Assembly (NCBI RefSeq): GCF_000003815.2 | Contig: NC_049991.1 | Coordinates: 18,818,611 to 18,882,610 of the forward strand | Source of the DNA: Branchiostoma floridae | Taxonomy: Eukaryota > Chordata > Leptocardii > Amphioxiformes > Branchiostomatidae | Length of the DNA stretch: 64,000 bases | Reading direction: 5' to 3' | In this document: positions 1 through 64,000 of the stretch, piece by piece | Position numbering within the stretch: position 1 is the first letter of the stretch | How the letters are laid out: the number at the start of each line of letters is the position of its first letter | Program-made: the position numbers and the translations under genes | The notes under the pieces: generated by a model | Seen by the model: the letters and a program-made list of their open reading frames with translations, nothing else | The model's database searches: none | What the model was told of the DNA's origin: nothing

Positions 1-487
1 CATTGGGGTCATACAAATGGCCTTAGAACACAATGACTTACCTTGGCGACCAAGCGGCGTCAAAGACTCAGTGATACACTTGTGGAAATGTTTTAAATAA
101 CGTAACTTTGCGGCCAGTTCATTTGGCATTTGAACCTTTTTAGGCAGGAGTTAAGGCAAAGATATTAGGCGCTGGCGACATACAAATGTTCTAAGAACTA
201 GTTCGAACACAATAATAGCTTACCTTAGCGACCAAGCGACCGTGTAAGACTCAAGTGATACACTTGAGGAATCGTCTTTAAATTTCGTATCTTAGCGGCC
301 AGTTCATTTGGCATTTGAACCTTGTCTGAAATTTTAAGCCCGCGTTAAGGCAAAGATATCAAGCGCTGGCGACATACAAATGGTCTAAGAACTAGTTCGA
401 ACACAATAATAGCTTACCTTGGCGACCAAGCGACCGTGTAAGACTCAGTGATACACTTGAGGAAACGTCTTTAACGTAGCGGCCAGT
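1..487. repeat. Tandem repeat, about 2.6 units of 170-192 bp, each with a splice-donor-like motif
   Basis: The block beginning near ACATACAAATG recurs at about 11, 180 and 371, and each unit repeats CTTACCTTGGCGACCAAGCG and GCGGCCAGTTCATTTGGC with scattered changes. Read on the minus strand every unit contains CCAAG followed by GTAAG, a good donor consensus (junctions near 48, 229 and 418). The array is cut by the window edge, so its copy number is unknown. It resembles the exon-edge duplications of the TMC gene further right and may mark the end of a first exon of a minus-strand neighbour. Confidence 0.75.
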
Positions 488-700
488 TCAAGACGTTGGC
501 GGATTCTTCGGACACGAACCTGGCAACTGACCCCTCTCCTTTGTCAGGGGGTGAAATCTCCTGTTAAGACTCCAGCACACAGCCCTATCGGTATGTAATA
601 TCTCAGTTAGCGCATGTCCCAAGGCGTTGCCGAGGCGCCGGGACTTTGTCCCCGACTCACACACTGACACCCATTCAACCACCTGAATGGCACCGCGAAA
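418..700 (-). other. Possible first exon of a minus-strand gene extending left of the window
   Basis: This patch is richer in CpG than its surroundings. On the minus strand it ends at CCAAG|GTAAGC (418/417) and contains an open frame of 64 codons (488-682) with no recognisable homology. The case rests on base composition plus one donor motif. It may equally be ordinary repeat or intergenic sequence. Confidence 0.15.
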
Positions 701-1034
701 TAAAGTGAGCTAATAGCACAAATCAAGGGCCGGGGACAACAAAAAAGGAGGGCAAGGGTGTGTTGTCCTAAGCCCCGTCGGACGCTGACAAGCCGCGTGT
801 TTGGAAAGACTTGTTTGCCCGGTCTTAATTGCCAAAGGAACAGCCACAGTGATTTTTTGGGGCCCTTAAGCCCCTCGATTAAGTTCGGTGGAAAGTTATT
901 GCGCCGGGGGCGATTAGGGTGTGGGAGAACTTGGCAACATTATCCGCCACGTAACGAAAACATCGCCAGCAAATGACTCGTGTGTGGACTGCAAGGGGAG
1001 TGGTTTGGGTTTTTTTTTTAACGAGATTGTTTAG

Positions 1035-1200
1035 ATCATTGCAAGGTCATTAGACCACTTCGAGGCAATGAACTAAGAAGTTGGAAATGATTTTACATGG
1101 AGATAGCGGTGGACATTTGTTTTGAAGGCTGATAAGTTGTAAACAGGAGGGAAACAGTTGTCGCCAAGAGAGTTCCATAATTGGGCTGTCCGGGGAAAGA
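1035..1200 (-). mobile_element. Non-LTR retrotransposon fragment (C-terminal end of a reverse-transcriptase ORF)
   Basis: The reverse complement closely matches 8785-8945. Both translate to R-T-x-x-L-W-N-S-L followed by FPPVYNLSAFKTNVH, the pattern seen after the RT domain of CR1/Jockey-group ORF2 proteins. No RT catalytic motif is left, so this is a short dead fragment. Confidence 0.55.
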
Positions 1201-1494
1201 AACTGTTATTATAGAAGGACTTGGAAACCGGCAATTGAACAGTATAGCGATGTGAGTTTGTTGCGCTGAAAGACTCTCAGTGCACGTGGAGGAACAAATA
1301 GTATGAGAATATATCATTGAAACAATAGCCATGAAAGTACCGGTAAATGTACCTTAATGTGTACAGCACTATAAAACGCTCAGACTTCGATTTTATTTTA
1401 TTTCATTTTATGGGGGTGGGGGGGTTGTCGGTTTTAAAGGAATTGCGTCACACCTTGGGAAGACAATAAACGTTCTTGAAAAGAGTATGATCAC

Positions 1495-1615
1495 ACAGTC
1501 ACACATGGACACACACTACGCATACAAACATTACAACCACACACATAAACACACACACTTACATGCAGCAACCTCCTTGCATGCATACACAGACAGAAAG
1601 ACACACAGACACAGA
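1495..1615. repeat. CA-rich simple sequence
   Basis: Imperfect CACACA tract interrupted by CATACA and CAGACA. The minus-strand open frame across it reads as a low-complexity peptide and is not a gene. Confidence 0.8.
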
Positions 1616-1699
1616 GTGTTTTATACAGACAAGTTAGATCTCTTCTTTTGAACAAGTTAAAGATGTCAGTAAAACTTGTATCATTATATCGTTCCATGT

Positions 1700-3728
1700 A
1701 AAATATAATGTAACATTACCAATGAGGTCAAAATCGTGCAAGGCAAATTCATTAAAATCACCAGTGGTACAAACTGCACAGTTTTGGTGGAGAGAGTTAA
1801 TGTCACAACAGAAAAATTCTTACATACAATTTTACAAGAATTATATAATTAATTCACATCTAGGATTATTTTATAAGGCACTCATAGGCATGACATGTTG
1901 TCATAATAATGTTCAATTCCATGGTAATAATACATACTGGTATATATATATATATCAATCTGGGACATTTGCTAATATATACAGTTCAAATCAGATTTGA
2001 CAACATGAAAAATGTTTAAAAATAGATTAATGTTTCATGATGGTAATAATCTTCCTACAATCACTGGTTTGCTGACTGAAAGAAAATGTTTTTAAAAATT
2101 GTACAATAGTAGCACAGTGCTAAAACTTTGTTCGAACAAAGTGAGAAAATCATAGAGCAGTTGTTCTGTAACATACAATGTAAGTGTATGTAGAAGTTAA
2201 GTGTTATTGCACAAATTGTAAGTTAGATGGTAACTTCTGCTTGTAGTTTAAAGTTAAATCATCTCTTGCGTATTATATTTTCCAATAGATAATCTGTAAT
2301 TATACTCTAAATCAAGTGATATCATCTTGTTGTTGTTTGTTATTTATTAAGAAACCTTTTAGCCCTTACGGGCTAATCTTCCAAGGTTATAACAATCAAG
2401 AAATACACTGTAAAATGTATTATGTATAATGACTTAATGCTTAAACATTACAATGTTACTTTAACATATGGGTTCCATATAACTTTGTCCATAATTATAA
2501 ACAATAAATGTACAATCAGCAAATTCATTACTGCATTAAATTGCAAGGTCAATATTTTCAAAATTTGTCTTATTTTCTTTAAAACTATATAATTTTGCAG
2601 AACAAGTTGAGTTCATCTTGCATAAAAATGTTAAAATTCTTTTATATAAATGCAGGAACCTATCAGAGTAGGTTTTTAAAATTTTGCAGACAGCTTAAAA
2701 TTCTACATTTCTTCCCAATATACAGTACCTTAATGTTTCATTCAAGCATACAAAGACAAAATGAAGAGAATACATAATATTTCACTTCAGATTACTAGTA
2801 TATCATTTTAAAAACTAAACCCAAATTTGGGTGGTAGGATTTACATGTAAGTCATTTTTTGTTTGCACATAATTTATATAATTCTCAGGGATTCATGGCA
2901 CATACTAACATCGCCCTCTGGCATATTTCAATGGCACTGCAGGTGGTACTTCCACAGAATAATGTCATATTGCTTTTCAAACCACCAACTTTCCTGAGAT
3001 GCACCAACATTCCTGCATTTCACTTTCTGAGGAAAATGTTATTTCTCAACATTTCGGTATCAAAAATGCATATTTGGGTGGGATTTTCCACAATTATGAA
3101 TGATAAAATGTACAATTAGAAAATGTATAAATGTTCCTCTTTACAAATGACAACATTTGATTGCAAATTTTTTGTTGAAAAGGTATGACTGGAAATTCTA
3201 AAATCAATCTTTTGGAGAAAAGGTCCTACATGAACTCTATACAAATGTAGTTTGTCTGTAGTCATCACAACCCAATCTCTTGGTCCTTGGAAAATTAATT
3301 AAATGTTTTCCTTTACAAATGACAACAATTGCAAAATTTTGTCCTAGCTTTTGAGGCGGAAAATTCTAAAATCACTGTTTCAGAGCCTGCTGCCACATAA
3401 ACTTGATTTTGCAAAGTCTATCTTTATAGCATGCGCAGTTACTCAAGTAACTGGACATGGCTTGGGAAACGGTCAGATGTTTCAGACAGCATGCATACCC
3501 GCTGTCCTCAGTAACTCAGTGAAATGTCTGATCGTTTCCAAAATCATTTAATATCAAGTTGCTTGAGTAAACATTATTTAGTGTGTCTCGTTACCTGAAT
3601 GTCTAACATTTATCATTGTGTCTATAATCTTTACTTTCCCCATATCCTTCAATAATTAATTTTGGCACAGGACAGTTTTGAAGTTTTACTGGAAACCTCT
3701 TTTTTTCGACCAATCAGTTTGGTCCCTT
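1700..3728 (-). other. AT-rich sequence downstream of the TMC stop codon; probable 3' UTR plus intergenic DNA
   Basis: No coding exon is visible. Candidate polyadenylation signals on the minus strand are ATTAAA (3547-3552) and AATAAA (2343-2348), so the 3' UTR could be about 0.2 or 1.4 kb long. The block holds a diverged internal duplication (around 2850-3150 and 3130-3370, both with TACAAATGACAACA-like stretches). The exact transcript end cannot be decided from sequence alone. Confidence 0.3.
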
Positions 3729-3974
3729 TCAATAATCCTTGGGCGGGACTCCGACAGCCTCGTGCTGTTGCCTGGCAGCCATCGCCATGGCGAACGCATC
3801 CTTGCCCCCCTGGTCAGGTGACTTTGCTGGGGAGCCCGTCTGGTTGGCGGGCGTCGCCCCCGACGACGTTGGTCTCTGTGGACTTGCCGACTTCCTGTCG
3901 GGATTCTGGGATCCGGTCTTCTTAGGGGAGGCGTCTTGGAGCATCTTCAGTAGGAACTGCTTATCTTTCCCTTC
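3729..3974 (-). CDS. TMC gene 1, exon 19 (last): cytoplasmic C-terminus and stop
   Basis: Acceptor CCACAG|GAAGGG, phase 0, stop TGA at 3731-3729. It begins EGKDKQFLLKML, the conserved juxtamembrane helix of TMC7-type proteins, and continues as a Ser/Pro/Lys-rich disordered tail ending in PPKDY. Confidence 0.9.
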   Translation of the reverse strand, partial: EGKDKQFLLKMLQDASPKKTGSQNPDRKSASPQRPTSSGATPANQTGSPAKSPDQGGKDAFAMAMAARQQHEAVGVPPKDY

Positions 3975-6900
3975 CTGTGGTGCAGATGAGGGAAGAGTTT
4001 AGTGATAGATGGGTACCATACTGAATGTACATGTGGTTCTGGTTATATTAGGGCAGTCCTGGTTATGATTTAGCCCTGCCTATTGTAAGCCCGTCACAAT
4101 TCAGCCCCTGACTACAGAGAGAGAGTCGTTGGCCCACAGCATAACAATAACAAATACCAAATGAAGAAATCAAAATCAAATGACATTGTAAACTTGGAGT
4201 AGAACAATCCATCTTTTAGGCTATCGTTCCTTGCTTTCACTCTACCATCTGCTTGGAGATTTTATGCTGTGCCTCTGTCCTTCTTAATAGTCATGCATGA
4301 GCAATCAAGTACATGTACTTTGCTCGTGAGTAAAATTAGAATCGATCAATCAATCTCAAAGTGTTAACTGCCCAGGTACCAGAAGCGATTAGGGCAAAAG
4401 TCCAATTCTTTGGAAGTTACAGTTTAAGTCTGATTCAAAATGACTGTTACCATCACAGATGAACTTTCAAGAAGCCATACCAGGTGACCTCCTGAGAACA
4501 TTTTTTTTAGTATCAAATTGTCAGCAGTTTTGTACCAGAAGTGCGTTGCGACGGTTTACCTCTGAGATCTGGTGTTTGAGACGCTCCACCAGAATCTTGT
4601 GGCTGGCCGACACCTTTGCATAGTAGTACACCAGGAGGCTGCAGCAGGGGGAGATTGCAGTTAGACAAATAACTAGATTATTGCACATATCTGTTGATCT
4701 GAAGCTTCAATAACAAGAATGAAACAATGAAACGAGTCATATTCAATGAGATACATATTTGTACAAAAAATACATCATAATTATTAACGTTACACATCTA
4801 CATAACTACAAAAAAAGATGCATGCTTTCACAGGAAAATACACTCAAGCACCACATTAAAAGAGGGAGTACAAGACACAAATTTTTAAAATCTTTTAGAC
4901 AAGTCTTACCATAAATGGAAAAGTTGAACTAGTTTACAAAAGTCTACTCTTTGAGTTGGAAAGTGGTTCAAAATTAAATTCATGTAATTTGCCATCACAA
5001 CTGAACTTTTCACAGTATAAAATGAACCCTTTTTACAACTTGTACTTGTCTCCAATACTTATATCTATTCCTAAAACTGTAGTGGTATTGAGGACTTGTA
5101 AGACTTCTAATAAATGTAAACTACCAGAATGAAGACATATAGGAACTCCATGCTAACACAAGCCTCACCATAAGATGCACAGTACGAATGCCCTGCAGTA
5201 CCCAGACCCGATGATGTCCACCACGGTTTTGATCCAGCTCAGGTTTGCCTGCCCCTGCCACGTTTCCAACAGGTTCAGGACTGACTGGTAGCTGTTAGCC
5301 AGGCCCCTAGGGGTAGAAATGAGAATGAGAATGATTCCTTTGTAAAAACATCTCAGCCTATAGGCTGAATTGTGTGATACATTACAAGGGAGAGTGCTAT
5401 TACATATTTTCAATATGGTCCTTTTAAATTACAATTAAAAGGGCTAATGTTAGTAATAAAAACATCAAACAAAAATTTTTTTAAAGTCTTAAAGAGGTGT
5501 AAGGGGTTATCAATTGTGGCCTAAAGACTCAAATAACTTAAGCCCCAGGAGAGGGGGGATAAGAGGAGCAGAATTGTTTTTGTCACACTCTGACAGTTCA
5601 TAAGGCACCTGTAGCAGACTAAAGGGTCCATCCAGTAGCTTGTTAGCTAGCCCCCTGGGGGAATACAAACAAGGCAATCAGAGATGGCATCCAAGTTGGA
5701 CTTCACCCCCTTACATCCATTGCCCCCCCCCCCCATACCCTTTTTAAACACAACATACCTGAATGGTCCACAATCTTCTGAGGGCTTGATCCTGAAACCA
5801 CATAGAAAATGACATTGGCTCTATGTACAAAAATAATACATAACAGATAATTGATGGACACAGACCACAAACTAGCTTTTTGCTCCACTATATGTTTTGT
5901 AGTTGTACCATGAAATGATGTGATAAACTTGATAGATTGACTAGGACTTAAATGATGTAATCTGTATCTCTGTTACACTGGTTACCCACAGATAATGGTG
6001 AATAGAAGCATTACAGGTTATACAAATGTATGTTGTATGTGCGGGGTTAGTGAGATGATGAGTAGACTTACGCGAAGATGCTGTATCCCACGGCAGCCAG
6101 TGCAATGAAGAAGGTGAGGAGGAGGATGCTGAGGAAGATGGTGGTGGCCTGGGCCGCCCGCCACGCCTTACTGGACGCACGGCAGTTCATCACCACACTG
6201 ATCTATAAATAAAACACACAAAAAAATAGAACACTTACTGTTAACATCAAAACCTTAATGTCATGGCTATAATATTGGCCACGTTGACTACCATGCCATA
6301 TGATATCCAGTTGCTTGTCTGTCGTCTCCATCAGTGCATAATGAACAGTTTCTATCGGTGCTAAGAAACACATCTAAAAAAAAAAAAAAACACATCTCAT
6401 GCTGACTTACCCTTTTGACGTAGAAGAAGACGAAAAGTTTGAACATGCAGATGACTGGCAGCAGCGGAGAGAAGAATGCCCCCAACCTGTCAGGAGAGGA
6501 AGTGCAGGAAAGATTAAAACAAATCTCACAGTAATCTTCAAGGTTTGATCCTTTAAAAACAGTATTTGACAGTTCTCTGGCGCAGCATCCCCAAGGTATG
6601 CAAAATTGTGTATCTTATACTTGGGGATGATGCATACAGGGATTGCTTATTTTTCAGAGTGGCAGACAGATGTGACTTGGCAGAATTATTTTCGCACATA
6701 TTTAGTGCCAACTTAAAAGAAATGGGCTTCTGGCAAGTATCCATCAAGCCTCTGCATCTAAGTGCAAGCACATCTATCTCTCATTTGACAGCAAACAGAA
6801 TGATACACTGGATATATTGAGTGTGTGTGAGTGAGTGAGGAGAGTGCCAATGCCATGTTGTTTTAGAGGTACACGTATTCTCAACAGCTTTCATCTAAGA

Positions 6901-7767
6901 CAACTTCATTACAAGAAAATGACCTGGAGACAGTCCTGCTGTAATGTCTCCAATTTCTTTTTTGATTCATCTGTAATGTATTTATCCTAAAAAATATTTC
7001 CATTCCCAGAGGTTGGAGGTATAGTTGGCTACTAGCATTAAATGTAAAGGTGACAGTCACTTTATATTTGTGCAACACGTACCAGCAGAGCCCCTGTGCA
7101 TAGATGAGATCCAGAACGTTGCGAGCGATGTCGAACTCCGGCTTCCCCAGGTTCTTACAGCAGCACTGAGTAAACAAGCTGGAGGGAGGGAGTGGGAGAG
7201 AGTAAGAATAGTTTAGTTTGATCATGTCACTGGCTGTAGAAATTTCAAAGATTGATGAGGGTGCAGCCAACTTCTTGCTAGTTGAACAGCTGTTTTTAAC
7301 AACCCACCATGATCAGACTTTCTTTTGTATTGAAAGGCCCTAATTTTTTACTGCACTCGTTTCTGTTGTAACCTCCACTAACATTTTATATCACTCCTCA
7401 ACCGGAGTCCTCCTTAATGGTTCTCCAGGTCAAAACTCTGCTACAAACCAAAAACTCTCAGACGCTCTGCATTCATTTTTAACATCAACAAACCGATTTA
7501 CAGCACCTTCCATCTGCTCCTCATAGCTTACGTAGCCTATGTGGCCTATGTGTAATTTAGATTTGTTTCTTGTATCTTTGTGGGTCAGCCGTCATCAGCT
7601 TGAATAGACTGCCTAGGCTGGCCCAGTGTAATGACTTGTTGTCATTTTCAATAAATAAATAAATAAAATAAATAAAATATCATGGATTACAAAATTCTCC
7701 CACTTTGAAAAAACATGTGTTTGAGAGATATCTAGTGCAGCACACCACCCACCAGGTATGCACAGGT

Positions 7768-7815
<48 letters not shown>

Positions 7816-10800
7816 TTGTTTATTTGTAAATCCATGCCCGTAGGCTAATTGCAAGTAGCAAGTGTCTAATTCTATACACTCTGACAGCTATCTATGTGCA
7901 TGATACTACATTCTTTACTGGGAGGTTTGACTTCTTCTTTGGAGGCAGTGGCTGATGAAAAGTCCCACGTCTATAATGTTTAGTGGGTTCTGTGATTTTA
8001 ACAGGAATATAGCTTTTTTTAAGTCTATATACATTATAATATCATACAGGCCTAGAATGCATTACACTGCAATAGGGAGCATTGTATTGGAGATATGTTT
8101 GCAATTGGATGCTTTCTTTTGGGGTGGCGGATATACATGTACCTGATGCTACACTTGAGTCTTCAAATTGTGTAACACTGACTTTCTAGTCTATTAGGCT
8201 TTTCTAGTTTCAAATTACTATCCGAATGATTTTCTTACGCATACTTGTTCTGGATATTATGCTTCCTCTGAACTGCTACAGAACTGAATATCAATATTTC
8301 AACACAATAATTCAATAAACCTTTCCTTCACATTGTCATTGTCTGGCTAGAAACAAAAGGTTCCGTGAGTACTTACTTCCTGATGAACTCGGAGATGAAG
8401 GTGGTCAGCAGGAGGAACACAAAATCCACCAGCACCAGGCGGTAGATCTCCTGGCCTACATACGTCTCCCAACAGGCCTGAAAATGGACGGGACAAACAT
8501 TGTTAGGTCATTCTTGTAGACGAGAGGGTGGAGGAAGTATTGCACACCCCTCCTTCACCATAAAAAGTCATATACAGGTCAGGCAAACAGGTTGCCAAAC
8601 CCACCGGCAAATGCCTGTCTGCCTGCTCATCTGTCGAATCAACAGGAGAATCCACTAACTAAGGTCATTCTTGTAGTGAGTTTCAGCCTAGCCTGTAGCA
8701 AACCATGAACAGTTACTGACAGTTGCATTTCTGAAACATTTCAGCTGAAGAGCACTGCTGACAGAAATATAGCTAATTATTTCCCGGACTACAAAACTAT
8801 GGAACTCCCTCGACGACAACTGTTTCCCTCCTGTCTACAACTTATCAGCCTTCAAAACTAATGTCCACTGCTATCTCCGAGTACAACTGTTTCCAACTTC
8901 TTAGTTTATTGCCTTGAAGTGGTCTAATTATCTTGCCCTGAACAATCCTGTTAAAAAAAGACTCGACTTTAATTTTGCGGTAGCGGGAAAAAGAATTTTT
9001 CGCGGTGGTTTTGAGTTCGCAGTAGCACCATGCACTGTAGTCTCTTACTGCCATGGAAAAATGTTTGCGGTGGTTGAAGTGCACGGTGAAGCTGCCAACG
9101 CGAAAGTTTCTGCATTTACAGTATTGAATTTGGAAGACAGTTACATATGTGAGGAGCTAGTGAATAATGTAGACTCACCAGGTCACTGGAGGACCTGCTG
9201 ATTTTGTTGAACCAGAACCAGAGCAGCACACCCAGGATGGCCCACTTCAGCAGGATGGTTCTGTGGACAAAATTGAAAATAAATGATGATTTAGCCTTTT
9301 TCAGAAAGCTTTCACACATCTTCAGGCCTCTTTTAGCAAAGCTTAGAATAACTCTGATTGCATGATCTTTATTTGAAGATGTTCTGGTTAGCCTTCCCAT
9401 ATGACGTTCCATTCTGACTCTGAAGTGTGCTAAGTCACTCTTAGTGTGTAAAAAATCTCCTACCCAGATTTCTCTCTATGTTTTGATTTAAAGTACAAGT
9501 CTGATTGGAGTACAGTTCTCCATAAAATACTCGCTTGTTTATATATCTATCTATACACTATAAGTTTACTCTATGCAAGGCCGTGTGGACCACTTCTGGG
9601 CACTGAACTAATGAAGAGACCTGTCCTTGGTGCTGAACACACAGTGAGGTATTGTAACCCTTCTCACCTAAAGATGCTGATGTACAGCTCGTACCGTGGA
9701 TACTCATACTTTTCCAGGATATTGAGGCAACTTAGACATGTAAAGAGGTGGGGTCCTGTAGAGTAACTGCTGGGTGCTTGGCTCAGAACTGGGTTCAAAA
9801 ATGAGCACCTGGCTTCAGTTGGGGAGGCAAAAGATTTAAGGAAGGAAGTTGAGGCACCGGTAGAAATCCTTCACGATCTTAAAAGAAGGCTATGGGACAG
9901 GTAACGGTACCTACCGGTACCTACCTTATACCTTTTTAAAGAAGTTACATTTGTCTCACCTGAAGATGCTGATGTACAACTCGTGCCGAGGGTACTTGTA
10001 CTTCTCCAGACTCCCCAGGATGCTGAAGGCAAAGGGCAGGAGGAAGTTGATGGCTGAGATGCAGAGAGGCATCACCAGGAGGGTCAGGGCAGTGGTCGCA
10101 CTTCCGGCTGCCAGGTTCTAAAGAGGAGAGAACAACAAATAATATTAGGGATGGGTACCAATACCGTTTTTTCTTGTTGAACCCGTTGAAGAAACGAACC
10201 TGAAAAAATCAGGTTATATCAGCAGGTGTTCATATGTTTGGGGGCAGGTAAACAAGAGTGAAGTAGAGGAGAGATGAAAGTGATTTTTACCAACTTTCTA
10301 CAGTCATACTTGATCTAAGTTAACAGAGGCAGTCAGTATCGTTTACATAAAGACATGATTTTAAAATGCCATAAGAGTTGGATACTCCACCAAACAGATT
10401 ACTTGGCAGCAAAACAGACCATTGTTTTGAATACTAGTATCATCCATTCACAAGTTTTTACCAATGATTAGGCTTAGGCTCAGGTCCGGACCTCAACCTG
10501 ATCCTCTGGACCTGTACCTGAATCCATAGTTATGGATAATGAGTACTAACATCACTGATGAGTTTGATGATGTCCTGGTTCAGCCTCTCTGCGATGAAGA
10601 AGACCAGGTAGCAGGACCCGCCGAGCATAGCGAAGTACAGCAGCCAGGTACAGAGCCGCGTCAGCACGCGGCAGCACCGCTGTCCCCCGGTCAACTCCTG
10701 AGCCTGCTTGTGTGTCTCCGCAAGGAGCTCCTGTGTGGGACACAGAATGGTAGAGTACATGTAGTAAAGTTACAGTAGTAGTATCCAGCATGCTAGCATT

Positions 10801-13800
10801 TGATTATAACAATTACTGCTGCTGGTCCCTGATCCGGCTATAGCTTAGTCTTCATAAGAATCAAATAATTTGTGGGTGTGAGAGAGTGTTTTTGTACTAA
10901 GTATCTGTATATGATTATATGTGTGTGTGTGATTATGTGTGTGTACATGTTTGTGTGTGTCTCTGTGTGTATGGGTGTGTTGTGTGTGTGTGCATGTGTT
11001 TGTGTGTGTGTCTGTATGTATGTTTGTGAATAGAGAGCATAACTCTAGAAAACTTGAATGGATTGAATTTGATATTGGTATGTGGGTATACATGCTGATA
11101 AGACCCTGAAGTTATCAGACTTTAGGCCCCCTAGTGGCTTGATTATGGTACTGCAGCAGATCTTCCAGTTTTTATACCTGGATAATTTCAGTTTTGTGCC
11201 AGAAAACCTAGTGTATTATATGGTGGAGCGGTTATGTCAGCTATATAGAATACATATACAGAATACTGGTCCAGAAGTATGTACATGACTTTTGTATGAT
11301 TATAACAAACATACCACAATCTCTGCATAGACACTTTTGTGAAAGAGGAACATGGTGTGTTATATGGCTATATTTTACACAGATACAGATAAAAATACTG
11401 AGGTTATGTATGGTTACAACAGACATACCACAATCTCCGTGTAGACACTTTTGTGCCTCAGCTTGGCCGCTTCCTTTTCTGTGATGCCAAAGTCCCAGCA
11501 TGTGAAAATCTTGGCCACAAACTGGCTCTTCACGAAGCTCGCCTCGACATAGTTGGTCCGGAAAGACTTAGACATTCTAAAGAAGAACATGAGAGAAGTA
11601 ATTCATATGTTAAAGATTTTTCTTTCCTTTCTGTAACATCCAAATTTTTCCTTTCAAATATTAATCTATGGACTGATCAAACAACAGAAGCACCACTTTA
11701 TCTAAATTCTAAAGGGCTTCAACTTGGCTTAGAGGAATGTCAAAATAAAATAGGTGCCAATATTTTCTATTCAATATTTTCTTCTTGCCCAAGAATTCTT
11801 ACCAACCTAATAAAGTTTGGCTTGCAAGTATGAGGTACATAAATGTAAAATATAGCTAAACTACGAGGGTGCTTCAAAAAGTAATGTCACTAGTTTTATA
11901 ACAGGCTCATTTCTTCCTCGAATGAGATGAAATTTGGCACAAAGGTAAAGGCATATATCCTCTTGAGATTAGAATATCTCAATTTGTTGTTAAAATTTTT
12001 ATGAGCAACTGAGTTGATTTCAAGATAACCATACCCCTGGAAGTTTGTCAGAAGATCAGTTCCTCTAGATCTGACCCTGTTGTAACTACTGGAGGAAGCC
12101 GAAATTTCACCTGTATAATAACGAATGTCTCTATAGGTCACATGCCAATTTTCATTTCTGATCTTTCAATGGTTCATCTTTTACAGCTGCTAGAAAGGAG
12201 CGAGTTACTATATTACAGGCAGTTTGATTAATAGCCAAATACGTGGTTTATCTATCAAAGGTTTTGTAGACTAATTTTCCATCAACCAAAAGATACGAAA
12301 CTTGGCACACTTATTGGTTGTTTCAAGACCAAGAAGTGTGCAAAGTTTGATTTCTTTCTGTTTATTAAAAGAACACTACAGAAACTTTAATCAGCCCACC
12401 CCTGATTAACGACACTGATGATCGGGGTCATACCTCACTTCACCCAAGGAACGAAAAAAGAAAACATGATTGGATTTCAAAGGTGAACATTGGCATGTGC
12501 CTTATGAAGAAATAGAACTTTATACTTGTGCAATTTCAGCTTCATACAATAGCTACAGGTGAGTCAGGGACATTATCAATTGCACATAAATTGAACCTCT
12601 AATTTCTTTTACGGGATAACAAGGGTGTGGTCAGCTAGAACTCAAGTCGGTCACTCATAAAAATGTGTACAACAAAGTGAGCTATCTCAATCTCAAAAGA
12701 AGATATGGCTTTACCTTTGTGCCAAATTTCAACTCATTCGATGAAAAAATGAGTCTGTTATAAAACTAGTGACATTACTTTTTGAAGCACCCTCGTATGT
12801 TTCAGTGTGACAAAATCCACAGTTACTGTTTAAACAGTAGTGAAGTTTTCATCTGTCCCTTTTTCTACCCAAGGTACCCAAAATCTGTACCAAATCCCCA
12901 AAACCCACTTCCCCATGTTACATTTACACGTACCTGTGTACCAGTATGATGAGGCACAGCAGAAAGTACCCCCCTCCCGCACACAGGTAAGCCAGCTGCA
13001 TGTTATACTGCAGGGGTGGATTCATCACTATGGTGGTGTTGGTGTAGTAGCCGTAGTACAGCTCTGTGTTCTCAAACCAACCCTGGAAGGGAAAATGGCA
13101 TTGTATTGATACAGCACCCATTGTGTAAATGGATGTGGATTCTATAATATGGATTCTATGATATGCTCAAATCGTTGCTCTTCTCAAATACTGGGCTTCC
13201 AGACCACTAAACGTCCTATACAGATAACTGTTACTGAAGCTACATGTAGGTACTTATTTTTACTGTCACAGTGATGAAATCAGTGCAAAGTGCCTTTCCC
13301 AATGGAATCTGAGCAAAGAACTTTTAGATTCTACATAAAAAACTCAAATCTACTTGCTGACTCCAAGAAGTGATCTGCATAGCAACATGAGGTTTTATAA
13401 AATGCTCGTTCACTTTTATGACTTTATTGTATGCTGTCTTTTTGTAGGACTGTATTTCTGTATACCTTGATATGTCGTGATATGGCCAGTGCTGTATATA
13501 ATGTAAAAAATATTATGTAACATATATGTGACACTTATCGTACTTACAGCCCCAGTGAGCAGCTCAATCCCGGTGAAGCTGGCGTTGTTAACGGTAGGGC
13601 TGGGCTGGTACACCAGCTGAGGAATCGTGATGAAACAGAAGCTCAGGACGAACAGCGGCACGTTAAGCAGGAAAAGTGTCTTCAAGAAGATGAAGTAAGA
13701 CAGGATGCCCGTGCCGAAGAACCCCTCGATCTTCTTAAGATGGCTGCGCCACAAGACGAAGATGTAGCGAAGCTCGGCAATCTTGCTTAAGAAGTGTCGC

Positions 13801-16800
13801 CATGCCTGTTTGATAAAGAAGACAGGAATAGTTAAAGTCAATATTACGTTTTTTTAAATTTCAACAAGAGTCTGGTGTTGCTATCTGCATACATCAATTC
13901 TACAAAAAGTCGTAAGCATCTAGTAAAATTATGTGACATAAAAAGGCAAAAAGAAAATGAGATGATGGTACCTTAAAAACGTTCCACCCTTACCAAAACT
14001 AGAATTGCTACTTGCAATGTTGTTCTACCTTTAAGCAAATTGTATCACCAATGTTTGTAAGTAAATGATCAATGCTATATGACCCTCAATGTTACAGACA
14101 AACATAAAAAAAAGCAGGTCCAACTTACATAGGTCAGGTTTGAACACCATATCGTGCACGTTCCCACTTTCTTCATCTTCCTCTTGTTTGACTCTCTCTC
14201 TACTCGGTCCCTAGAATCAAAGAGAAGAAACAAAAAAACTGTTATAGTTAGTATGGTTGAAATACCCCAAAGGCTGTGTTATCTGTCACATTTTGCCCCA
14301 GTCAAAAACTGTCACAGTCACAATTTTGCCCCGGGGCCCGAAGATCTGCTTGGAGACCGGAGTGCCAACAAAGATGAACTTTATTATTATATTCTTGTGA
14401 GCTGTAACATTATATGGCCTGCCTGGCTGTTTCCATTTGTGTCAAATTGTCCTGGGAACAGGGCTTTGTCAGTCTCTTTGATGTGATAAAGACCCACAAT
14501 ACGGAAGAAAGCAAGGTGAGAAAGATTGGTAAGATGTGCAGCATTTTCTGACTGTAAACACGGAAAATGAACTGCCTCAAAACCCTACATGTTCCTATAT
14601 GAAACATTGACATACCCAATTACACAATTTGAAAACTATCAATTGACACTCATCATAAACTGTTATATATTATCTTTTCTCAGAGTCTATACAATAGGGC
14701 ATCCTTAGCTTAGTTCAGTGGAGGGCTTTGTACATGCCATGTAGGCTTCTCCCCTCCTCTGGCACTTTTACTTTTTTATACTTTGTTGTTATTGTTCTTT
14801 ATGTGGGGAAGAAACAAACAAACAAATACACATGCTCACCTGACTTTTCTCTTGGCAGACATGCCTGAAGCCTTGTCCCGTCTCTAGTTGACATTTCTCA
14901 ATTGTTGTTATTCTTTATTTCATCTTATATATTCCACACTTGTATTTAGATTTAGTATTAGCTTCTCCCTTCCTCCAGCACTTTTATTTACTTTTCTCTA
15001 CTTCGTTGTTATTGTTTTTATGTACAAAAAACAAACACATGCTCACCTGACTTTTCGCTTGGCAGACATTCCAGACGCAATCCCCTTGATGGCCTCCTCC
15101 CGAAAGAGCCTCGCGGCCTCTGTATCCTCCATGAGGTCTTCGCACTTTTATAACTTTTCTTTACTTTTTAATATTGTTCTTTATGTGCAAAATAAACAAA
15201 CAAACGACAACACATGCTCACCTGACTTTCCGCTTGGCAGACATGCCCGACGCCATCCCTTTAATGGCTTCTTCGCGACCTGAATTTTCTGTACCAGTGC
15301 CTACCCCTACTATTCACACATACAAACAGTCTTAGCGGGGAAAAGCTTTAGCCAAAGACAATCCACACAACCGCGTGCTCACCTGACTTTTCGCTTGGCA
15401 GACATGCCCGACGCCATCCCCTTGATGGCTTCTTCCCGACGCAGCCTCGCGGCCTCTGTATCCTCCATCAGGTCTTCGTCTGCAATGATCTCATCCGCGA
15501 TGTACGCGGTCGGACTCATCACGGCCTCGTGCGCGGACGGCCCCGCCCTCACGGTTTGGTGTCGCGACTTCCGCCGCCTCATGCTGGACCTTTTCCGCAG
15601 GACCTGATAAACATAAAACCTCTCCAATTATCGCATGTTGTTTATTAGGAATCTCCATTAGTTGAATACATCAAACTACTGCAAATGCAGAAATGTTCGC
15701 GGTGGATTAATGTTCGAGGTTTTTGCGGTGACCACTTCACCGCGAATTTAAAACCACTGATATTAGATTGCAGTCTATGGTGTTACCGCAAACTAAAATC
15801 CACTGCGAAAAGTCCTTTTTCCCGCTACCGCGAAATTAAATACCCTCAAACTTAAATACATTTACAGTATTCTGCATGTTCTTTTCTGATGCGAAAGCGA
15901 ACTTCTACATTATAATTAGATGGTGAATGTTTCAATAGGATATATACAGTCTGGTTAACCAGTCTTTTCTATCTGGAGATTCCTAATAAACAAACAAACA
16001 AACAAACCTGGTCCTCCGACATGCTGGCCGCCACGTGAGCGTACGACCGCCCCAACGTACCTGTCGAAAAATGATCAGAAGATTTTAGTGTGAAGCAGTA
16101 AGAGAGAGAGGACTTAAACTTCACTATTGAGTGGCTTACATTCAATCTAAAGCTGGCATAAATTATCATTGTACAGTAACATCCATTGGCATAATACCGG
16201 CAGTAATACTTATACCGTCAAACGATAAATTTTTGGTGATCCACTAGCGCAGCAACAGTAATTTCCGAGGTATGCACACTTCAGACATCCACATATTTCA
16301 CACATTTTCAAAAAGGCTTCAATAACAGTGCATTCGAAGACAACAAGGCAAAAAGTTTTCAGTTCATTTTCAGGGCAGACGAGCTCGTCGTGGGACGAAC
16401 ACACTGTCACGTTCATCGCAATATTATGTTTTTAGCACGACGAGACAAAAAAAAGATACACGGAAGAAGTGGCAATTTGAAAGGTAAGCTGTAACAGCAA
16501 CATGTAACTGGAGAAAATGATGCGTTGATCATTTGCCAAATTAGTATTGCTTGAGAAATTGCAGTAAACCTGCCGGTATTATGCCAATGGATGTTAATGT
16601 GTGTGTACAACTGCCCCAATCTACCTCAGTCGAAAAATAAAGTGTTTGGTGACTTAGTCAGAACAAGAGGCTCTAACTACACACTTGAGTATCTTACATG
16701 CAATCTTAGGTTGACACAAATCATTGGAAGTGTGTTCCTACAACTGCCTCATCATTAAAGTAGCCTCAGTCAGAAACTTAAGTCTACAGTGAAGTAGTAA

Positions 16801-19800
16801 GAGCAACAAGAGGCTGTAACTACACAATTGAGTATTTTACACGCAATCTTAAGTTGGCACAAATCATCATGGCTCAGTTAGAAAATGTAGTGAAGTAGTG
16901 AAGTAGTAAGAACAACGAAGAGGGCTCAAACTAGTCACTATTGAGTACTGAAGCTTACAATTGTACCTCAGTCCAAAGAATTAAGTACTAAATTTGGTGA
17001 CGTAGTAAGAGGACCCATATAGGACACTAGCCAAGAGCTTACAAACCTGAAGGTAGTTCTGAACTTTCCAGGTACTGAACTGGTGTGTTACTGTTACGCC
17101 ACATTTTGTTCGCCAGGTACACAATCCAAATGTTAACAGCACCCAGACAAAATGGACTTACAACAGTATCCTGACTTAGAAAACATCAGACGTGGTAATC
17201 AAATGTGTTTCTACTCAGGGTTTCTTGATCTAATTATGTCAACCTTAAAAACAGGTTCCCAAGCCTCCATGATTTGGTTAAGCAACCTATGTTCTCAGGT
17301 GGGTTTGTATGAGGTGCGAAGGGCGAGTTAATGAGGGTTGAAATCAAAGATGTTTCAGGGGGTGAGACTGAATCATTTTTACGAGCAGAGTGCCATATGG
17401 TGCAGTACATTAATTATTTTGTACTTGTAGCTAGCAAGAACGCTGGGTTTATTGGGAACTGGAAAGTTTTGGCAAGCACACACTCCAGGCATTACCACAG
17501 GCCTAACACAACATTGTGTTGCTTGCACATTCAAGAAATAAATGAAAAAAATCCACAATTCAAGAAATTTCCGGGATGAAATGTAACACAATTATGAATG
17601 AATGTAACACAGTAATGAACTGGATGTAACCAAAACTGTAACTGGTAGACAGCCAAAATACGAACAAAAAAAGCAACAACAAAAAATTATTAGACCATGA
17701 TGTTCAAGGTTAGACATTAAGTAGAACATAACAAAATACAAAATAAATCAAGCAACAGTACTGGATAAATTATCTGATGAAGAGTCAGACATTTCAGATA
17801 GCTGATGAAAGATAGTTGATGCTATCTGAAATGTTCAACACTCTATGAGAGGATAAATCCAGCCTGAGTTGTTTGACCTTTTTTGTACTAGAGCCATACC
17901 AATTGGATTTGTTGGTTGTCAGACAGATTTTTAAAAATTATGCTTAACTGAATACTTTACAGAAAACAAAGCTGGTAGACCACGGTCATGTCGTGGTACC
18001 AGTTTATGAAAATGATAACTATTTTCTCTAAGAAAAAAGTGATAGTAAGGGCAGTAGAATTAAATGACGATATCCATGGATATATGGTCCAAAAAAGTAC
18101 TTCTAAATTCTGTCATACCCAGGCTATCAATGAGAAAACAATAGAAAGTCAAACTGCAAATTTAATTTTACGTTATACGAAACAAAGGAAATGATTTGGT
18201 AGGGCCTAAGACAAAAGAAATTAGTCAACGTGTAGACTTTGACAGGACAGACAGCTACATTTGCAAACCTTCTACTGAGGCATCAGAAGCTGTGCGACCT
18301 ACAGTCAGTGTGTGCCCAGCAAGGTAGTGAAAAATGGAGAAAGTAAAAAAAATCAGCATTTGTGCCAGCATGGTTAGTACAATGTAATTGTCTTAATTCA
18401 AAAGTAAATGGCGGTGAAAAAGGTTAGTTTGAAGTGATGTGAAGCAGTTTCAAGGAAAAGAACTGAGAGGAAGTAAACTGCAGTTAACTGATTCAATAAG
18501 TCTTGCAATAGCATGATATGACAGAGCTTCTAACAGTTAATGTGCACAGAAAATGATTTTGATAGAAGTATAATTATAGCAGTAGCAAGCAATCAAAGAC
18601 AGTTCAAATACTATCTTTTCCAGGCCTGCAGACTTGAACTATATCACATAGCGATTCGACGAATTTCATAAGGTTCGTGCAAATGCTTAGGCGCCCCTAG
18701 CTATGTAAACCAAAATTGGTTCTTTAACGATCCTTTTGGGATCCAGTACAATCTATCATTCATTGCTGCGAAAAGTTTCAGGCCATCCAGACCAGTTTCT
18801 GACTCAATGAGTTTCAGCTTTTTAATGTGATGGTTTTAAGGTACATGAGTTATGAGAGTTGACGTTTCATTCATTGCCATGTACATTGTAAATCAAAATT
18901 TGTTCTTTACCGATCCTTTTGCTAGGCAGCTGATCGGCGATGTTTCCCCCCCTGCCTCCCCCGTACTCCTCCCCGTATCATCCTCCAGCATTCCTCAACG
19001 GATATAGGTTACCCACCGGATAAAGGTGAACTAGTGTTACATTATCATCGCTATACATTATGTATACATCGTAAATAAAAATTGGTTCTTTACCGATCCT
19101 TTTGCTGGGGAGCTGATCGGCGATGTTCCCCCCTCTGCCTCCCCCATACTCCTCCCTGTATCTGTTCCTCCAGTATTCTTCATCATCATCATCATAGTCT
19201 GCATCTGTGTAAGAGCCTCGTCTGTCCACATCTACGCGGACGTCGTTCACGGTGTGTCTGTCACCTCTTGATCTCCTGTCGTAGTCATCCTCATAACCTT
19301 GGTTCACTGCAAAAGGAAAAGAAAATATCACAATGATGATATTTGCAATACCAGAATTTTATGTCCCTTGCCAGTGACTGACAACAAATTCATTAGTAGT
19401 GACCACTTGCTCAAATTATTACTTTCGTTTCAGTAACATCCTCAGAGTGGTTAGCATTGAGCCAGCAGTCACTACAATGGATGGCACTAGACCTATGTCA
19501 CAAGAATGAACTGGCAGAACAATTCAATGCAAATACATCAAACTAGTAAAACTGATTGAACATGTCAATTCAATAACTCTGACCCTGAAGAAGAGTGATG
19601 GATGTCACTTGCAACCTCCGGAAGTAAATCTCTATTCTTTTAGCCAGTTGTAATGATTGAATTGTATTTGAAGAATGATATACAATCACAAGATAATGGA
19701 GGAGAACTTACTGTGGCCCATGGGGATGGACTCCACTGCTGGTCCGTGCTGCGGATAGTCTGGCTGGGCGTAATCATGCTCATAGTCGTCCCCACTGTAG

Positions 19801-19835
19801 GAGTCATGGTGGTACCCTCGGTTCTGGTACGCCAT
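3729..19835 (-). CDS. Transmembrane channel-like (TMC) protein, TMC7/TMC5-like, 19 coding exons, complete
   Basis: Coding exons in transcript order: 19835-19712, 19306-19094, 16060-16008, 15603-15383, 14210-14129, 13805-13548, 13082-12934, 11576-11429, 10730-10551, 10117-9960, 9260-9179, 8477-8377, 7178-7083, 6486-6411, 6202-6072, 5791-5759, 5306-5169, 4638-4560, 3974-3729. All junctions are GT-AG, every phase joins, and the sum is 2,568 nt (855 codons plus stop). The protein has a Tyr/Asp-rich N-terminus, a basic segment, then about nine or ten hydrophobic segments. The TMC signature CWETYVGQEIYRL is in exon 12, and GKPEFDIARNVLDLIY, FFSPLLP and the DCGPFR loop follow. TMC proteins are polytopic membrane proteins; TMC1/2 form mechanotransduction channels, while TMC5/6/7/8-type functions are less settled. 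The GKPEFDIARNVL and EGKDK motifs favour the TMC5/6/7/8 branch. Exon 1 probably receives a splice at 19843 from an upstream non-coding exon. Confidence 0.93.
4560..4638 (-). CDS. TMC gene 1, exon 18
   Basis: 79 nt, phase 2 to 0, acceptor CTGCAG and donor GAG|GTAAAC. Encodes the end of the last membrane segment (LLVYYYAK) and a charged helix ending HQISE. Confidence 0.9.
5169..5306 (-). CDS. TMC gene 1, exon 17
   Basis: 138 nt, phase 2 to 2, acceptor CCCTAG and donor TATG|GTGAGG. Encodes the extracellular loop after CGPFRG and the start of the last membrane segment (GYCRAFVLCILC). A decayed copy of its acceptor end lies at about 5626-5656. Confidence 0.9.
5626..5656 (-). pseudogene. Decayed copy of the TMC exon 17 acceptor edge
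   Basis: GTTAGCTAGCCCCCTGGGGG here matches GTTAGCCAGGCCCCTAGGGG at the start of exon 17. On the minus strand the copy keeps an AG acceptor but reads into an in-frame TAG after two codons, so it cannot replace exon 17. Confidence 0.45.
5759..5791 (-). CDS. TMC gene 1, exon 16 (33-nt microexon)
   Basis: 33 nt, phase 2 to 2, acceptor TTTCAG and donor CAG|GTATGT. It encodes IKPSEDCGPFR, the invariant DCGPF loop of TMC proteins, which makes this tiny exon secure. Confidence 0.9.
6072..6202 (-). CDS. TMC gene 1, exon 15
   Basis: 131 nt, phase 0 to 2, donor GC|GTAAGT. Encodes NCRASSKAWRAAQ, a conserved intracellular motif, then a membrane segment ending VGYSIF. Confidence 0.9.
6411..6486 (-). CDS. 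TMC gene 1, exon 14
   Basis: 76 nt, phase 2 to 0, acceptor GACAG and donor AGG|GTAAGT. Encodes LGAFFSPLLPVICMFK and LFVFFYVKR, a membrane helix with the FFSPLLP motif. Confidence 0.9.
7083..7178 (-). CDS. TMC gene 1, exon 13
   Basis: 96 nt, phase 2 to 2. I chose the acceptor CCTCCAG|CTTG at 7178 because the nearer ACTCAG|TGCTG would break the frame. Encodes LFTQCCCKN and GKPEFDIARNVLDLIY, with CTG CTG forming a CCC run before it. Confidence 0.88.
7330..7690 (+). mobile_element. 3' end of a non-LTR retrotransposon with AATA tail
   Basis: The block ends in AATAAATAAATAAATAAAAT, the short-repeat 3' tail typical of CR1/L2-like elements, preceded by TAATGACTTGTTGTCATTTTC. A differently diverged element at 43890-44095 has the same type of tail. 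No coding motif remains. Confidence 0.5.
7771..7812. repeat. AT dinucleotide repeat
   Basis: Near-perfect (TA)n tract of about 40 bp inside intron 12 of TMC gene 1. Confidence 0.9.
8377..8477 (-). CDS. TMC gene 1, exon 12 (TMC signature)
   Basis: 101 nt, phase 0 to 2, acceptor TTTCAG and donor GAA|GTAAGT. Encodes ACWETYVGQEIYRLVLVDF, the family-defining start of the TMC domain, then a membrane segment ending SEFIR. Confidence 0.93.
8785..8945 (+). mobile_element. Non-LTR retrotransposon ORF2 C-terminal fragment
   Basis: Translates to KLWNSLDDN, FPPVYNLSAFKTNVHCYL and onward, the post-RT region of CR1/Jockey-group elements. The inverted copy at 1035-1200 supports an interspersed repeat. Confidence 0.55.
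8945..9125. mobile_element. MITE of the TTCGCGG family
   Basis: Dense TTCGCGGTGG / CCACCGCGAA motifs, ending GCATTTACAGTA. The same family recurs at 15676-15870 and, in degraded form, near 33155-33235. It abuts the ORF2 fragment on its left. Confidence 0.55.
9179..9260 (-). CDS. TMC gene 1, exon 11
   Basis: 82 nt, phase 2 to 0, acceptor CCACAG and donor CTG|GTGAGT. Encodes the hydrophobic helix TILLKWAILGVLLWFWFNK and a Ser-rich link. Confidence 0.9.
9668..9730 (-). pseudogene. Partial copy of TMC exon 10 3' end with intact donor
   Basis: Minus strand reads ILEKYEYPRYELYISIF then AG|GTGAGA, against LEKYKYPRHELYISIF in exon 10. Most nucleotide differences fall at third codon positions. I find no in-phase acceptor upstream, so it is probably not a usable exon. 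Confidence 0.65.
9775..9880 (+). mobile_element. SINE body fragment
   Basis: ATGAGCACCTGGCTTCAGTT and GGGGAGGCAAAAGA match the region downstream of the tRNA-like head in the SINE at 44352-44632 (ATGAGTACTTGGCTTTGGCT). Head and tail are missing. Confidence 0.4.
9960..10117 (-). CDS. TMC gene 1, exon 10
   Basis: 158 nt, phase 0 to 2, acceptor TTTAG and donor CAG|GTGAGA. Encodes a long membrane segment (LTLLVMPLCISAINFLLPF) and LEKYKYPRHELYISIFR, conserved in TMC proteins. A partial copy of its 3' end is at 9668-9730. Confidence 0.9.
10140..10530. repeat. Interspersed repeat with CAGGTCCGGACCT motif
   Basis: Starts GGGATGGGTACCAATACCG and ends in palindromic CAGGTCCGGACCTCAACCTG. Similar blocks occur near 21520 and at 48185-48320, which share the CAGGTCC runs and TTCACAAGTTTT. 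Confidence 0.45.
10551..10730 (-). CDS. TMC gene 1, exon 9
   Basis: 180 nt, phase 0 to 0, acceptor CACACAG and donor GAT|GTTAGT. Encodes an amphipathic ELLAETHKQAQ stretch followed by a membrane helix and FFIAERLNQDIIKLISD. Confidence 0.9.
10880..11030. repeat. GT-rich simple sequence
   Basis: Interrupted GTGTGTGT tract in intron 8 of TMC gene 1. The minus-strand His/Thr-rich open frame here is an artefact of the repeat. Confidence 0.8.
11315..11345 (-). pseudogene. Partial copy of TMC exon 8 3' end with donor
   Basis: CACAAAAGTGTCTATGCAGA then GATTGTG|GTATGT, 114 bp beyond the real junction at 11429. Only the last 30 nt of the exon and the first part of the intron are repeated. Confidence 0.65.
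11429..11576 (-). CDS. TMC gene 1, exon 8
   Basis: 148 nt, phase 2 to 0, acceptor CTTTAG and donor GTG|GTATGT. Encodes MSKSFRTNYVEAS and FTCWDFGITEKEAAKLRHKS, the conserved cytoplasmic loop with the WDF motif. A copy of the last 30 nt plus donor sits at 11315-11345. Confidence 0.9.
11864..12795. mobile_element. Non-autonomous Tc1/mariner-like transposon, 932 bp
   Basis: Ends CGAGGGTGCTTCAAAAAG and its inverse, each flanked by TA (11862-11863, 12796-12797), the target duplication of Tc1/mariner elements. The inverted arms extend about 190 bp with moderate divergence. The interior has no open frame of transposase size, so it must be mobilised in trans. It lies in intron 7 of TMC gene 1. Confidence 0.8.
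12934..13082 (-). CDS. TMC gene 1, exon 7
   Basis: 149 nt, phase 0 to 2, acceptor TTCCAG and donor CAG|GTACGT. Encodes GWFENTELYYGYYTN (extracellular loop with two possible N-glycosylation sites) and the membrane segment LAYLCAGGGYFLLCLIILV. Confidence 0.9.
13548..13805 (-). CDS. TMC gene 1, exon 6
   Basis: 258 nt, phase 0 to 0, acceptor AAACAG and donor GCT|GTAAGT. Encodes AWRHFLSKIAELRY, KKIEGFFGTGILSYF and the first membrane helix; the KIEG-x-FGTG motif is a TMC hallmark. Confidence 0.92.
14129..14210 (-). CDS. TMC gene 1, exon 5
   Basis: 82 nt, phase 2 to 0, acceptor TTCTAG and donor TAT|GTAAGT. Encodes a basic stretch (RESNKRKMKKV) before AWRHF. Exon d of the second TMC gene has the same boundaries and phases. 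Confidence 0.85.
14840..15285 (-). repeat. Three partial copies of TMC exon 4 3' edge with donors
   Basis: Copies end at 15222 (about 60 nt of exon), 15047 (about 100 nt) and 14840 (about 45 nt). Each reads CTGCCAAGCGAAAAGTCAG or a near variant, then GTGAGCATGTG. Intron DNA between copies shares ACAAACAAACA and TTCTTTATGTG. Spacing from the real junction is 161, 175 and 207 bp. Confidence 0.8.
15383..15603 (-). CDS. TMC gene 1, exon 4
   Basis: 221 nt, phase 0 to 2, acceptor TATCAG and donor CAG|GTGAGC. Encodes VLRKRSSMRRRKSRH, an acidic IADEIIADEDLMED stretch and EEAIKGMASGMSAKRKV. Three further partial copies of its 3' end, each with the donor, follow at 15222, 15047 and 14840. Confidence 0.88.
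15676..15870. mobile_element. MITE of the TTCGCGG family
   Basis: Begins TACTGCAAATGCAGAAATG TTCGCGGTGG and ends CATTTACAGTA, with CACCGCGAA in the interior in both orientations. No target duplication was resolved. Confidence 0.6.
16008..16060 (-). CDS. TMC gene 1, exon 3
   Basis: 53 nt, phase 1 to 0, acceptor CGACAG and donor CAG|GTTTGT. Encodes TLGRSYAHVAASMSEDQ. The exon is too short for homology, but it bridges phases 1 and 0 exactly. Copies of its acceptor edge lie at 16624, 16764 and 16966. Confidence 0.75.
16070..17010. repeat. Tandem array carrying the TMC exon 3 acceptor edge, about 130-200 bp units
   Basis: Units repeat CAGTCGAAAAATAAAG, GAAGTAGTAAGA, ACTACACACTTGAGTATCTTA and TGGCACAAATCAT. 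The exon-edge portion (CCCCAATCTACCTCAGTCGA) recurs with an AG acceptor at 16624, 16764 and 16966. The first unit is split by the 420-bp MITE. Confidence 0.7.
16177..16596. mobile_element. MITE with TIR TAACATCCATTGGCATAA, 420 bp
   Basis: The terminal 24 bp are near-perfect inverted copies and include ATAATACCGG. It inserted into the first unit of the exon 3 duplication array. A longer relative at 23465-24340 shares both ends. Confidence 0.7.
17010..18690. other. Intron 2 sequence without recognisable feature
   Basis: No exon-like stretch with coding bias, no RNA gene and no clear repeat boundary. A weak inverted pair CAGATAGCTGATG / GATGCTATCTG occurs near 17800-17830. Confidence 0.4.
18690..18990 (-). 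repeat. Two decayed copies of TMC exon 2 3' edge, 183-bp period
   Basis: The copy ending at 18911 repeats about 85 nt of exon 2 (TGGAGG through CAAAAGGATCG) and the donor GTAAAG, but has a 2-nt deletion that shifts frame. The copy at 18728 keeps only CAAAAGGATCGTTAAAG with a weakened donor. Real junction 19094, copies 18911 and 18728: two steps of exactly 183 bp. Confidence 0.75.
18995..19045. mobile_element. Arm of the GGATAAAGG MITE family
   Basis: AACGGATATAGGTTACC and CGGATAAAGGTGAACTAG match the arms of the copies at 25730, 49790 and 53395. It lies between the exon 2 copy and exon 2. Confidence 0.5.
19094..19306 (-). CDS. TMC gene 1, exon 2
   Basis: 213 nt, phase 1 to 1, acceptor TTGCAG and donor ATCG|GTAAAG. 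Encodes an acidic, Tyr/Arg-rich segment with YDDDDEEYWRNRYREEYGGG. An ATC trinucleotide run underlies the Asp tract. Copies of its 3' edge sit 183 and 366 bp further on. Confidence 0.85.
19712..19835 (-). CDS. TMC gene 1, exon 1 (start codon)
   Basis: ATG at 19835-19833; donor CACA|GTAAGT. Encodes MAYQNRGYHHDSYSGDDYE and a Tyr/Asp/His/Pro-rich tail that joins in phase to exon 2 (GH-M-NQGYED). The likely acceptor for an upstream leader exon is GACCCAG|GTTGTGAG (19844/19843), leaving 8 nt before ATG. Confidence 0.85.
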
Positions 19836-19981
19836 CTCACAACCTGGGTCAAGTCAAGAGTCAAGTCAAAGTTTGTAGCAAATACACAATTGTAACGGGC
19901 ACAAAAGTGCTGCCTAACTACTAGACAGAGCCGCTTTGAAGCGCAGTGTGGTGACTATGACCGACTGCAGCAGTTTGGAAG

Positions 19982-20092
19982 GAGTCATGTTGGTACCCTC
20001 TGTTCTGGTATGCCATCTCACAACCTGGGTCAAGACAAGACAAGTCAAGTCAAGTTTGTTGCAAATACACAATTGTAGCGATTTCTGGGGAC
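19982..20092 (-). pseudogene. Duplicate of TMC exon 1 start region with its own ATG and acceptor
   Basis: The ATG at 20016-20014 reads MAYQNRGYQHDS, almost identical to the real start, then diverges and stops after 31 codons. The upstream acceptor GACCCAG|GTTGTGAG is also copied. Distance to the real ATG is 181 bp. No donor like that of exon 1 follows. Confidence 0.75.
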
Positions 20093-20399
20093 TTGCTACC
20101 AAAGTGCAAACAGCGTGAGACCTTAGCATGCAGCTAGTAGCTGTTGAAAGAAGTGTGGTAGCAAGCTAAAATGAAGACTCTAGTCTAGGCTTTACAATTT
20201 TGAAAGCTCCATTTACAATGCAAGCCACAGTCAAAGCGTTACATCAGAATACTGATCCTATTACATCAATCTAGTACAAACTACACATATTTAAGGTTCT
20301 ATGCTATACAACTGAAAAAAGATGCAATGTAAAACGTAATCATCAGACTACTTGCTACTTACACAAATCTTCGTACAAACTACAGCCACACTAGGTGAG

Positions 20400-20463
20400 T
20401 TGCACCTCCCTCCGCCAGTCTCCCAGGAATTGTTTTGTGTCGCACCTTTTTCAGCTCTTCACC
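20400..20463 (-). other. Possible 5' non-coding exon of TMC gene 1
   Basis: A strong acceptor TTTTTCTTTGCAG precedes GTGAAGAGCTGAAAAAGG on the minus strand, with GAG|GTGCAA as one possible donor. No coding constraint can be tested. Confidence 0.2.
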
Positions 20464-20678
20464 TGCAAAGAAAAACAACAACAGCTAAGCCATTATGTTG
20501 TTAAGTCACGCCGCCAAGCGGCCTCCACTTAGAGAAATATTTATCCAGGGTGTTGCCATGTTGATGTTCGACTGTTGCCCCTCATTCAGAAGCTAATAGC
20601 CTGAGTCCATTAGCTCATATTACATCCTTGTGAAACACTTTCAGCAGATTAAGGGGTCAGGAACGGTCACCTTAAGTT

Positions 20679-21030
20679 GTTGTCTGGGCATTAAATACCA
20701 AATATTTTCTCCTCGTGCCTGTATAAAAGGTAATTTGAAAGAGTTTTTATGTGCAATGACTGTTCATAAAGACTAAATACGTTCCATCACAACTCAGCAA
20801 ATTTATTCAATCAATTTATTGGTTTGTAGAAAGCACAAAGCTAATACAACGTTGTCTGGGCATTAAATACCAAGTACCTTTTCCTCATGCCTGAATAAAA
20901 GGTACTTCTAAATTACCAGAATCGTAATGTGCAATGACTGTCCATAAGGACTAATAATGTTCCATCACAAGTCAGCTAATCTATTCAATAAATATTGATT
21001 TATTGGTTTCTAGAAACCGCAGAGCTGATA
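20679..21030. repeat. Two-unit tandem duplication, about 165-185 bp
   Basis: GTTGTCTGGGCATTAAATAC begins both units (20679, 20845); CAATGACTGT, TCCATCACAA and GATTTATTGGTTT follow in the same order. The copies are about 85% alike by eye. Confidence 0.75.
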
Positions 21031-21175
21031 CAAAGTAAATTTTAAAAGAAATTGTTACAAGTACTAACTGGACGTTTAATTTGTCCTAATTACTAAAACA
21101 TCCAATGAAGATACTTGACCTCAATGTAGGGCAGCTTCATTTACAAAGACTTAGGTCACGATTTGTGGTGACTTG

Positions 21176-21377
21176 CTACTCTCCAAGCAGAGGTTCGACC
21201 TCGGCTATTTTTTTACTCGCTCTAGGCGCTTTTAGTTTTACCAGGTTTTCTATTTTGTGCTTTTTTTCTTTAGGTCTTCCTGCCAAATAGCACAGAATAG
21301 AAAGCCAGATAAAATGCCTAAAAACAAGTAAAAAAAAAAAAAAAACAGCTGGAGCCAAACCTCTGCTCGGAGAGTAG
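21176..21377. mobile_element. hAT-like MITE, 202 bp, TIR CTACTCTCCAAGCAGAGGTT
   Basis: Near-palindromic element with ends CTACTCTCC / GGAGAGTAG and a perfect 7-bp flanking duplication TGACTTG (21169-21175, 21378-21384); 8 bp if one terminal base is assigned to the target. The family recurs at 30269, 30609 and 32843. Confidence 0.85.
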
Positions 21378-21552
21378 TGACTTGGTACCACATTACAAAC
21401 AGTGTTGAAAGTGTGGTAGCAGGCTAAAATGTACTGTGACCTAAAATGGCAACCAGAAAATCAATCCTGTATGGCCTCAGCTTTGGACTGTGTACCTTAA
21501 ATACCTGCATGATGAAATTGCCTGGGTTCAGGTCCAGACCTAAACATCTGGT

Positions 21553-21795
21553 GTACCTGTAATGCTAGTTCACCTTTATCTGTGGGGTAACCTATATCTG
21601 CTGCTTTAAAACAGGGTAGTAGTCTTTGGGGATATCAAGACGACAGACTTTGGTTTCAAATTACAATATTTTCAAACTATTGCAGTATAGAACCATCGTC
21701 CATACACTTGACTTCCCTAAATACCTGGGTTTTTAAACAACGGATGAACTAGCGTTATCTGTGCCTGAACAAACTACAGCACAAGTGGACACCAC
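21553..21795. mobile_element. MITE with GGGGTAACCTATAT arms
   Basis: Left arm TTCACCTTTATCTGTGGGGT and interior GGGGATATCAAGACGACAGA match copies at 25730-25962 and 53395-53625. The right arm is worn to AACGGATGAACTAGCGTTAT. Confidence 0.6.
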
Positions 21796-21929
21796 TTAGC
21801 CGAACACCTGTCTCTACTACCCACACTCACTCACTATCCAGTTAATTGTCTGCTGTTTCAGGTCAGGCAAAGCACGTAGATGTGGAGGCTAGCATATAAT
21901 GATATATCAGTAGGGCCTGAGAAACATAA

Positions 21930-22185
21930 CACTTCATAACAGGTGGTTGGTTTTTTTTCACACAATCTTGAATTTCTCAATTTTTTCTTTGTAATTTTGA
22001 AACACAATAATTACAACGATCACAATAATTACAATCACAGTATTCACAATCTTCAATTTCTCATTGTCTTTGTAATTTCTCGTTTTCTTCAGAAAAATGA
22101 CTCTTATTAACAGGTGGTTGTATTTTTACACAATCATGAATTTCTCATTTTCTTGGTAAGACCAACATATCTCCATGCCAAATGA
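21930..22185. repeat. Tandem duplication, about 170 bp
   Basis: TAACAGGTGGTTG, then TTTTTACACAATC and TGAATTTCTCATTTTC, occur twice (21940, 22108). AATTACAA repeats fill the gap. Confidence 0.5.
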
Positions 22186-22189
22186 GCAA

Positions 22190-23460
22190 ATCACATGAAA
22201 ATCTGACATTTTCCAATGTGGTTACAGGTGACACACGTGTTTAGCTCTCATGCAGGTATCTGTTTTCAAAAATGTCATAAATTTCTTGTTTTCCAGTTAA
22301 ACCTTCCCAAGATGACCCCTCTGGGGACTAATCAAATATGGGCTATGTTGATAGGTAGTCTCAGTATAGACAGGCTTCTTAAAAAATGCCTGTGGCAAAA
22401 GGACAACCAAAAAGTGGTCACTTTGGCCAGGTGGTCCTTATGTAGAGACGGTAACTTATACACAGGGTTGGCTGTATATCATTGGCCAGGTGGTCTTCAT
22501 ATACAGGTGTGGTCACCTGTACAGGTTTGACTGTGTGGCCAATAACAATACTGTCATATCAAATGTCACCATGTGGTCAGCATGACATCATCAGATCGTA
22601 AACTGACACCAGTACACGTATGTTTGTTTGTCAGTCGCAGGGCAGGTTGTGTCAGAGCCCCAAAATAAACATGGTTCGTACCAGGCACGCAGGCTTAGAT
22701 CACCATACCGTGTGAGAATCCACTTGAAAAGAGTAACTCACAGCAACGGAGAACACACTGTCACAACAGCTGGCCAAGGCCACTAACCTGTTAGCTTAGA
22801 GTTGAAGAAATTTTTCCGCTGGAAAATTGTTTTGAAAATTTGTGGCTGTAACTCTGGATCTATTTATAATTCTCTGCCTGTTTGAATCGTAGTGCCCTCT
22901 GGCTGTTGGGTGTATGTCAGCCCCCATATTAAGATAAGATCAATTCAAACAATGTTTACAGACCACAATATCCCTGCATAATATTAAATGGATTTACAGT
23001 TCTCTAAACTTTTGAGATATCATGGACTGTCATTTTACAAAGACCAAGTAACCAGCTAGCCCTGGCTTACAACTACAGTAGTTCTGCCAGTCCGTGACCT
23101 ATGGCTCACCTGTTGACATATGTGTTGACAGCCCAACAAAACAAAGGCTGTTGACTGATAAATATCTAAACATCAACCAAACAACAATAGACCCAACAAC
23201 TTGAAAACAATAAGAATTCAAATAGTATTGCCTGATGCCACCTTCGTACAAATCTATTTCTGAACAAGAGTTACAGGATTGCAAGTAATACTTATGACAA
23301 AATAAAAACAATTTCAAGTGTTTTTGTTGTGATACAATTTTCTCCAGTACATGCACGCAAATGTCATATAGATAGCAATAACTGTTAAATGTAGTACTGT
23401 ACATGTTATGTGGCACTGAGAGAAAAAAAAACACTTTGACACTGCCACTCTTACAGTTTA
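22190..23460. other. Intergenic or 5' intron sequence without recognisable feature
   Basis: No convincing exon, RNA gene or repeat boundary. A CAG|GTTAGT-like donor on the minus strand near 22790 could belong to a leader exon of TMC gene 1 but is unsupported. Confidence 0.3.
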
Positions 23461-23464
23461 TCAT

Positions 23465-24340
23465 GCATTGGCATAATACCGGTAGTAAGACTTATACCGG
23501 TAGATTAAAAATACTGGAACTTAAAGAGATCTACACATGCAACAATAGTTATTTCTGAGCTGTGCACACTTCAGACCTTTAGGTGTCCAATACATCATTT
23601 ACAAAGCATCGATAACAATGCATTCGAAGACAACAAGGCCAAAAGTTTTCGGTATCTTTTTCGGGGTAGGCAGCTCGTCATGGGACGAACACACTGTCAC
23701 ATTCATTGCCAAATTTATAGATCATAATTACACATGCTCACGGCACAAGACGAACATGATTCAACAACAATCTTGAATTTCTGTTGGTGACCCACAACTC
23801 ATGTAAAAGTGTGAAGAACCGTTGCATAATAGCCCGGATCTACGACTGAATTGGCAAAATTGAACGTACGCAGCCATTTTCCCGCCATTTTTATATCTAC
23901 GCTAGCAGTGAAGTGCTACGTCATAGCGGTTGTGACGGACAGAAGTTAAATGAAAATTCTTGACAGTATACGTCCGTTTTCTCATGACATTTTGTATGCT
24001 CATGCAGGTTTATGTTTTATGCATTTACTGACAGAAAAGGAAGGAGCATCAGAGGATGTATAAATGTACATAGCGGCAGTTAATTGTGCCGTGTTTCTTC
24101 CTACCGGTATTTTTTACCCCCTCCCAACCACGCGCCCGTTCGCCGTGTAATTCCGCGGCGTGTTACAATATTACGCTTTTAGCAGGACAAGAGAGGCAGA
24201 AAAGTTACACAGAAGAAGTGGCAAGGGTAACCTATAACAGCAACATGTAACTGGAGAAAATGATGCGTTGACAATTTGTCAAATCAGTATGGCTAGAGAA
24301 ATCGTCGTAAACGTACCGGTATTATGATAATAGATGTTAA
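23465..24340. mobile_element. Longer relative of the 420-bp MITE, about 875 bp
   Basis: Shares ends (GCATTGGCATAATACCGG; ACCGGTATTAT) and sub-terminal blocks GAAGACAACAAGGC and GGACGAACACACTGTCAC with 16177-16596. About 440 bp between 23710 and 24168 are absent from the short copy, which looks like an internal-deletion derivative. No transposase ORF was seen. Confidence 0.65.
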
Positions 24341-25136
24341 TTCTTAGTACTCTTACATGTAAATTTATGTATTTTTTAACCTTATCTGTACACATCCTAT
24401 ATTTTGTTATTTCTCTTTCCAGCCTGCCATGTTGGTGATTTCCAAAACACCCCTTGGCGACAGACTAATTTACAGGTGCCACGTGTACATGTCATGTTTT
24501 GATTTACAACACGACAATAATTCTAATGCTACATGGTATTTGGGCCTTACTGACACAAAAAGGTCACCATACAAAGCCATAAATTGTGTGTACTTCACGA
24601 TAATTACAAAACAAACCTTGCTCAAGTGTGGAATTGAGAATAAAATCAACGGTCACACTTGAAGTATTGTATATCATAATGTTATATACATGTATATGAC
24701 ATTATAATATACACGACATTGTACATGACATTAAGAAAAATTTGTTGGACATTAAAATTTTCCGTCACACACCAGAGAAAAAACCCGCTTGCAGCAAAGC
24801 CACAACAAAATTACATTTTGTAATATATCGTAAAACTTGTTGTGTAAAGCGGCCATAGTTGTGGCACACGGAGGTGTAAGATCATTGCTTAGATAGTGGC
24901 TACAACTTACTAATACTAATTTTTCAGTTTGACTACACAATGTTATGGTGAACATAGTGTAACTCTTCCCTCTCACCATAATCATGTCCCCCAAACACTT
25001 TGCTCAACTCTTGAGTTGCAGTGTCGAACATGAATTTTAAGGTGTTCTGTTCAATAAATAATAATCAAGCTTGCAACTTGGTCACTTGGCGAGTCTGAGT
25101 TGGCGAGTATTGACCCCTGTATTATGTACAATATGT

Positions 25137-25600
25137 ACCTGTGTTGCAATGCCTCAGGTGCTAAAGTACAGGTGAACAATACACACGGAAGGAATACCAC
25201 AGTCACTCAGAAAACCTGGGCTTCGACTACGCTTTGTCTGGGCTATGCTTGCATGGTTTTGTTGTTGTGTTTGCCATCGTTCCTTTTAAAGTATTATCAT
25301 ACTATAAGCTGGCTGTTTCAAACTCAAAGAGTGGTAGCTTGTGCTGACCCCTTCCAAGAGCGACACTAGGCAATACACATACCTATGTCCTGAAGCCTCA
25401 GGTGCCTCAGGTACAGGTGAACAATACACACGGAAGGAATACCACAGTCACTCAGAATACCTGGGGCCTGGGCTTCGATTCGTCTGGGCTATGCTTGCAT
25501 GGTTTTGTTGTCGCGTCTGCCATCATTTTCCTTTAAAGGTACGCTGATGTTTCAGAGGGTGGTAGACAAGCTTCTGGCAGTCAGGTTGACCCCATGAGTT
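25137..25600. repeat. Two-unit tandem duplication, about 245 bp
   Basis: GTACAGGTGAACAATACACA, GGAAGGAATACCACAGTCAC and GTCTGGGCTATGCTTGCATG occur in the same order in both units (from about 25167 and 25411). No reading frame is kept between copies. Confidence 0.8.
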
Positions 25601-25729
25601 CAACCCATAATTACGTACACTGTGTTAAGTATAATTTCATGTAGTCAAACAGGGTTGGGCAACCACCTGGGGCAAGCAACCACCTTCAGTCACAAGCTAC
25701 ATTTAAAAGAGTCCTGTCCAATTTAACAT

Positions 25730-25962
25730 TCAAAGCTTGTTCAACTTTATCTGTGCGGCAGCCTAAATTCGTTGTTTTAAAAAACTGTGTATCTAGGGAT
25801 ATCAGGTCAACGGATGTTGGTTTCAAATTGAATTCAAACATCTTTAAAATATTGCAGTGTGAAACTACCGTCAAAGTTCGACTTGACGATCCCCAAAATA
25901 CCGTATTTTCAAATACAACGGATATAGGTTACCCCACGGATAAAGGGGACCTAACGTTATAG
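25730..25962. mobile_element. MITE with GGATAAAGG arms, about 233 bp
   Basis: Left arm CAACTTTATCTGTGCGGCAG and right arm GGATATAGGTTACCCCACGG ATAAAGG are inverted relatives, with GGGATATCAGGTC near the left arm and GACGATCCCCAAAATACC near the right. Confidence 0.65.
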
Positions 25963-25999
25963 TTACCCCACCCTGTCCTAAGCCACCACTTTTTGTCAG

Positions 26000-26740
26000 T
26001 CTCAAGTACTAGTAGTGTCTGCCTCCAGGTAACATATCACTGTCCATATCAGCCTGTGTCCAGTCAAGTATTATGTCATTAACTGCTGTCAGAACAAATG
26101 CACATTAGGTGCATGGGTAGACAACAACAATGAGACGGCCATAAATAACTGCTGCCTGTTGCCTCTGGAACTAGAAGTCGGGAGTTTGACTCTGGCTGTG
26201 CGGGCTAACAGAAAGAAAGGGTTGCAGTCATTGGAGACTGTTTATTGTGCTAGTGTCGAAAAAATCCAGGAGAACTTCCCCGATAGAATCTGTATATATA
26301 TAGATATATTTTTTATATATATATAAAGAATATCTCTCTTGACTGTCAGTGAAAGAAAAGTTCCTAAGGGATCGAGATCAGTTTCACTTTCATTTTCCAT
26401 AAGTAGAACAGCTTACCACAATTATGTTGATTACAATTGACTTTAATAGTCTTAATCAATAAGTCTAATATGATTAACGTTGTATGTCATACCACTGGTT
26501 TACAACAGCCAACTCAGTACAATCATGGTTTTGTCATACAAAATAGATGTTGTTGAAAATTTGGATAAGTAACGTTATAGGTTACAAGATTCACTACGCT
26601 ACATATTATTGCAGGCATAATGCAGACTTAATGTCAATTTAATTGGTGATATATTTTGCAACATTGTGTGCTGTATACGTAATCATTACAACAAATGTAG
26701 TTATGACTCCAGGAAGACTAGTGTTGTATACATGATTTTG
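26000..26740. other. Intergenic sequence with short AT repeats
   Basis: TATATATA tracts near 26292-26327; nothing gene-like. Confidence 0.4.
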
Positions 26741-26744
26741 CCAA

Positions 26745-26835
26745 ACAGCTCTGAGCTCGTAACAGCGTGCTGGGTTAATTTGTGATCTGACGGCCCTGGT
26801 TCGAATCCCGAGAGTCAGGATATTTGTATTTGTGT
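26745..26835 (+). mobile_element. tRNA-derived SINE head (fragment)
   Basis: GAGCTCGTAACAGCGTGCTGG resembles a tRNA A box, and GGTTCGAATCC at about 26804 is a perfect B box. The acceptor stem does not pair, so it is not a tRNA gene. Confidence 0.5.
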
Positions 26836-27059
26836 AAATTTGTATATATTGTTTCTTTCTGTTCTACTCGCCCCTCGGAACGTTTCAATTGTATACTTGC
26901 TAATGGACATCTTTCAAATAAACAAGTAAACAAAACAAATCAACAAATCAACGAAAACCTGCATAATGTCTATGACCACAGTAGGCATTCCTCAACACAA
27001 GTATCCAGCACAAGTCGACTTGCTCTAGTTATAGACACCAAACAAGCCCCAAGATAAGA

Positions 27060-28240
27060 CGATTCTTGACATGCACCAGGGTAATCTTATCTTGCGTGTA
27101 ATCTTCTTAGATATCTTCTAAGACGTGACACCTGCGTGACACCTGACACAGGTATGCATTTAAGGTGTGGTCTTAAAACTGATATAATGATGCAGTTTCA
27201 CTTTTTCACAAGACACAGTGTTTGACATTAACAGGTTGCTGTTGATCTGAAAAGAAAATTCAAATTCTATTTTTTCGTTTAGTTAAAAACAACCAAAGTG
27301 AACCTACAATTTTGCAACTCTAGATAGTGTAACTGTGACAGGTTATTAAAAAGGTGCACCTGTGAAAACATGTAAACGTTATATTGAATGTTGTAGCTGA
27401 TATTGGGACAGTCACCTCACAAAAGGTCCGAAAGATTGACTATTGGCAATGCCAGATCCTTCTATTACATGTTTTTTTCTCTGAATATTGGTTAAGACCA
27501 TAGAAAACCATAAATAATGACCATAAGCCATGCGGTGGATAAAGTGACATCTGGTTGACATCAAAGTTGTTGTAAATTATTAATCGTGACAGCCACAGTT
27601 TCGTGACAGCCACTTGGAAATGAACTCAGTTCACACAAGATCTGATATCCTTGAAATATAACCTCCTAGATTTTGGAAAAATTTAAAGGAGCAAACACAT
27701 CAACAGATCTCTTTATCTGTGTGCCTAATACATTTGTTCAGGTACAACTGCGAGTTTTCCGTGAGTTTCAAGCATACTAGCAACGTTATGCATACATCAG
27801 ATGATGAAATACATGATTCAACACCAGAAGACTGTTTGGGTTTCATACGCCGTGTCAAAATACACAGTGTGATCGACTGCTAGCTAGATTCCACGAGGGT
27901 GCAAACATTTCAATCGACAACGCTTCGTCGACAAATTATCGACGAAAATGAAATTTGATGCTACAGACGTTCTATCTCTTTAGTTCCCTCCTCTTATCCA
28001 AAAATATCCAGCCCATGACAATAACAATGGACAGAATAACAACCGGGCTTCTACAGAAAGCCTTTGTGTGTACGAAGTCGGAGGCTTTGACACCAGCTTT
28101 TGTGCGATCATCAAGTCTCTGCTTGGCCGAGCCGCCATTCAACACGGCTCGCTGCACGACTGACTCTGAAAATCGCAACATGCTGTAGCAACACCGCTAC
28201 TTTCCCGCCACAATCGACACTTTTAGAGCTAAAACAGGCC
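27060..28240. other. Probable first intron or upstream sequence of TMC gene 1; no feature seen
   Basis: No coding or repeat structure beyond an interrupted GACACCTG repeat near 27125-27150. Confidence 0.3.
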
Positions 28241-28244
28241 TTAC

Positions 28245-28440
28245 CTGGTTAGCCAGACTCGCATGCTGTTCTCCTGCAGCTTGAAGCTTGGCGCTGTGTC
28301 CGAATTTGTAAAGTAATCGTGACGGAAATAGAAGCAGACACCCGATAACTCCGCACGTCACATTCACACTTCCTGGTGCTCAGCTGAACTGTTGACACAC
28401 TCACACTCTCACGGGAGGGGGCGGGGCCTGGCGTCACGTG
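28245..28440 (-). other. Candidate first non-coding exon of TMC gene 1
   Basis: CpG-rich sequence ending in a strong donor AACCAG|GTAAGG (28245/28244). It is the only good first-exon candidate upstream of the start-codon exon on this strand, and it lies beside CRE and E-box motifs. Whether it joins the acceptor at 19843 needs transcript data. Confidence 0.35.
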
Positions 28441-28606
28441 GCGCTGTGACGTCACGTTACGCCAGGTACGACCACTTGTCACACCTTTTTGCGTCGCGGC
28501 ACGCCCAGTCCTTCTGAGAAGGCGACGCGAGAAGTCACGACGCAGCTCTATAAATAAAGTTTCACAGGCCATTATGACTAACTTGAGACCACTCGATCTG
28601 ACGTCA
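28435..28606. promoter_or_regulatory. Two perfect CRE sites and an E-box in a CpG-rich putative promoter
   Basis: TGACGTCA at 28447-28454 and 28599-28606, CACGTG at 28435-28440, and a TATA-like TATAAATA at 28549-28556 (plus orientation). Position and composition suggest the promoter of TMC gene 1. Binding is inferred from consensus only. Confidence 0.4.
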
Positions 28607-29405
28607 CAAGGAACAAAGACGGCATCCCCTGTGTCGCTTTTTGGTTGCCATGGTAACGAAAGTGAAAGTGTTCAGACAACACGTGTATAACTTTTCTCTA
28701 GAAAAGACAATTTGACTGAAGCTAACCTTATGAAATTTGTTTTAAACAAATTTTTATAGTTATAAACTTATAGCACGCTTTTGAAAATGTACAAGAAAGA
28801 CTTGCCCGGCCCTTGATCAGTAAAAATAAACACCCCCTACACATTGAATAAATGACCTTTATTGCTCGAAGGTTGTAGTTGGAACAATATTATGGTGACA
28901 ACAACAAGGCATCAGGTGATACTCGTCGATTGAGATACTACTATACGAGCACAGTGACTCACAAATATATTTTGACTGTGACGCAACAGGTTATTGTGTT
29001 CGCGAACACAAGTCACCACCTTTATAGACTTGTTCGACTAGTGCAGTTACAGTGCCATGGACAGATTAGTACCGTCTGCGACTTTGCGCCATGGACATTT
29101 TCAACCATGATGATGATGTGTCAACAACTATACAACTAATAGTCAAGCTGTGAATTGCCAGGTAAGTAATTTAGTGAAGACATTGTTGATTGTTTCGAGC
29201 TCCTTGGTTCGAGTAAGTGGTAGTTATCGGTGGGGGTTGGCGTCTGTATTCTTAGCTGTCAAATTGTTCGTTATGCCCCAAATCAAGGTTGTACAGTATT
29301 ATATTGTTGGAAGGGGCGACCCGAGCACGGAGACACACACAAGACACACGTCACACTTGTAGGACGATCAAGACAAGACTGACTTTATTTTGAATCACAT
29401 TACTG

Positions 29406-29512
29406 GTCGCGTTCTGGCGGTTCTAGAACACCCTTCTCCGAACGGGGCCACCGCCCGTTCGAGCACGTCGAATTGTTGTTGTTTACTCCGAAGAAGGGCC
29501 GCCAGAACGCGA
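29406..29512. repeat. Inverted repeat, 15-bp perfect arms
   Basis: GTCGCGTTCTGGCGG at 29406 and CCGCCAGAACGCGAC at 29498 are exact inverse copies about 77 bp apart. Confidence 0.75.
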
Positions 29513-29984
29513 CAGTTACAATAAACAAATTCAAATACAATTACATAATATACGATACAATACAATACATAACATTTTAAACCTCCTTGTCGCAAAATCT
29601 CAGTACTGTACAGTGGACCATGGAGAAGTTTGGTTGCGACAAAGAAGAATAGCAAGAGGGTTATGTTTTCGGCATTGTATGCATGGCGTTTATGTGTTTT
29701 TGAACAGCATAACCCAAAACATTTTGGATAGATCCCTACGATATTTGTTATGCTGGTAGGTTACTGGTGTCGTCAAAACGAAGGACACGTTCGATTATTG
29801 GCCTCCTAGCGTCTCTCTTTGGTGCTGCAGAAGAATAGACGGTTTTGTTTGAGAACACCAAAGCCTGTGGATCTGAGATTGAATGACCTCACTGGTTCAT
29901 GTCGGCGGTTGAGCGAGTTCTAGAGTCGACTGTAGTTCAGTGACCCCGTCTCTGTTCATGTGTAAGAAAGGAGTAGAAGCCGAG

Positions 29985-30085
29985 GCAGAAACAATACTCC
30001 CGGGATAGGAACCCGCGCCGAATCCGAGCCGCCTGATCACAAACCAAGGTGCTAAACCACTACACAAAAAGGCTGACAGCCATTT
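29985..30085 (-). mobile_element. tRNA-derived SINE head
   Basis: Minus strand: TGTGTAGTGGTTTAGCACC resembles an A box and GGGTTCCTATCCCGG a B box arm. Degenerate stems point to a SINE, not a tRNA gene. Confidence 0.45.
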
Positions 30086-30268
30086 CGCATGGTCAACAGC
30101 AGTCCTTGAACCCCACTGTTACAGTATTCCCCCTTTTCTTTTCAAGATTCGTCCTCAAATCTCCGAGTTCGATATACATATGATATCGATCGCCTAAAGT
30201 TACTTGCAAATTAGAAAATCTTTGATTTGAATTTTATCATGTGCGGATTGAAAGTCTTGATGTCAGAA

Positions 30269-30457
30269 CTACTCTCCAAGTAGAGGTAGGCTCCGACTGG
30301 ATTTGCACGTGTTTGGGGTGTTTTTGTCAGGGTTAGTAAGTATACCATGATTCAAGTTTCAAGGCGACATAGAGAAAACTTGACAAAACATAATGCCCGA
30401 CAAAAGCGGCTAAAAACGCGCAAAACGAGCCAGAGCCTAACCTCTGCTTAGAGGGCA
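30269..30457. mobile_element. hAT-like MITE, decayed copy
   Basis: CTACTCTCCAAGTAGAGGTA and CTAACCTCTGCTTAGAGGG are inverted ends of the family at 21176; the target duplication is no longer clear. Confidence 0.7.
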
Positions 30458-30608
30458 CTTTGGTGCGATAACATAAACTACTAGTAGTACATGTTCATAT
30501 ATGCCCATCTATAGGTGGCGCTTTTACAACATGGATAGGATGTGTAATTAACGCAAACTCCGCTATCCGGAGCTGATGACCCCATGGGCGCGGCAATGTA
30601 AGACGGGC

Positions 30609-31864
30609 CTACTCTCCAAGCAGAGGTTAGGCTCCGGCTGTTTTTTAACGTTATTACCTCCATAAAATGTCATGGAATGGAGGTTATATTTTCTGTTATG
30701 TGTCTCTGTCTGTGTAGATGATTACTCAAGAACGGCTGGATGGATTGGTTTCATACTTGTTGTGTTGGTGGGGTGTGATAAAAGCTCGAATCGATGAGAT
30801 TTTGGGAGCCGTGTCTGTCGTTATAATCGATGTAATAATATCAGAAATCACCCCTATATTTGAGATATATTGGTATGGGCATCGTGCTTTATGTGTTTGT
30901 TAATGGGCTTAGCTCCAAGCAGATGGTGAGGTGACAGCTGTTAAGGGAACCCCGAGTTTTTTTAAATATGATAATTAGTTTTATTTATGTCTGCTTAGGA
31001 TATCATGGAGATGTGAAGCGTAAGTATAATTGTAAGAAGTTGAGGTACATTTAACGACAATGCTTAACAGGTATGGATATCTCACATACTGTACTGCTGA
31101 TTTGAGTGACATGGTGATTAAAATACCATTAGGTCCTCTCATCTGGGTTGGGTGTCAGAACTTTTATGGGCGATACAGATGTTCTGATTTCGTTACGATA
31201 AGGGACAGTTGTTAGTTGTCTCTTTCGTAGCCAATGGTACTTGTTTTTTAGCAGACGGGGTTGGCGCCAAGTATTCATCTTACAGTTGGTGTAGGGCTGT
31301 CAGAGGAAAGTGTGCATCTCGTTTTTGTTCCGTGTGAACAGCTGATGTTATGACATATTGGTGGAAAATCAAATCACCAGCTGACTAAAGTTGGCCACAT
31401 CCCTTCTTCTTTCTGAGTTTCCCAACTTCCTCCCACCACACAGCTCTGAGGCACATAGTCGAACCTCAATAATGCTGACAACCTTAGACATTTTAAATGC
31501 CAAACATCAAGCTTAAGGAACACCACGCTACCATATGCCGTCGACCTCTTAAACGCACATTACACAATTAAGTGTCACATTTTGATAATTACTAATCAGA
31601 TGGACATCCTCTGTGTCATTAAATAAATACACCACTACATTCCCATGACATTTATATTATATAACCATTACTCTCAAATACAACCGACTATAAACATACA
31701 TACCATCCACAAAAAAGCAATAAATATTTCATGGAGGTATGAGGTCCCCGAACTNNNNNNNNNNNNNNNNNNNNNNNNNNNNNNNNNNNNNNNNNNNNNN
31801 NNNNNNNNNNNNNNNNNNNNNNNNNNNNNNNNNNNNNNNNNNNNNNNNNNNNNNTGGAGAGTAG
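30609..31864. mobile_element. Longer hAT-like element split by the assembly gap
   Basis: Left end CTACTCTCCAAGCAGAGGTT, right end GGAGAGTAG just after the gap, with perfect 7-bp duplications GACGGGC at 30602-30608 and 31865-31871. The interior carries another repeat (TTACCTCCAT... GAATGGAGGTTATATTTTC) and a short LPYAVDLLN-type fragment near 31535. True length is unknown because of the gap. Confidence 0.7.
31755..31854. other. Assembly gap (100 N)
   Basis: Run of 100 N, probably a placeholder length. Confidence 1.
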
Positions 31865-32842
31865 GACGGGCCTAAGAAGCGCGATTAAATCAGGCTAAAT
31901 TCGCGCCCATCCACGAGCAATATTGCTATTGGACAACGGATTACCGGTAGTTTAGTTACACATGCCTATATCAACAAACAAAAAATATCTTGCGTTTTGG
32001 AGAAAATATGATGCGTAAAAAAATTAAGACACAATGAAAGAAAAGGCACAGAAAACTTCGCAGATGAGAGCACAAATGTTGCTCATTGAAAAGATTGAAG
32101 GATCCAAGGACTTTCTCAGAACGTGCATTGGATCGTCAAGAAGCAGACATATACATTTGTAAGACTTAGACCTTGTACCAATTTATTTCCTTGGATCTTT
32201 TTTAATTCAAACATATAACAAGAGAACAAAATGACGGACTAGGGCAAAAACTTGAATGTGATTTTATTCCATGAATATGCGTGTAGATCATCTATTTTCT
32301 TATAAAGACAATTTTCTCTAAGATTCATTCCTCATGTTAATCTGCAACATCAATAATCATCAGTATTAATATCATCAATATCATTTTCAAGTAAATTCCA
32401 GAACAAACCAATAAATAAAATTATTATGGCCAAAGATCAAATGACCTCATTTCATGTGCAAAACAATTTTATTTCCCACCAACTTTAAATTACATCATTC
32501 TGAATAACGGACGTGCTTAATTACATCTCAATTGTCCGCTCCAAAACGTTGTTCCCGTGACTATGGCGACGTATTGCGGTGCATCGTCCGTCGCCATGGC
32601 GACGCAAGGTGTTTATTTGTGTGACTTTCACCGTGGACGCTGTGTTGTTGCGTGCACGAGTGACGTGTTTGCGGTGTTCTACGGGGAGACGTCCCCGCTA
32701 GTGACAGTCCTGCCGCTCGGTAAACCCGGATATTGTGACTGCAGGGCGGGTCAGGTCGGCGGGCTTTCACTGCCACTAAACCGTGAGAGTGCTTGTAGTA
32801 ATTGGCCCAAAACATCCGACAAGTGTTAGCGGGAGGAAAGAC

Positions 32843-33004
32843 GTACTCTCCAAGCAGACGTTAGGCACCTGCTGTTTTTTTCTGTTTTAGGCGTCCACGT
32901 GACATCAAGAAAGCAATACAAAATAGGAAGCCCGATAGAAACGCCTAAAAATGTAAAACAAAAAACAAAAAAAAAACAGCAGGAGCCTGACCTCTGCTTG
33001 GACT
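32843..33004. mobile_element. hAT-like MITE copy
   Basis: TACTCTCCAAGCAGACGTTA and GCCTGACCTCTGCTTGGAC are the inverted ends, with CTGCTGTTTTTT and AAAACAGCAGG inside. Right terminus eroded. Confidence 0.7.
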
Positions 33005-33429
33005 GTCAACCTACACATTACGCAAGACACATGGATAGCAAATGAATAAAAGGGGAAAGTAGCCAGAGACAAAATTGAGTGTTCTCGGTCGTTTTAATGA
33101 TCGTGATTTAAACAATGGGGTCAACGGGCAGAAGATTGGAGAGAACTTTTTGTGATAATTCTAAGTTCGCGTTGAAGGGATCAAAGCGAAAACCGCAAAT
33201 ATAAGACAACCGCGAATATTTCTCCTTTTACCAAATTACTAGTACATGTAGTAGAAGATGTGCAATTCTAATTTCTTGAACTTTTGCATTCATGAAACGT
33301 TATCAAGATTTAACTGTCAGGAAATTCATCATATCTCATATTGCATTCAGTGAATGGACAACACAAATGAGACAAATATTGTCAAATTATAAACGTTGTA
33401 TTTAATTGTTTGAGCTTACCAATGTTTCA

Positions 33430-34165
33430 CATTGTAACATTGATGATCAATAGTCTGTTCCAAGGCACAATGGTCTAATATCATTACACGGGAATAATCA
33501 CGTAATGTGTTCTAGAACGCATGGATGTCTGAACACTAGAATGTCATTTGGTCACAAACGTTGCTTTGATATCTTAAGCTGACCGATGTTTCACATTGTA
33601 ATGTTTGATTCTGTACACAGGAAAGGTCAAACATTGCGGTTTTAGAACGCATGAATGTCTGGACACTGCAATGTCATTGGGAAAAGTCGATCCACGAAAT
33701 TAAGTTTGATAATCAATATTTCAGAGCACAATGGTTTAATATCATCATACAAGAACAGTCATCAATTTTGTTTTTGAACGCATGAAACTCTTATGTCATT
33801 TGTAAACGAACACCTGAAACGTTGCTTTAGTTAAAAGTCGATCGATCCACGAAATTAGAGGATCAATATGTTTGATAATCAATATTTCAGAGCACAATGG
33901 TCTAATATCATAACATAACGGAACAATCTATCTATAATGTATTTTGTAAACAAAAACCTGAAACGTTGCTTTGGAAAAAAGTCCATCCACGAAATCAGCG
34001 TATTATCATGTATTTGAAAGAACAATTGTTTGATATTATTGCACAAGAACAATCAAACATGGTGTTCTAGAACTCATGAATGTCTGAACACTGGATTGTC
34101 ATTTGGTAAATGAAAACCCCAGAACGTTGCCTCTGGAAATATGTCGATCCACGCACCAAAGTACT
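33430..34165. repeat. Diverged tandem array, about 130-190-bp units
   Basis: CACAATGGTCTAATATCAT, GAACGCATGAATGTCTG, GAATGTCATTTGG, AACGTTGCTTTG and GTCGATCCACGAAAT recur in the same order about five times. Units differ by small deletions. No coding potential. Confidence 0.7.
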
Positions 34166-34236
34166 AAAATGGATTAGGGTTTAAATATGGTGTAAATTCC
34201 CCAGCCTTGGTCATGCGTAGGTCATTCATTCCGAAT

Positions 34237-34410
34237 ATCCAAGCAGATCCTACGGTGGCATAAGATAGTATCAAAAGCTGGTAGAGGAGTGAAGCTGGCT
34301 TTAATAGATAGGAGTGTGTTTCTCTACCGGCCAAATGTACACCTCTTGGCTGACTCCACTCCTTGGCCAGTTTAGTACTATCTTATGCCATCGTAGGATC
34401 TGCTTGGAGA
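34237..34410. mobile_element. Palindromic MITE (AAGCAGATCCTACGGTGGCA family)
   Basis: TCCAAGCAGATCCTACGG and TCGTAGGATCTGCTTGGA flank inverted GGCATAAGATAGTATC copies. Relatives at 38000, 48557 and 62833. Confidence 0.8.
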
Positions 34411-34419
34411 TTAGGTCTT

Positions 34420-36470
34420 TCCTGCCCTCTTGTGGTTCAGCGCTCCTAACAGCCCAACACCCCGCCCCACAATGACGGGCGGATTGTGTACTCGGTGTTG
34501 TCAAAATAGAGTCAGGTGAGGGATCGGCTCGTCAGTTCATACGTCTTTTGTAAAAGTAGTTAGTTTTTTTTTGACAGGAGAGACGCCTTTCGACATGGGA
34601 AGATTGAAAGTCGATTTGTTTATGTGGAGAAAGTAGACTTTACTCGGAAAAAGAAGAGAGTGTTAACATGGTTTGTTTTTCCTTAGCGACATGTACCAAT
34701 CTAGTCAAAACTGTTACGGACTACGAGGTCGCCTCCCATTCAAAGTTTGTTATATGCATTACTTTCGAAGGACAGAAGAAGGTGACTTCAAACCGGCTGT
34801 GTTAAGCACAGACATACATCATACAAGTTTCGTTCAGAAACAGCGTGCGAACTTGTGAGACTATCCCCATAAGGGCTAAGTGAGTTAATGTAAGTTGATC
34901 CCCTTCACGTCCCCGTTTAGACAGGGAGAAATAATGATGTGTTCTTGTCTGACAAAAGCGTAGTTACTGTACAAGACAGAGAACGTCAACAACACGGGTG
35001 GTATAACGGTTACAGCAAGGCCAAGTGACTGTACAGTAGAGGCCATTGCAAGGTAAGGTTTAAGACTGTTGTGCTATACGTTATATTTGAGACGTGTACG
35101 TGTTGTCTTTGTAAACATGGCTCTGAAAAGCTCCAAGAATGCCGGCAACAAGAAGGTCAGGTCACCGTGAAGGCAGGTAAGGCTTTGCCTGTACAGGTGT
35201 CGAACACCTTTACCTGTCGTGTCCTCCATTTTGACAAGACGAATGTTCAAGGTCATGTAGTCTCTGTGTGACGATCGAACTGTGCTCTCCACTATTTCTG
35301 TACGATGTTCAGTAACTGTTTTGATTTTGATTCTTTTAGTGATACTTCAGTCATTTTCAGCCTGCTTATTACATTGAAGACAAATTGTAAGCCACAAAGG
35401 AGCATGACAGATACTACAGATCAGGTAACAAACGTAATAGCAGTACAGGAACAATTCATGTGTTCAGTACAGTATTACATGTTGTTTTCCGGTTGATTAC
35501 ATCGAAGCGTGAACAGAAATCCTACCCAGTATTTAGTGTGATTAGTGAGACCAGATAGGCAAAGGGTAGAGTAATTAAGCGGTGCCGAACTGCTATACGT
35601 AACACAACATTGAAAATAATATCGCATTGGGGTAGCTAGTTTCTAGATAATCTACGATGTGGCATAAGTAACTGAACAGTTTAACCGGGGCAGATTTCTT
35701 TTTGCCACAAGAGACAGTTATTCAATAATTCATTGACTTACCATTACTTACCACTACTTTGAAGACAAACCTAGTTAATTTGAAAAATCCAGAGGGTCTT
35801 AAAATGATGACAAAAAGATATGAAATGGTCACAATATTGAAAGCATTTTTCAGTCGTTATGTGAATAGAGACAGGTAGAACGTAATTAACAAAGTTCAAC
35901 ATAATTTCACGCCACCCAATCAAAATGTGTTTACTCATAATGATCTAAGAACAAGAAACACAGGCGCAGGGAAAACGCAATATCTCTATATTTCTATGTC
36001 TCTTGTAGGGCCTATAGATGAATATAAATGAACAAGCAATGTTACGCGTTCGTCATTTAGATATTATCATACTGTCGAGTACACGTAATATCTGAAATAA
36101 AGAGAAACTACATCCAAAATTCGAGATATGTTGACATAGTTATGCGTCAATAACGCCATTGAAAACTAGTGGTGTACCTCATACATGTATCTAAGTCTAA
36201 AATCAAATAACGTTAGAGGAACAATTCTAAAGCAGTTGCTCTTCAGTATCCTCCAACATGGCCGCTGCGTATCTGGTTCCGTGATCGAACCCTCTGACAC
36301 AGATGAATAGCGGGAGCACCTTGTGGTTTTTGTTGGCGATGTCGTCCGTGTAAATTGATATCGATCGTCGATGTAACTGCTGAAATCCTGAATAATTAAT
36401 GACTCTCCAGAGACCCTTTACGGTCCCTTTGTTGGGCGGGCCCTGGGCGGGCCGTGGTTTAGCCTCCAAG
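34420..36470. other. Intergenic region between the two TMC genes; no gene recognised
   Basis: Several short open frames (35071-35271, 36227-36469) have no recognisable similarity or coding bias. Confidence 0.4.
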
Positions 36471-36478
36471 CAGATGTA

Positions 36479-36868
36479 TTATATAAAATTATTTCCTTGA
36501 TTTTCCGTCGTGCCAGGAGAGTTAAGATCTGAGAAGAAGTTTTGAATAAAGTTGTCTTTTAGTCTTTGTTTTATTTCGGACTGGGCGAATGAAGTGTTGC
36601 GATCACTGTTAATCAATAGGTAGGCAAAACCTGACTCCTCCAGGATTTTACTAACATTGGATAACCAGCATGGTATGTTACGTTTGTGTAAGTCCTGTTG
36701 TACACGGAGAGCTTCAAATTGAAGGCTACTTGTTGGTACTTCTTTAACTAATCTTTTGTAATACGAATACAATCTTGTATACACTTCGATCCACAGGGGG
36801 TACCTTCCAAGTTCTGCCCTTGTTGCAAGGTTACTCGCATTTTTATAATACTTCATTGTCATTGTCAT
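36479..36868 (-). mobile_element. Non-LTR retrotransposon ORF2 C-terminal fragment, 129 codons open
   Basis: ATRAELGRYPLWIEVYTRLY is the conserved C-terminal segment (ELGRxPL) of CR1-like ORF2 proteins, downstream of the RT domain. The RT motifs are absent. The adjacent ATGACA repeat gives the spurious MTMTM start. Confidence 0.65.
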
Positions 36869-37999
36869 TGTTATTATATAATGATATCCGGCTCAGTTTC
36901 TGTGTTCTACTATGGAAATAAGTACTCCTTTGGGACCCGGACACATTGGTCGCATGGTTATCTTATTTAAGTAGCTTACATTGATTTTGTATCAACTACT
37001 GATTTACATAATTCTGTTACCTCTTGTATCTTAATATCAATTTTTACAACTTTTTGTGTTGGATTTTACTCCCACTGCATATTGAAAGGCGACAGTAGCC
37101 AGTATACGGTTAACCTGGTACAATAAAAACAATGACAAGAGCAGAACATTTTATGTGTGTGAACTTGGCACTGTAACCAGGGTGTGGCCTAGTGATCAAT
37201 AAACTGTACTCATGGTAGACCAAAATGTACGAAGTGTACATATGTGATATTCAGGAGGTGAATGATAATGTCTCGATGGATATACACACCATGTTCAAGT
37301 CCGTCTGTTCCAGCGCTTGGCAAAGCTACTCGAAAAAAAAAAAAAAATCGCTCGCCCAATTCTTCTCCCCTGACTCCTTAACCAAGTAATCAAATTCGGT
37401 ATGCCCTCGGCTGCATTTCAAAGCGTCTCCGGCCCGCAAGGCACATGTATGACATTTTGAAGATAATTATTAGTTATATTGAGTTCACGCAAGTATTTTT
37501 TAATTTCGCTATCTTAGATACCAACATTTCTTCCAACACGCAAACCTTGAAGATATTTGATTGTCTGGGGTTAAAAAAAAGCAATCTCCCCTGTTTCTAT
37601 TTTCATCGCACGTACGTGCGCGTTTTCTAAAACATGCGGTGGTGACGCGATGTTTGATTAGTCTAGCTCGATGTTGTTTTTAAACTTCTGTACTTTCATC
37701 GACCGGTTATTCTTGGAAGGCCATGGAATTTGATGCAGTATGTATTACTAGTACATTATTGCCACCAAATAAAAGTATACATTTACGTATTTTCTTTTTT
37801 TCTGAGCAAATAGTTCCCCAAATGATCTTTAAAAAACTTTATTTCGGAGTCTTTGCATCTAAACAAACAAAAATAGCAAAAGAAAGACGTTTCAGCCTGA
37901 AGAAGGATAACAGACTCAGTGGCATTGGCTTTATGTGCTACTAAACGTCGTTTTATTGCAAATACGTATACACGGTGGTCATTACAATAGACACATAAT

Positions 38000-38250
38000 C
38001 TCCAAGCAGATCCTACTTTAGCATAATATACCAATAAGATACTTAGTTGTATCAAAAGCTGACAGAGGAGTGAAGTCGGCCTAGGAGTGTGTTTGGCTAC
38101 CGGAGATTTGCCTTCACTGAAACAGATTCCCAGTGGCTGATGACTCCCTTAGGCCAGCTATATTCCTTGGTCAGCTTTGATACTATCTTATGCCACTTGA
38201 CCGGTATGAAAGGAAAAGGTCACGATTTTTCCCACCAACCTCTGCTTGGA
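38000..38250. mobile_element. Palindromic MITE (same family as 34237)
   Basis: CTCCAAGCAGATCCTACTTT, AGCATAATATA and GATACTATCTTATGCCAC, ending AACCTCTGCTTGGA; longer and more worn than the 48557 copy. Confidence 0.7.
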
Positions 38251-38903
38251 AAGTAGAATAAAGTACAGTTAGTAAACAAGTTAAAAAGCTGACAGGACAA
38301 ATCGTCAAATTTAGTGCGGTTTCACCAAACGACTTTATAAGGTGCAAAGTTGACTGGGTTAATTCGGAAATAATCCGATTCGGCCGAATCAAATCTCCGG
38401 TACTGTTCATCATATTGTCGATAGTAATGCGTTTATAGAAAATCAGCGCTCGAGCTTTGACATAAGTAGCCCTTGAGTGAGCGTTTGGGGTCAGTTAAAA
38501 GCGCAGCTCTACAGCAGAAAAGAGCCACTCACACCACAGGGTACCGAGCTAAGCTGTGGATGAGAGCTCGCCTGTTATACTCTTCATAGGTTAGCACTCC
38601 GATAGATTTCTAAAGTTGGCTCAGTGTATGCACAGCTTGAAGGTAAGGTTAGGAGAACGCATAGCTTAATTTTTGCTAATCTTCAAGCAGATGTCGAAAG
38701 TCAAAATCGCAACGTTACGATTTCGCCTTTCTACTTCTGTTTTCGGGCGTCATACACATGTAAGCTGATAATTTTGCAACAACCGGTCTTTTTGCAACAT
38801 CATCACGGTCATAAAATATGAGATGTACTGAGAGTGTGAGGCAGTAAGACATGTTGTAGTTAGTTGGAGATATGGTTGACGATTCCGACTTCTTGTTTTC
38901 CAG

Positions 38904-39264
38904 CTGTCTACCCCATCTTAACTGAAAAAGGATCCGGACAGCCGAAGAGCCCTTCGTGATTCGCACAACTCCGACAGTCTTCCTTTCCGAAGTCCTGGAG
39001 GGAACAACGGTTACAAAAGACACTTCTTGAAGAGACCTGAAGAGACTTTCCTGGAAACCATCCTCATTTCATAACAGACATCTGTTTCATAACAAGACTT
39101 GTCAAGGAGACTCTTTTCCTTATAAGGCTTGTAGAGACGTTCCGGAAAGAATCTTTTCCTTATAAGGTTTATAAAGACGTTCCGGGAACCCTTTTTCCTT
39201 ATAAGGCTTGTAGAGACGTTCCGGGAAGACTCGTTTTCTAATAAGGCTATAGAAACGTTCCAAG
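38904..39264 (+). promoter_or_regulatory. 5' leader of TMC gene 2 with a 40-bp tandem repeat carrying three CArG boxes
   Basis: A leader exon probably starts after TTTTCCAG (38903); a donor GAAG|GTAAGG at 38642 could close an upstream leader exon. From about 39105 to 39262 a unit of 39-40 bp (TTTTCCTTATAAGG, GTAGAGACGTTCCGGGAA) repeats four times up to the ATG. CCTTATAAGG at 39118, 39158 and 39197 is a perfect CArG box; the fourth (39237) is degenerate. Confidence 0.6.
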
Positions 39265-39325
39265 ATGTCAGACTCGCCGCTTCCCGGACAGGTGGAGGAA
39301 AAGGAGATGCAGGAGATAGAGAAAG
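39265..39325 (+). CDS. TMC gene 2, exon a (start codon)
   Basis: 61 nt, ATG directly after the CArG repeat, donor AAAG|GTAAGA, ends phase 1. Confidence 0.7.
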
Positions 39326-42300
39326 GTAAGAACTTCGCCTTGGCTCAAACACACCTTGTAACTTTTTGTCAGTCTAAGTTGGTCTCATGTTATTCACCTT
39401 CTTTGGGTTGAATCTTATCATTCGACAAAAATATATATGGTTCTAAGCTAAGGCGCATTGAAAAACACCCTTAAACGATACAACGTAGCCATGGTGAAAT
39501 AAAACTTTCTCTCTTTCTCATTCTTTCTTTCTCAATCTCACTCTCTAGTTCTCTCTCTCTAGTTCTCTCTCTCTCTCTCAAGTATCCGTCTGTCTTTCTC
39601 TCTCGACCTCTCTCACACTACACGACGTTTATTTTAATGTGAAACGCTGTATTTGCAAAAAACGAACAAACCAGAATTGAAGCCATCTAGCGATAAGCAT
39701 ACAAACTGCAACTCAAAACAACCCTATTATCGATATGCAAATATCCTGTTTACTCTTCCCTAGGGGCGACCGACGGACCAATCAGCTCGCCGTCTCAGTC
39801 TGACGTCATCAGCACCAACAACATCCTCGCCTCAATGCCCAGTAAGACAAGTCAGGTGAGAAAAACTCACGTACGTAGTCTGACCAGGAAATAACCTTAG
39901 CGAGATGATCTACAGGTGTTAGACAAACCTTTTCTTCAAGACAAACCGCAAGGAAAACAGGTAGGAATGTCTCGTATGTTCATCACAAGAGTTTGGAGTC
40001 GTAATCGAAGTGAATAGCGGAGTAAATCTAAGTTTTTGATGTGGGTGAATACAGCTGACAACTCGAGGTCGGTAAACTCCAGGGTTTTGACGCTCTGCAC
40101 GTTACGTCAACTGTCTTTTTTGGGCCCGTTTTCAACGTTTTTAAAAGATGTTTAAGCTGTAGCTTTACCTGAAGTTTTGTGTACGTTTGGGGCTGCTATG
40201 ATAAACAGATCTGTGCTTTAAAACAGCGCGATCGCTCAGAAAACTCGTCTGAAAACGCGGCACGTTTGCCGGGCAGGCCGCCATATTTTCTCCGGGGTTG
40301 TCGAACTTCGGTGGCGCTGTGAGGAGGCGGGTCTTACCTGGCGTACAGGTGTGCACAGGTGTCTTCTTCTACAGCAGGATCTGGTTTACTCAACACTTTC
40401 ATCTTGCCGCATTATAGTCAGGTTTCGAAAAAATGCATTGTGTTTTGGCTTCATAGGTAAGAACTAAACTAACGGACTCAACATCGAACTGGGAAAAAAT
40501 ATCGATCTTTTCTGACCAACATTCAACTTCAACTCAGGTGTGTAACGCTAGCGTTAACAGGTTGCATCACCAGATTTACCTGCCTCAGCACCTGTGAATG
40601 TTTTGTTCACAGAACTAATTCAATTTTTGCAATTGCCATATTCAAGTATGCACATACGTTAATATTGCAAACTTTGAATTCTCACTTTTCTCAGTTATAT
40701 TTGCCATTATTGCCCATTAATGTTTTCTCACAAACTCAACAACACACATGGAATGATGGAAATTCCATAATTTTCCCGCTGACAATTGACAAGCTGTAAA
40801 TTCCGAGGTTGGCCCAAGAAGCGAGCAATCCCTTATCTTTAATTCTTTGTATGTTAGTTCTACTACAAGATATCTAAAATATACCATTTAGTAATACACA
40901 TAGCAAACTACAATGTATTGGACTAGTTAAACTATTTTGATGTAATAGTATATTTACGACAGCAGCCGACGCGACCTCTCAACAATCTCGTCCAAGCCAA
41001 GGCACTAATTCTCATCAAAACTACACAAACCACACATCAAACTATTCCTTAGAATGTGTATTTTAATATATCCCAATCCAAGATTCCTAACTTTTCAAAT
41101 TCTTGAAAATTTTTACGATTGAAAACTGTCTCACCTCGCAGTATGGCTTTGCCGTGGTCGAAAAACTTCGGGATTTTTCGTAGCTCCGCCCACAAGCCTC
41201 CTCTTGCCGGAAAAACACGAATAATACCTTATATAGGCAGGGAAACCCCTTGGCAATGCCCAAATATGGAACGGTGTCAGCGCGGCTCCGGCCCGAAATC
41301 CCGGCCCGCGCCGCCCCGGCCCGGAGACGGGGGCATATGCCGCACGTTTCCAGAAATATCTCCTTGCACTTATCATGTATTTTAAAGCCATTTACAGGTT
41401 ATTTTAACAACTAAATTCCCTTCATTTTGATGTATAGTACATGTATATTGGTCTTAAAATTGTTGAGATATCGCCACAGAAAGTGGCAACACAGGGTGTT
41501 TTCACTGATTTTGCTGGGGTCAGGTCACGTGACTGAACACCCTACTAATACTAAATGTTATACTAAGCCTCTTCCATTACTGGGAAAATATCTTTTTCAG
41601 TAATGCTGTTGAAAAAAAAAGAATACAACCAAAATGACAATAAAAATAAACTACTGGTTCAAGCTGTCCAAGATCTGTGGCACCTGTTTTTGCCATCAAC
41701 TTGATGAAGAATGATTTTAACGTTTGAACAAAGTCTTCTTTGTTACACAACCTTCCTTTAATTCTTCAGTAAACATTTTGACGACCATCTGTTGCCTTCA
41801 TCGGTACAAAATTAGGGCTTGAAATACTTTTTTTTGCATACCTGCACTGGTGCAGGTAACATTGAAAATTACCTGCACGAGACAAATTTCACCTGCACTA
41901 CTCTGAATTTAGGAAGCATGGATCATACTAAAATTGTTGGGTTCGCTTAAAAGGCTGGGCTGTCTACCAGGCCAGGCTACCTGGCCTGTCTACCTGGCCT
42001 GGCTATCACGTCAGGCTACTCAGATCCCCCCATTCATAGCCCCATCATATGGCATTCAGCTGATTGACAGGCATAGTAATTGCTAATCTCCCGACACTGC
42101 AAGTGACCTGAGGTTGGCCTGTCCACCACTGGCTGGGCCCTTCGGGAATGTGTCTGGTAGGCCTTCCTTGCAGCGTTAGGAACACAAGTACCAGTACTGA
42201 CTGTTTGTGTATGTTTGTGGGTGTGTGAATGTGGGTGTGTACATGTATGTAACGTTATGTGTGTGTGTGTGTGTAAGAATGGGCTTGCCAGCAACAGAAA

Positions 42301-45300
42301 TTTGTTTCTTTATGGAATATCTATCTTCTAGAACAGAAACCATCTCAGCTCGTGCAACAAGAAGGAAGAGCATAAATCCCTGTAAAGCTAAACTTGTACT
42401 GCCCAGGGGGGGGGGGGGGTATAATTACATTTACCTCCTTGTTCTCTATGCTAGTATGCTATGCTAGTATGACATACACAATCTCGGTAGTCACATAGCC
42501 TTTTTGAGGCTGTGGATTGTTATCCAATGTACAATTTTTTGTGTCCAGGACAGAGCCCAATCCTCTCATTCCACTGCCAATAATCTCTCCAACCCCCTTG
42601 TACAATTTGGAGTGGGGAAAGTACTGTACAGCACAAATTTTGTGTCGACTCAAAGGAATTTTGAACCCAGGACCTCTGTTTTCTAGGTCTAAACCCTAAA
42701 GCATTTACTCAACACAGTACTCAGGTACAGTACTTGAATGTGTTCCTGACATGCTGCAAGGAAGGCCTACCAGACACATTCCCGAAGGGTCCAGCCAGTG
42801 GTGGACAGGTTAACCTCAGGTCACTTGCAGGGTTAAAGATTAGCAATTACTATGCCTGTCAATCAGCTATTTTGGCTGAATGCCATATGATGGGGCTATG
42901 AATGGGGGGATCTGAGTAGCCTGACGTGATAGCCAGGCCAGGTAGACAGGCCAGGTAGCCTGGCCTGGTAGACAGCCCAGCCTTTTAAGCGAACCCAAAA
43001 TTGTTCAGTAACCTTTGCTATTTTTTCTTTTACACACTATAGGTGTTAACAGTCAATGCAGCTAATAACAATCCATATACAGCTACATCATAGGACATTT
43101 CTATTTATAAAACCCAACTACATAGACCAGTGCAGGTTGGGGGCAGGTAGACATCAGAAATACCTGCACAGCTCCAATTTCACCTACACTAACCTGCATA
43201 TGCAGGTGGTATTTCAAGCCCTGAAAATAGAACAAATACTATCAGTGCTGTATGAACTAGACAGAGTCAGTGCAATCCAAACTTGAACCCATTGTATTGT
43301 AACGTAATTACTTGACATTTGAATGTTCTCGAACATGATACATTAAGCGTCCTAGCCGCTTTGTGACATAGCGGCAAGGATGCGATAGTGTATGTTTCAT
43401 TTTGTACCGATGGTCGTCAAAACGTTCACTGAAGAATTAAAGGAAGGTTGTGTAACGTTAACGAAGAAGACATCGTTCCATTGATCTACCAATCTGATGA
43501 AACTATTTACGATTTTAACACTTGTTTCAACTTTCGTTTTTCTCCTTCGCAGTGGTCTGGCATGTCAGCACACAGACTTGGGCAGTTGGTTAATGTACTG
43601 GGAGAAAAATCAACATAATTGAGAAAAACAAAACAAAATAACAAACAAGCTGTACATCTTTGTTTTTGTTTGAACATTCGTTTATTCATGAAAGCTCAAA
43701 TCGGCCTGTAGGCCGCTTTTCATTGAGGTCATGAAGGAAGAGGCAAGGGTCAGACAGAGATATAGTTTAGATCATTTAATGTTAGATAACTAAATCTAAG
43801 TCTACATGTCCTGTGGTACCACCGTTTTTTCATCAAACTGATTTAGAAGAATGCCATTTTAAGAACGCCGTGTATATACAGACCCTGACCTCTCATTGCA
43901 AATATTATTGTCAATGATATGATGTTATACACTCCATTTTAGATGATATGTAAGTTATCCTACACCATGTATATATTTTTATGTATTGTCTGTGTTTGTC
44001 AGCAGGGCTAGCCCTTTGTAATAGCCGTAGGCTAGTTGGGCAGCCCTGGCTGTGTGTTCGCAGCTACAGCCAAACCAATAAATAAATAAATAACGCCATT
44101 TTAGCATTTACAATTTCTTCAATTTTCTCCTTCTCAGTGGTCAGGCATGTCGTCACACAGACGGGGGCGGTCAGTACGGCACCGGTCAGCGCGGTCGTCG
44201 CGGGGCGCCCGGCCGGCGGTTCTGGATGTCGAAGGTCAGGGTCAGGACGAAGCTGACCTTCTGGCGGAGGAGATCGCAGAGGGAAAGATGGCCATCAGGG
44301 ATCTCGCGAAACCCATGGAGACTAAACGAGAGATGTTGTGAGTACCGTAAACCTTGAAATATGTGTGGCCGTGTAATCGACAGGGCGTTGGGCTCAGGTC
44401 CAAGAGGTCCTGGGTTCTAACCCTACCATGTCTCCGATCTTGTGCTCTTGGGAAAGGCGCTTTACAGACTTTCCTCACTTCACTCATGATCACTGACACT
44501 GGTAAAAATGAGTACTTGGCTTTGGCTAGGGACGTCCATTGGATGGGACATTGAATTAAGACTGTTCCATGTATAATGGTCAACATAATGATTGTGGGCA
44601 CCAAAAGGAAGAAAGAAAGAAAGAAAATATATTGCCAGCCTAGGAAAAAAATTGTTGTGTTTCCAGTGTTTCAGTCCTGAAGGAATTAGGGTTGGGAAAA
44701 AGGTGATCAGATAACGACTAATTGGTCTACTAGTAGTGTAATTATTGACTGTTTATTTGTATGTGTTCAGAGAATCACACCTGGTCTAGTAGACGACATA
44801 TTGCACAGTCATTGCTGGATAAATAAACCAAAGGTGAAAGTGAAAGGAGTGAAAATGACACTCCCTGTTCCTCTGAGGGTGTGTCGGACTGTGTCACGCA
44901 ACTACATGTAGGTGGTAATACAGGTGACCACTTACAGATTGATCTGCATAGAAAAGAGGTACAAAAAGACGTAAAATTTAGTTCATTCAGGGAAATCGTC
45001 GCAGGTTTGTTTGCCTTAGCATCCAAACATACACTTTTCCTTGCATTTTTTAGCTTAATTTTTGCCTGTACATTTTTCACGTTTCACACCCCAACCCTTT
45101 GTCCCTTGTATTTTGTTTTTACAAAGCCTTGTCCCAAACCTTGCCTGCAACATACTACCCTAGATCTTTACATTGTTATATTAGTTTCTTGTTGCCCTGT
45201 GTGAGTGCTCAGTCAGTATTCTTTCTGTCTGACCAAAACGTGTGCACTTTGTTTATTGAACTTCAGTGTAAACATGGCAACTTATTTCTGTAAGGGATTT

Positions 45301-48300
45301 GGTGGAAGAAAGGAACCCGTTGTGTGCCGTGCATGTGTTTGTGGTGGGTTTCACGCTTGTTTAGACCAAACCAGATTAGAAAGGAAATTAAACCTTCTTG
45401 GCTTACCCTGTTTTGTTCAGGTGGAAAGTATACACCATACTATTCGGGGGTTGAAATACTAATTGTATTTGCATGAAAATTTTTGCCAACGTCCAATTTG
45501 CATGTAATTTTTTTTTTGAGAAAGAAGGAAAGATATTAATTAATGGTAAAAATTTCAATACTTTTCGTATAGTGCATGTAATTTTTTTGTATGGATTTTT
45601 TGTTTCATGTACATGAGTGCAAGGTCAAAAATATAATTCCAATTTCTGCTATTAATACACATTTGTGGCTGGTTTAGAATTTTCTGCACCCCCCCTCCCG
45701 TGAAAAAGACAAAATACATGGTCACCAAATATGTTTTTTCACTTAGTTTTACCAATAGTCTTAATAACATGGTCAATAACTTTGATCTTTTGGTGCATTA
45801 AAATTCATACTTCTTAAAGTTGCAGAATATAATGATTATTGATGTGATCAGATATGCATCATTTATTTATCATATGCAATAATCAGGTTAACTGAATGGT
45901 ATCCTTCGTTAGAAATTATAGGTCCAAGAAAATTTTCTTCTGAGAAACAGCAACCAGGTGTAGTGCACCTGTTTGGAGTATAACAGTGACTCCTGTGGAT
46001 AAAATGACATCTGTTGTTTCAATTTGTAAATTTTAGGTTTATTATAAGAACCAGTGACAAGGGGTAATAATGCCTTTTTAATATACTCTGGTAGTACAGT
46101 CCTTTGACTTCATTTGGATTCACAATAAGTATTCTTCTTGTGGTCACGCAGACTTCATTGTGATGTTGATTGCTTACCCATCCTCTATCACAAAGATAAC
46201 AATCACAATGGCATCAATAGCCAGGGCAAATAAGCCATATGATTCCCCAATGCAAGTAGAGATAACCTAACAATAGTGATTGGTTCATTTAGTGATATTG
46301 TTTGTACTGGGATATTGTGTAAATTGTCAGTTTCATATGTTTGGGACGAGTGCAATGTGGAAAAAAGAACGTTATTCCCGGTATCACGAAAAGTATCAAT
46401 ATTTTTGTATCGGTTGGGGAAAAATAAACAAACACACCATGTTGCTTGTTTATATGTGTGTCCAGGACTCCTGTAGCCTGAGGGATTTTACCCTGGTAAA
46501 ATAAAGTAAATGGAATGAATGATGTATAGAAATTCAACTCAAATCTGCAAAGGCCAGCCATAGTAAGTTGTAAAAAAATGTTTGTTGTAAGTACAGTAAG
46601 TCTATTTTTTACCAGGCATATTTATCAAGAAAAAAGGTAACAAAATGAAAACTTATAATACTGGGTAATACCAATTAGCAAGGACGTATAATGTCCTTGG
46701 TAATACTTATCGTCACTAGTAATAGGAGAGAACAACCTTCAAAATTTTATCTTTAAGGTAGAACTCTGTTTCTTTTCTTTCTTTCTTTTTCCTAAGACAA
46801 TTTAAGTGTTTATGTTTTCTCTGTTCTTGTTCAAACATAACAACTGATAGACATTTCAAATAGAATGGAAACAAACAGTTGTTATTTATAGCAGATTACA
46901 AGCGCAGATAACCCTCTAAATCCCCGGGGGGGTTGCACTCCTGTTTGCTTGATGTGTTACCCCTGGTAACCAATATTACTTACGTCAGGCTAATCATGGT
47001 GCGGACCAAAACAAACCCTAGTCACCGGAGGGTATCTTGTCCTTCTATTGTGTTTCGGTAGTGAAACATGCAACATTAGCTCAGCTGTCTGTTCACGACC
47101 ACACGACCTTCAAAGGGTGTCACCTGTCTCCAGAAATAAGTTGATTCATTGCAGATATAAGATTATTCCTTCTATTGTGTTTTTAAGCTGTCTGTTCATG
47201 ACCTGCAAAGAGAGATGTCATACACCTGTTTTAACTTAAGAAATAAGTTGTAAAAAATGATTTTTTTTGTCGGCAGGGGCAAAGCAATTACAGATACAAC
47301 TTGAAGATTATTCCTTTTTCTGTAGTATATATCTAGAAATGTTTAGCTATATTTCATACTGATAGCTTTATTTTGAAAGGAGTGCAGACAATTCTGTTAC
47401 CCGGTATCATGTAGAGAAGACAGAGCTATGATACGACTATAGATACCAGGTTATTCATAAGGACCACCTGGCCTATCTATATTAGATAATTTTTCCTACT
47501 GAACAAGCAAAATGGTCCTGTCTATACTATAGTGATAACATGTCCGCATAGTCTAAGACCAAACGTTCCCTAATTGGCCTTCTTGGGCACATTTGACTGT
47601 AGTGTGTATCTTAACTTTGTTATTATGTTTACTTAGTTTGTTTTGCACACCTGCAAATTCTCTTGTCCAACAAAAGTACATTTGTACTACATTGTAGGTC
47701 ATACTGTGACTCCTGTGTGATGCAGACAAGGCATGCCAGCTACGTGTGCTTCGTGATTGGACGTATATTTACGTCTTGAAACCCAAGACGTCTTGTATTG
47801 ACAGACCTTACAAAGGTATATAAAGAAAGGGTGCGCCTGACTGCGGTTAATTCATACATGTCAATTTGGGTCTTCCACCTTCGCAATTTGTCTAATTATA
47901 AACATTTTCAGCCCTTCATTTGGGATATTCCTTATAGAAACGTACAGAGTTTGTTGGTTTAACAGGTGGTTTTAAGACATCACGAGTAGAGCAGATATTA
48001 TGGGTCTGAAAGGTGTTGTTTGGTTCGTTTTGTTGCCATGGCACAATGGTAAATAGTTAGTGTGGTCTGATCCCGGGGCCAGGCACGGCCTAACCCGCAC
48101 GGCATTGTTCTAGATCTAAATAGAAACTGGAGCTGGTGGGTACTCTCCTAGCAGAGATTGGATGGGAAGATTGCTAATTCAGAATTAAAGGAGTGGGTAC
48201 CGGTATAGGAAATTCAGGTCCAGGTCCGGTTCAGGTCCAAAGGATCAGGCCCAGGTCCGGACCTGAACCTGGGCCTGATTCAGTATGTGAAAACTTGTGA

Positions 48301-51300
48301 ATACGATACTCAAAACAATCATTAGGCCACACAAAGAAACAGGGACCCCAAAAAACTTGGAGGGTATACATATGGTGATGAGGTAAATATAGCCCTTTTG
48401 AAGAGGGCTGTTTTCAGCTATTAATTTTCCTGTCCCACTTGTTCATTGTTAAGTTACCCCATGTCCTTAGTTTCCGTTGTTACATCTGTCACTTGACGCT
48501 TGCAACATTAAACACATTTTTATATGAATTTATTGCCATGGACCAAAGTTCATAATCTCCAAGCAGATCTTGCGGTGGCATAAGATAGTATCGGAAGGAG
48601 TTTAGCCAGCATCTAGAGCATTTTTATTTGGTGGGGAATGAAACTCCTTCCCCAGCTTATGATACTATCTTATGCCACTGCAAGATCTACTTGGAGAATT
48701 ACAAAATGGAGATTTTTGGACAGACAGGGTGAAATATTTGTCTGTCCTAAAATTACTCTAGGAAATTTCTGCCCTGGAAGGGAGGGACAGGTCTGTGAGG
48801 CAGCCCTGCTTCAGGGTGTGAAGTTTGTATCACGGAGCAGGGATTAGTCATGAAAAATGATTTACTGTTTCTTCACTTGACTTCACCCCCCGCTGTGTCC
48901 AAGCCATTCACTCAGTTGTGCAAATCCTAAATCTGGCTTCTGCCAGGGGGTATTTAAGGTAGACTGTAGCAACAATGCCAGGGTTGGACAAGTCTACTAG
49001 CCTGATTGTCTTGGGCAATGTGCCAATCGGGCAAGTGCATGTCCTACCCCACTTGCCCGATTGGGGTTAGAAAGATAAGGAAATTTCTGTCATAATAGTA
49101 CTTATTACTAATGAATAAGCAGTCCTTAGCACGGTGGTGCTAGGGGAATTTCCCCGGTACAATGAACCTGTAAATACTGTACATAGAGTCTATCTTCTCT
49201 GTCACGACCAGTGGAAGACTAGCTCTTCATGATCAAGAAGCTAAAACTAGATTGATATCGCTTTCCTTTTTTTTCCATAGTGTTGCCCCAATTCATTTAC
49301 ACTAATTACAGCCATACTCTGAGCCTCTAATCATGCTTTTCTCAGACAGCCAATGACCCAGACAAGCAGCCAATGTTTCAGACTATGCTTGCCCACCACA
49401 CTTAGCAACAGAGCCTGTCAGGGACAAAATTGTTATGAAAACAAATGTGTGACTGAGTGCTTTAACAAGTTTGTAACTACCGGTAGTAGGAGTACCAAAA
49501 TGTTTAGTGTTGGGTTGTATTGTTTCCTTCACAAAAGTCATGACTGCAGTCTGCCCATGGTCAAATACAAATGTTTTGTTCTGTTAAAAGAGTTAAAGGG
49601 AGATTTCTAACTAGCAAAATGATTTCTTTCTTTTAATAAATCAAATAGTTTATCATGTCTTGAATATATTTGTTGTTGGATGTACATGTACACAGAAGGG
49701 TAGAATTTCTGTCAATACAGAAGATTTTAAATGTAGTGTAATGTAACAGTTTCAAATTGCAAAATTTTCATAGCATTCCAGTCTGTAACAGGCGTCTGTC
49801 AAATTTATATCCCTAAATACTTCAATTTTATATACAACGGATAAAGGTTACCCCACGGATAAAGATGAACTAGCATTATACACACATGTCAAATGCAGCT
49901 GATTGATTGATTGATTTTATTTTGCACTTTAAAAAATGATACATACAGAAAATTAAAGAATACAACAGAACGTGCAAGGGGGGAGAAAAAAGCCATGTGG
50001 CTTATACAAACTCTCCCCCCGTCAAAATATACAAATCATGATACAATTAAATGGTCATGAAGATTATACATCGAACAATAATAAACCAAGTGAAAATAAT
50101 ATAACTCAGTGATCATACACAACGTTACAATTAATCTTAACATCAAAAACTGAAATTAGACAAAACTAAACATGATCAACAGATCATAAAGAAATTAGTC
50201 AAAATCATACAATTAATCATGCTAGCAAAACAAAATGAAAGCAAATACAGATAACCAAGACAATGGGTGCAAAGACTGCAAACAAACAGGTTAAAGGAGC
50301 ACCAAATACACGGTATAATACTAAATGATAATTGAGCATAACATGATCAAAAACAAGAAAAAAAAAACAAATCAGGAGTAAATAGTTGGCTTCTCTATAA
50401 GGTTGTTTTTCATACGTTTCTTGAAAATGGAAAGGGACTGACAATTTCGTAGGGAAAGACTTAGAGTGTTCCATATGGATGGGCCTCTAAACATTATAGT
50501 AAATTGTGTTAGGTTCGATTTTGTTTTGATAGGTCTAAGACTGTTTTGCTGCCTTGTGCTGTGATTGTGAATATCTGCGTTGTACTTAAAAATGTCTTTA
50601 TATAGGACTGGTAAGAAAGAATTATTGTGAATAACTTTATGGACGAAAATGGCTGACTGCAATTTGTTTATGTCGTATACTGTCAAAATCTTCAGATTGT
50701 GAAAAAAAGTTGCTGAATTTGCTATAAAAGAGGCGTTTGATGCAATTCTAACAAAACGTTTTTGTAGTAGGTGCAGTGGTTTTAATGAGGTAGTGTAAGT
50801 ACTAGCCCAGATTATATTGCAGTATGTTAAGTAGGGGTATATCAAGCTGTAGTAAAGAGTCATAAATATTTTACGAGATAGGCAGTTTGCGACTTTTCTT
50901 ATGATACCAATATTCTTAGCAATTTTCTTACAAATGATGTCTATGTGAAACTTCCACGTGAGTTTTTCATCTATAATGACTCCTAAAAACCGTGCGTTGC
51001 TTACCTGTTTAATGGGTTTATTATCTATGTGTAACTTTGCCATTTCTTTACTGTATTTCTTATTTCTTCCTGTGAAAATGATGAAATTTGTTTTGTCTAT
51101 ATTTAGGGATAACTTATTTGACTTAAACCACTGATTTAATTTGCAAAGTTCATCGTTAATTGTTGAAATGAGTGTATCAAAATTTTTATGTGACATAAAA
51201 AGATTGGTGTCATCTGCAAATATTAAGGCGAAAAATTTGTCTGATATCATGGGAAGGTCGTTTACATAAATCAAAAATAAAAGAGGTCCTAGTATGGAGC

Positions 51301-54300
51301 CTTGCGGGACACCACATGTAACAAATTTCTGGGACGAGACAAAACTGTTATTAGAAACATACTGCGTTCTCTCTGACAGATAATCTTTTAACCATAGAAG
51401 TACAGAGCCTTTGAAACCATATGTGTTGAGTTTGTCAAGTAGAATGTTGTGATCAACTGTGTCGAACGCTTTGGATAGGTCAAGGAATATTCCAATGGTG
51501 AATTCTTTATTTTCCAGGGCTGATGTAATTTTTTCTATGAGTTGTATAAGGGGCATATAAGTAGAATAGTTTTTCCGGAAGCCATATTGATGTGTATATA
51601 GAATATTATTGTCATCTAGGTGCTTTAAGACGGAGACTTTTTCTCTGATGGAGACTTTGTTTGAATGTTGAATCCATCATACGCAACTGACGTTTCAAAA
51701 CACTCTCCTTACCTTATTAGTAACACCCTGAACAGTTACCACGAAGCTTTTCATGTTGAATATGATGTAATTATTGTAAATCAGCCAGCCCTTATTTGCC
51801 CATGCCGTGTCTCCTGCGATTACTGGTAACCTTGTTGCCTTTAAAGGGTCAACTTCTAGTTTACAAAGGGACAAAACAACACCAGTTCCTGGGAGCCAAA
51901 ATCCTGTCACGGTCGCCAGGGTCTTAAGATCTCCCGCTAAGAAGGCAACGGGCCTGTCAGGTTCACTTAAGATGTTTACCGACAGAACAGGTGGTTCAAA
52001 AAGCACTATTCCAGGGCTGGAAATACCACCTGCATATGCAGGTTAGTGCAGGTAAAATTGGAGCTGTGCAGGTATTTCTGATGTTTACCTACACCTAACC
52101 TGCAGTTGGTCCATGTACTGGGTTTTATACATAAATTTCCGATAATGTAGCTGTAGATGGATTGTTATTAGCTGCATTGTTACCACCTATAAGTTATAAA
52201 AGAAAGAAATAGCAATGGTTCCTGAACAATTTTAGTATGATCCATACATCCCAAATTCATAGTGGTGCAGGTAATGTTCAATGTTACATGTACCATCAGT
52301 GCAGGTATGCAGAAAAAAGTATTTCAAGCCCTGCTTAAGATGTTTACCCACAGAACAGGTGGTGGGAGAAGTACCGTTCTCATATTGATTCTGGCCTGCA
52401 ACAAGTGGTTTACTGTCCATAAATGACTTTGGACCAAACTCCACGGAAAATTGGCTTTTCTTGGTGTCTTTTTTCATGATCTTTTACCTCCAAATTCACA
52501 CTGACTGCTCCTGTTACCATTTCTCAACAGTTGCCACATTAAGAATATTTTGGAGAAGTAATTGTTCACTTGATTCTTGCCTCCAACATACCTTTGAACC
52601 AAACTGTACTGAAAAATTGCTTTTCTTAGCCAGTCATTTTCACCTTTTTCCTTAGAATTCACACTGACTGTTATTGTATCATTTATTTGTTTGTTTATCA
52701 AAGTTCTCCAAAATACAGTGGAAGGTATGGCGGAACAGGTGTTTCTTGTTGGAAGACAACTTTTCAAGGCCGCCATACTGAAATAATTTCTCAACAGTTG
52801 CCACATGATGATGAGTTGCCACATTTGAAATATTTTGTACTCAGACCTTAATATTGATCCTTGTCTCCAATAAGTGAAAATGTCACTCAGAAGCAAACAA
52901 ACTCCTCCCAAAATGTCTTTTCTCAGCTATCTGAGTTTTCACCTTAAAGTTTCACCTCCAAATTGACACTGACTGCTGCTGTTTCTATTTCTCAACAGTT
53001 GATACCTTTAAAATGTTAAACTTAGAAGAAAAAAAATTGTGGTAGAATTTTGGAACAATTTTTGAAAATAGTCGTTTGGGCAAGGAGCTTTTATATCTGA
53101 TATAAAAGCTCCTTGGTCTGGGCCATTATTTACCTGCTACTGGTCAAGTGCAATAAGGTTGTTTGACAATTTTAAGTGTCACAGGTGTCAATGTGGACTC
53201 TATGCTTAATCATTAACTTAAAGTATAAAGTCCAGACAATCTTGCAGGTCCACTAACCACTTAGAACTACAAAAATCCTCTTGAACAGCCATTTTCTTCT
53301 TTCTTTGGCAAATAAAAAAAAAAAGGTTGAACCACCGTGTGACAGACTGATGAACACTTCTGATATTGTAATACCAAAATTTTATAAACTGTTCTGACGG
53401 ATAAACACTAGTTTACCTTTATTACCCGGGTAGCCTATATCCATTGTTTTTCAAAAAAGGTATTCAGGAATATCGAGTCGAAGGATGGTGGTATCAAATA
53501 AAAACATTGGGCTATGATAAAACAATGGGTATAGATTACCCCAATATATTTTAGAACATTGCAGTTTGATGGAACAATGGATATAGGTTTAATACCCCAC
53601 GGATAAAGGCTTACTAGTGATACCTTATATTTTTGAAGGTTGAATACTCAGTACAAAATAATACAGTTTCTTGATACCAGAGATTTCATTAACTTTCCTG
53701 AGGGATTACCAGTACCTTGGTAGCTATTTGTTCTTTGAGGCTTGAAAGTCCCTTTTCCGACATTATATCCGGCCTGCCCTTGTGCCTAATACAGCTCTAG
53801 GGTTAATGTCTTTTCTGTTCTTTCGCCTCAGGGTGTCACAAATTGCTTCCAAGTCTGTTGTTTCCCAGTTGACACTCGTTGCCCACAGTGTTTCATGACA
53901 AAAACATCCCCTGGGATCTGAATAATTTAGTACATTACATGAATTAAGCTATCATATACATTTAGGCCTACTGTGTAACATTTACAGATGTCTTTGTGGA
54001 CTCGGTAGTCAATCATTAATCACTATAATAATTGGCTTTAATTTTGCTGCTGTGGTTGTCTTATTTTTGAGATCGGGCTGGCATTTGGTATCCAGTCTAT
54101 GTACGTGTGTCGACAGTGGCCACCTGTTTTACCTGTTCCCACATTAGATTTTTGTTCAAATATGCTGGAAAGTTTCTTTGTATTTTTTTTTTAGCAAATC
54201 TAAATTTACAACAGTGTTATTTTAACTGCACTTACTACATGTTGTCAGTCTAATCGGGTACCGCTCACAAAAGTCTGGGCCATGCAACAAGTGTAAATTA

Positions 54301-57300
54301 TTGTCAATAAACTCCTTGAGCTATATTAATTTTACAACTGCGGTACTCTATCTTGTGTCCCGTTAATCTAATAAAATAATTAATCCTTCAAGTCTATTTT
54401 TGGCTGGGCAACAAGTGTAATTTATTATTCTCACTGTTAAGTTATAAGTAATGAAGCTTTGGCAGGGTGTACTTTATTGAACACCAATCATGGGCAATTC
54501 GCAGTTGTTTGATTATAGAATTCCTTATACAAATTACATGACAAAGTGCATATTACGTGCCTAGCTGCAGGGGAAGAATTAATGTTAATATCAACTCTCA
54601 TATTTCCACTGGGTACCACATGAAGAAAACATTATATTAAAAAATAGAGGCCTTCTAAAGATTGTTGTGAACACATGAATATTTGATGTGTATGTATTTC
54701 TGAATGAGGATTACTGATAATTCATTGTTACATATCTCTAAATTCAGGTATTTTTCTCATGTGGCAGCATTATGGCACCCTGTGGAATTATGAGAGTTGA
54801 GTTACACAGTTCCCATCCAGTTTTGATTCCCACAAGGAAGTAAAAGGAAAATTTGTGTTATCGGGACCCTCCCTTCCATTGTTTGCTTTGTGGGCTGTTC
54901 CTTGTTGACTGTTAATACTGTTGACGGTATCTTATCAGCCCTGATACTGATAGGTGTCAGCAGTGAGTCAGGGTAAATTTTAGAAAGAGTGATTTCCTTA
55001 TTGCCCAGGTGTGTTAAATGTTACCGTCATGTCACAGGTTTTAAGGTCATCATGAGATATTTGCTTGCAGTTGAAGCTGTTATTTTGTAAGGTTGTTGAA
55101 CAATTAAGATTGCTACCAGCTATGAAAATGTTAAATGATTGTTTACATTTTTTCATATGAATAGGAATTTATGATTGCAATGTTTGCAGTCATGGTCAAT
55201 TTGCTAAAGGATATATCTGCTGTACAGCTGTGCCATGTGAGCTGATGACAGTTGCTTTTGTGTACATGTACCTCTGCTGAATGCACTCACAATCCACACA
55301 GGGAAAGTCTGTTATTTGGGTGCAGTTCCTCTTTAGGCAGACAGGAGGCATTGTTGGCTGAGGCTATTGAATTCTCCCAATGGGCCAGAGGAGATATTGG
55401 TACCACCTGAGGGGGCAAATTTTCCTTATGATTTTTAAGTAGTAGGGTATCTGAGGGATATATTTTGATATGATAGCCATCGCAAAGTGGTAGCTTTGAC
55501 CCGGCTATCTGCCCTTGACCTTTTGACCCCGATCTGGACCACGCCCTTTGATATAATTATACAAATGGGTATGTAAATCAATCAAACAATAATATTTTCA
55601 AATGAAACTTGTTAGGCTGATACAGAATGAATCAAGGATTACAGAAAACTTAATATCACTTCAATATGTTGATCCTATGAAGAGTTATGAGTCTTTGAAT
55701 TATAATTTTTGGGCAAATTTTGGATGAAAAATGTTAATTTCTACTTTTCAAAGGCTGACATTTATTCCGAACACACATTTGACCTTGTTTTGTGTTTTAA
55801 TCTGCTTTGTTGTATCATTCCCTGCATTCCAAAGTTTAAATCATGAAAATCCACCATTTCTATCTAGAGATATGAGTACCTAATTAAGTACACACCTACA
55901 GGCCTTGTGTTGGGGAAACCGTTGCTAGGGCCGTTGCTATGGAGATGCTGGGCTGCAATTCCAAGCTAAATGCAGCACAAAATCCAGTTTTTGTCGAGAA
56001 ACTTTTGTTTTGGGAGAGTAATCAGGTTTAGAATAAGCTGACCAATAAGATGTTGAGTTAATGAGTATTATGTTTATCTAATAAAAAGTTAATAAATAAT
56101 TTTATCTACTTGATAACATATGACAATGCCATATCATAAACCATAGCTGTAAGCTGTATGTACATAATGCAAAGCAACAAATTTGTCTATAGATGAACAA
56201 CCTATATGCCCTGAGTATTTACACAATATGGCATGTACAAGCACAATTATCATTATCATGTCAACTTTACATTTGATTGTTATCTATTCATCATCAGTGT
56301 CACTAGATGTGTCATCAACATCACTAGAGGAGAGTTCAATGTCCAGATCCTCTTCAGTTTCTTCCTCTTTCCTGTTACAACAGTCTTTCAATTTACACAT
56401 ATCTGTGCAGTTCAAACCATTTGCAAGACAGGTGCAGGAGGGCAGAGTACACGACCGCGAGCAGCTACATGTCAGCAGCTCCAGTACAGCAGCTGGCGCG
56501 GGAGGTGACTGTAGCCATGTGATGGAAAGATTACCATCTTCATCTAACTTCCATCCTGCATCTACTGGGCTTGGTACCTGAGGGTCGTTCTGGAGGCACC
56601 CCCTCCATATACCGGCTTGGTAGTTTGCTCGTTGAACATGCAGATGAAGGCAGTCTCGGCACGGTGGTAGTGCACTTGATTCCACATTTCCCTTTTTGGC
56701 AATGAACAAGTGGTGCCGCATCTCGTTTACGTCAGCTACAGGGGTAGACGACACGTACATCTGACAGGTGAAGCGCTCAATCCTCTTGAACAGGGTGTCA
56801 TCAGGAGACACCGTCCAGCTTTCTCCTAGTTTCTGAAATGCATTCTGGTACTCTTCATTCTTCAACATCAGCTTGAAAGCGCCCAACTTTCCACGGCCAG
56901 AAAATGCGCTAACAGTATCGCATCCTGGGAAACAACATATAGAGTGGCATTTAATCATTCACTATCAGCTGATGTATATGTGAGGTGTGTGTATTTAATT
57001 GATTGTGTCTGTTAAGCAAAATTCATGTTACAAAACTATGCAAAGTATGTGTTTAAAAATATTGTGGGAATTATCATGCAAAATGTTCTTGGTGCACATG
57101 CATAATGTACATGTAAATCTTCGTGAGGTAAGGCAATACTGGTACCCACCTGTGAATGCATGTAGTCCAACCAATGCTTTACAGACCTCTTCTCCCAATG
57201 CATCTGCCAACTTGTCAATGTCAATGAAGCGTGTTCTGTTCTTTGTGCCACACTTCTGGTACACCTTGCATGGGATACGTTTAGCGAAGGCGAGGCTGAT

Positions 57301-60300
57301 GATCATGACGTCTGTGTCTTCTGCTGTGATGACAACTGCTTCAGAACCAGACTCAGCAGCGTGGAGTGCATGGAGTAGGAGGCGCGTGTCAGCTTCTTCT
57401 TGTGAGCATTGTAGCTCCGCAATTTCCACCCATTCATCTTTAGTGAACCTGTAGCAGGCATCCTCGCAGGTAGCATACAGCGTCTTGTTCCTAAGCTTCT
57501 CTCGGTAGCTTGGCTGCTTCCATTCGTCAACCAGAAACTTGATCAGGGACGATTTGTTGTTGGAGCTGGACAGAAACTTTCTCCATTGTTTGACCTGATA
57601 TCCGCCAGTTATGGTTTTGTACTGTATTGCTGTGCTTGACCCACGCTTGAACCTCTCAGCATCTTTGATGGACTGGTCCCTGTACACGTCAAATATAACA
57701 TCGATTCTGTGACTGTTCACACCTTCCTTTAAAACTATGGATATTGTGGTGTTTGCTAGCCCAGAAAACGTCATGTTGTTGCCGTTGATCTTTTGCAGAA
57801 TGGCCATACCATCGATCAGACAGGTGGATGGAGTTGGGATATCTTCTGCTGGAGAAACACGACTCTCCAGCTCTCTTGCAAGGGCAGCTTTGTTGGTCTT
57901 ACGTAAAGTACCATCAGCATTTGCAAGAGACCATGGAAGGGGACCGAGAGGATGTGTCAGGACATCTTTAATGCGGAGCTGCCTGCTTTCTGCAATGAGG
58001 ATGATGTGCCTGAACAGGTTCCTGTCCGCCTGCAGGACAACTTCTTTGGTTTTGCCCTTTACACTGGTCTTCTTAGTGCCAATATTGGAGAATGTCTTCA
58101 GTTTTAGTTTTGTCAGCTTGTCATGGAACTTTACTTCTGGTGGGTCTTGCTCCAGTCGATTCCTTCGGAAGGAGAGATAGGCGTCCTCTCCCATTTGATG
58201 GGCGTCGGAAATATCCTTCACTATGTCGGGAGGTGCCACACTGCCCGTGGACAAGCTGACAAGGTCGGGCTCTTCTGAGGACATTGGGTTGATCCAGTTG
58301 TTCTCCATTAAATCGACCAATGAGCTGACATCGGCTTCATCCCTTCTAATGCGTGTAGTTTGTAGATCTTTATGAGAAAACTTACTACTCTTGGCACCAC
58401 TAGTCATGTCCCTTAGTTGTTTCAAGAAGAAACTCCTGTGTTCTGCTGTGAGGTAGTACTTTGATATGGCTGAGTGGTTAAGGCTGAACCCCTTTGTCCC
58501 CCCGGCGGTTTGTGTGTCTTTGTTCACCGTCTCCTCGATAGTCTGGTCAACCGGAATACGTCCAAACGGGTTCGTATGGCCAATCTGAACAGAAAAGCGT
58601 CCTCTCATAAACTCTGCATACACGTCTGGATGTTGGGATTGCAATTGTGACATCTGTGCATAGTAGTATGACAGGTACCTTGCATAGTTTACCCTGTCAT
58701 AAGCAAAGCACCATGGGATGAGCTGTCGGATGGACACTTGATGTAGCAACCAATCACCCTCCCTCGTTGCTCGAAGGAGCCCCAGCAAAATCTCTACGAG
58801 GTCAATGTAGGACATCCAATACTGTGTGAGGCGGCTGCTCTCACTTCGGAGGGTGGTGACATAGTTGTCAAACATGCACATGATTCTGTTATTTGTTGCT
58901 GACTGTAGGATGCCTAGTAAAGCTTGTTGTGATATATCATTGGTGTGGGTGTCGATGGTTTCCGTTGCTTCTTCCAGGTCAGTGAGATCCTCATTGTGGT
59001 TCTGACGCATCCAGGACAGAAACCCTGACCACACAAGCCTGAGTAAGGCCTCGTACACTAGCTTGTGGAACCTGACTGCTCTGTTGTACTTGCGTCCGTC
59101 CATCACTCCAGACACCGAACCCTCTGCTACTACCCCAGATTCAATGGCAAGGTCCCTCAGACCTGCATCCTGGAAGCGTTTTCCGATAATTGCCAGAAGT
59201 GTACAGGATGTATGGAAAGATCCCATTCTGATGACTATTGGTTTGAAAATATCTTTGTGCTTCCACATGACCTCTGTCGCCTTCGCATAGATAGCCTGAT
59301 CAAAGACACAGACGATCTTCTTTAACTGGAGCTGATCCTTAATGACTAAAGACTGCCTGAGAATCTCATACACGGTGGACATCTGTGTTGCAGGGGCATT
59401 GATGGTGGGAAGGTAGCAAACGTTGTCAGGAATTACTGGGACATCACTGCGTGATTTGATGTTGAAGCCTGTCCAGCTGCTGATACTTTGCTCTTTTTGT
59501 TTAAGTATACGAGCTATCATCCATATTATATTCTTCAGCCGTGCAGTGTGAGTGATATCTTCCTCCTCGAGGTCAACAGATTGGCATGGTTCAGGACCCT
59601 CTCTTTGGCCAACATTGTAGGTTGGCAATACTGGCTGCTGCGCATCAATGCTTCTTCTTTTTGTTTTAGTCACTGGAGGGAGGGCTTCTACTTCAGTGGA
59701 CTCTGTAACCCTGGGTTGGACAGCAATGCCATTCACACGATGAGATGTCCCACCACCACTTATGGTCTCTTCCAGCCGGTCGATGTTGTCCCAGGCAAGT
59801 GTTGTGAAAACTTGATTATGCAAGTTACTTGGAAGGGTTATGTCACCATCACCACTTGACAGCTTCTGAAGGCAAAGGGCCGTACTGATTTCCTCCATAG
59901 TACTGTAAGAAACACTGTGACCAAGTCGGTTCAGCAGTTGCACAAGCTCCACGTTTCCTGTCAGTGACTTGATGGAAAAAGCCAACGTGATGTGTTTGGG
60001 TGTTTTCACCTTTCCCTGGCTTACAGCATACACAGTGTCATATCCGAATGAGGTCACAAGTCGTTCCACCCTCTGTGATGCATCGGCATTGTTGAAACCA
60101 CCTGTCAGCAAGTAGCAAAAGAATTTGACGACTGACGGAGGGATGATGTCTCTACTTTCGTCCTCCTCTGTGATCACCGGTGGCCAGGCTTGAGGAACAT
60201 CCTGCTTTCTTATGTCGTCTCTAAGCAACAGGGCTGCCTTGGCAACAACATCTTTGTTAAGGAGTGATTTAAGAGTGTTGAGCTCCTTTTGTAAGGCCTG

Positions 60301-63300
60301 ATTCGCTTTGACAAGGTCACATCTAGATAGATTGTCAGGATAGACAAGCAGTCTGAGGTTGTCATCAGAAAAGAAGTGTAGGGTACTAGAAAACTCGCTC
60401 TCTAAAGTCCGCCGCATGTGTTTCTTGGTGGAGTCTTTGATCTGCTCTATACCAAGAGACTTCATAGACTCCACTAATCTTGAGGAGAGGTCTGTCATTC
60501 GTAGTACCCTAGGGTTGCTGAACAGATCATTCCGTATGAATTGGAACAGCTCTTGATACGCAGTATCCAGAGCAGACTCATATGGATCTTGCCTCATACT
60601 CCCTTCATTGTTGTCATCGTTGCCTGCTACACATGCGGTACTCCTAGTGTATTCTCTGTAGCATGATCTGTGGTATTGACCTTCTGCTGCTATAAGGTCC
60701 CTAGAAGCCAGACTTATCATTCTAAAATCCATTTTGGCTTCTGCAGCCTGTCGTATCTTCTCATCAGCCCTGAACTCACTGCATTGTACCAAAGGCTCTC
60801 TGGTCCTTTTTCCTGGCAGATATTTAGTTTTCTGGCAGAACATGCATTCATTCTCGTAAACCCTTGATGTTGAACATTGCTTTCTCTTACCGGTACAACT
60901 CTTTTCAAAATTGTCTTTGTCAGATTTCTCATCTGCATTCTGTTTCGCCAATCTGTCCAGATCTTTCTTCATGGTAAATATACTACGACATGTTCTGTGG
61001 TACTTGATATCTGGGATTTCGCCTTCTGACAAGCTTTTAGCAAGCTCTATGATGGGAGTGTAGTTTCTGATCTCAGCTGCTCTTAGTAGTGTTTTCCATG
61101 AGTCAATACTCTGGGGACTTATCAACTTAGATTCAGTCTCATCGTTTGGCGAACAGTGTATCACACAGTCTAAACGAGGACGTTTCGCTGCAACACACGA
61201 GTCTTTTGCACTTGCCATGTTGAAAAGTGAGGAGATAGACACAGAGAAAAGGAGGAAGACTGAGTACCTTATGGCTGTACGAATCTCTGAGGACTCCAGG
61301 TATGGTCGGCCTAGGCTGGAGGTTGGGGTGGGGTGGCGGTCACAATCTTTAGTACGATTCTTAGCATCCATGGAGCTGTTGAGATGCGTATGAAGTTGAA
61401 ACAGGACTGGCCAGTGCTAGTGGCAACGTCGCCTCCCAGTCAGAGGTATGCGAGAGGAGTGAATCCATCCAGTCCGAACACAAGAATCAAGATGCCAAGT
61501 TGTCCACGCGGAGCTTGTACACTCAACTTAACATTGTCCCGAACATTGTAGATATAACGGGCAGGCTCACACTTTGGAGAAGTTCTAATGCTAGCTAAAT
61601 ATAGTTCTAAGAAGGCACAATCGTCAACCAGACAGCATCAAGGAGAGTAGCACATGGCCAGGCCATGATGATGTGGCACTACAGCCAAAATAGAGGTACA
61701 GGGAAGATGCGACTGGAAGTAATTAAGGCTCAGGGTGTGGGGAGAGGGGTCATTTAAAGGACATCTGCAAAAGTAGGTCAATGGCAATCACAACATGAGT
61801 GGTCAACAATGTTTATTGTTCTTATGTAGCAACCAACACTGTCAAGTGTTGTTTCATAGTTGTGGGAAATAGTATGCACACTCGTGCAAGGTCTCTTATA
61901 CATGTAGGATGATAATGCTATTTAACTTATACATATAGCATGTAAGTTTTAAACTAGAATTATACTTTACCTTACATATGACACCTTGAACATGTTCTCT
62001 GTATATGTTGAAAGGTATAAGAACATAAAATATATCAAAAGACTAGGCTTTGTACTGCATTTTGCTTGGGATTGCAGCCCAGCGCCTCCATAGCAACGGC
62101 CCTAGCAACGGTTTCCCCAACACAAGGCCTGTAGGTGTGTACTTATTTAGGTACTCATATCTCTAGATAGAAATGGTGGATTTTCATGATTTAAACTTTA
62201 GAATGCAGGGAATGATACAACAAAGCAGATAAAAGCATGAAAAAAAGTCAAAAGTGAGTTTGGAATAAATGTCAGCCTTTGAAAAGTAGAAATTAACATT
62301 TTTCATCCAAAATTTGCTCAAAAATAATAATTCAAAGACTCATAACTCTTCATAGCATCAAGATATTGAAATGAAATTAAGTTTTCTGTAATCCTTGGTT
62401 CATTCTGTATCAGCCCAACAAGTTTCATTTGAAAATATTATTGTTTGATTGATTTACACACCCATTTGTGTATTTATATCAAAGGGCGTGGTCCAGATCG
62501 GGGTCAAAAGGTCAAGGGCAGATAGCCGGGTCAAAGCTACCACTTTGCGATGGCTATCATATCAAAATATATCCCTCAGATACCCTACTACCTAAAAATA
62601 ATAAGGAAAATTTGCCCCCTCAAGTGGTACTGATATGTAAAATTTGGGGGTCTGGCCCATGGACTACAATCAGCAAGATTTTTTTGGACAATTGATGGTG
62701 TATTTACTTTATGACTTTTTTGTGTGTAAATCTTACAAAAATTTTTTGTCTGTGTACAGGAGAAAGCTGCAGGGGAAAGGATTGAAAGGTTTTGGATGGA
62801 GAGTCTCTATGCAAAGGGTGAGTAAGACTGATCTCCAAGCACAACGGTCCTATGCTAACATTAGCCTAAGATAGTATAAAAAGCTGGCAAAGGAGTGAAT
62901 CTGGCCTTTGAGTTTGACTGTGTATGGCAACCGGTAGCCAAACACACTCCTAGGCCGGCTTTTCTCCTTTGCCAGCTTTTGATTCTGTCTTATGCTACTG
63001 TAACCGTACGCTTTGCTTGGAGACTCTTCTTTTTACATTTTACAACTTACATTTTCAATTTTGTTGATACTCATAATGTAACAAACAGTGTAGTGTCTGT
63101 AGTAGCATCAATTTTTTAAACATTTTTTGATTGAAAAAATTAATGTTGAGAAGATCCTCATTAGCTTATTACTATTTAGTAGTTTAAAAATGTTAAGCCA
63201 ATGGCTAGTTGCCATGGGTAACCTTGGTTAATTGTACAGCCAAAAAAAGAAATAATTGGTTGAAAAAGTTATCTGGCCTGATTTTTATATCTTTTAGTAT

Positions 63301-63430
63301 GGATTGGTAATAGGATTAAAACTAATGATAATCCCTGTCTTCTTACAGAGATGGAAAAAGAGCAAAGAGAACATGAGCGATGCTTTCGCCAAGCTGGAGG
63401 TGTGGAGGAGTCCTATGCATTCAATAGAGG
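39265..63430 (+). CDS. Second TMC family gene, N-terminal coding exons (partial, continues beyond window)
   Basis: Coding exons seen: 39265-39325, 39764-39855, 44138-44337, 62760-62817, 63349-63430; phases 1, 0, 2, 0, 1 all join. The product starts MSDSPLPGQVEEKEMQEIEK, has a Ser/Arg-rich stretch, then AIRDLAKPMETKREM, a basic linker and RWKKSKENMSDAFAKL, EVWRSPMHSIEG, which aligns with AWRHFLSKIAELRY and LWRSHLKKIEG of TMC gene 1. The splits after KR-x-x (phase 2) and before the WKK/WRH motif (phase 0) coincide in both genes. Membrane exons must lie past 64 kb. Additional small exons between 39.9 and 44.1 kb cannot be excluded. The subclass cannot be assigned from this part. Confidence 0.8.
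39520..39612. repeat. TC-rich simple sequence
   Basis: Interrupted TCTCTCTC tract in intron a-b of TMC gene 2. Confidence 0.85.
39764..39855 (+). CDS. TMC gene 2, exon b
   Basis: 92 nt, acceptor CCCTAG, phase 1 to 0, donor CAG|GTGAGA. Ser/Asn-rich, GATDGPISSPSQSDVISTNN. An alternative donor CCCA|GTAAGA lies 15 nt earlier. Confidence 0.65.
39860..41690. other. Intron of TMC gene 2 with a GC-rich island at 41130-41340
   Basis: Most is AT-rich. The island contains CGCCGCCCCGGCCCGGAGAC-like sequence, a TATA-like CTTATATAGG (41232) and no coding signal on either strand. A second CpG-rich patch lies at 40225-40320. Confidence 0.35.
41733..43475. mobile_element. Nested transposons: outer inverted repeat around a TGCAGGT element around a 1.05-kb element
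   Basis: Outermost arms TCTTCTTTGTTACACAACCT (41735) and its inverse (to about 43471). Inside, the AGGGCTTGAAATAC element (41815-43222) with tandem CACCTGCA blocks. Inside that, a 1.05-kb element 41939-42995 with about 240-bp arms starting GGGTTCGCTTAAAAGGCTGG and a duplicated AAAATTGTT on both sides (9 bp, or 7-8 depending on how ends are drawn). Confidence 0.75.
42203..42275. repeat. GT-rich simple sequence
   Basis: GTGTGTGT tract in the interior of the 1.05-kb nested element; a poly-G run follows at 42407-42418. Confidence 0.8.
43553..43620 (+). pseudogene. Partial copy of TMC gene 2 exon c acceptor edge
   Basis: TCTCCTTCGCAG|TGGTCTGGCATGTCAGCACA parallels TCTCCTTCTCAG|TGGTCAGGCATGTCGTCACA at 44138. 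It reads WSGMSAHR, then diverges and stops at codon 22. Confidence 0.7.
43890..44095 (+). mobile_element. 3' end of a non-LTR retrotransposon with AATA tail
   Basis: GGGCTAGCCCTTTGTAATAG, CCGTAGGCTAG and the terminal AATAAATAAATAAATAAC identify a CR1/L2-like 3' end, inserted just before exon c. GCCCGTAGGCTA/GCCCTTACGGGCTA fragments recur near 2360 and 7835. Confidence 0.55.
44138..44337 (+). CDS. TMC gene 2, exon c
   Basis: 200 nt, acceptor TTCTCAG, phase 0 to 2, donor TT|GTGAGT. WSGMSSHRRGRS start, acidic middle and AIRDLAKPMETKREM, the pre-TMC-domain segment. Partial copy at 43553. Confidence 0.8.
44352..44632 (+). mobile_element. tRNA-derived SINE with GAAA tail
   Basis: Head TGGCCGTGTAATCGACAGGG (A box) and GGGTTCTAACCC (B box), body TGCTCTTGGGAAAGGCGCTT and ATGAGTACTTGGCTTTGGCT, tail (GAAA)n. 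Lies 15 bp after the exon c donor. Confidence 0.65.
44640..48100. other. Start of the 18.4-kb intron of TMC gene 2; nothing recognised
   Basis: Open frames up to 107 codons (44881-45204) show no recognisable similarity. AT-rich, with CT-rich and GT-rich patches only. Confidence 0.4.
48185..48320. repeat. Interspersed repeat with CAGGTCCGGACCTGAACCTG palindrome
   Basis: CAGGCCCAGGTCCGGACCTG and AACCTGGGCCTGATTC can fold back on themselves. Related to 10140-10530. Confidence 0.5.
48557..48696. mobile_element. Palindromic MITE, 140 bp, best-preserved copy of its family
   Basis: CTCCAAGCAGATCTTGCGGT and its inverse GCAAGATCTACTTGGAG, with GGCATAAGATAGTATC and GATACTATCTTATGCC as inner arms. Confidence 0.85.
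48700..49780. other. Intron sequence with a short GGGCAAGTG repeat
   Basis: CAATCGGGCAAGTG and CACTTGCCCGATTG form an inverted pair near 49023-49063. Nothing else recognised. Confidence 0.4.
49745..49880. mobile_element. MITE arm, GGATAAAGG family, cut by the retrotransposon
   Basis: ATCCCTAAATACTTC then AACGGATAAAGGTTACCCCA and CGGATAAAGATGAACTAGC match one arm of the 25730 and 53395 copies. Confidence 0.55.
49900..51690 (-). mobile_element. 5'-truncated non-LTR retrotransposon, CR1/Jockey group
   Basis: The 3' end on the minus strand is ATAAAATCAATCAATCAATC, a short-repeat tail of CR1-like elements. The 5' end stops inside the RT coding region near 51690, so the endonuclease domain and ORF1 are missing. 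Antisense to TMC gene 2 within its large intron. Confidence 0.8.
50372..51676 (-). CDS. Reverse transcriptase, C-terminal portion of a non-LTR ORF2 (434 codons open)
   Basis: Open from 51676 with the first Met at 51556. Upstream of that Met the frame reads HQYGFRKNYSTY, the conserved RT motif 1, so the Met is not the true start. Numbered from the Met, FLDLSKAFDTVDH (24-36) holds the first catalytic Asp, GVPQGSILGPLLF (82-94) follows, and FADDTNLF (113-120) is the catalytic YADD-type box. The thumb and a C-terminal GPSIWNTLSLSLR segment are present. All three catalytic Asp residues are intact and no stop or frameshift is seen, which points to a young insertion despite the missing endonuclease. 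Confidence 0.88.
   Translation of the reverse strand, partial: WIQHSNKVSIREKVSVLKHLDDNNILYTHQYGFRKNYSTYMPLIQLIEKITSALENKEFTIGIFLDLSKAFDTVDHNILLDKLNTYGFKGSVLLWLKDYLSERTQYVSNNSFVSSQKFVTCGVPQGSILGPLLFLIYVNDLPMISDKFFALIFADDTNLFMSHKNFDTLISTINDELCKLNQWFKSNKLSLNIDKTNFIIFTGRNKKYSKEMAKLHIDNKPIKQVSNARFLGVIIDEKLTWKFHIDIICKKIAKNIGIIRKVANCLSRKIFMTLYYSLIYPYLTYCNIIWASTYTTSLKPLHLLQKRFVRIASNASFIANSATFFHNLKILTVYDINKLQSAIFVHKVIHNNSFLPVLYKDIFKYNADIHNHSTRQQNSLRPIKTKSNLTQFTIMFRGPSIWNTLSLSLRNCQSLSIFKKRMKNNLIEKPTIYS
52014..52335. mobile_element. Uninterrupted TGCAGGT element, about 320 bp
   Basis: CAGGGCTGGAAATACCACCT and AAAGTATTTCAAGCCCTG are the ends; the interior matches the two halves flanking the nested 1.05-kb element at 41939-42995 and preserves the empty site CTAAAATTGTTCAGG. 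Confidence 0.75.
52370..53010. repeat. Imperfect tandem repeat, 4 partial units
   Basis: CCTCCAAATTCACACTGACT, TTTCTCAACAGTTGCCACAT and CTTTTCTTAGCCA-like blocks recur around 52490, 52640, 52790 and 52955. The 145-codon minus-strand frame here reflects the repeat only. Confidence 0.6.
53081..53115. repeat. 35-bp perfect hairpin, 17-bp stems
   Basis: CAAGGAGCTTTTATATC, one T, then its exact inverse GATATAAAAGCTCCTTG. Confidence 0.9.
53395..53625. mobile_element. MITE with GGATAAAGG arms
   Basis: ACGGATAAACACTAGTTTAC / TACCCCACGGATAAAGG and inner CCTATATCCATTG / CAATGGATATAGG arms; middle contains a further partial arm at 53520-53550. Confidence 0.65.
53640..54585. other. Intron sequence, nothing recognised
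   Basis: AT-rich; ACAAGTGTAAATTATT / ACAAGTGTAATTTATT occurs twice (54288, 54411) as part of a weak direct repeat. Confidence 0.35.
54591..54802. mobile_element. MITE with ATCAACTCTCATA ends
   Basis: ATATCAACTCTCATATTTCC and GGAATTATGAGAGTTGAG are inverted ends. The ACTCTCATAATTCTACCAG stretch at 63468 and the full element at 63578-63774 are relatives. Confidence 0.6.
55398..55980 (+). repeat. Left terminal inverted repeat of the 7.2-kb transposon
   Basis: Matches the inverse of 62052-62632 from GTACCACCTGAGG to GGGCTGCAATTCCAAGC, including GTTTCCCCAACACAAGGC and CTATCTAGAGATATGAGTAC read in the appropriate direction. Confidence 0.9.
56284..61218 (-). CDS. Academ-like transposase with XPG/FEN1-type nuclease domain, two exons, about 1,569 aa
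   Basis: Exon 1 61218-57150 (MASAKDSC start; an in-frame upstream Met at 61371 would add 51 residues), intron 57149-56925 (GTGGGT...CCCAG), exon 2 56924-56284. N-terminus: two repeated Cys/His modules, CVIHC...YHRTC and CMFCQ...YHRSCYREY (residues about 16-190). Middle: FDQAIYAKA, RMGSFHTSCTLLAIIGKRF, LHQVSIRQLIPWCFAYDR and PVDQTIEETVNKDTQT, a conserved block where an RNase-H-like transposase core would lie, though I cannot place its triad. C-terminal nuclease: D1136 (IDGMAIL), D1177 (IFDVY), E1274/E1275/D1277 (EEAD), D1301/D1303 (EDTD), D1359 (GCD). Then CSCSRSCTLPSCTC, a Cys8-like cluster, and an acidic tail. No stop or frameshift, so it may be active. Confidence 0.85.
56925..57149 (-). other. 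Intron of the transposase gene
   Basis: 225 bp, TTCACAG|GTGGGT and TTTCCCAG|GATGCG. Splicing joins AFTG to CDTVSAF. Without splicing the frame reads 40 aberrant residues and stops, losing the last catalytic Asp and the cysteine cluster. Confidence 0.88.
62052..62632 (-). repeat. Right terminal inverted repeat of the 7.2-kb transposon
   Basis: Inverse copy of the left repeat. The stretch AAAGCATGAAAAAAAGTCAA replaces a differing segment of the left copy, the main divergence between the two. Confidence 0.9.
62760..62817 (+). CDS. TMC gene 2, exon d
   Basis: 58 nt, acceptor GTACAG, phase 2 to 0, donor AGG|GTGAGT. Encodes RKLQGKGLKGFGWRVSMQR, the basic amphipathic linker before the WKK motif. 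Confidence 0.75.
62833..63022. mobile_element. Palindromic MITE (AAGCAGATC family), between exons d and e
   Basis: CTCCAAGCACAACGGTCCTA, CCTAAGATAGTAT and TCTGTCTTATGCTACTGTAA, ending GCTTTGCTTGGAG. It begins 15 bp after the exon d donor. Confidence 0.75.
63349..63430 (+). CDS. TMC gene 2, exon e
   Basis: 82 nt, acceptor TTACAG, phase 0 to 1, donor GAGG|GTGAGT. RWKKSKENMSDAFAKL then VWRSPMHSIEG, ending just before the expected FGTG motif. Confidence 0.85.
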
Positions 63431-63577
63431 GTGAGTCATTCATGCAGGAATCTTACATAGTATTAACATCAACTCTCATAATTCTACCAGATGCTGCATG
63501 AGAAAAATACATTGAATTTAAGAGATGACTTACTAATGCAGAATCAGTAATCCTGAGATATATAACATTGACTATCA

Positions 63578-63774
63578 TAATTCCACCAGGTGCCATAATA
63601 CCGCCACCTCAAAAAACGATGGTATAGAGGTCTTCCCAAGATTGTCTTGAACACCAAATGTTGAATATCCTAAATGTAATACAAGTCAGATATTTGGGTG
63701 TTGAAGACAATCTTGAGAAGGCCTCTATAACAACGTTTTTGGAGGTGGCGGTATAATGGCACCTGGTGGAATTA
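63578..63774. mobile_element. Palindromic MITE, 197 bp, about 90-bp arms
   Basis: TAATTCCACCAGGTGCCATA and its inverse, with ACCGCCACCTC, TATAGAGG and AAGATTGTCTTGAACACC repeated in inverse. A hairpin of nearly the whole element is possible. Confidence 0.85.
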
Positions 63775-64000
63775 CTCTTAAGTCCCTAATAAACGTACCG
63801 GGACGTTTATTTTTTTCAGCCGAAAAATCCACCCGGTACGTTCTTATTTTGGACGGTACGTTTATTATTTTTTTTTTAATTGGACCAGAAACCCATGAAA
63901 TAATGAAAATTTGGGTTTTTCTAACCATATTTTTGCTCAAAATTCACAAATTTTCAGTCGATTAGCGGCGCGGATAAATTTTTTTCCCCATCGCTATGAC

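Follow-up and report, generated by a model that had tools for sequence, protein, structure and literature searches.

An Academ-type transposon of Branchiostoma floridae with an open transposase-nuclease gene and unequally spaced ends

The 7286-bp element that now occupies positions 55381..62666 of the window (the whole 64,000-nucleotide stretch of Branchiostoma floridae DNA analysed; no strand is assigned to the element) is very probably a cut-and-paste DDE transposon belonging to the XPG lineage within the Academ superfamily, for which we propose a mechanism that joins unlike ends. The element and its copies supply exact tips, the length of the target duplication, candidate catalytic residues and the prediction that unlike ends pair.

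Coding sequence and predicted protein

The gene lies on the minus strand and encodes 1569 aa without an internal stop; its two exons and its uninterrupted length of about 4.7 kb agree with the sequence-only reading. Exon 1 (57150..61218, minus strand) comprises two zinc-like motifs, a winged-helix part, a DDE RNase-H-like core containing a helical insertion, and most of the XPG nuclease. A GT-AG intron of 225 nt (56925..57149, minus strand) separates it from exon 2 (56284..56924, minus strand), which carries the last nuclease aspartate (HAFTGCD), a C-terminal CXC motif, an acidic tail and the stop codon. The splice junction, HAFT-GCDTVSAF, is read through in relatives and in the open frame of the genomic element L031, which is uninterrupted at this position. 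The gene starts at 61218, and a B. floridae protein found in the database (P0001) opens with the same MASAKDS; a second in-frame ATG is located upstream, at 61371. Once its two exons are set aside, stop-to-stop frames in the whole window reach at most 434 aa.

Protein searches revealed 263 relatives at E <= 0.001, and metagenome contigs are the source of many among the best 120 of them. P0001 covers 81% of exon 1 at 99% identity, and two further lancelet relatives (P0002 and P0003) are 81% identical. In a fold search with the model of one relative (P0120), residues 679-1043 match EXO1/FEN1/XPG; the nuclease acids conserved in relatives are also present in the window protein. The models show an RNase-H-like transposase core of DDE type fused to an XPG/FEN nuclease, the catalytic acids of this combined protein are conserved among relatives, and the fold matches listed for the core include RAG1. 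The window protein itself has no match in Pfam or NCBIfam, and none in PDB sequences at E <= 1; 6 of 26 relatives match DUF6589 (PF20231) at E <= 0.1. Pfam scans of the two window exons and of relatives found no helicase family, and none of the 8 long proteins found carries a helicase. Two peptide patterns each, searched in viral contigs and in prokaryote genomes, gave 2 and 47 matches, respectively, with none confirmed, and a terminal pattern had no match in viral contigs.

Element limits and target duplications

The limits of the element were set by the extent of homology with two genomic copies, L019 and L020, by the tip motif and by the flanks. In the alignment of fetched copies, homology with the window element reaches 55380 and 62666-62667. 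Copy comparison gives TAGTCCATGGGCCAG as the tips elsewhere in the genome, outward of the ends first proposed, and the alignment of ends gives TAGTCCATGGGCCAGA as the tip motif. Thirteen end sequences, 2 from the window and 11 from elsewhere, align in the same order: an outer block, a spacer with ATAT, and GTACC or a near form of it. The true ends had already been indicated, ahead of confirmation by copies, by an outer inverted match of 10 nt, which was reached by 24 of 20000 random draws (draws less than 1.5 kb apart were skipped and not replaced). A GTAC target duplication was considered and dropped after the other copies had been read.

The right tip is whole. Its outer block, TAGTCCATGGGCCAG, spans 62652..62666 (minus strand) according to tip and flank, and is adjoined by CAA at 62667..62669 (plus strand). 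The left tip begins with TGGGCCAGA (first letters TGGGCC), directly preceded by CAA at 55378..55380 (plus strand). L019 and L020 have the full outer block at their ends of this type; here only the remainder TGGGCCAG is found (55381..55388, plus strand), and TAGTCCA is absent. We read this as a loss of 7 terminal nucleotides, with CAA as the probable target duplication. Because of the shortened left tip, the element may be unable to move unaided even with its gene open; the description "intact" thus holds for the gene and fails for the left tip.

Long inverted arms, announced as terminal repeats of about 580 bp, are real: 55394..55992 (plus strand) and 62038..62636 (minus strand) are 94% complementary, with 36 mismatches over 599 nt.

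Copies in the genome

Searches through the 513-Mb B. floridae assembly, in which the window lies at C13:18818611-18882610, gave at least 18 matches with the left arm and at least 46 with the protein. Among the latter, the window copy is the only member of its own family with an open frame, and the copies of this family on C4 and C17 have stops in frame. These two, L019 (C4, 6070 bp) and L020 (C17, 5289 bp), have TAGTCCATGGGCCAGA at both ends and are flanked by target duplications, CTA and TGT, respectively. Both lack the segment corresponding to window positions 60636-61834. Given the same deletion, the stops and the duplications, this shortened form was probably mobilised by a protein made elsewhere. 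Overall, 3-bp target duplications flank all six other elements that have two near-exact tips.

Of the differences between the window gene and the two decayed copies, 73 of 162 and 55 of 128 are synonymous, compared with 22% for random changes. Such an excess points to purifying selection acting on the gene line during some or all of the period after the decayed copies split off.

More distant open frames were also seen: one on C4 (L031) and one on C19 at 50% identity to the window protein, a pair at 31%, and several others at 25-30%. Open-frame copies other than L031 include those at C19:2090535, C8:8837607 and C9:929488. L031 (8340 bp, duplication GTA) has an intronless open frame of 1577 codons, in which no ATG precedes codon 97. 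The ends of L032 (6882 bp, duplication TAT) belong to the family of L031, and frames resembling reverse transcriptase were recognised by eye inside it. In addition, relatives at 25-26% occur in open frames of 1886-2762 codons (C6:26078526-26080106, C9:929488-932052 and C7:10622092-10623672), and may possibly represent a further Academ lineage.

Other repeats in the window

Several other repeats were observed. A minus-strand frame of 434 codons at 50372-51676 matches the reverse transcriptase family RVT_1 (E 2.2e-27), which indicates a LINE-like fragment. An element-like unit of about 1.08 kb (41930-43005) has inverted arms of 131 nt, 98% complementary, and tandem repeats of the CTGGCCTG type inside. 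Similar short repeats at 54585-54804 and 63463-63774, roughly 0.6-1.1 kb outside the element ends, match in both orientations and are probably small inverted-repeat elements. Another inverted pair (1036-1197 and 8780-8941; 162 nt, 85%, 7.6 kb apart) is possibly another old transposon.

Unequal spacing of the end blocks

In the window element, the distance between the outer and the inner end block, determined by spacer count and sequence, is 11 nt on the left (55389..55399, plus strand) and 21 nt on the right (62631..62651, minus strand). Spacers were counted from CCAG to GTACC in the retrieved loci. The count started from 22 rows, of which three were excluded: one was an echo on the reverse strand (L003), and the other two were weak, one lying in L022 and one at window position 9890. 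The remaining 19 ends, which are not independent because several come from the same elements or family, have spacers of 11 nt in ten cases, 21 nt in eight and 14 nt in one. The five elements of families 1 and 2 with both ends (the window element, L019, L020, L031 and L032) each have one spacer of 11 and one of 21 nt.

A third family, 31% identical to the window protein (30% over 1488 aligned positions), has end blocks TAGTACAGGAGCCAG and GATTTCGTTGCACCC, the latter being the point where its two arms begin to agree. It is represented by two copies about 99% identical, of 8543 bp (duplication TAT; inverted arms of 587 nt, 99.8%) and 9085 bp (duplication GTA). Spacers are 14/24 in one copy and 24/14 in the other, with the same gene orientation, so the sides of the short and the long end are interchangeable relative to the gene. 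A short and a long end are therefore combined in 7 of 7 elements, and differ by exactly 10 nt each time (11/21 or 14/24). This count leaves out a 162-bp mini-element on C2 (L029, 916-1077): one of its ends is of the 11 type, the other is a degraded 21-type end, and it lacks a duplication. Weak tips also formed pairs in L021 and L030, two in each locus; none has a 3-bp duplication (one in L030 shows a shifted ATAG), and these pairs were taken as chance. Pairing was not scored in eight loci (L021, L030, L033-L036, L039 and L040), as a single end lies in the stretch read.

Proposed mechanism and alternative explanations

The unequal spacing is conserved, and a function may be proposed for it. A difference of 10 nt resembles the 12/23 spacing of RAG, which suggests that unlike ends pair. 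It is a real possibility, somewhat short of probable, that Academ transposases follow a 12/23-like rule of their own, with a short and a long end, one helical turn apart, required for synapsis. A single protein would bind both ends through its zinc and winged-helix parts and would, most likely, assemble one short-spaced and one long-spaced end. The RNase-H core would then cut and join the ends, inserting them with a 3-bp stagger; D477-D640-E895 is our candidate triad among several invariant acids. The FEN/XPG domain of the same protein could trim flaps or branched intermediates. If true, this would place an end-pairing rule in a DDE lineage equipped with a flap nuclease of its own. The sources consulted in part contain no worked-out Academ mechanism, and a limited literature search, weak as a negative, found no Academ spacing rule in print.

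Alternatively, the unequal spacers could be functionless inherited leftovers, with interiors flipped by recombination between the long inverted arms and the tips fixed. This explanation is doubtful but deserves weight. Flipping, which the long arms permit, would account both for the interchange of sides, as seen in the two copies of the third family, whose short and long ends lie in opposite order relative to the gene, and for one end of each type, which flipping alone preserves. Exchange between arms also has traces of its own: among 7 arms only 6 left/right differences are fixed, 5 of them beside the tips (gap columns set aside), and at 13 sites in family 1 a private base is common to both arms of one copy. 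However, flipping does not explain how the 10-nt difference outlasted the divergence of families. The 10 nt are exact in all three families, whose proteins are about 30-50% identical and whose spacers are unlike in sequence. Under drift a spread of spacer lengths would be expected; among the 19 ends counted, a single one departs (14 nt).

The two remaining alternatives concern the element as such. That it is a host gene accompanied by repeats by accident, or else a domesticated transposase, would agree with the single open copy and with former purifying selection on the gene line, but is very unlikely: the repeats, the duplications and the decayed copies with the same tips speak against it, as do the numerous relatives, many of the best 120 being metagenomic. 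Least credible of all, and refuted by the copies, is the initial model with ends at 55398 and 62632 and a 4-bp ATAT duplication, since this self-complementary motif, although it does flank the repeat so delimited and is among the direct matches at a symmetric boundary, is internal in 13 of 13 aligned ends, homology with other copies extends beyond it, and other elements have 3-bp duplications (CTA, TGT, GTA, TAT) outside TAGTCC. Ends lying elsewhere and another target length were among the outcomes that the initial reading itself named as refuting, and here they refute its ends; the superfamily proposed along with it stands.

Comparison with known systems

Academ of the XPG type is the best name for the window element, assigned by the EXO1/FEN1/XPG fold of the relative, the DDE-type core and the 3-bp duplications rather than by comparison with a named Academ protein. 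It is a member of a superfamily already known from lancelets. To call the group sparsely described was an overstatement, judging by reports on 21 lancelet Academ consensi (PMC6404401) and on a bivalve library with 100 curated Academ elements averaging 5565 bp (PMC10294476).

AcademX elements share with ours a DDE-type transposase and an XPG/FEN-type nuclease encoded in one element, as well as short duplications, 3-4 bp there and 3 bp here (PMC10045372). Two-block ends with 11/21 or 14/24 spacers are a difference, being undescribed in the portions of the AcademX literature examined. AcademH shares the superfamily name, but has a helicase and target duplications of 9-10 bp, according to the same source (PMC10045372), in contrast to the nuclease and 3 bp found here. 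AcademH was rejected on the outcome of the helicase scans and on duplication length.

Likeness to hAT transposons (Hermes) lies in the RNase-H-like core with a helical insertion. The 8-bp duplications of hAT, compared with 3 bp here, rule this assignment out. With RAG/Transib and the 12/23 arrangement, the element shares two end types about one helical turn apart, and the fold match of its core to RAG1. RAG/Transib duplications are 5 bp long, and the signal is the heptamer and nonamer of the RSS; this identity was rejected on the 3-bp duplications and on the end blocks TAGTCCATGGGCCAG and GTACCACC, which are unlike those of RAG. The element differs further in its own nuclease domain, and if the proposed pairing is true, a spacing rule akin to that of antibody-gene recombination would operate in a lineage that has a FEN/XPG nuclease built in.
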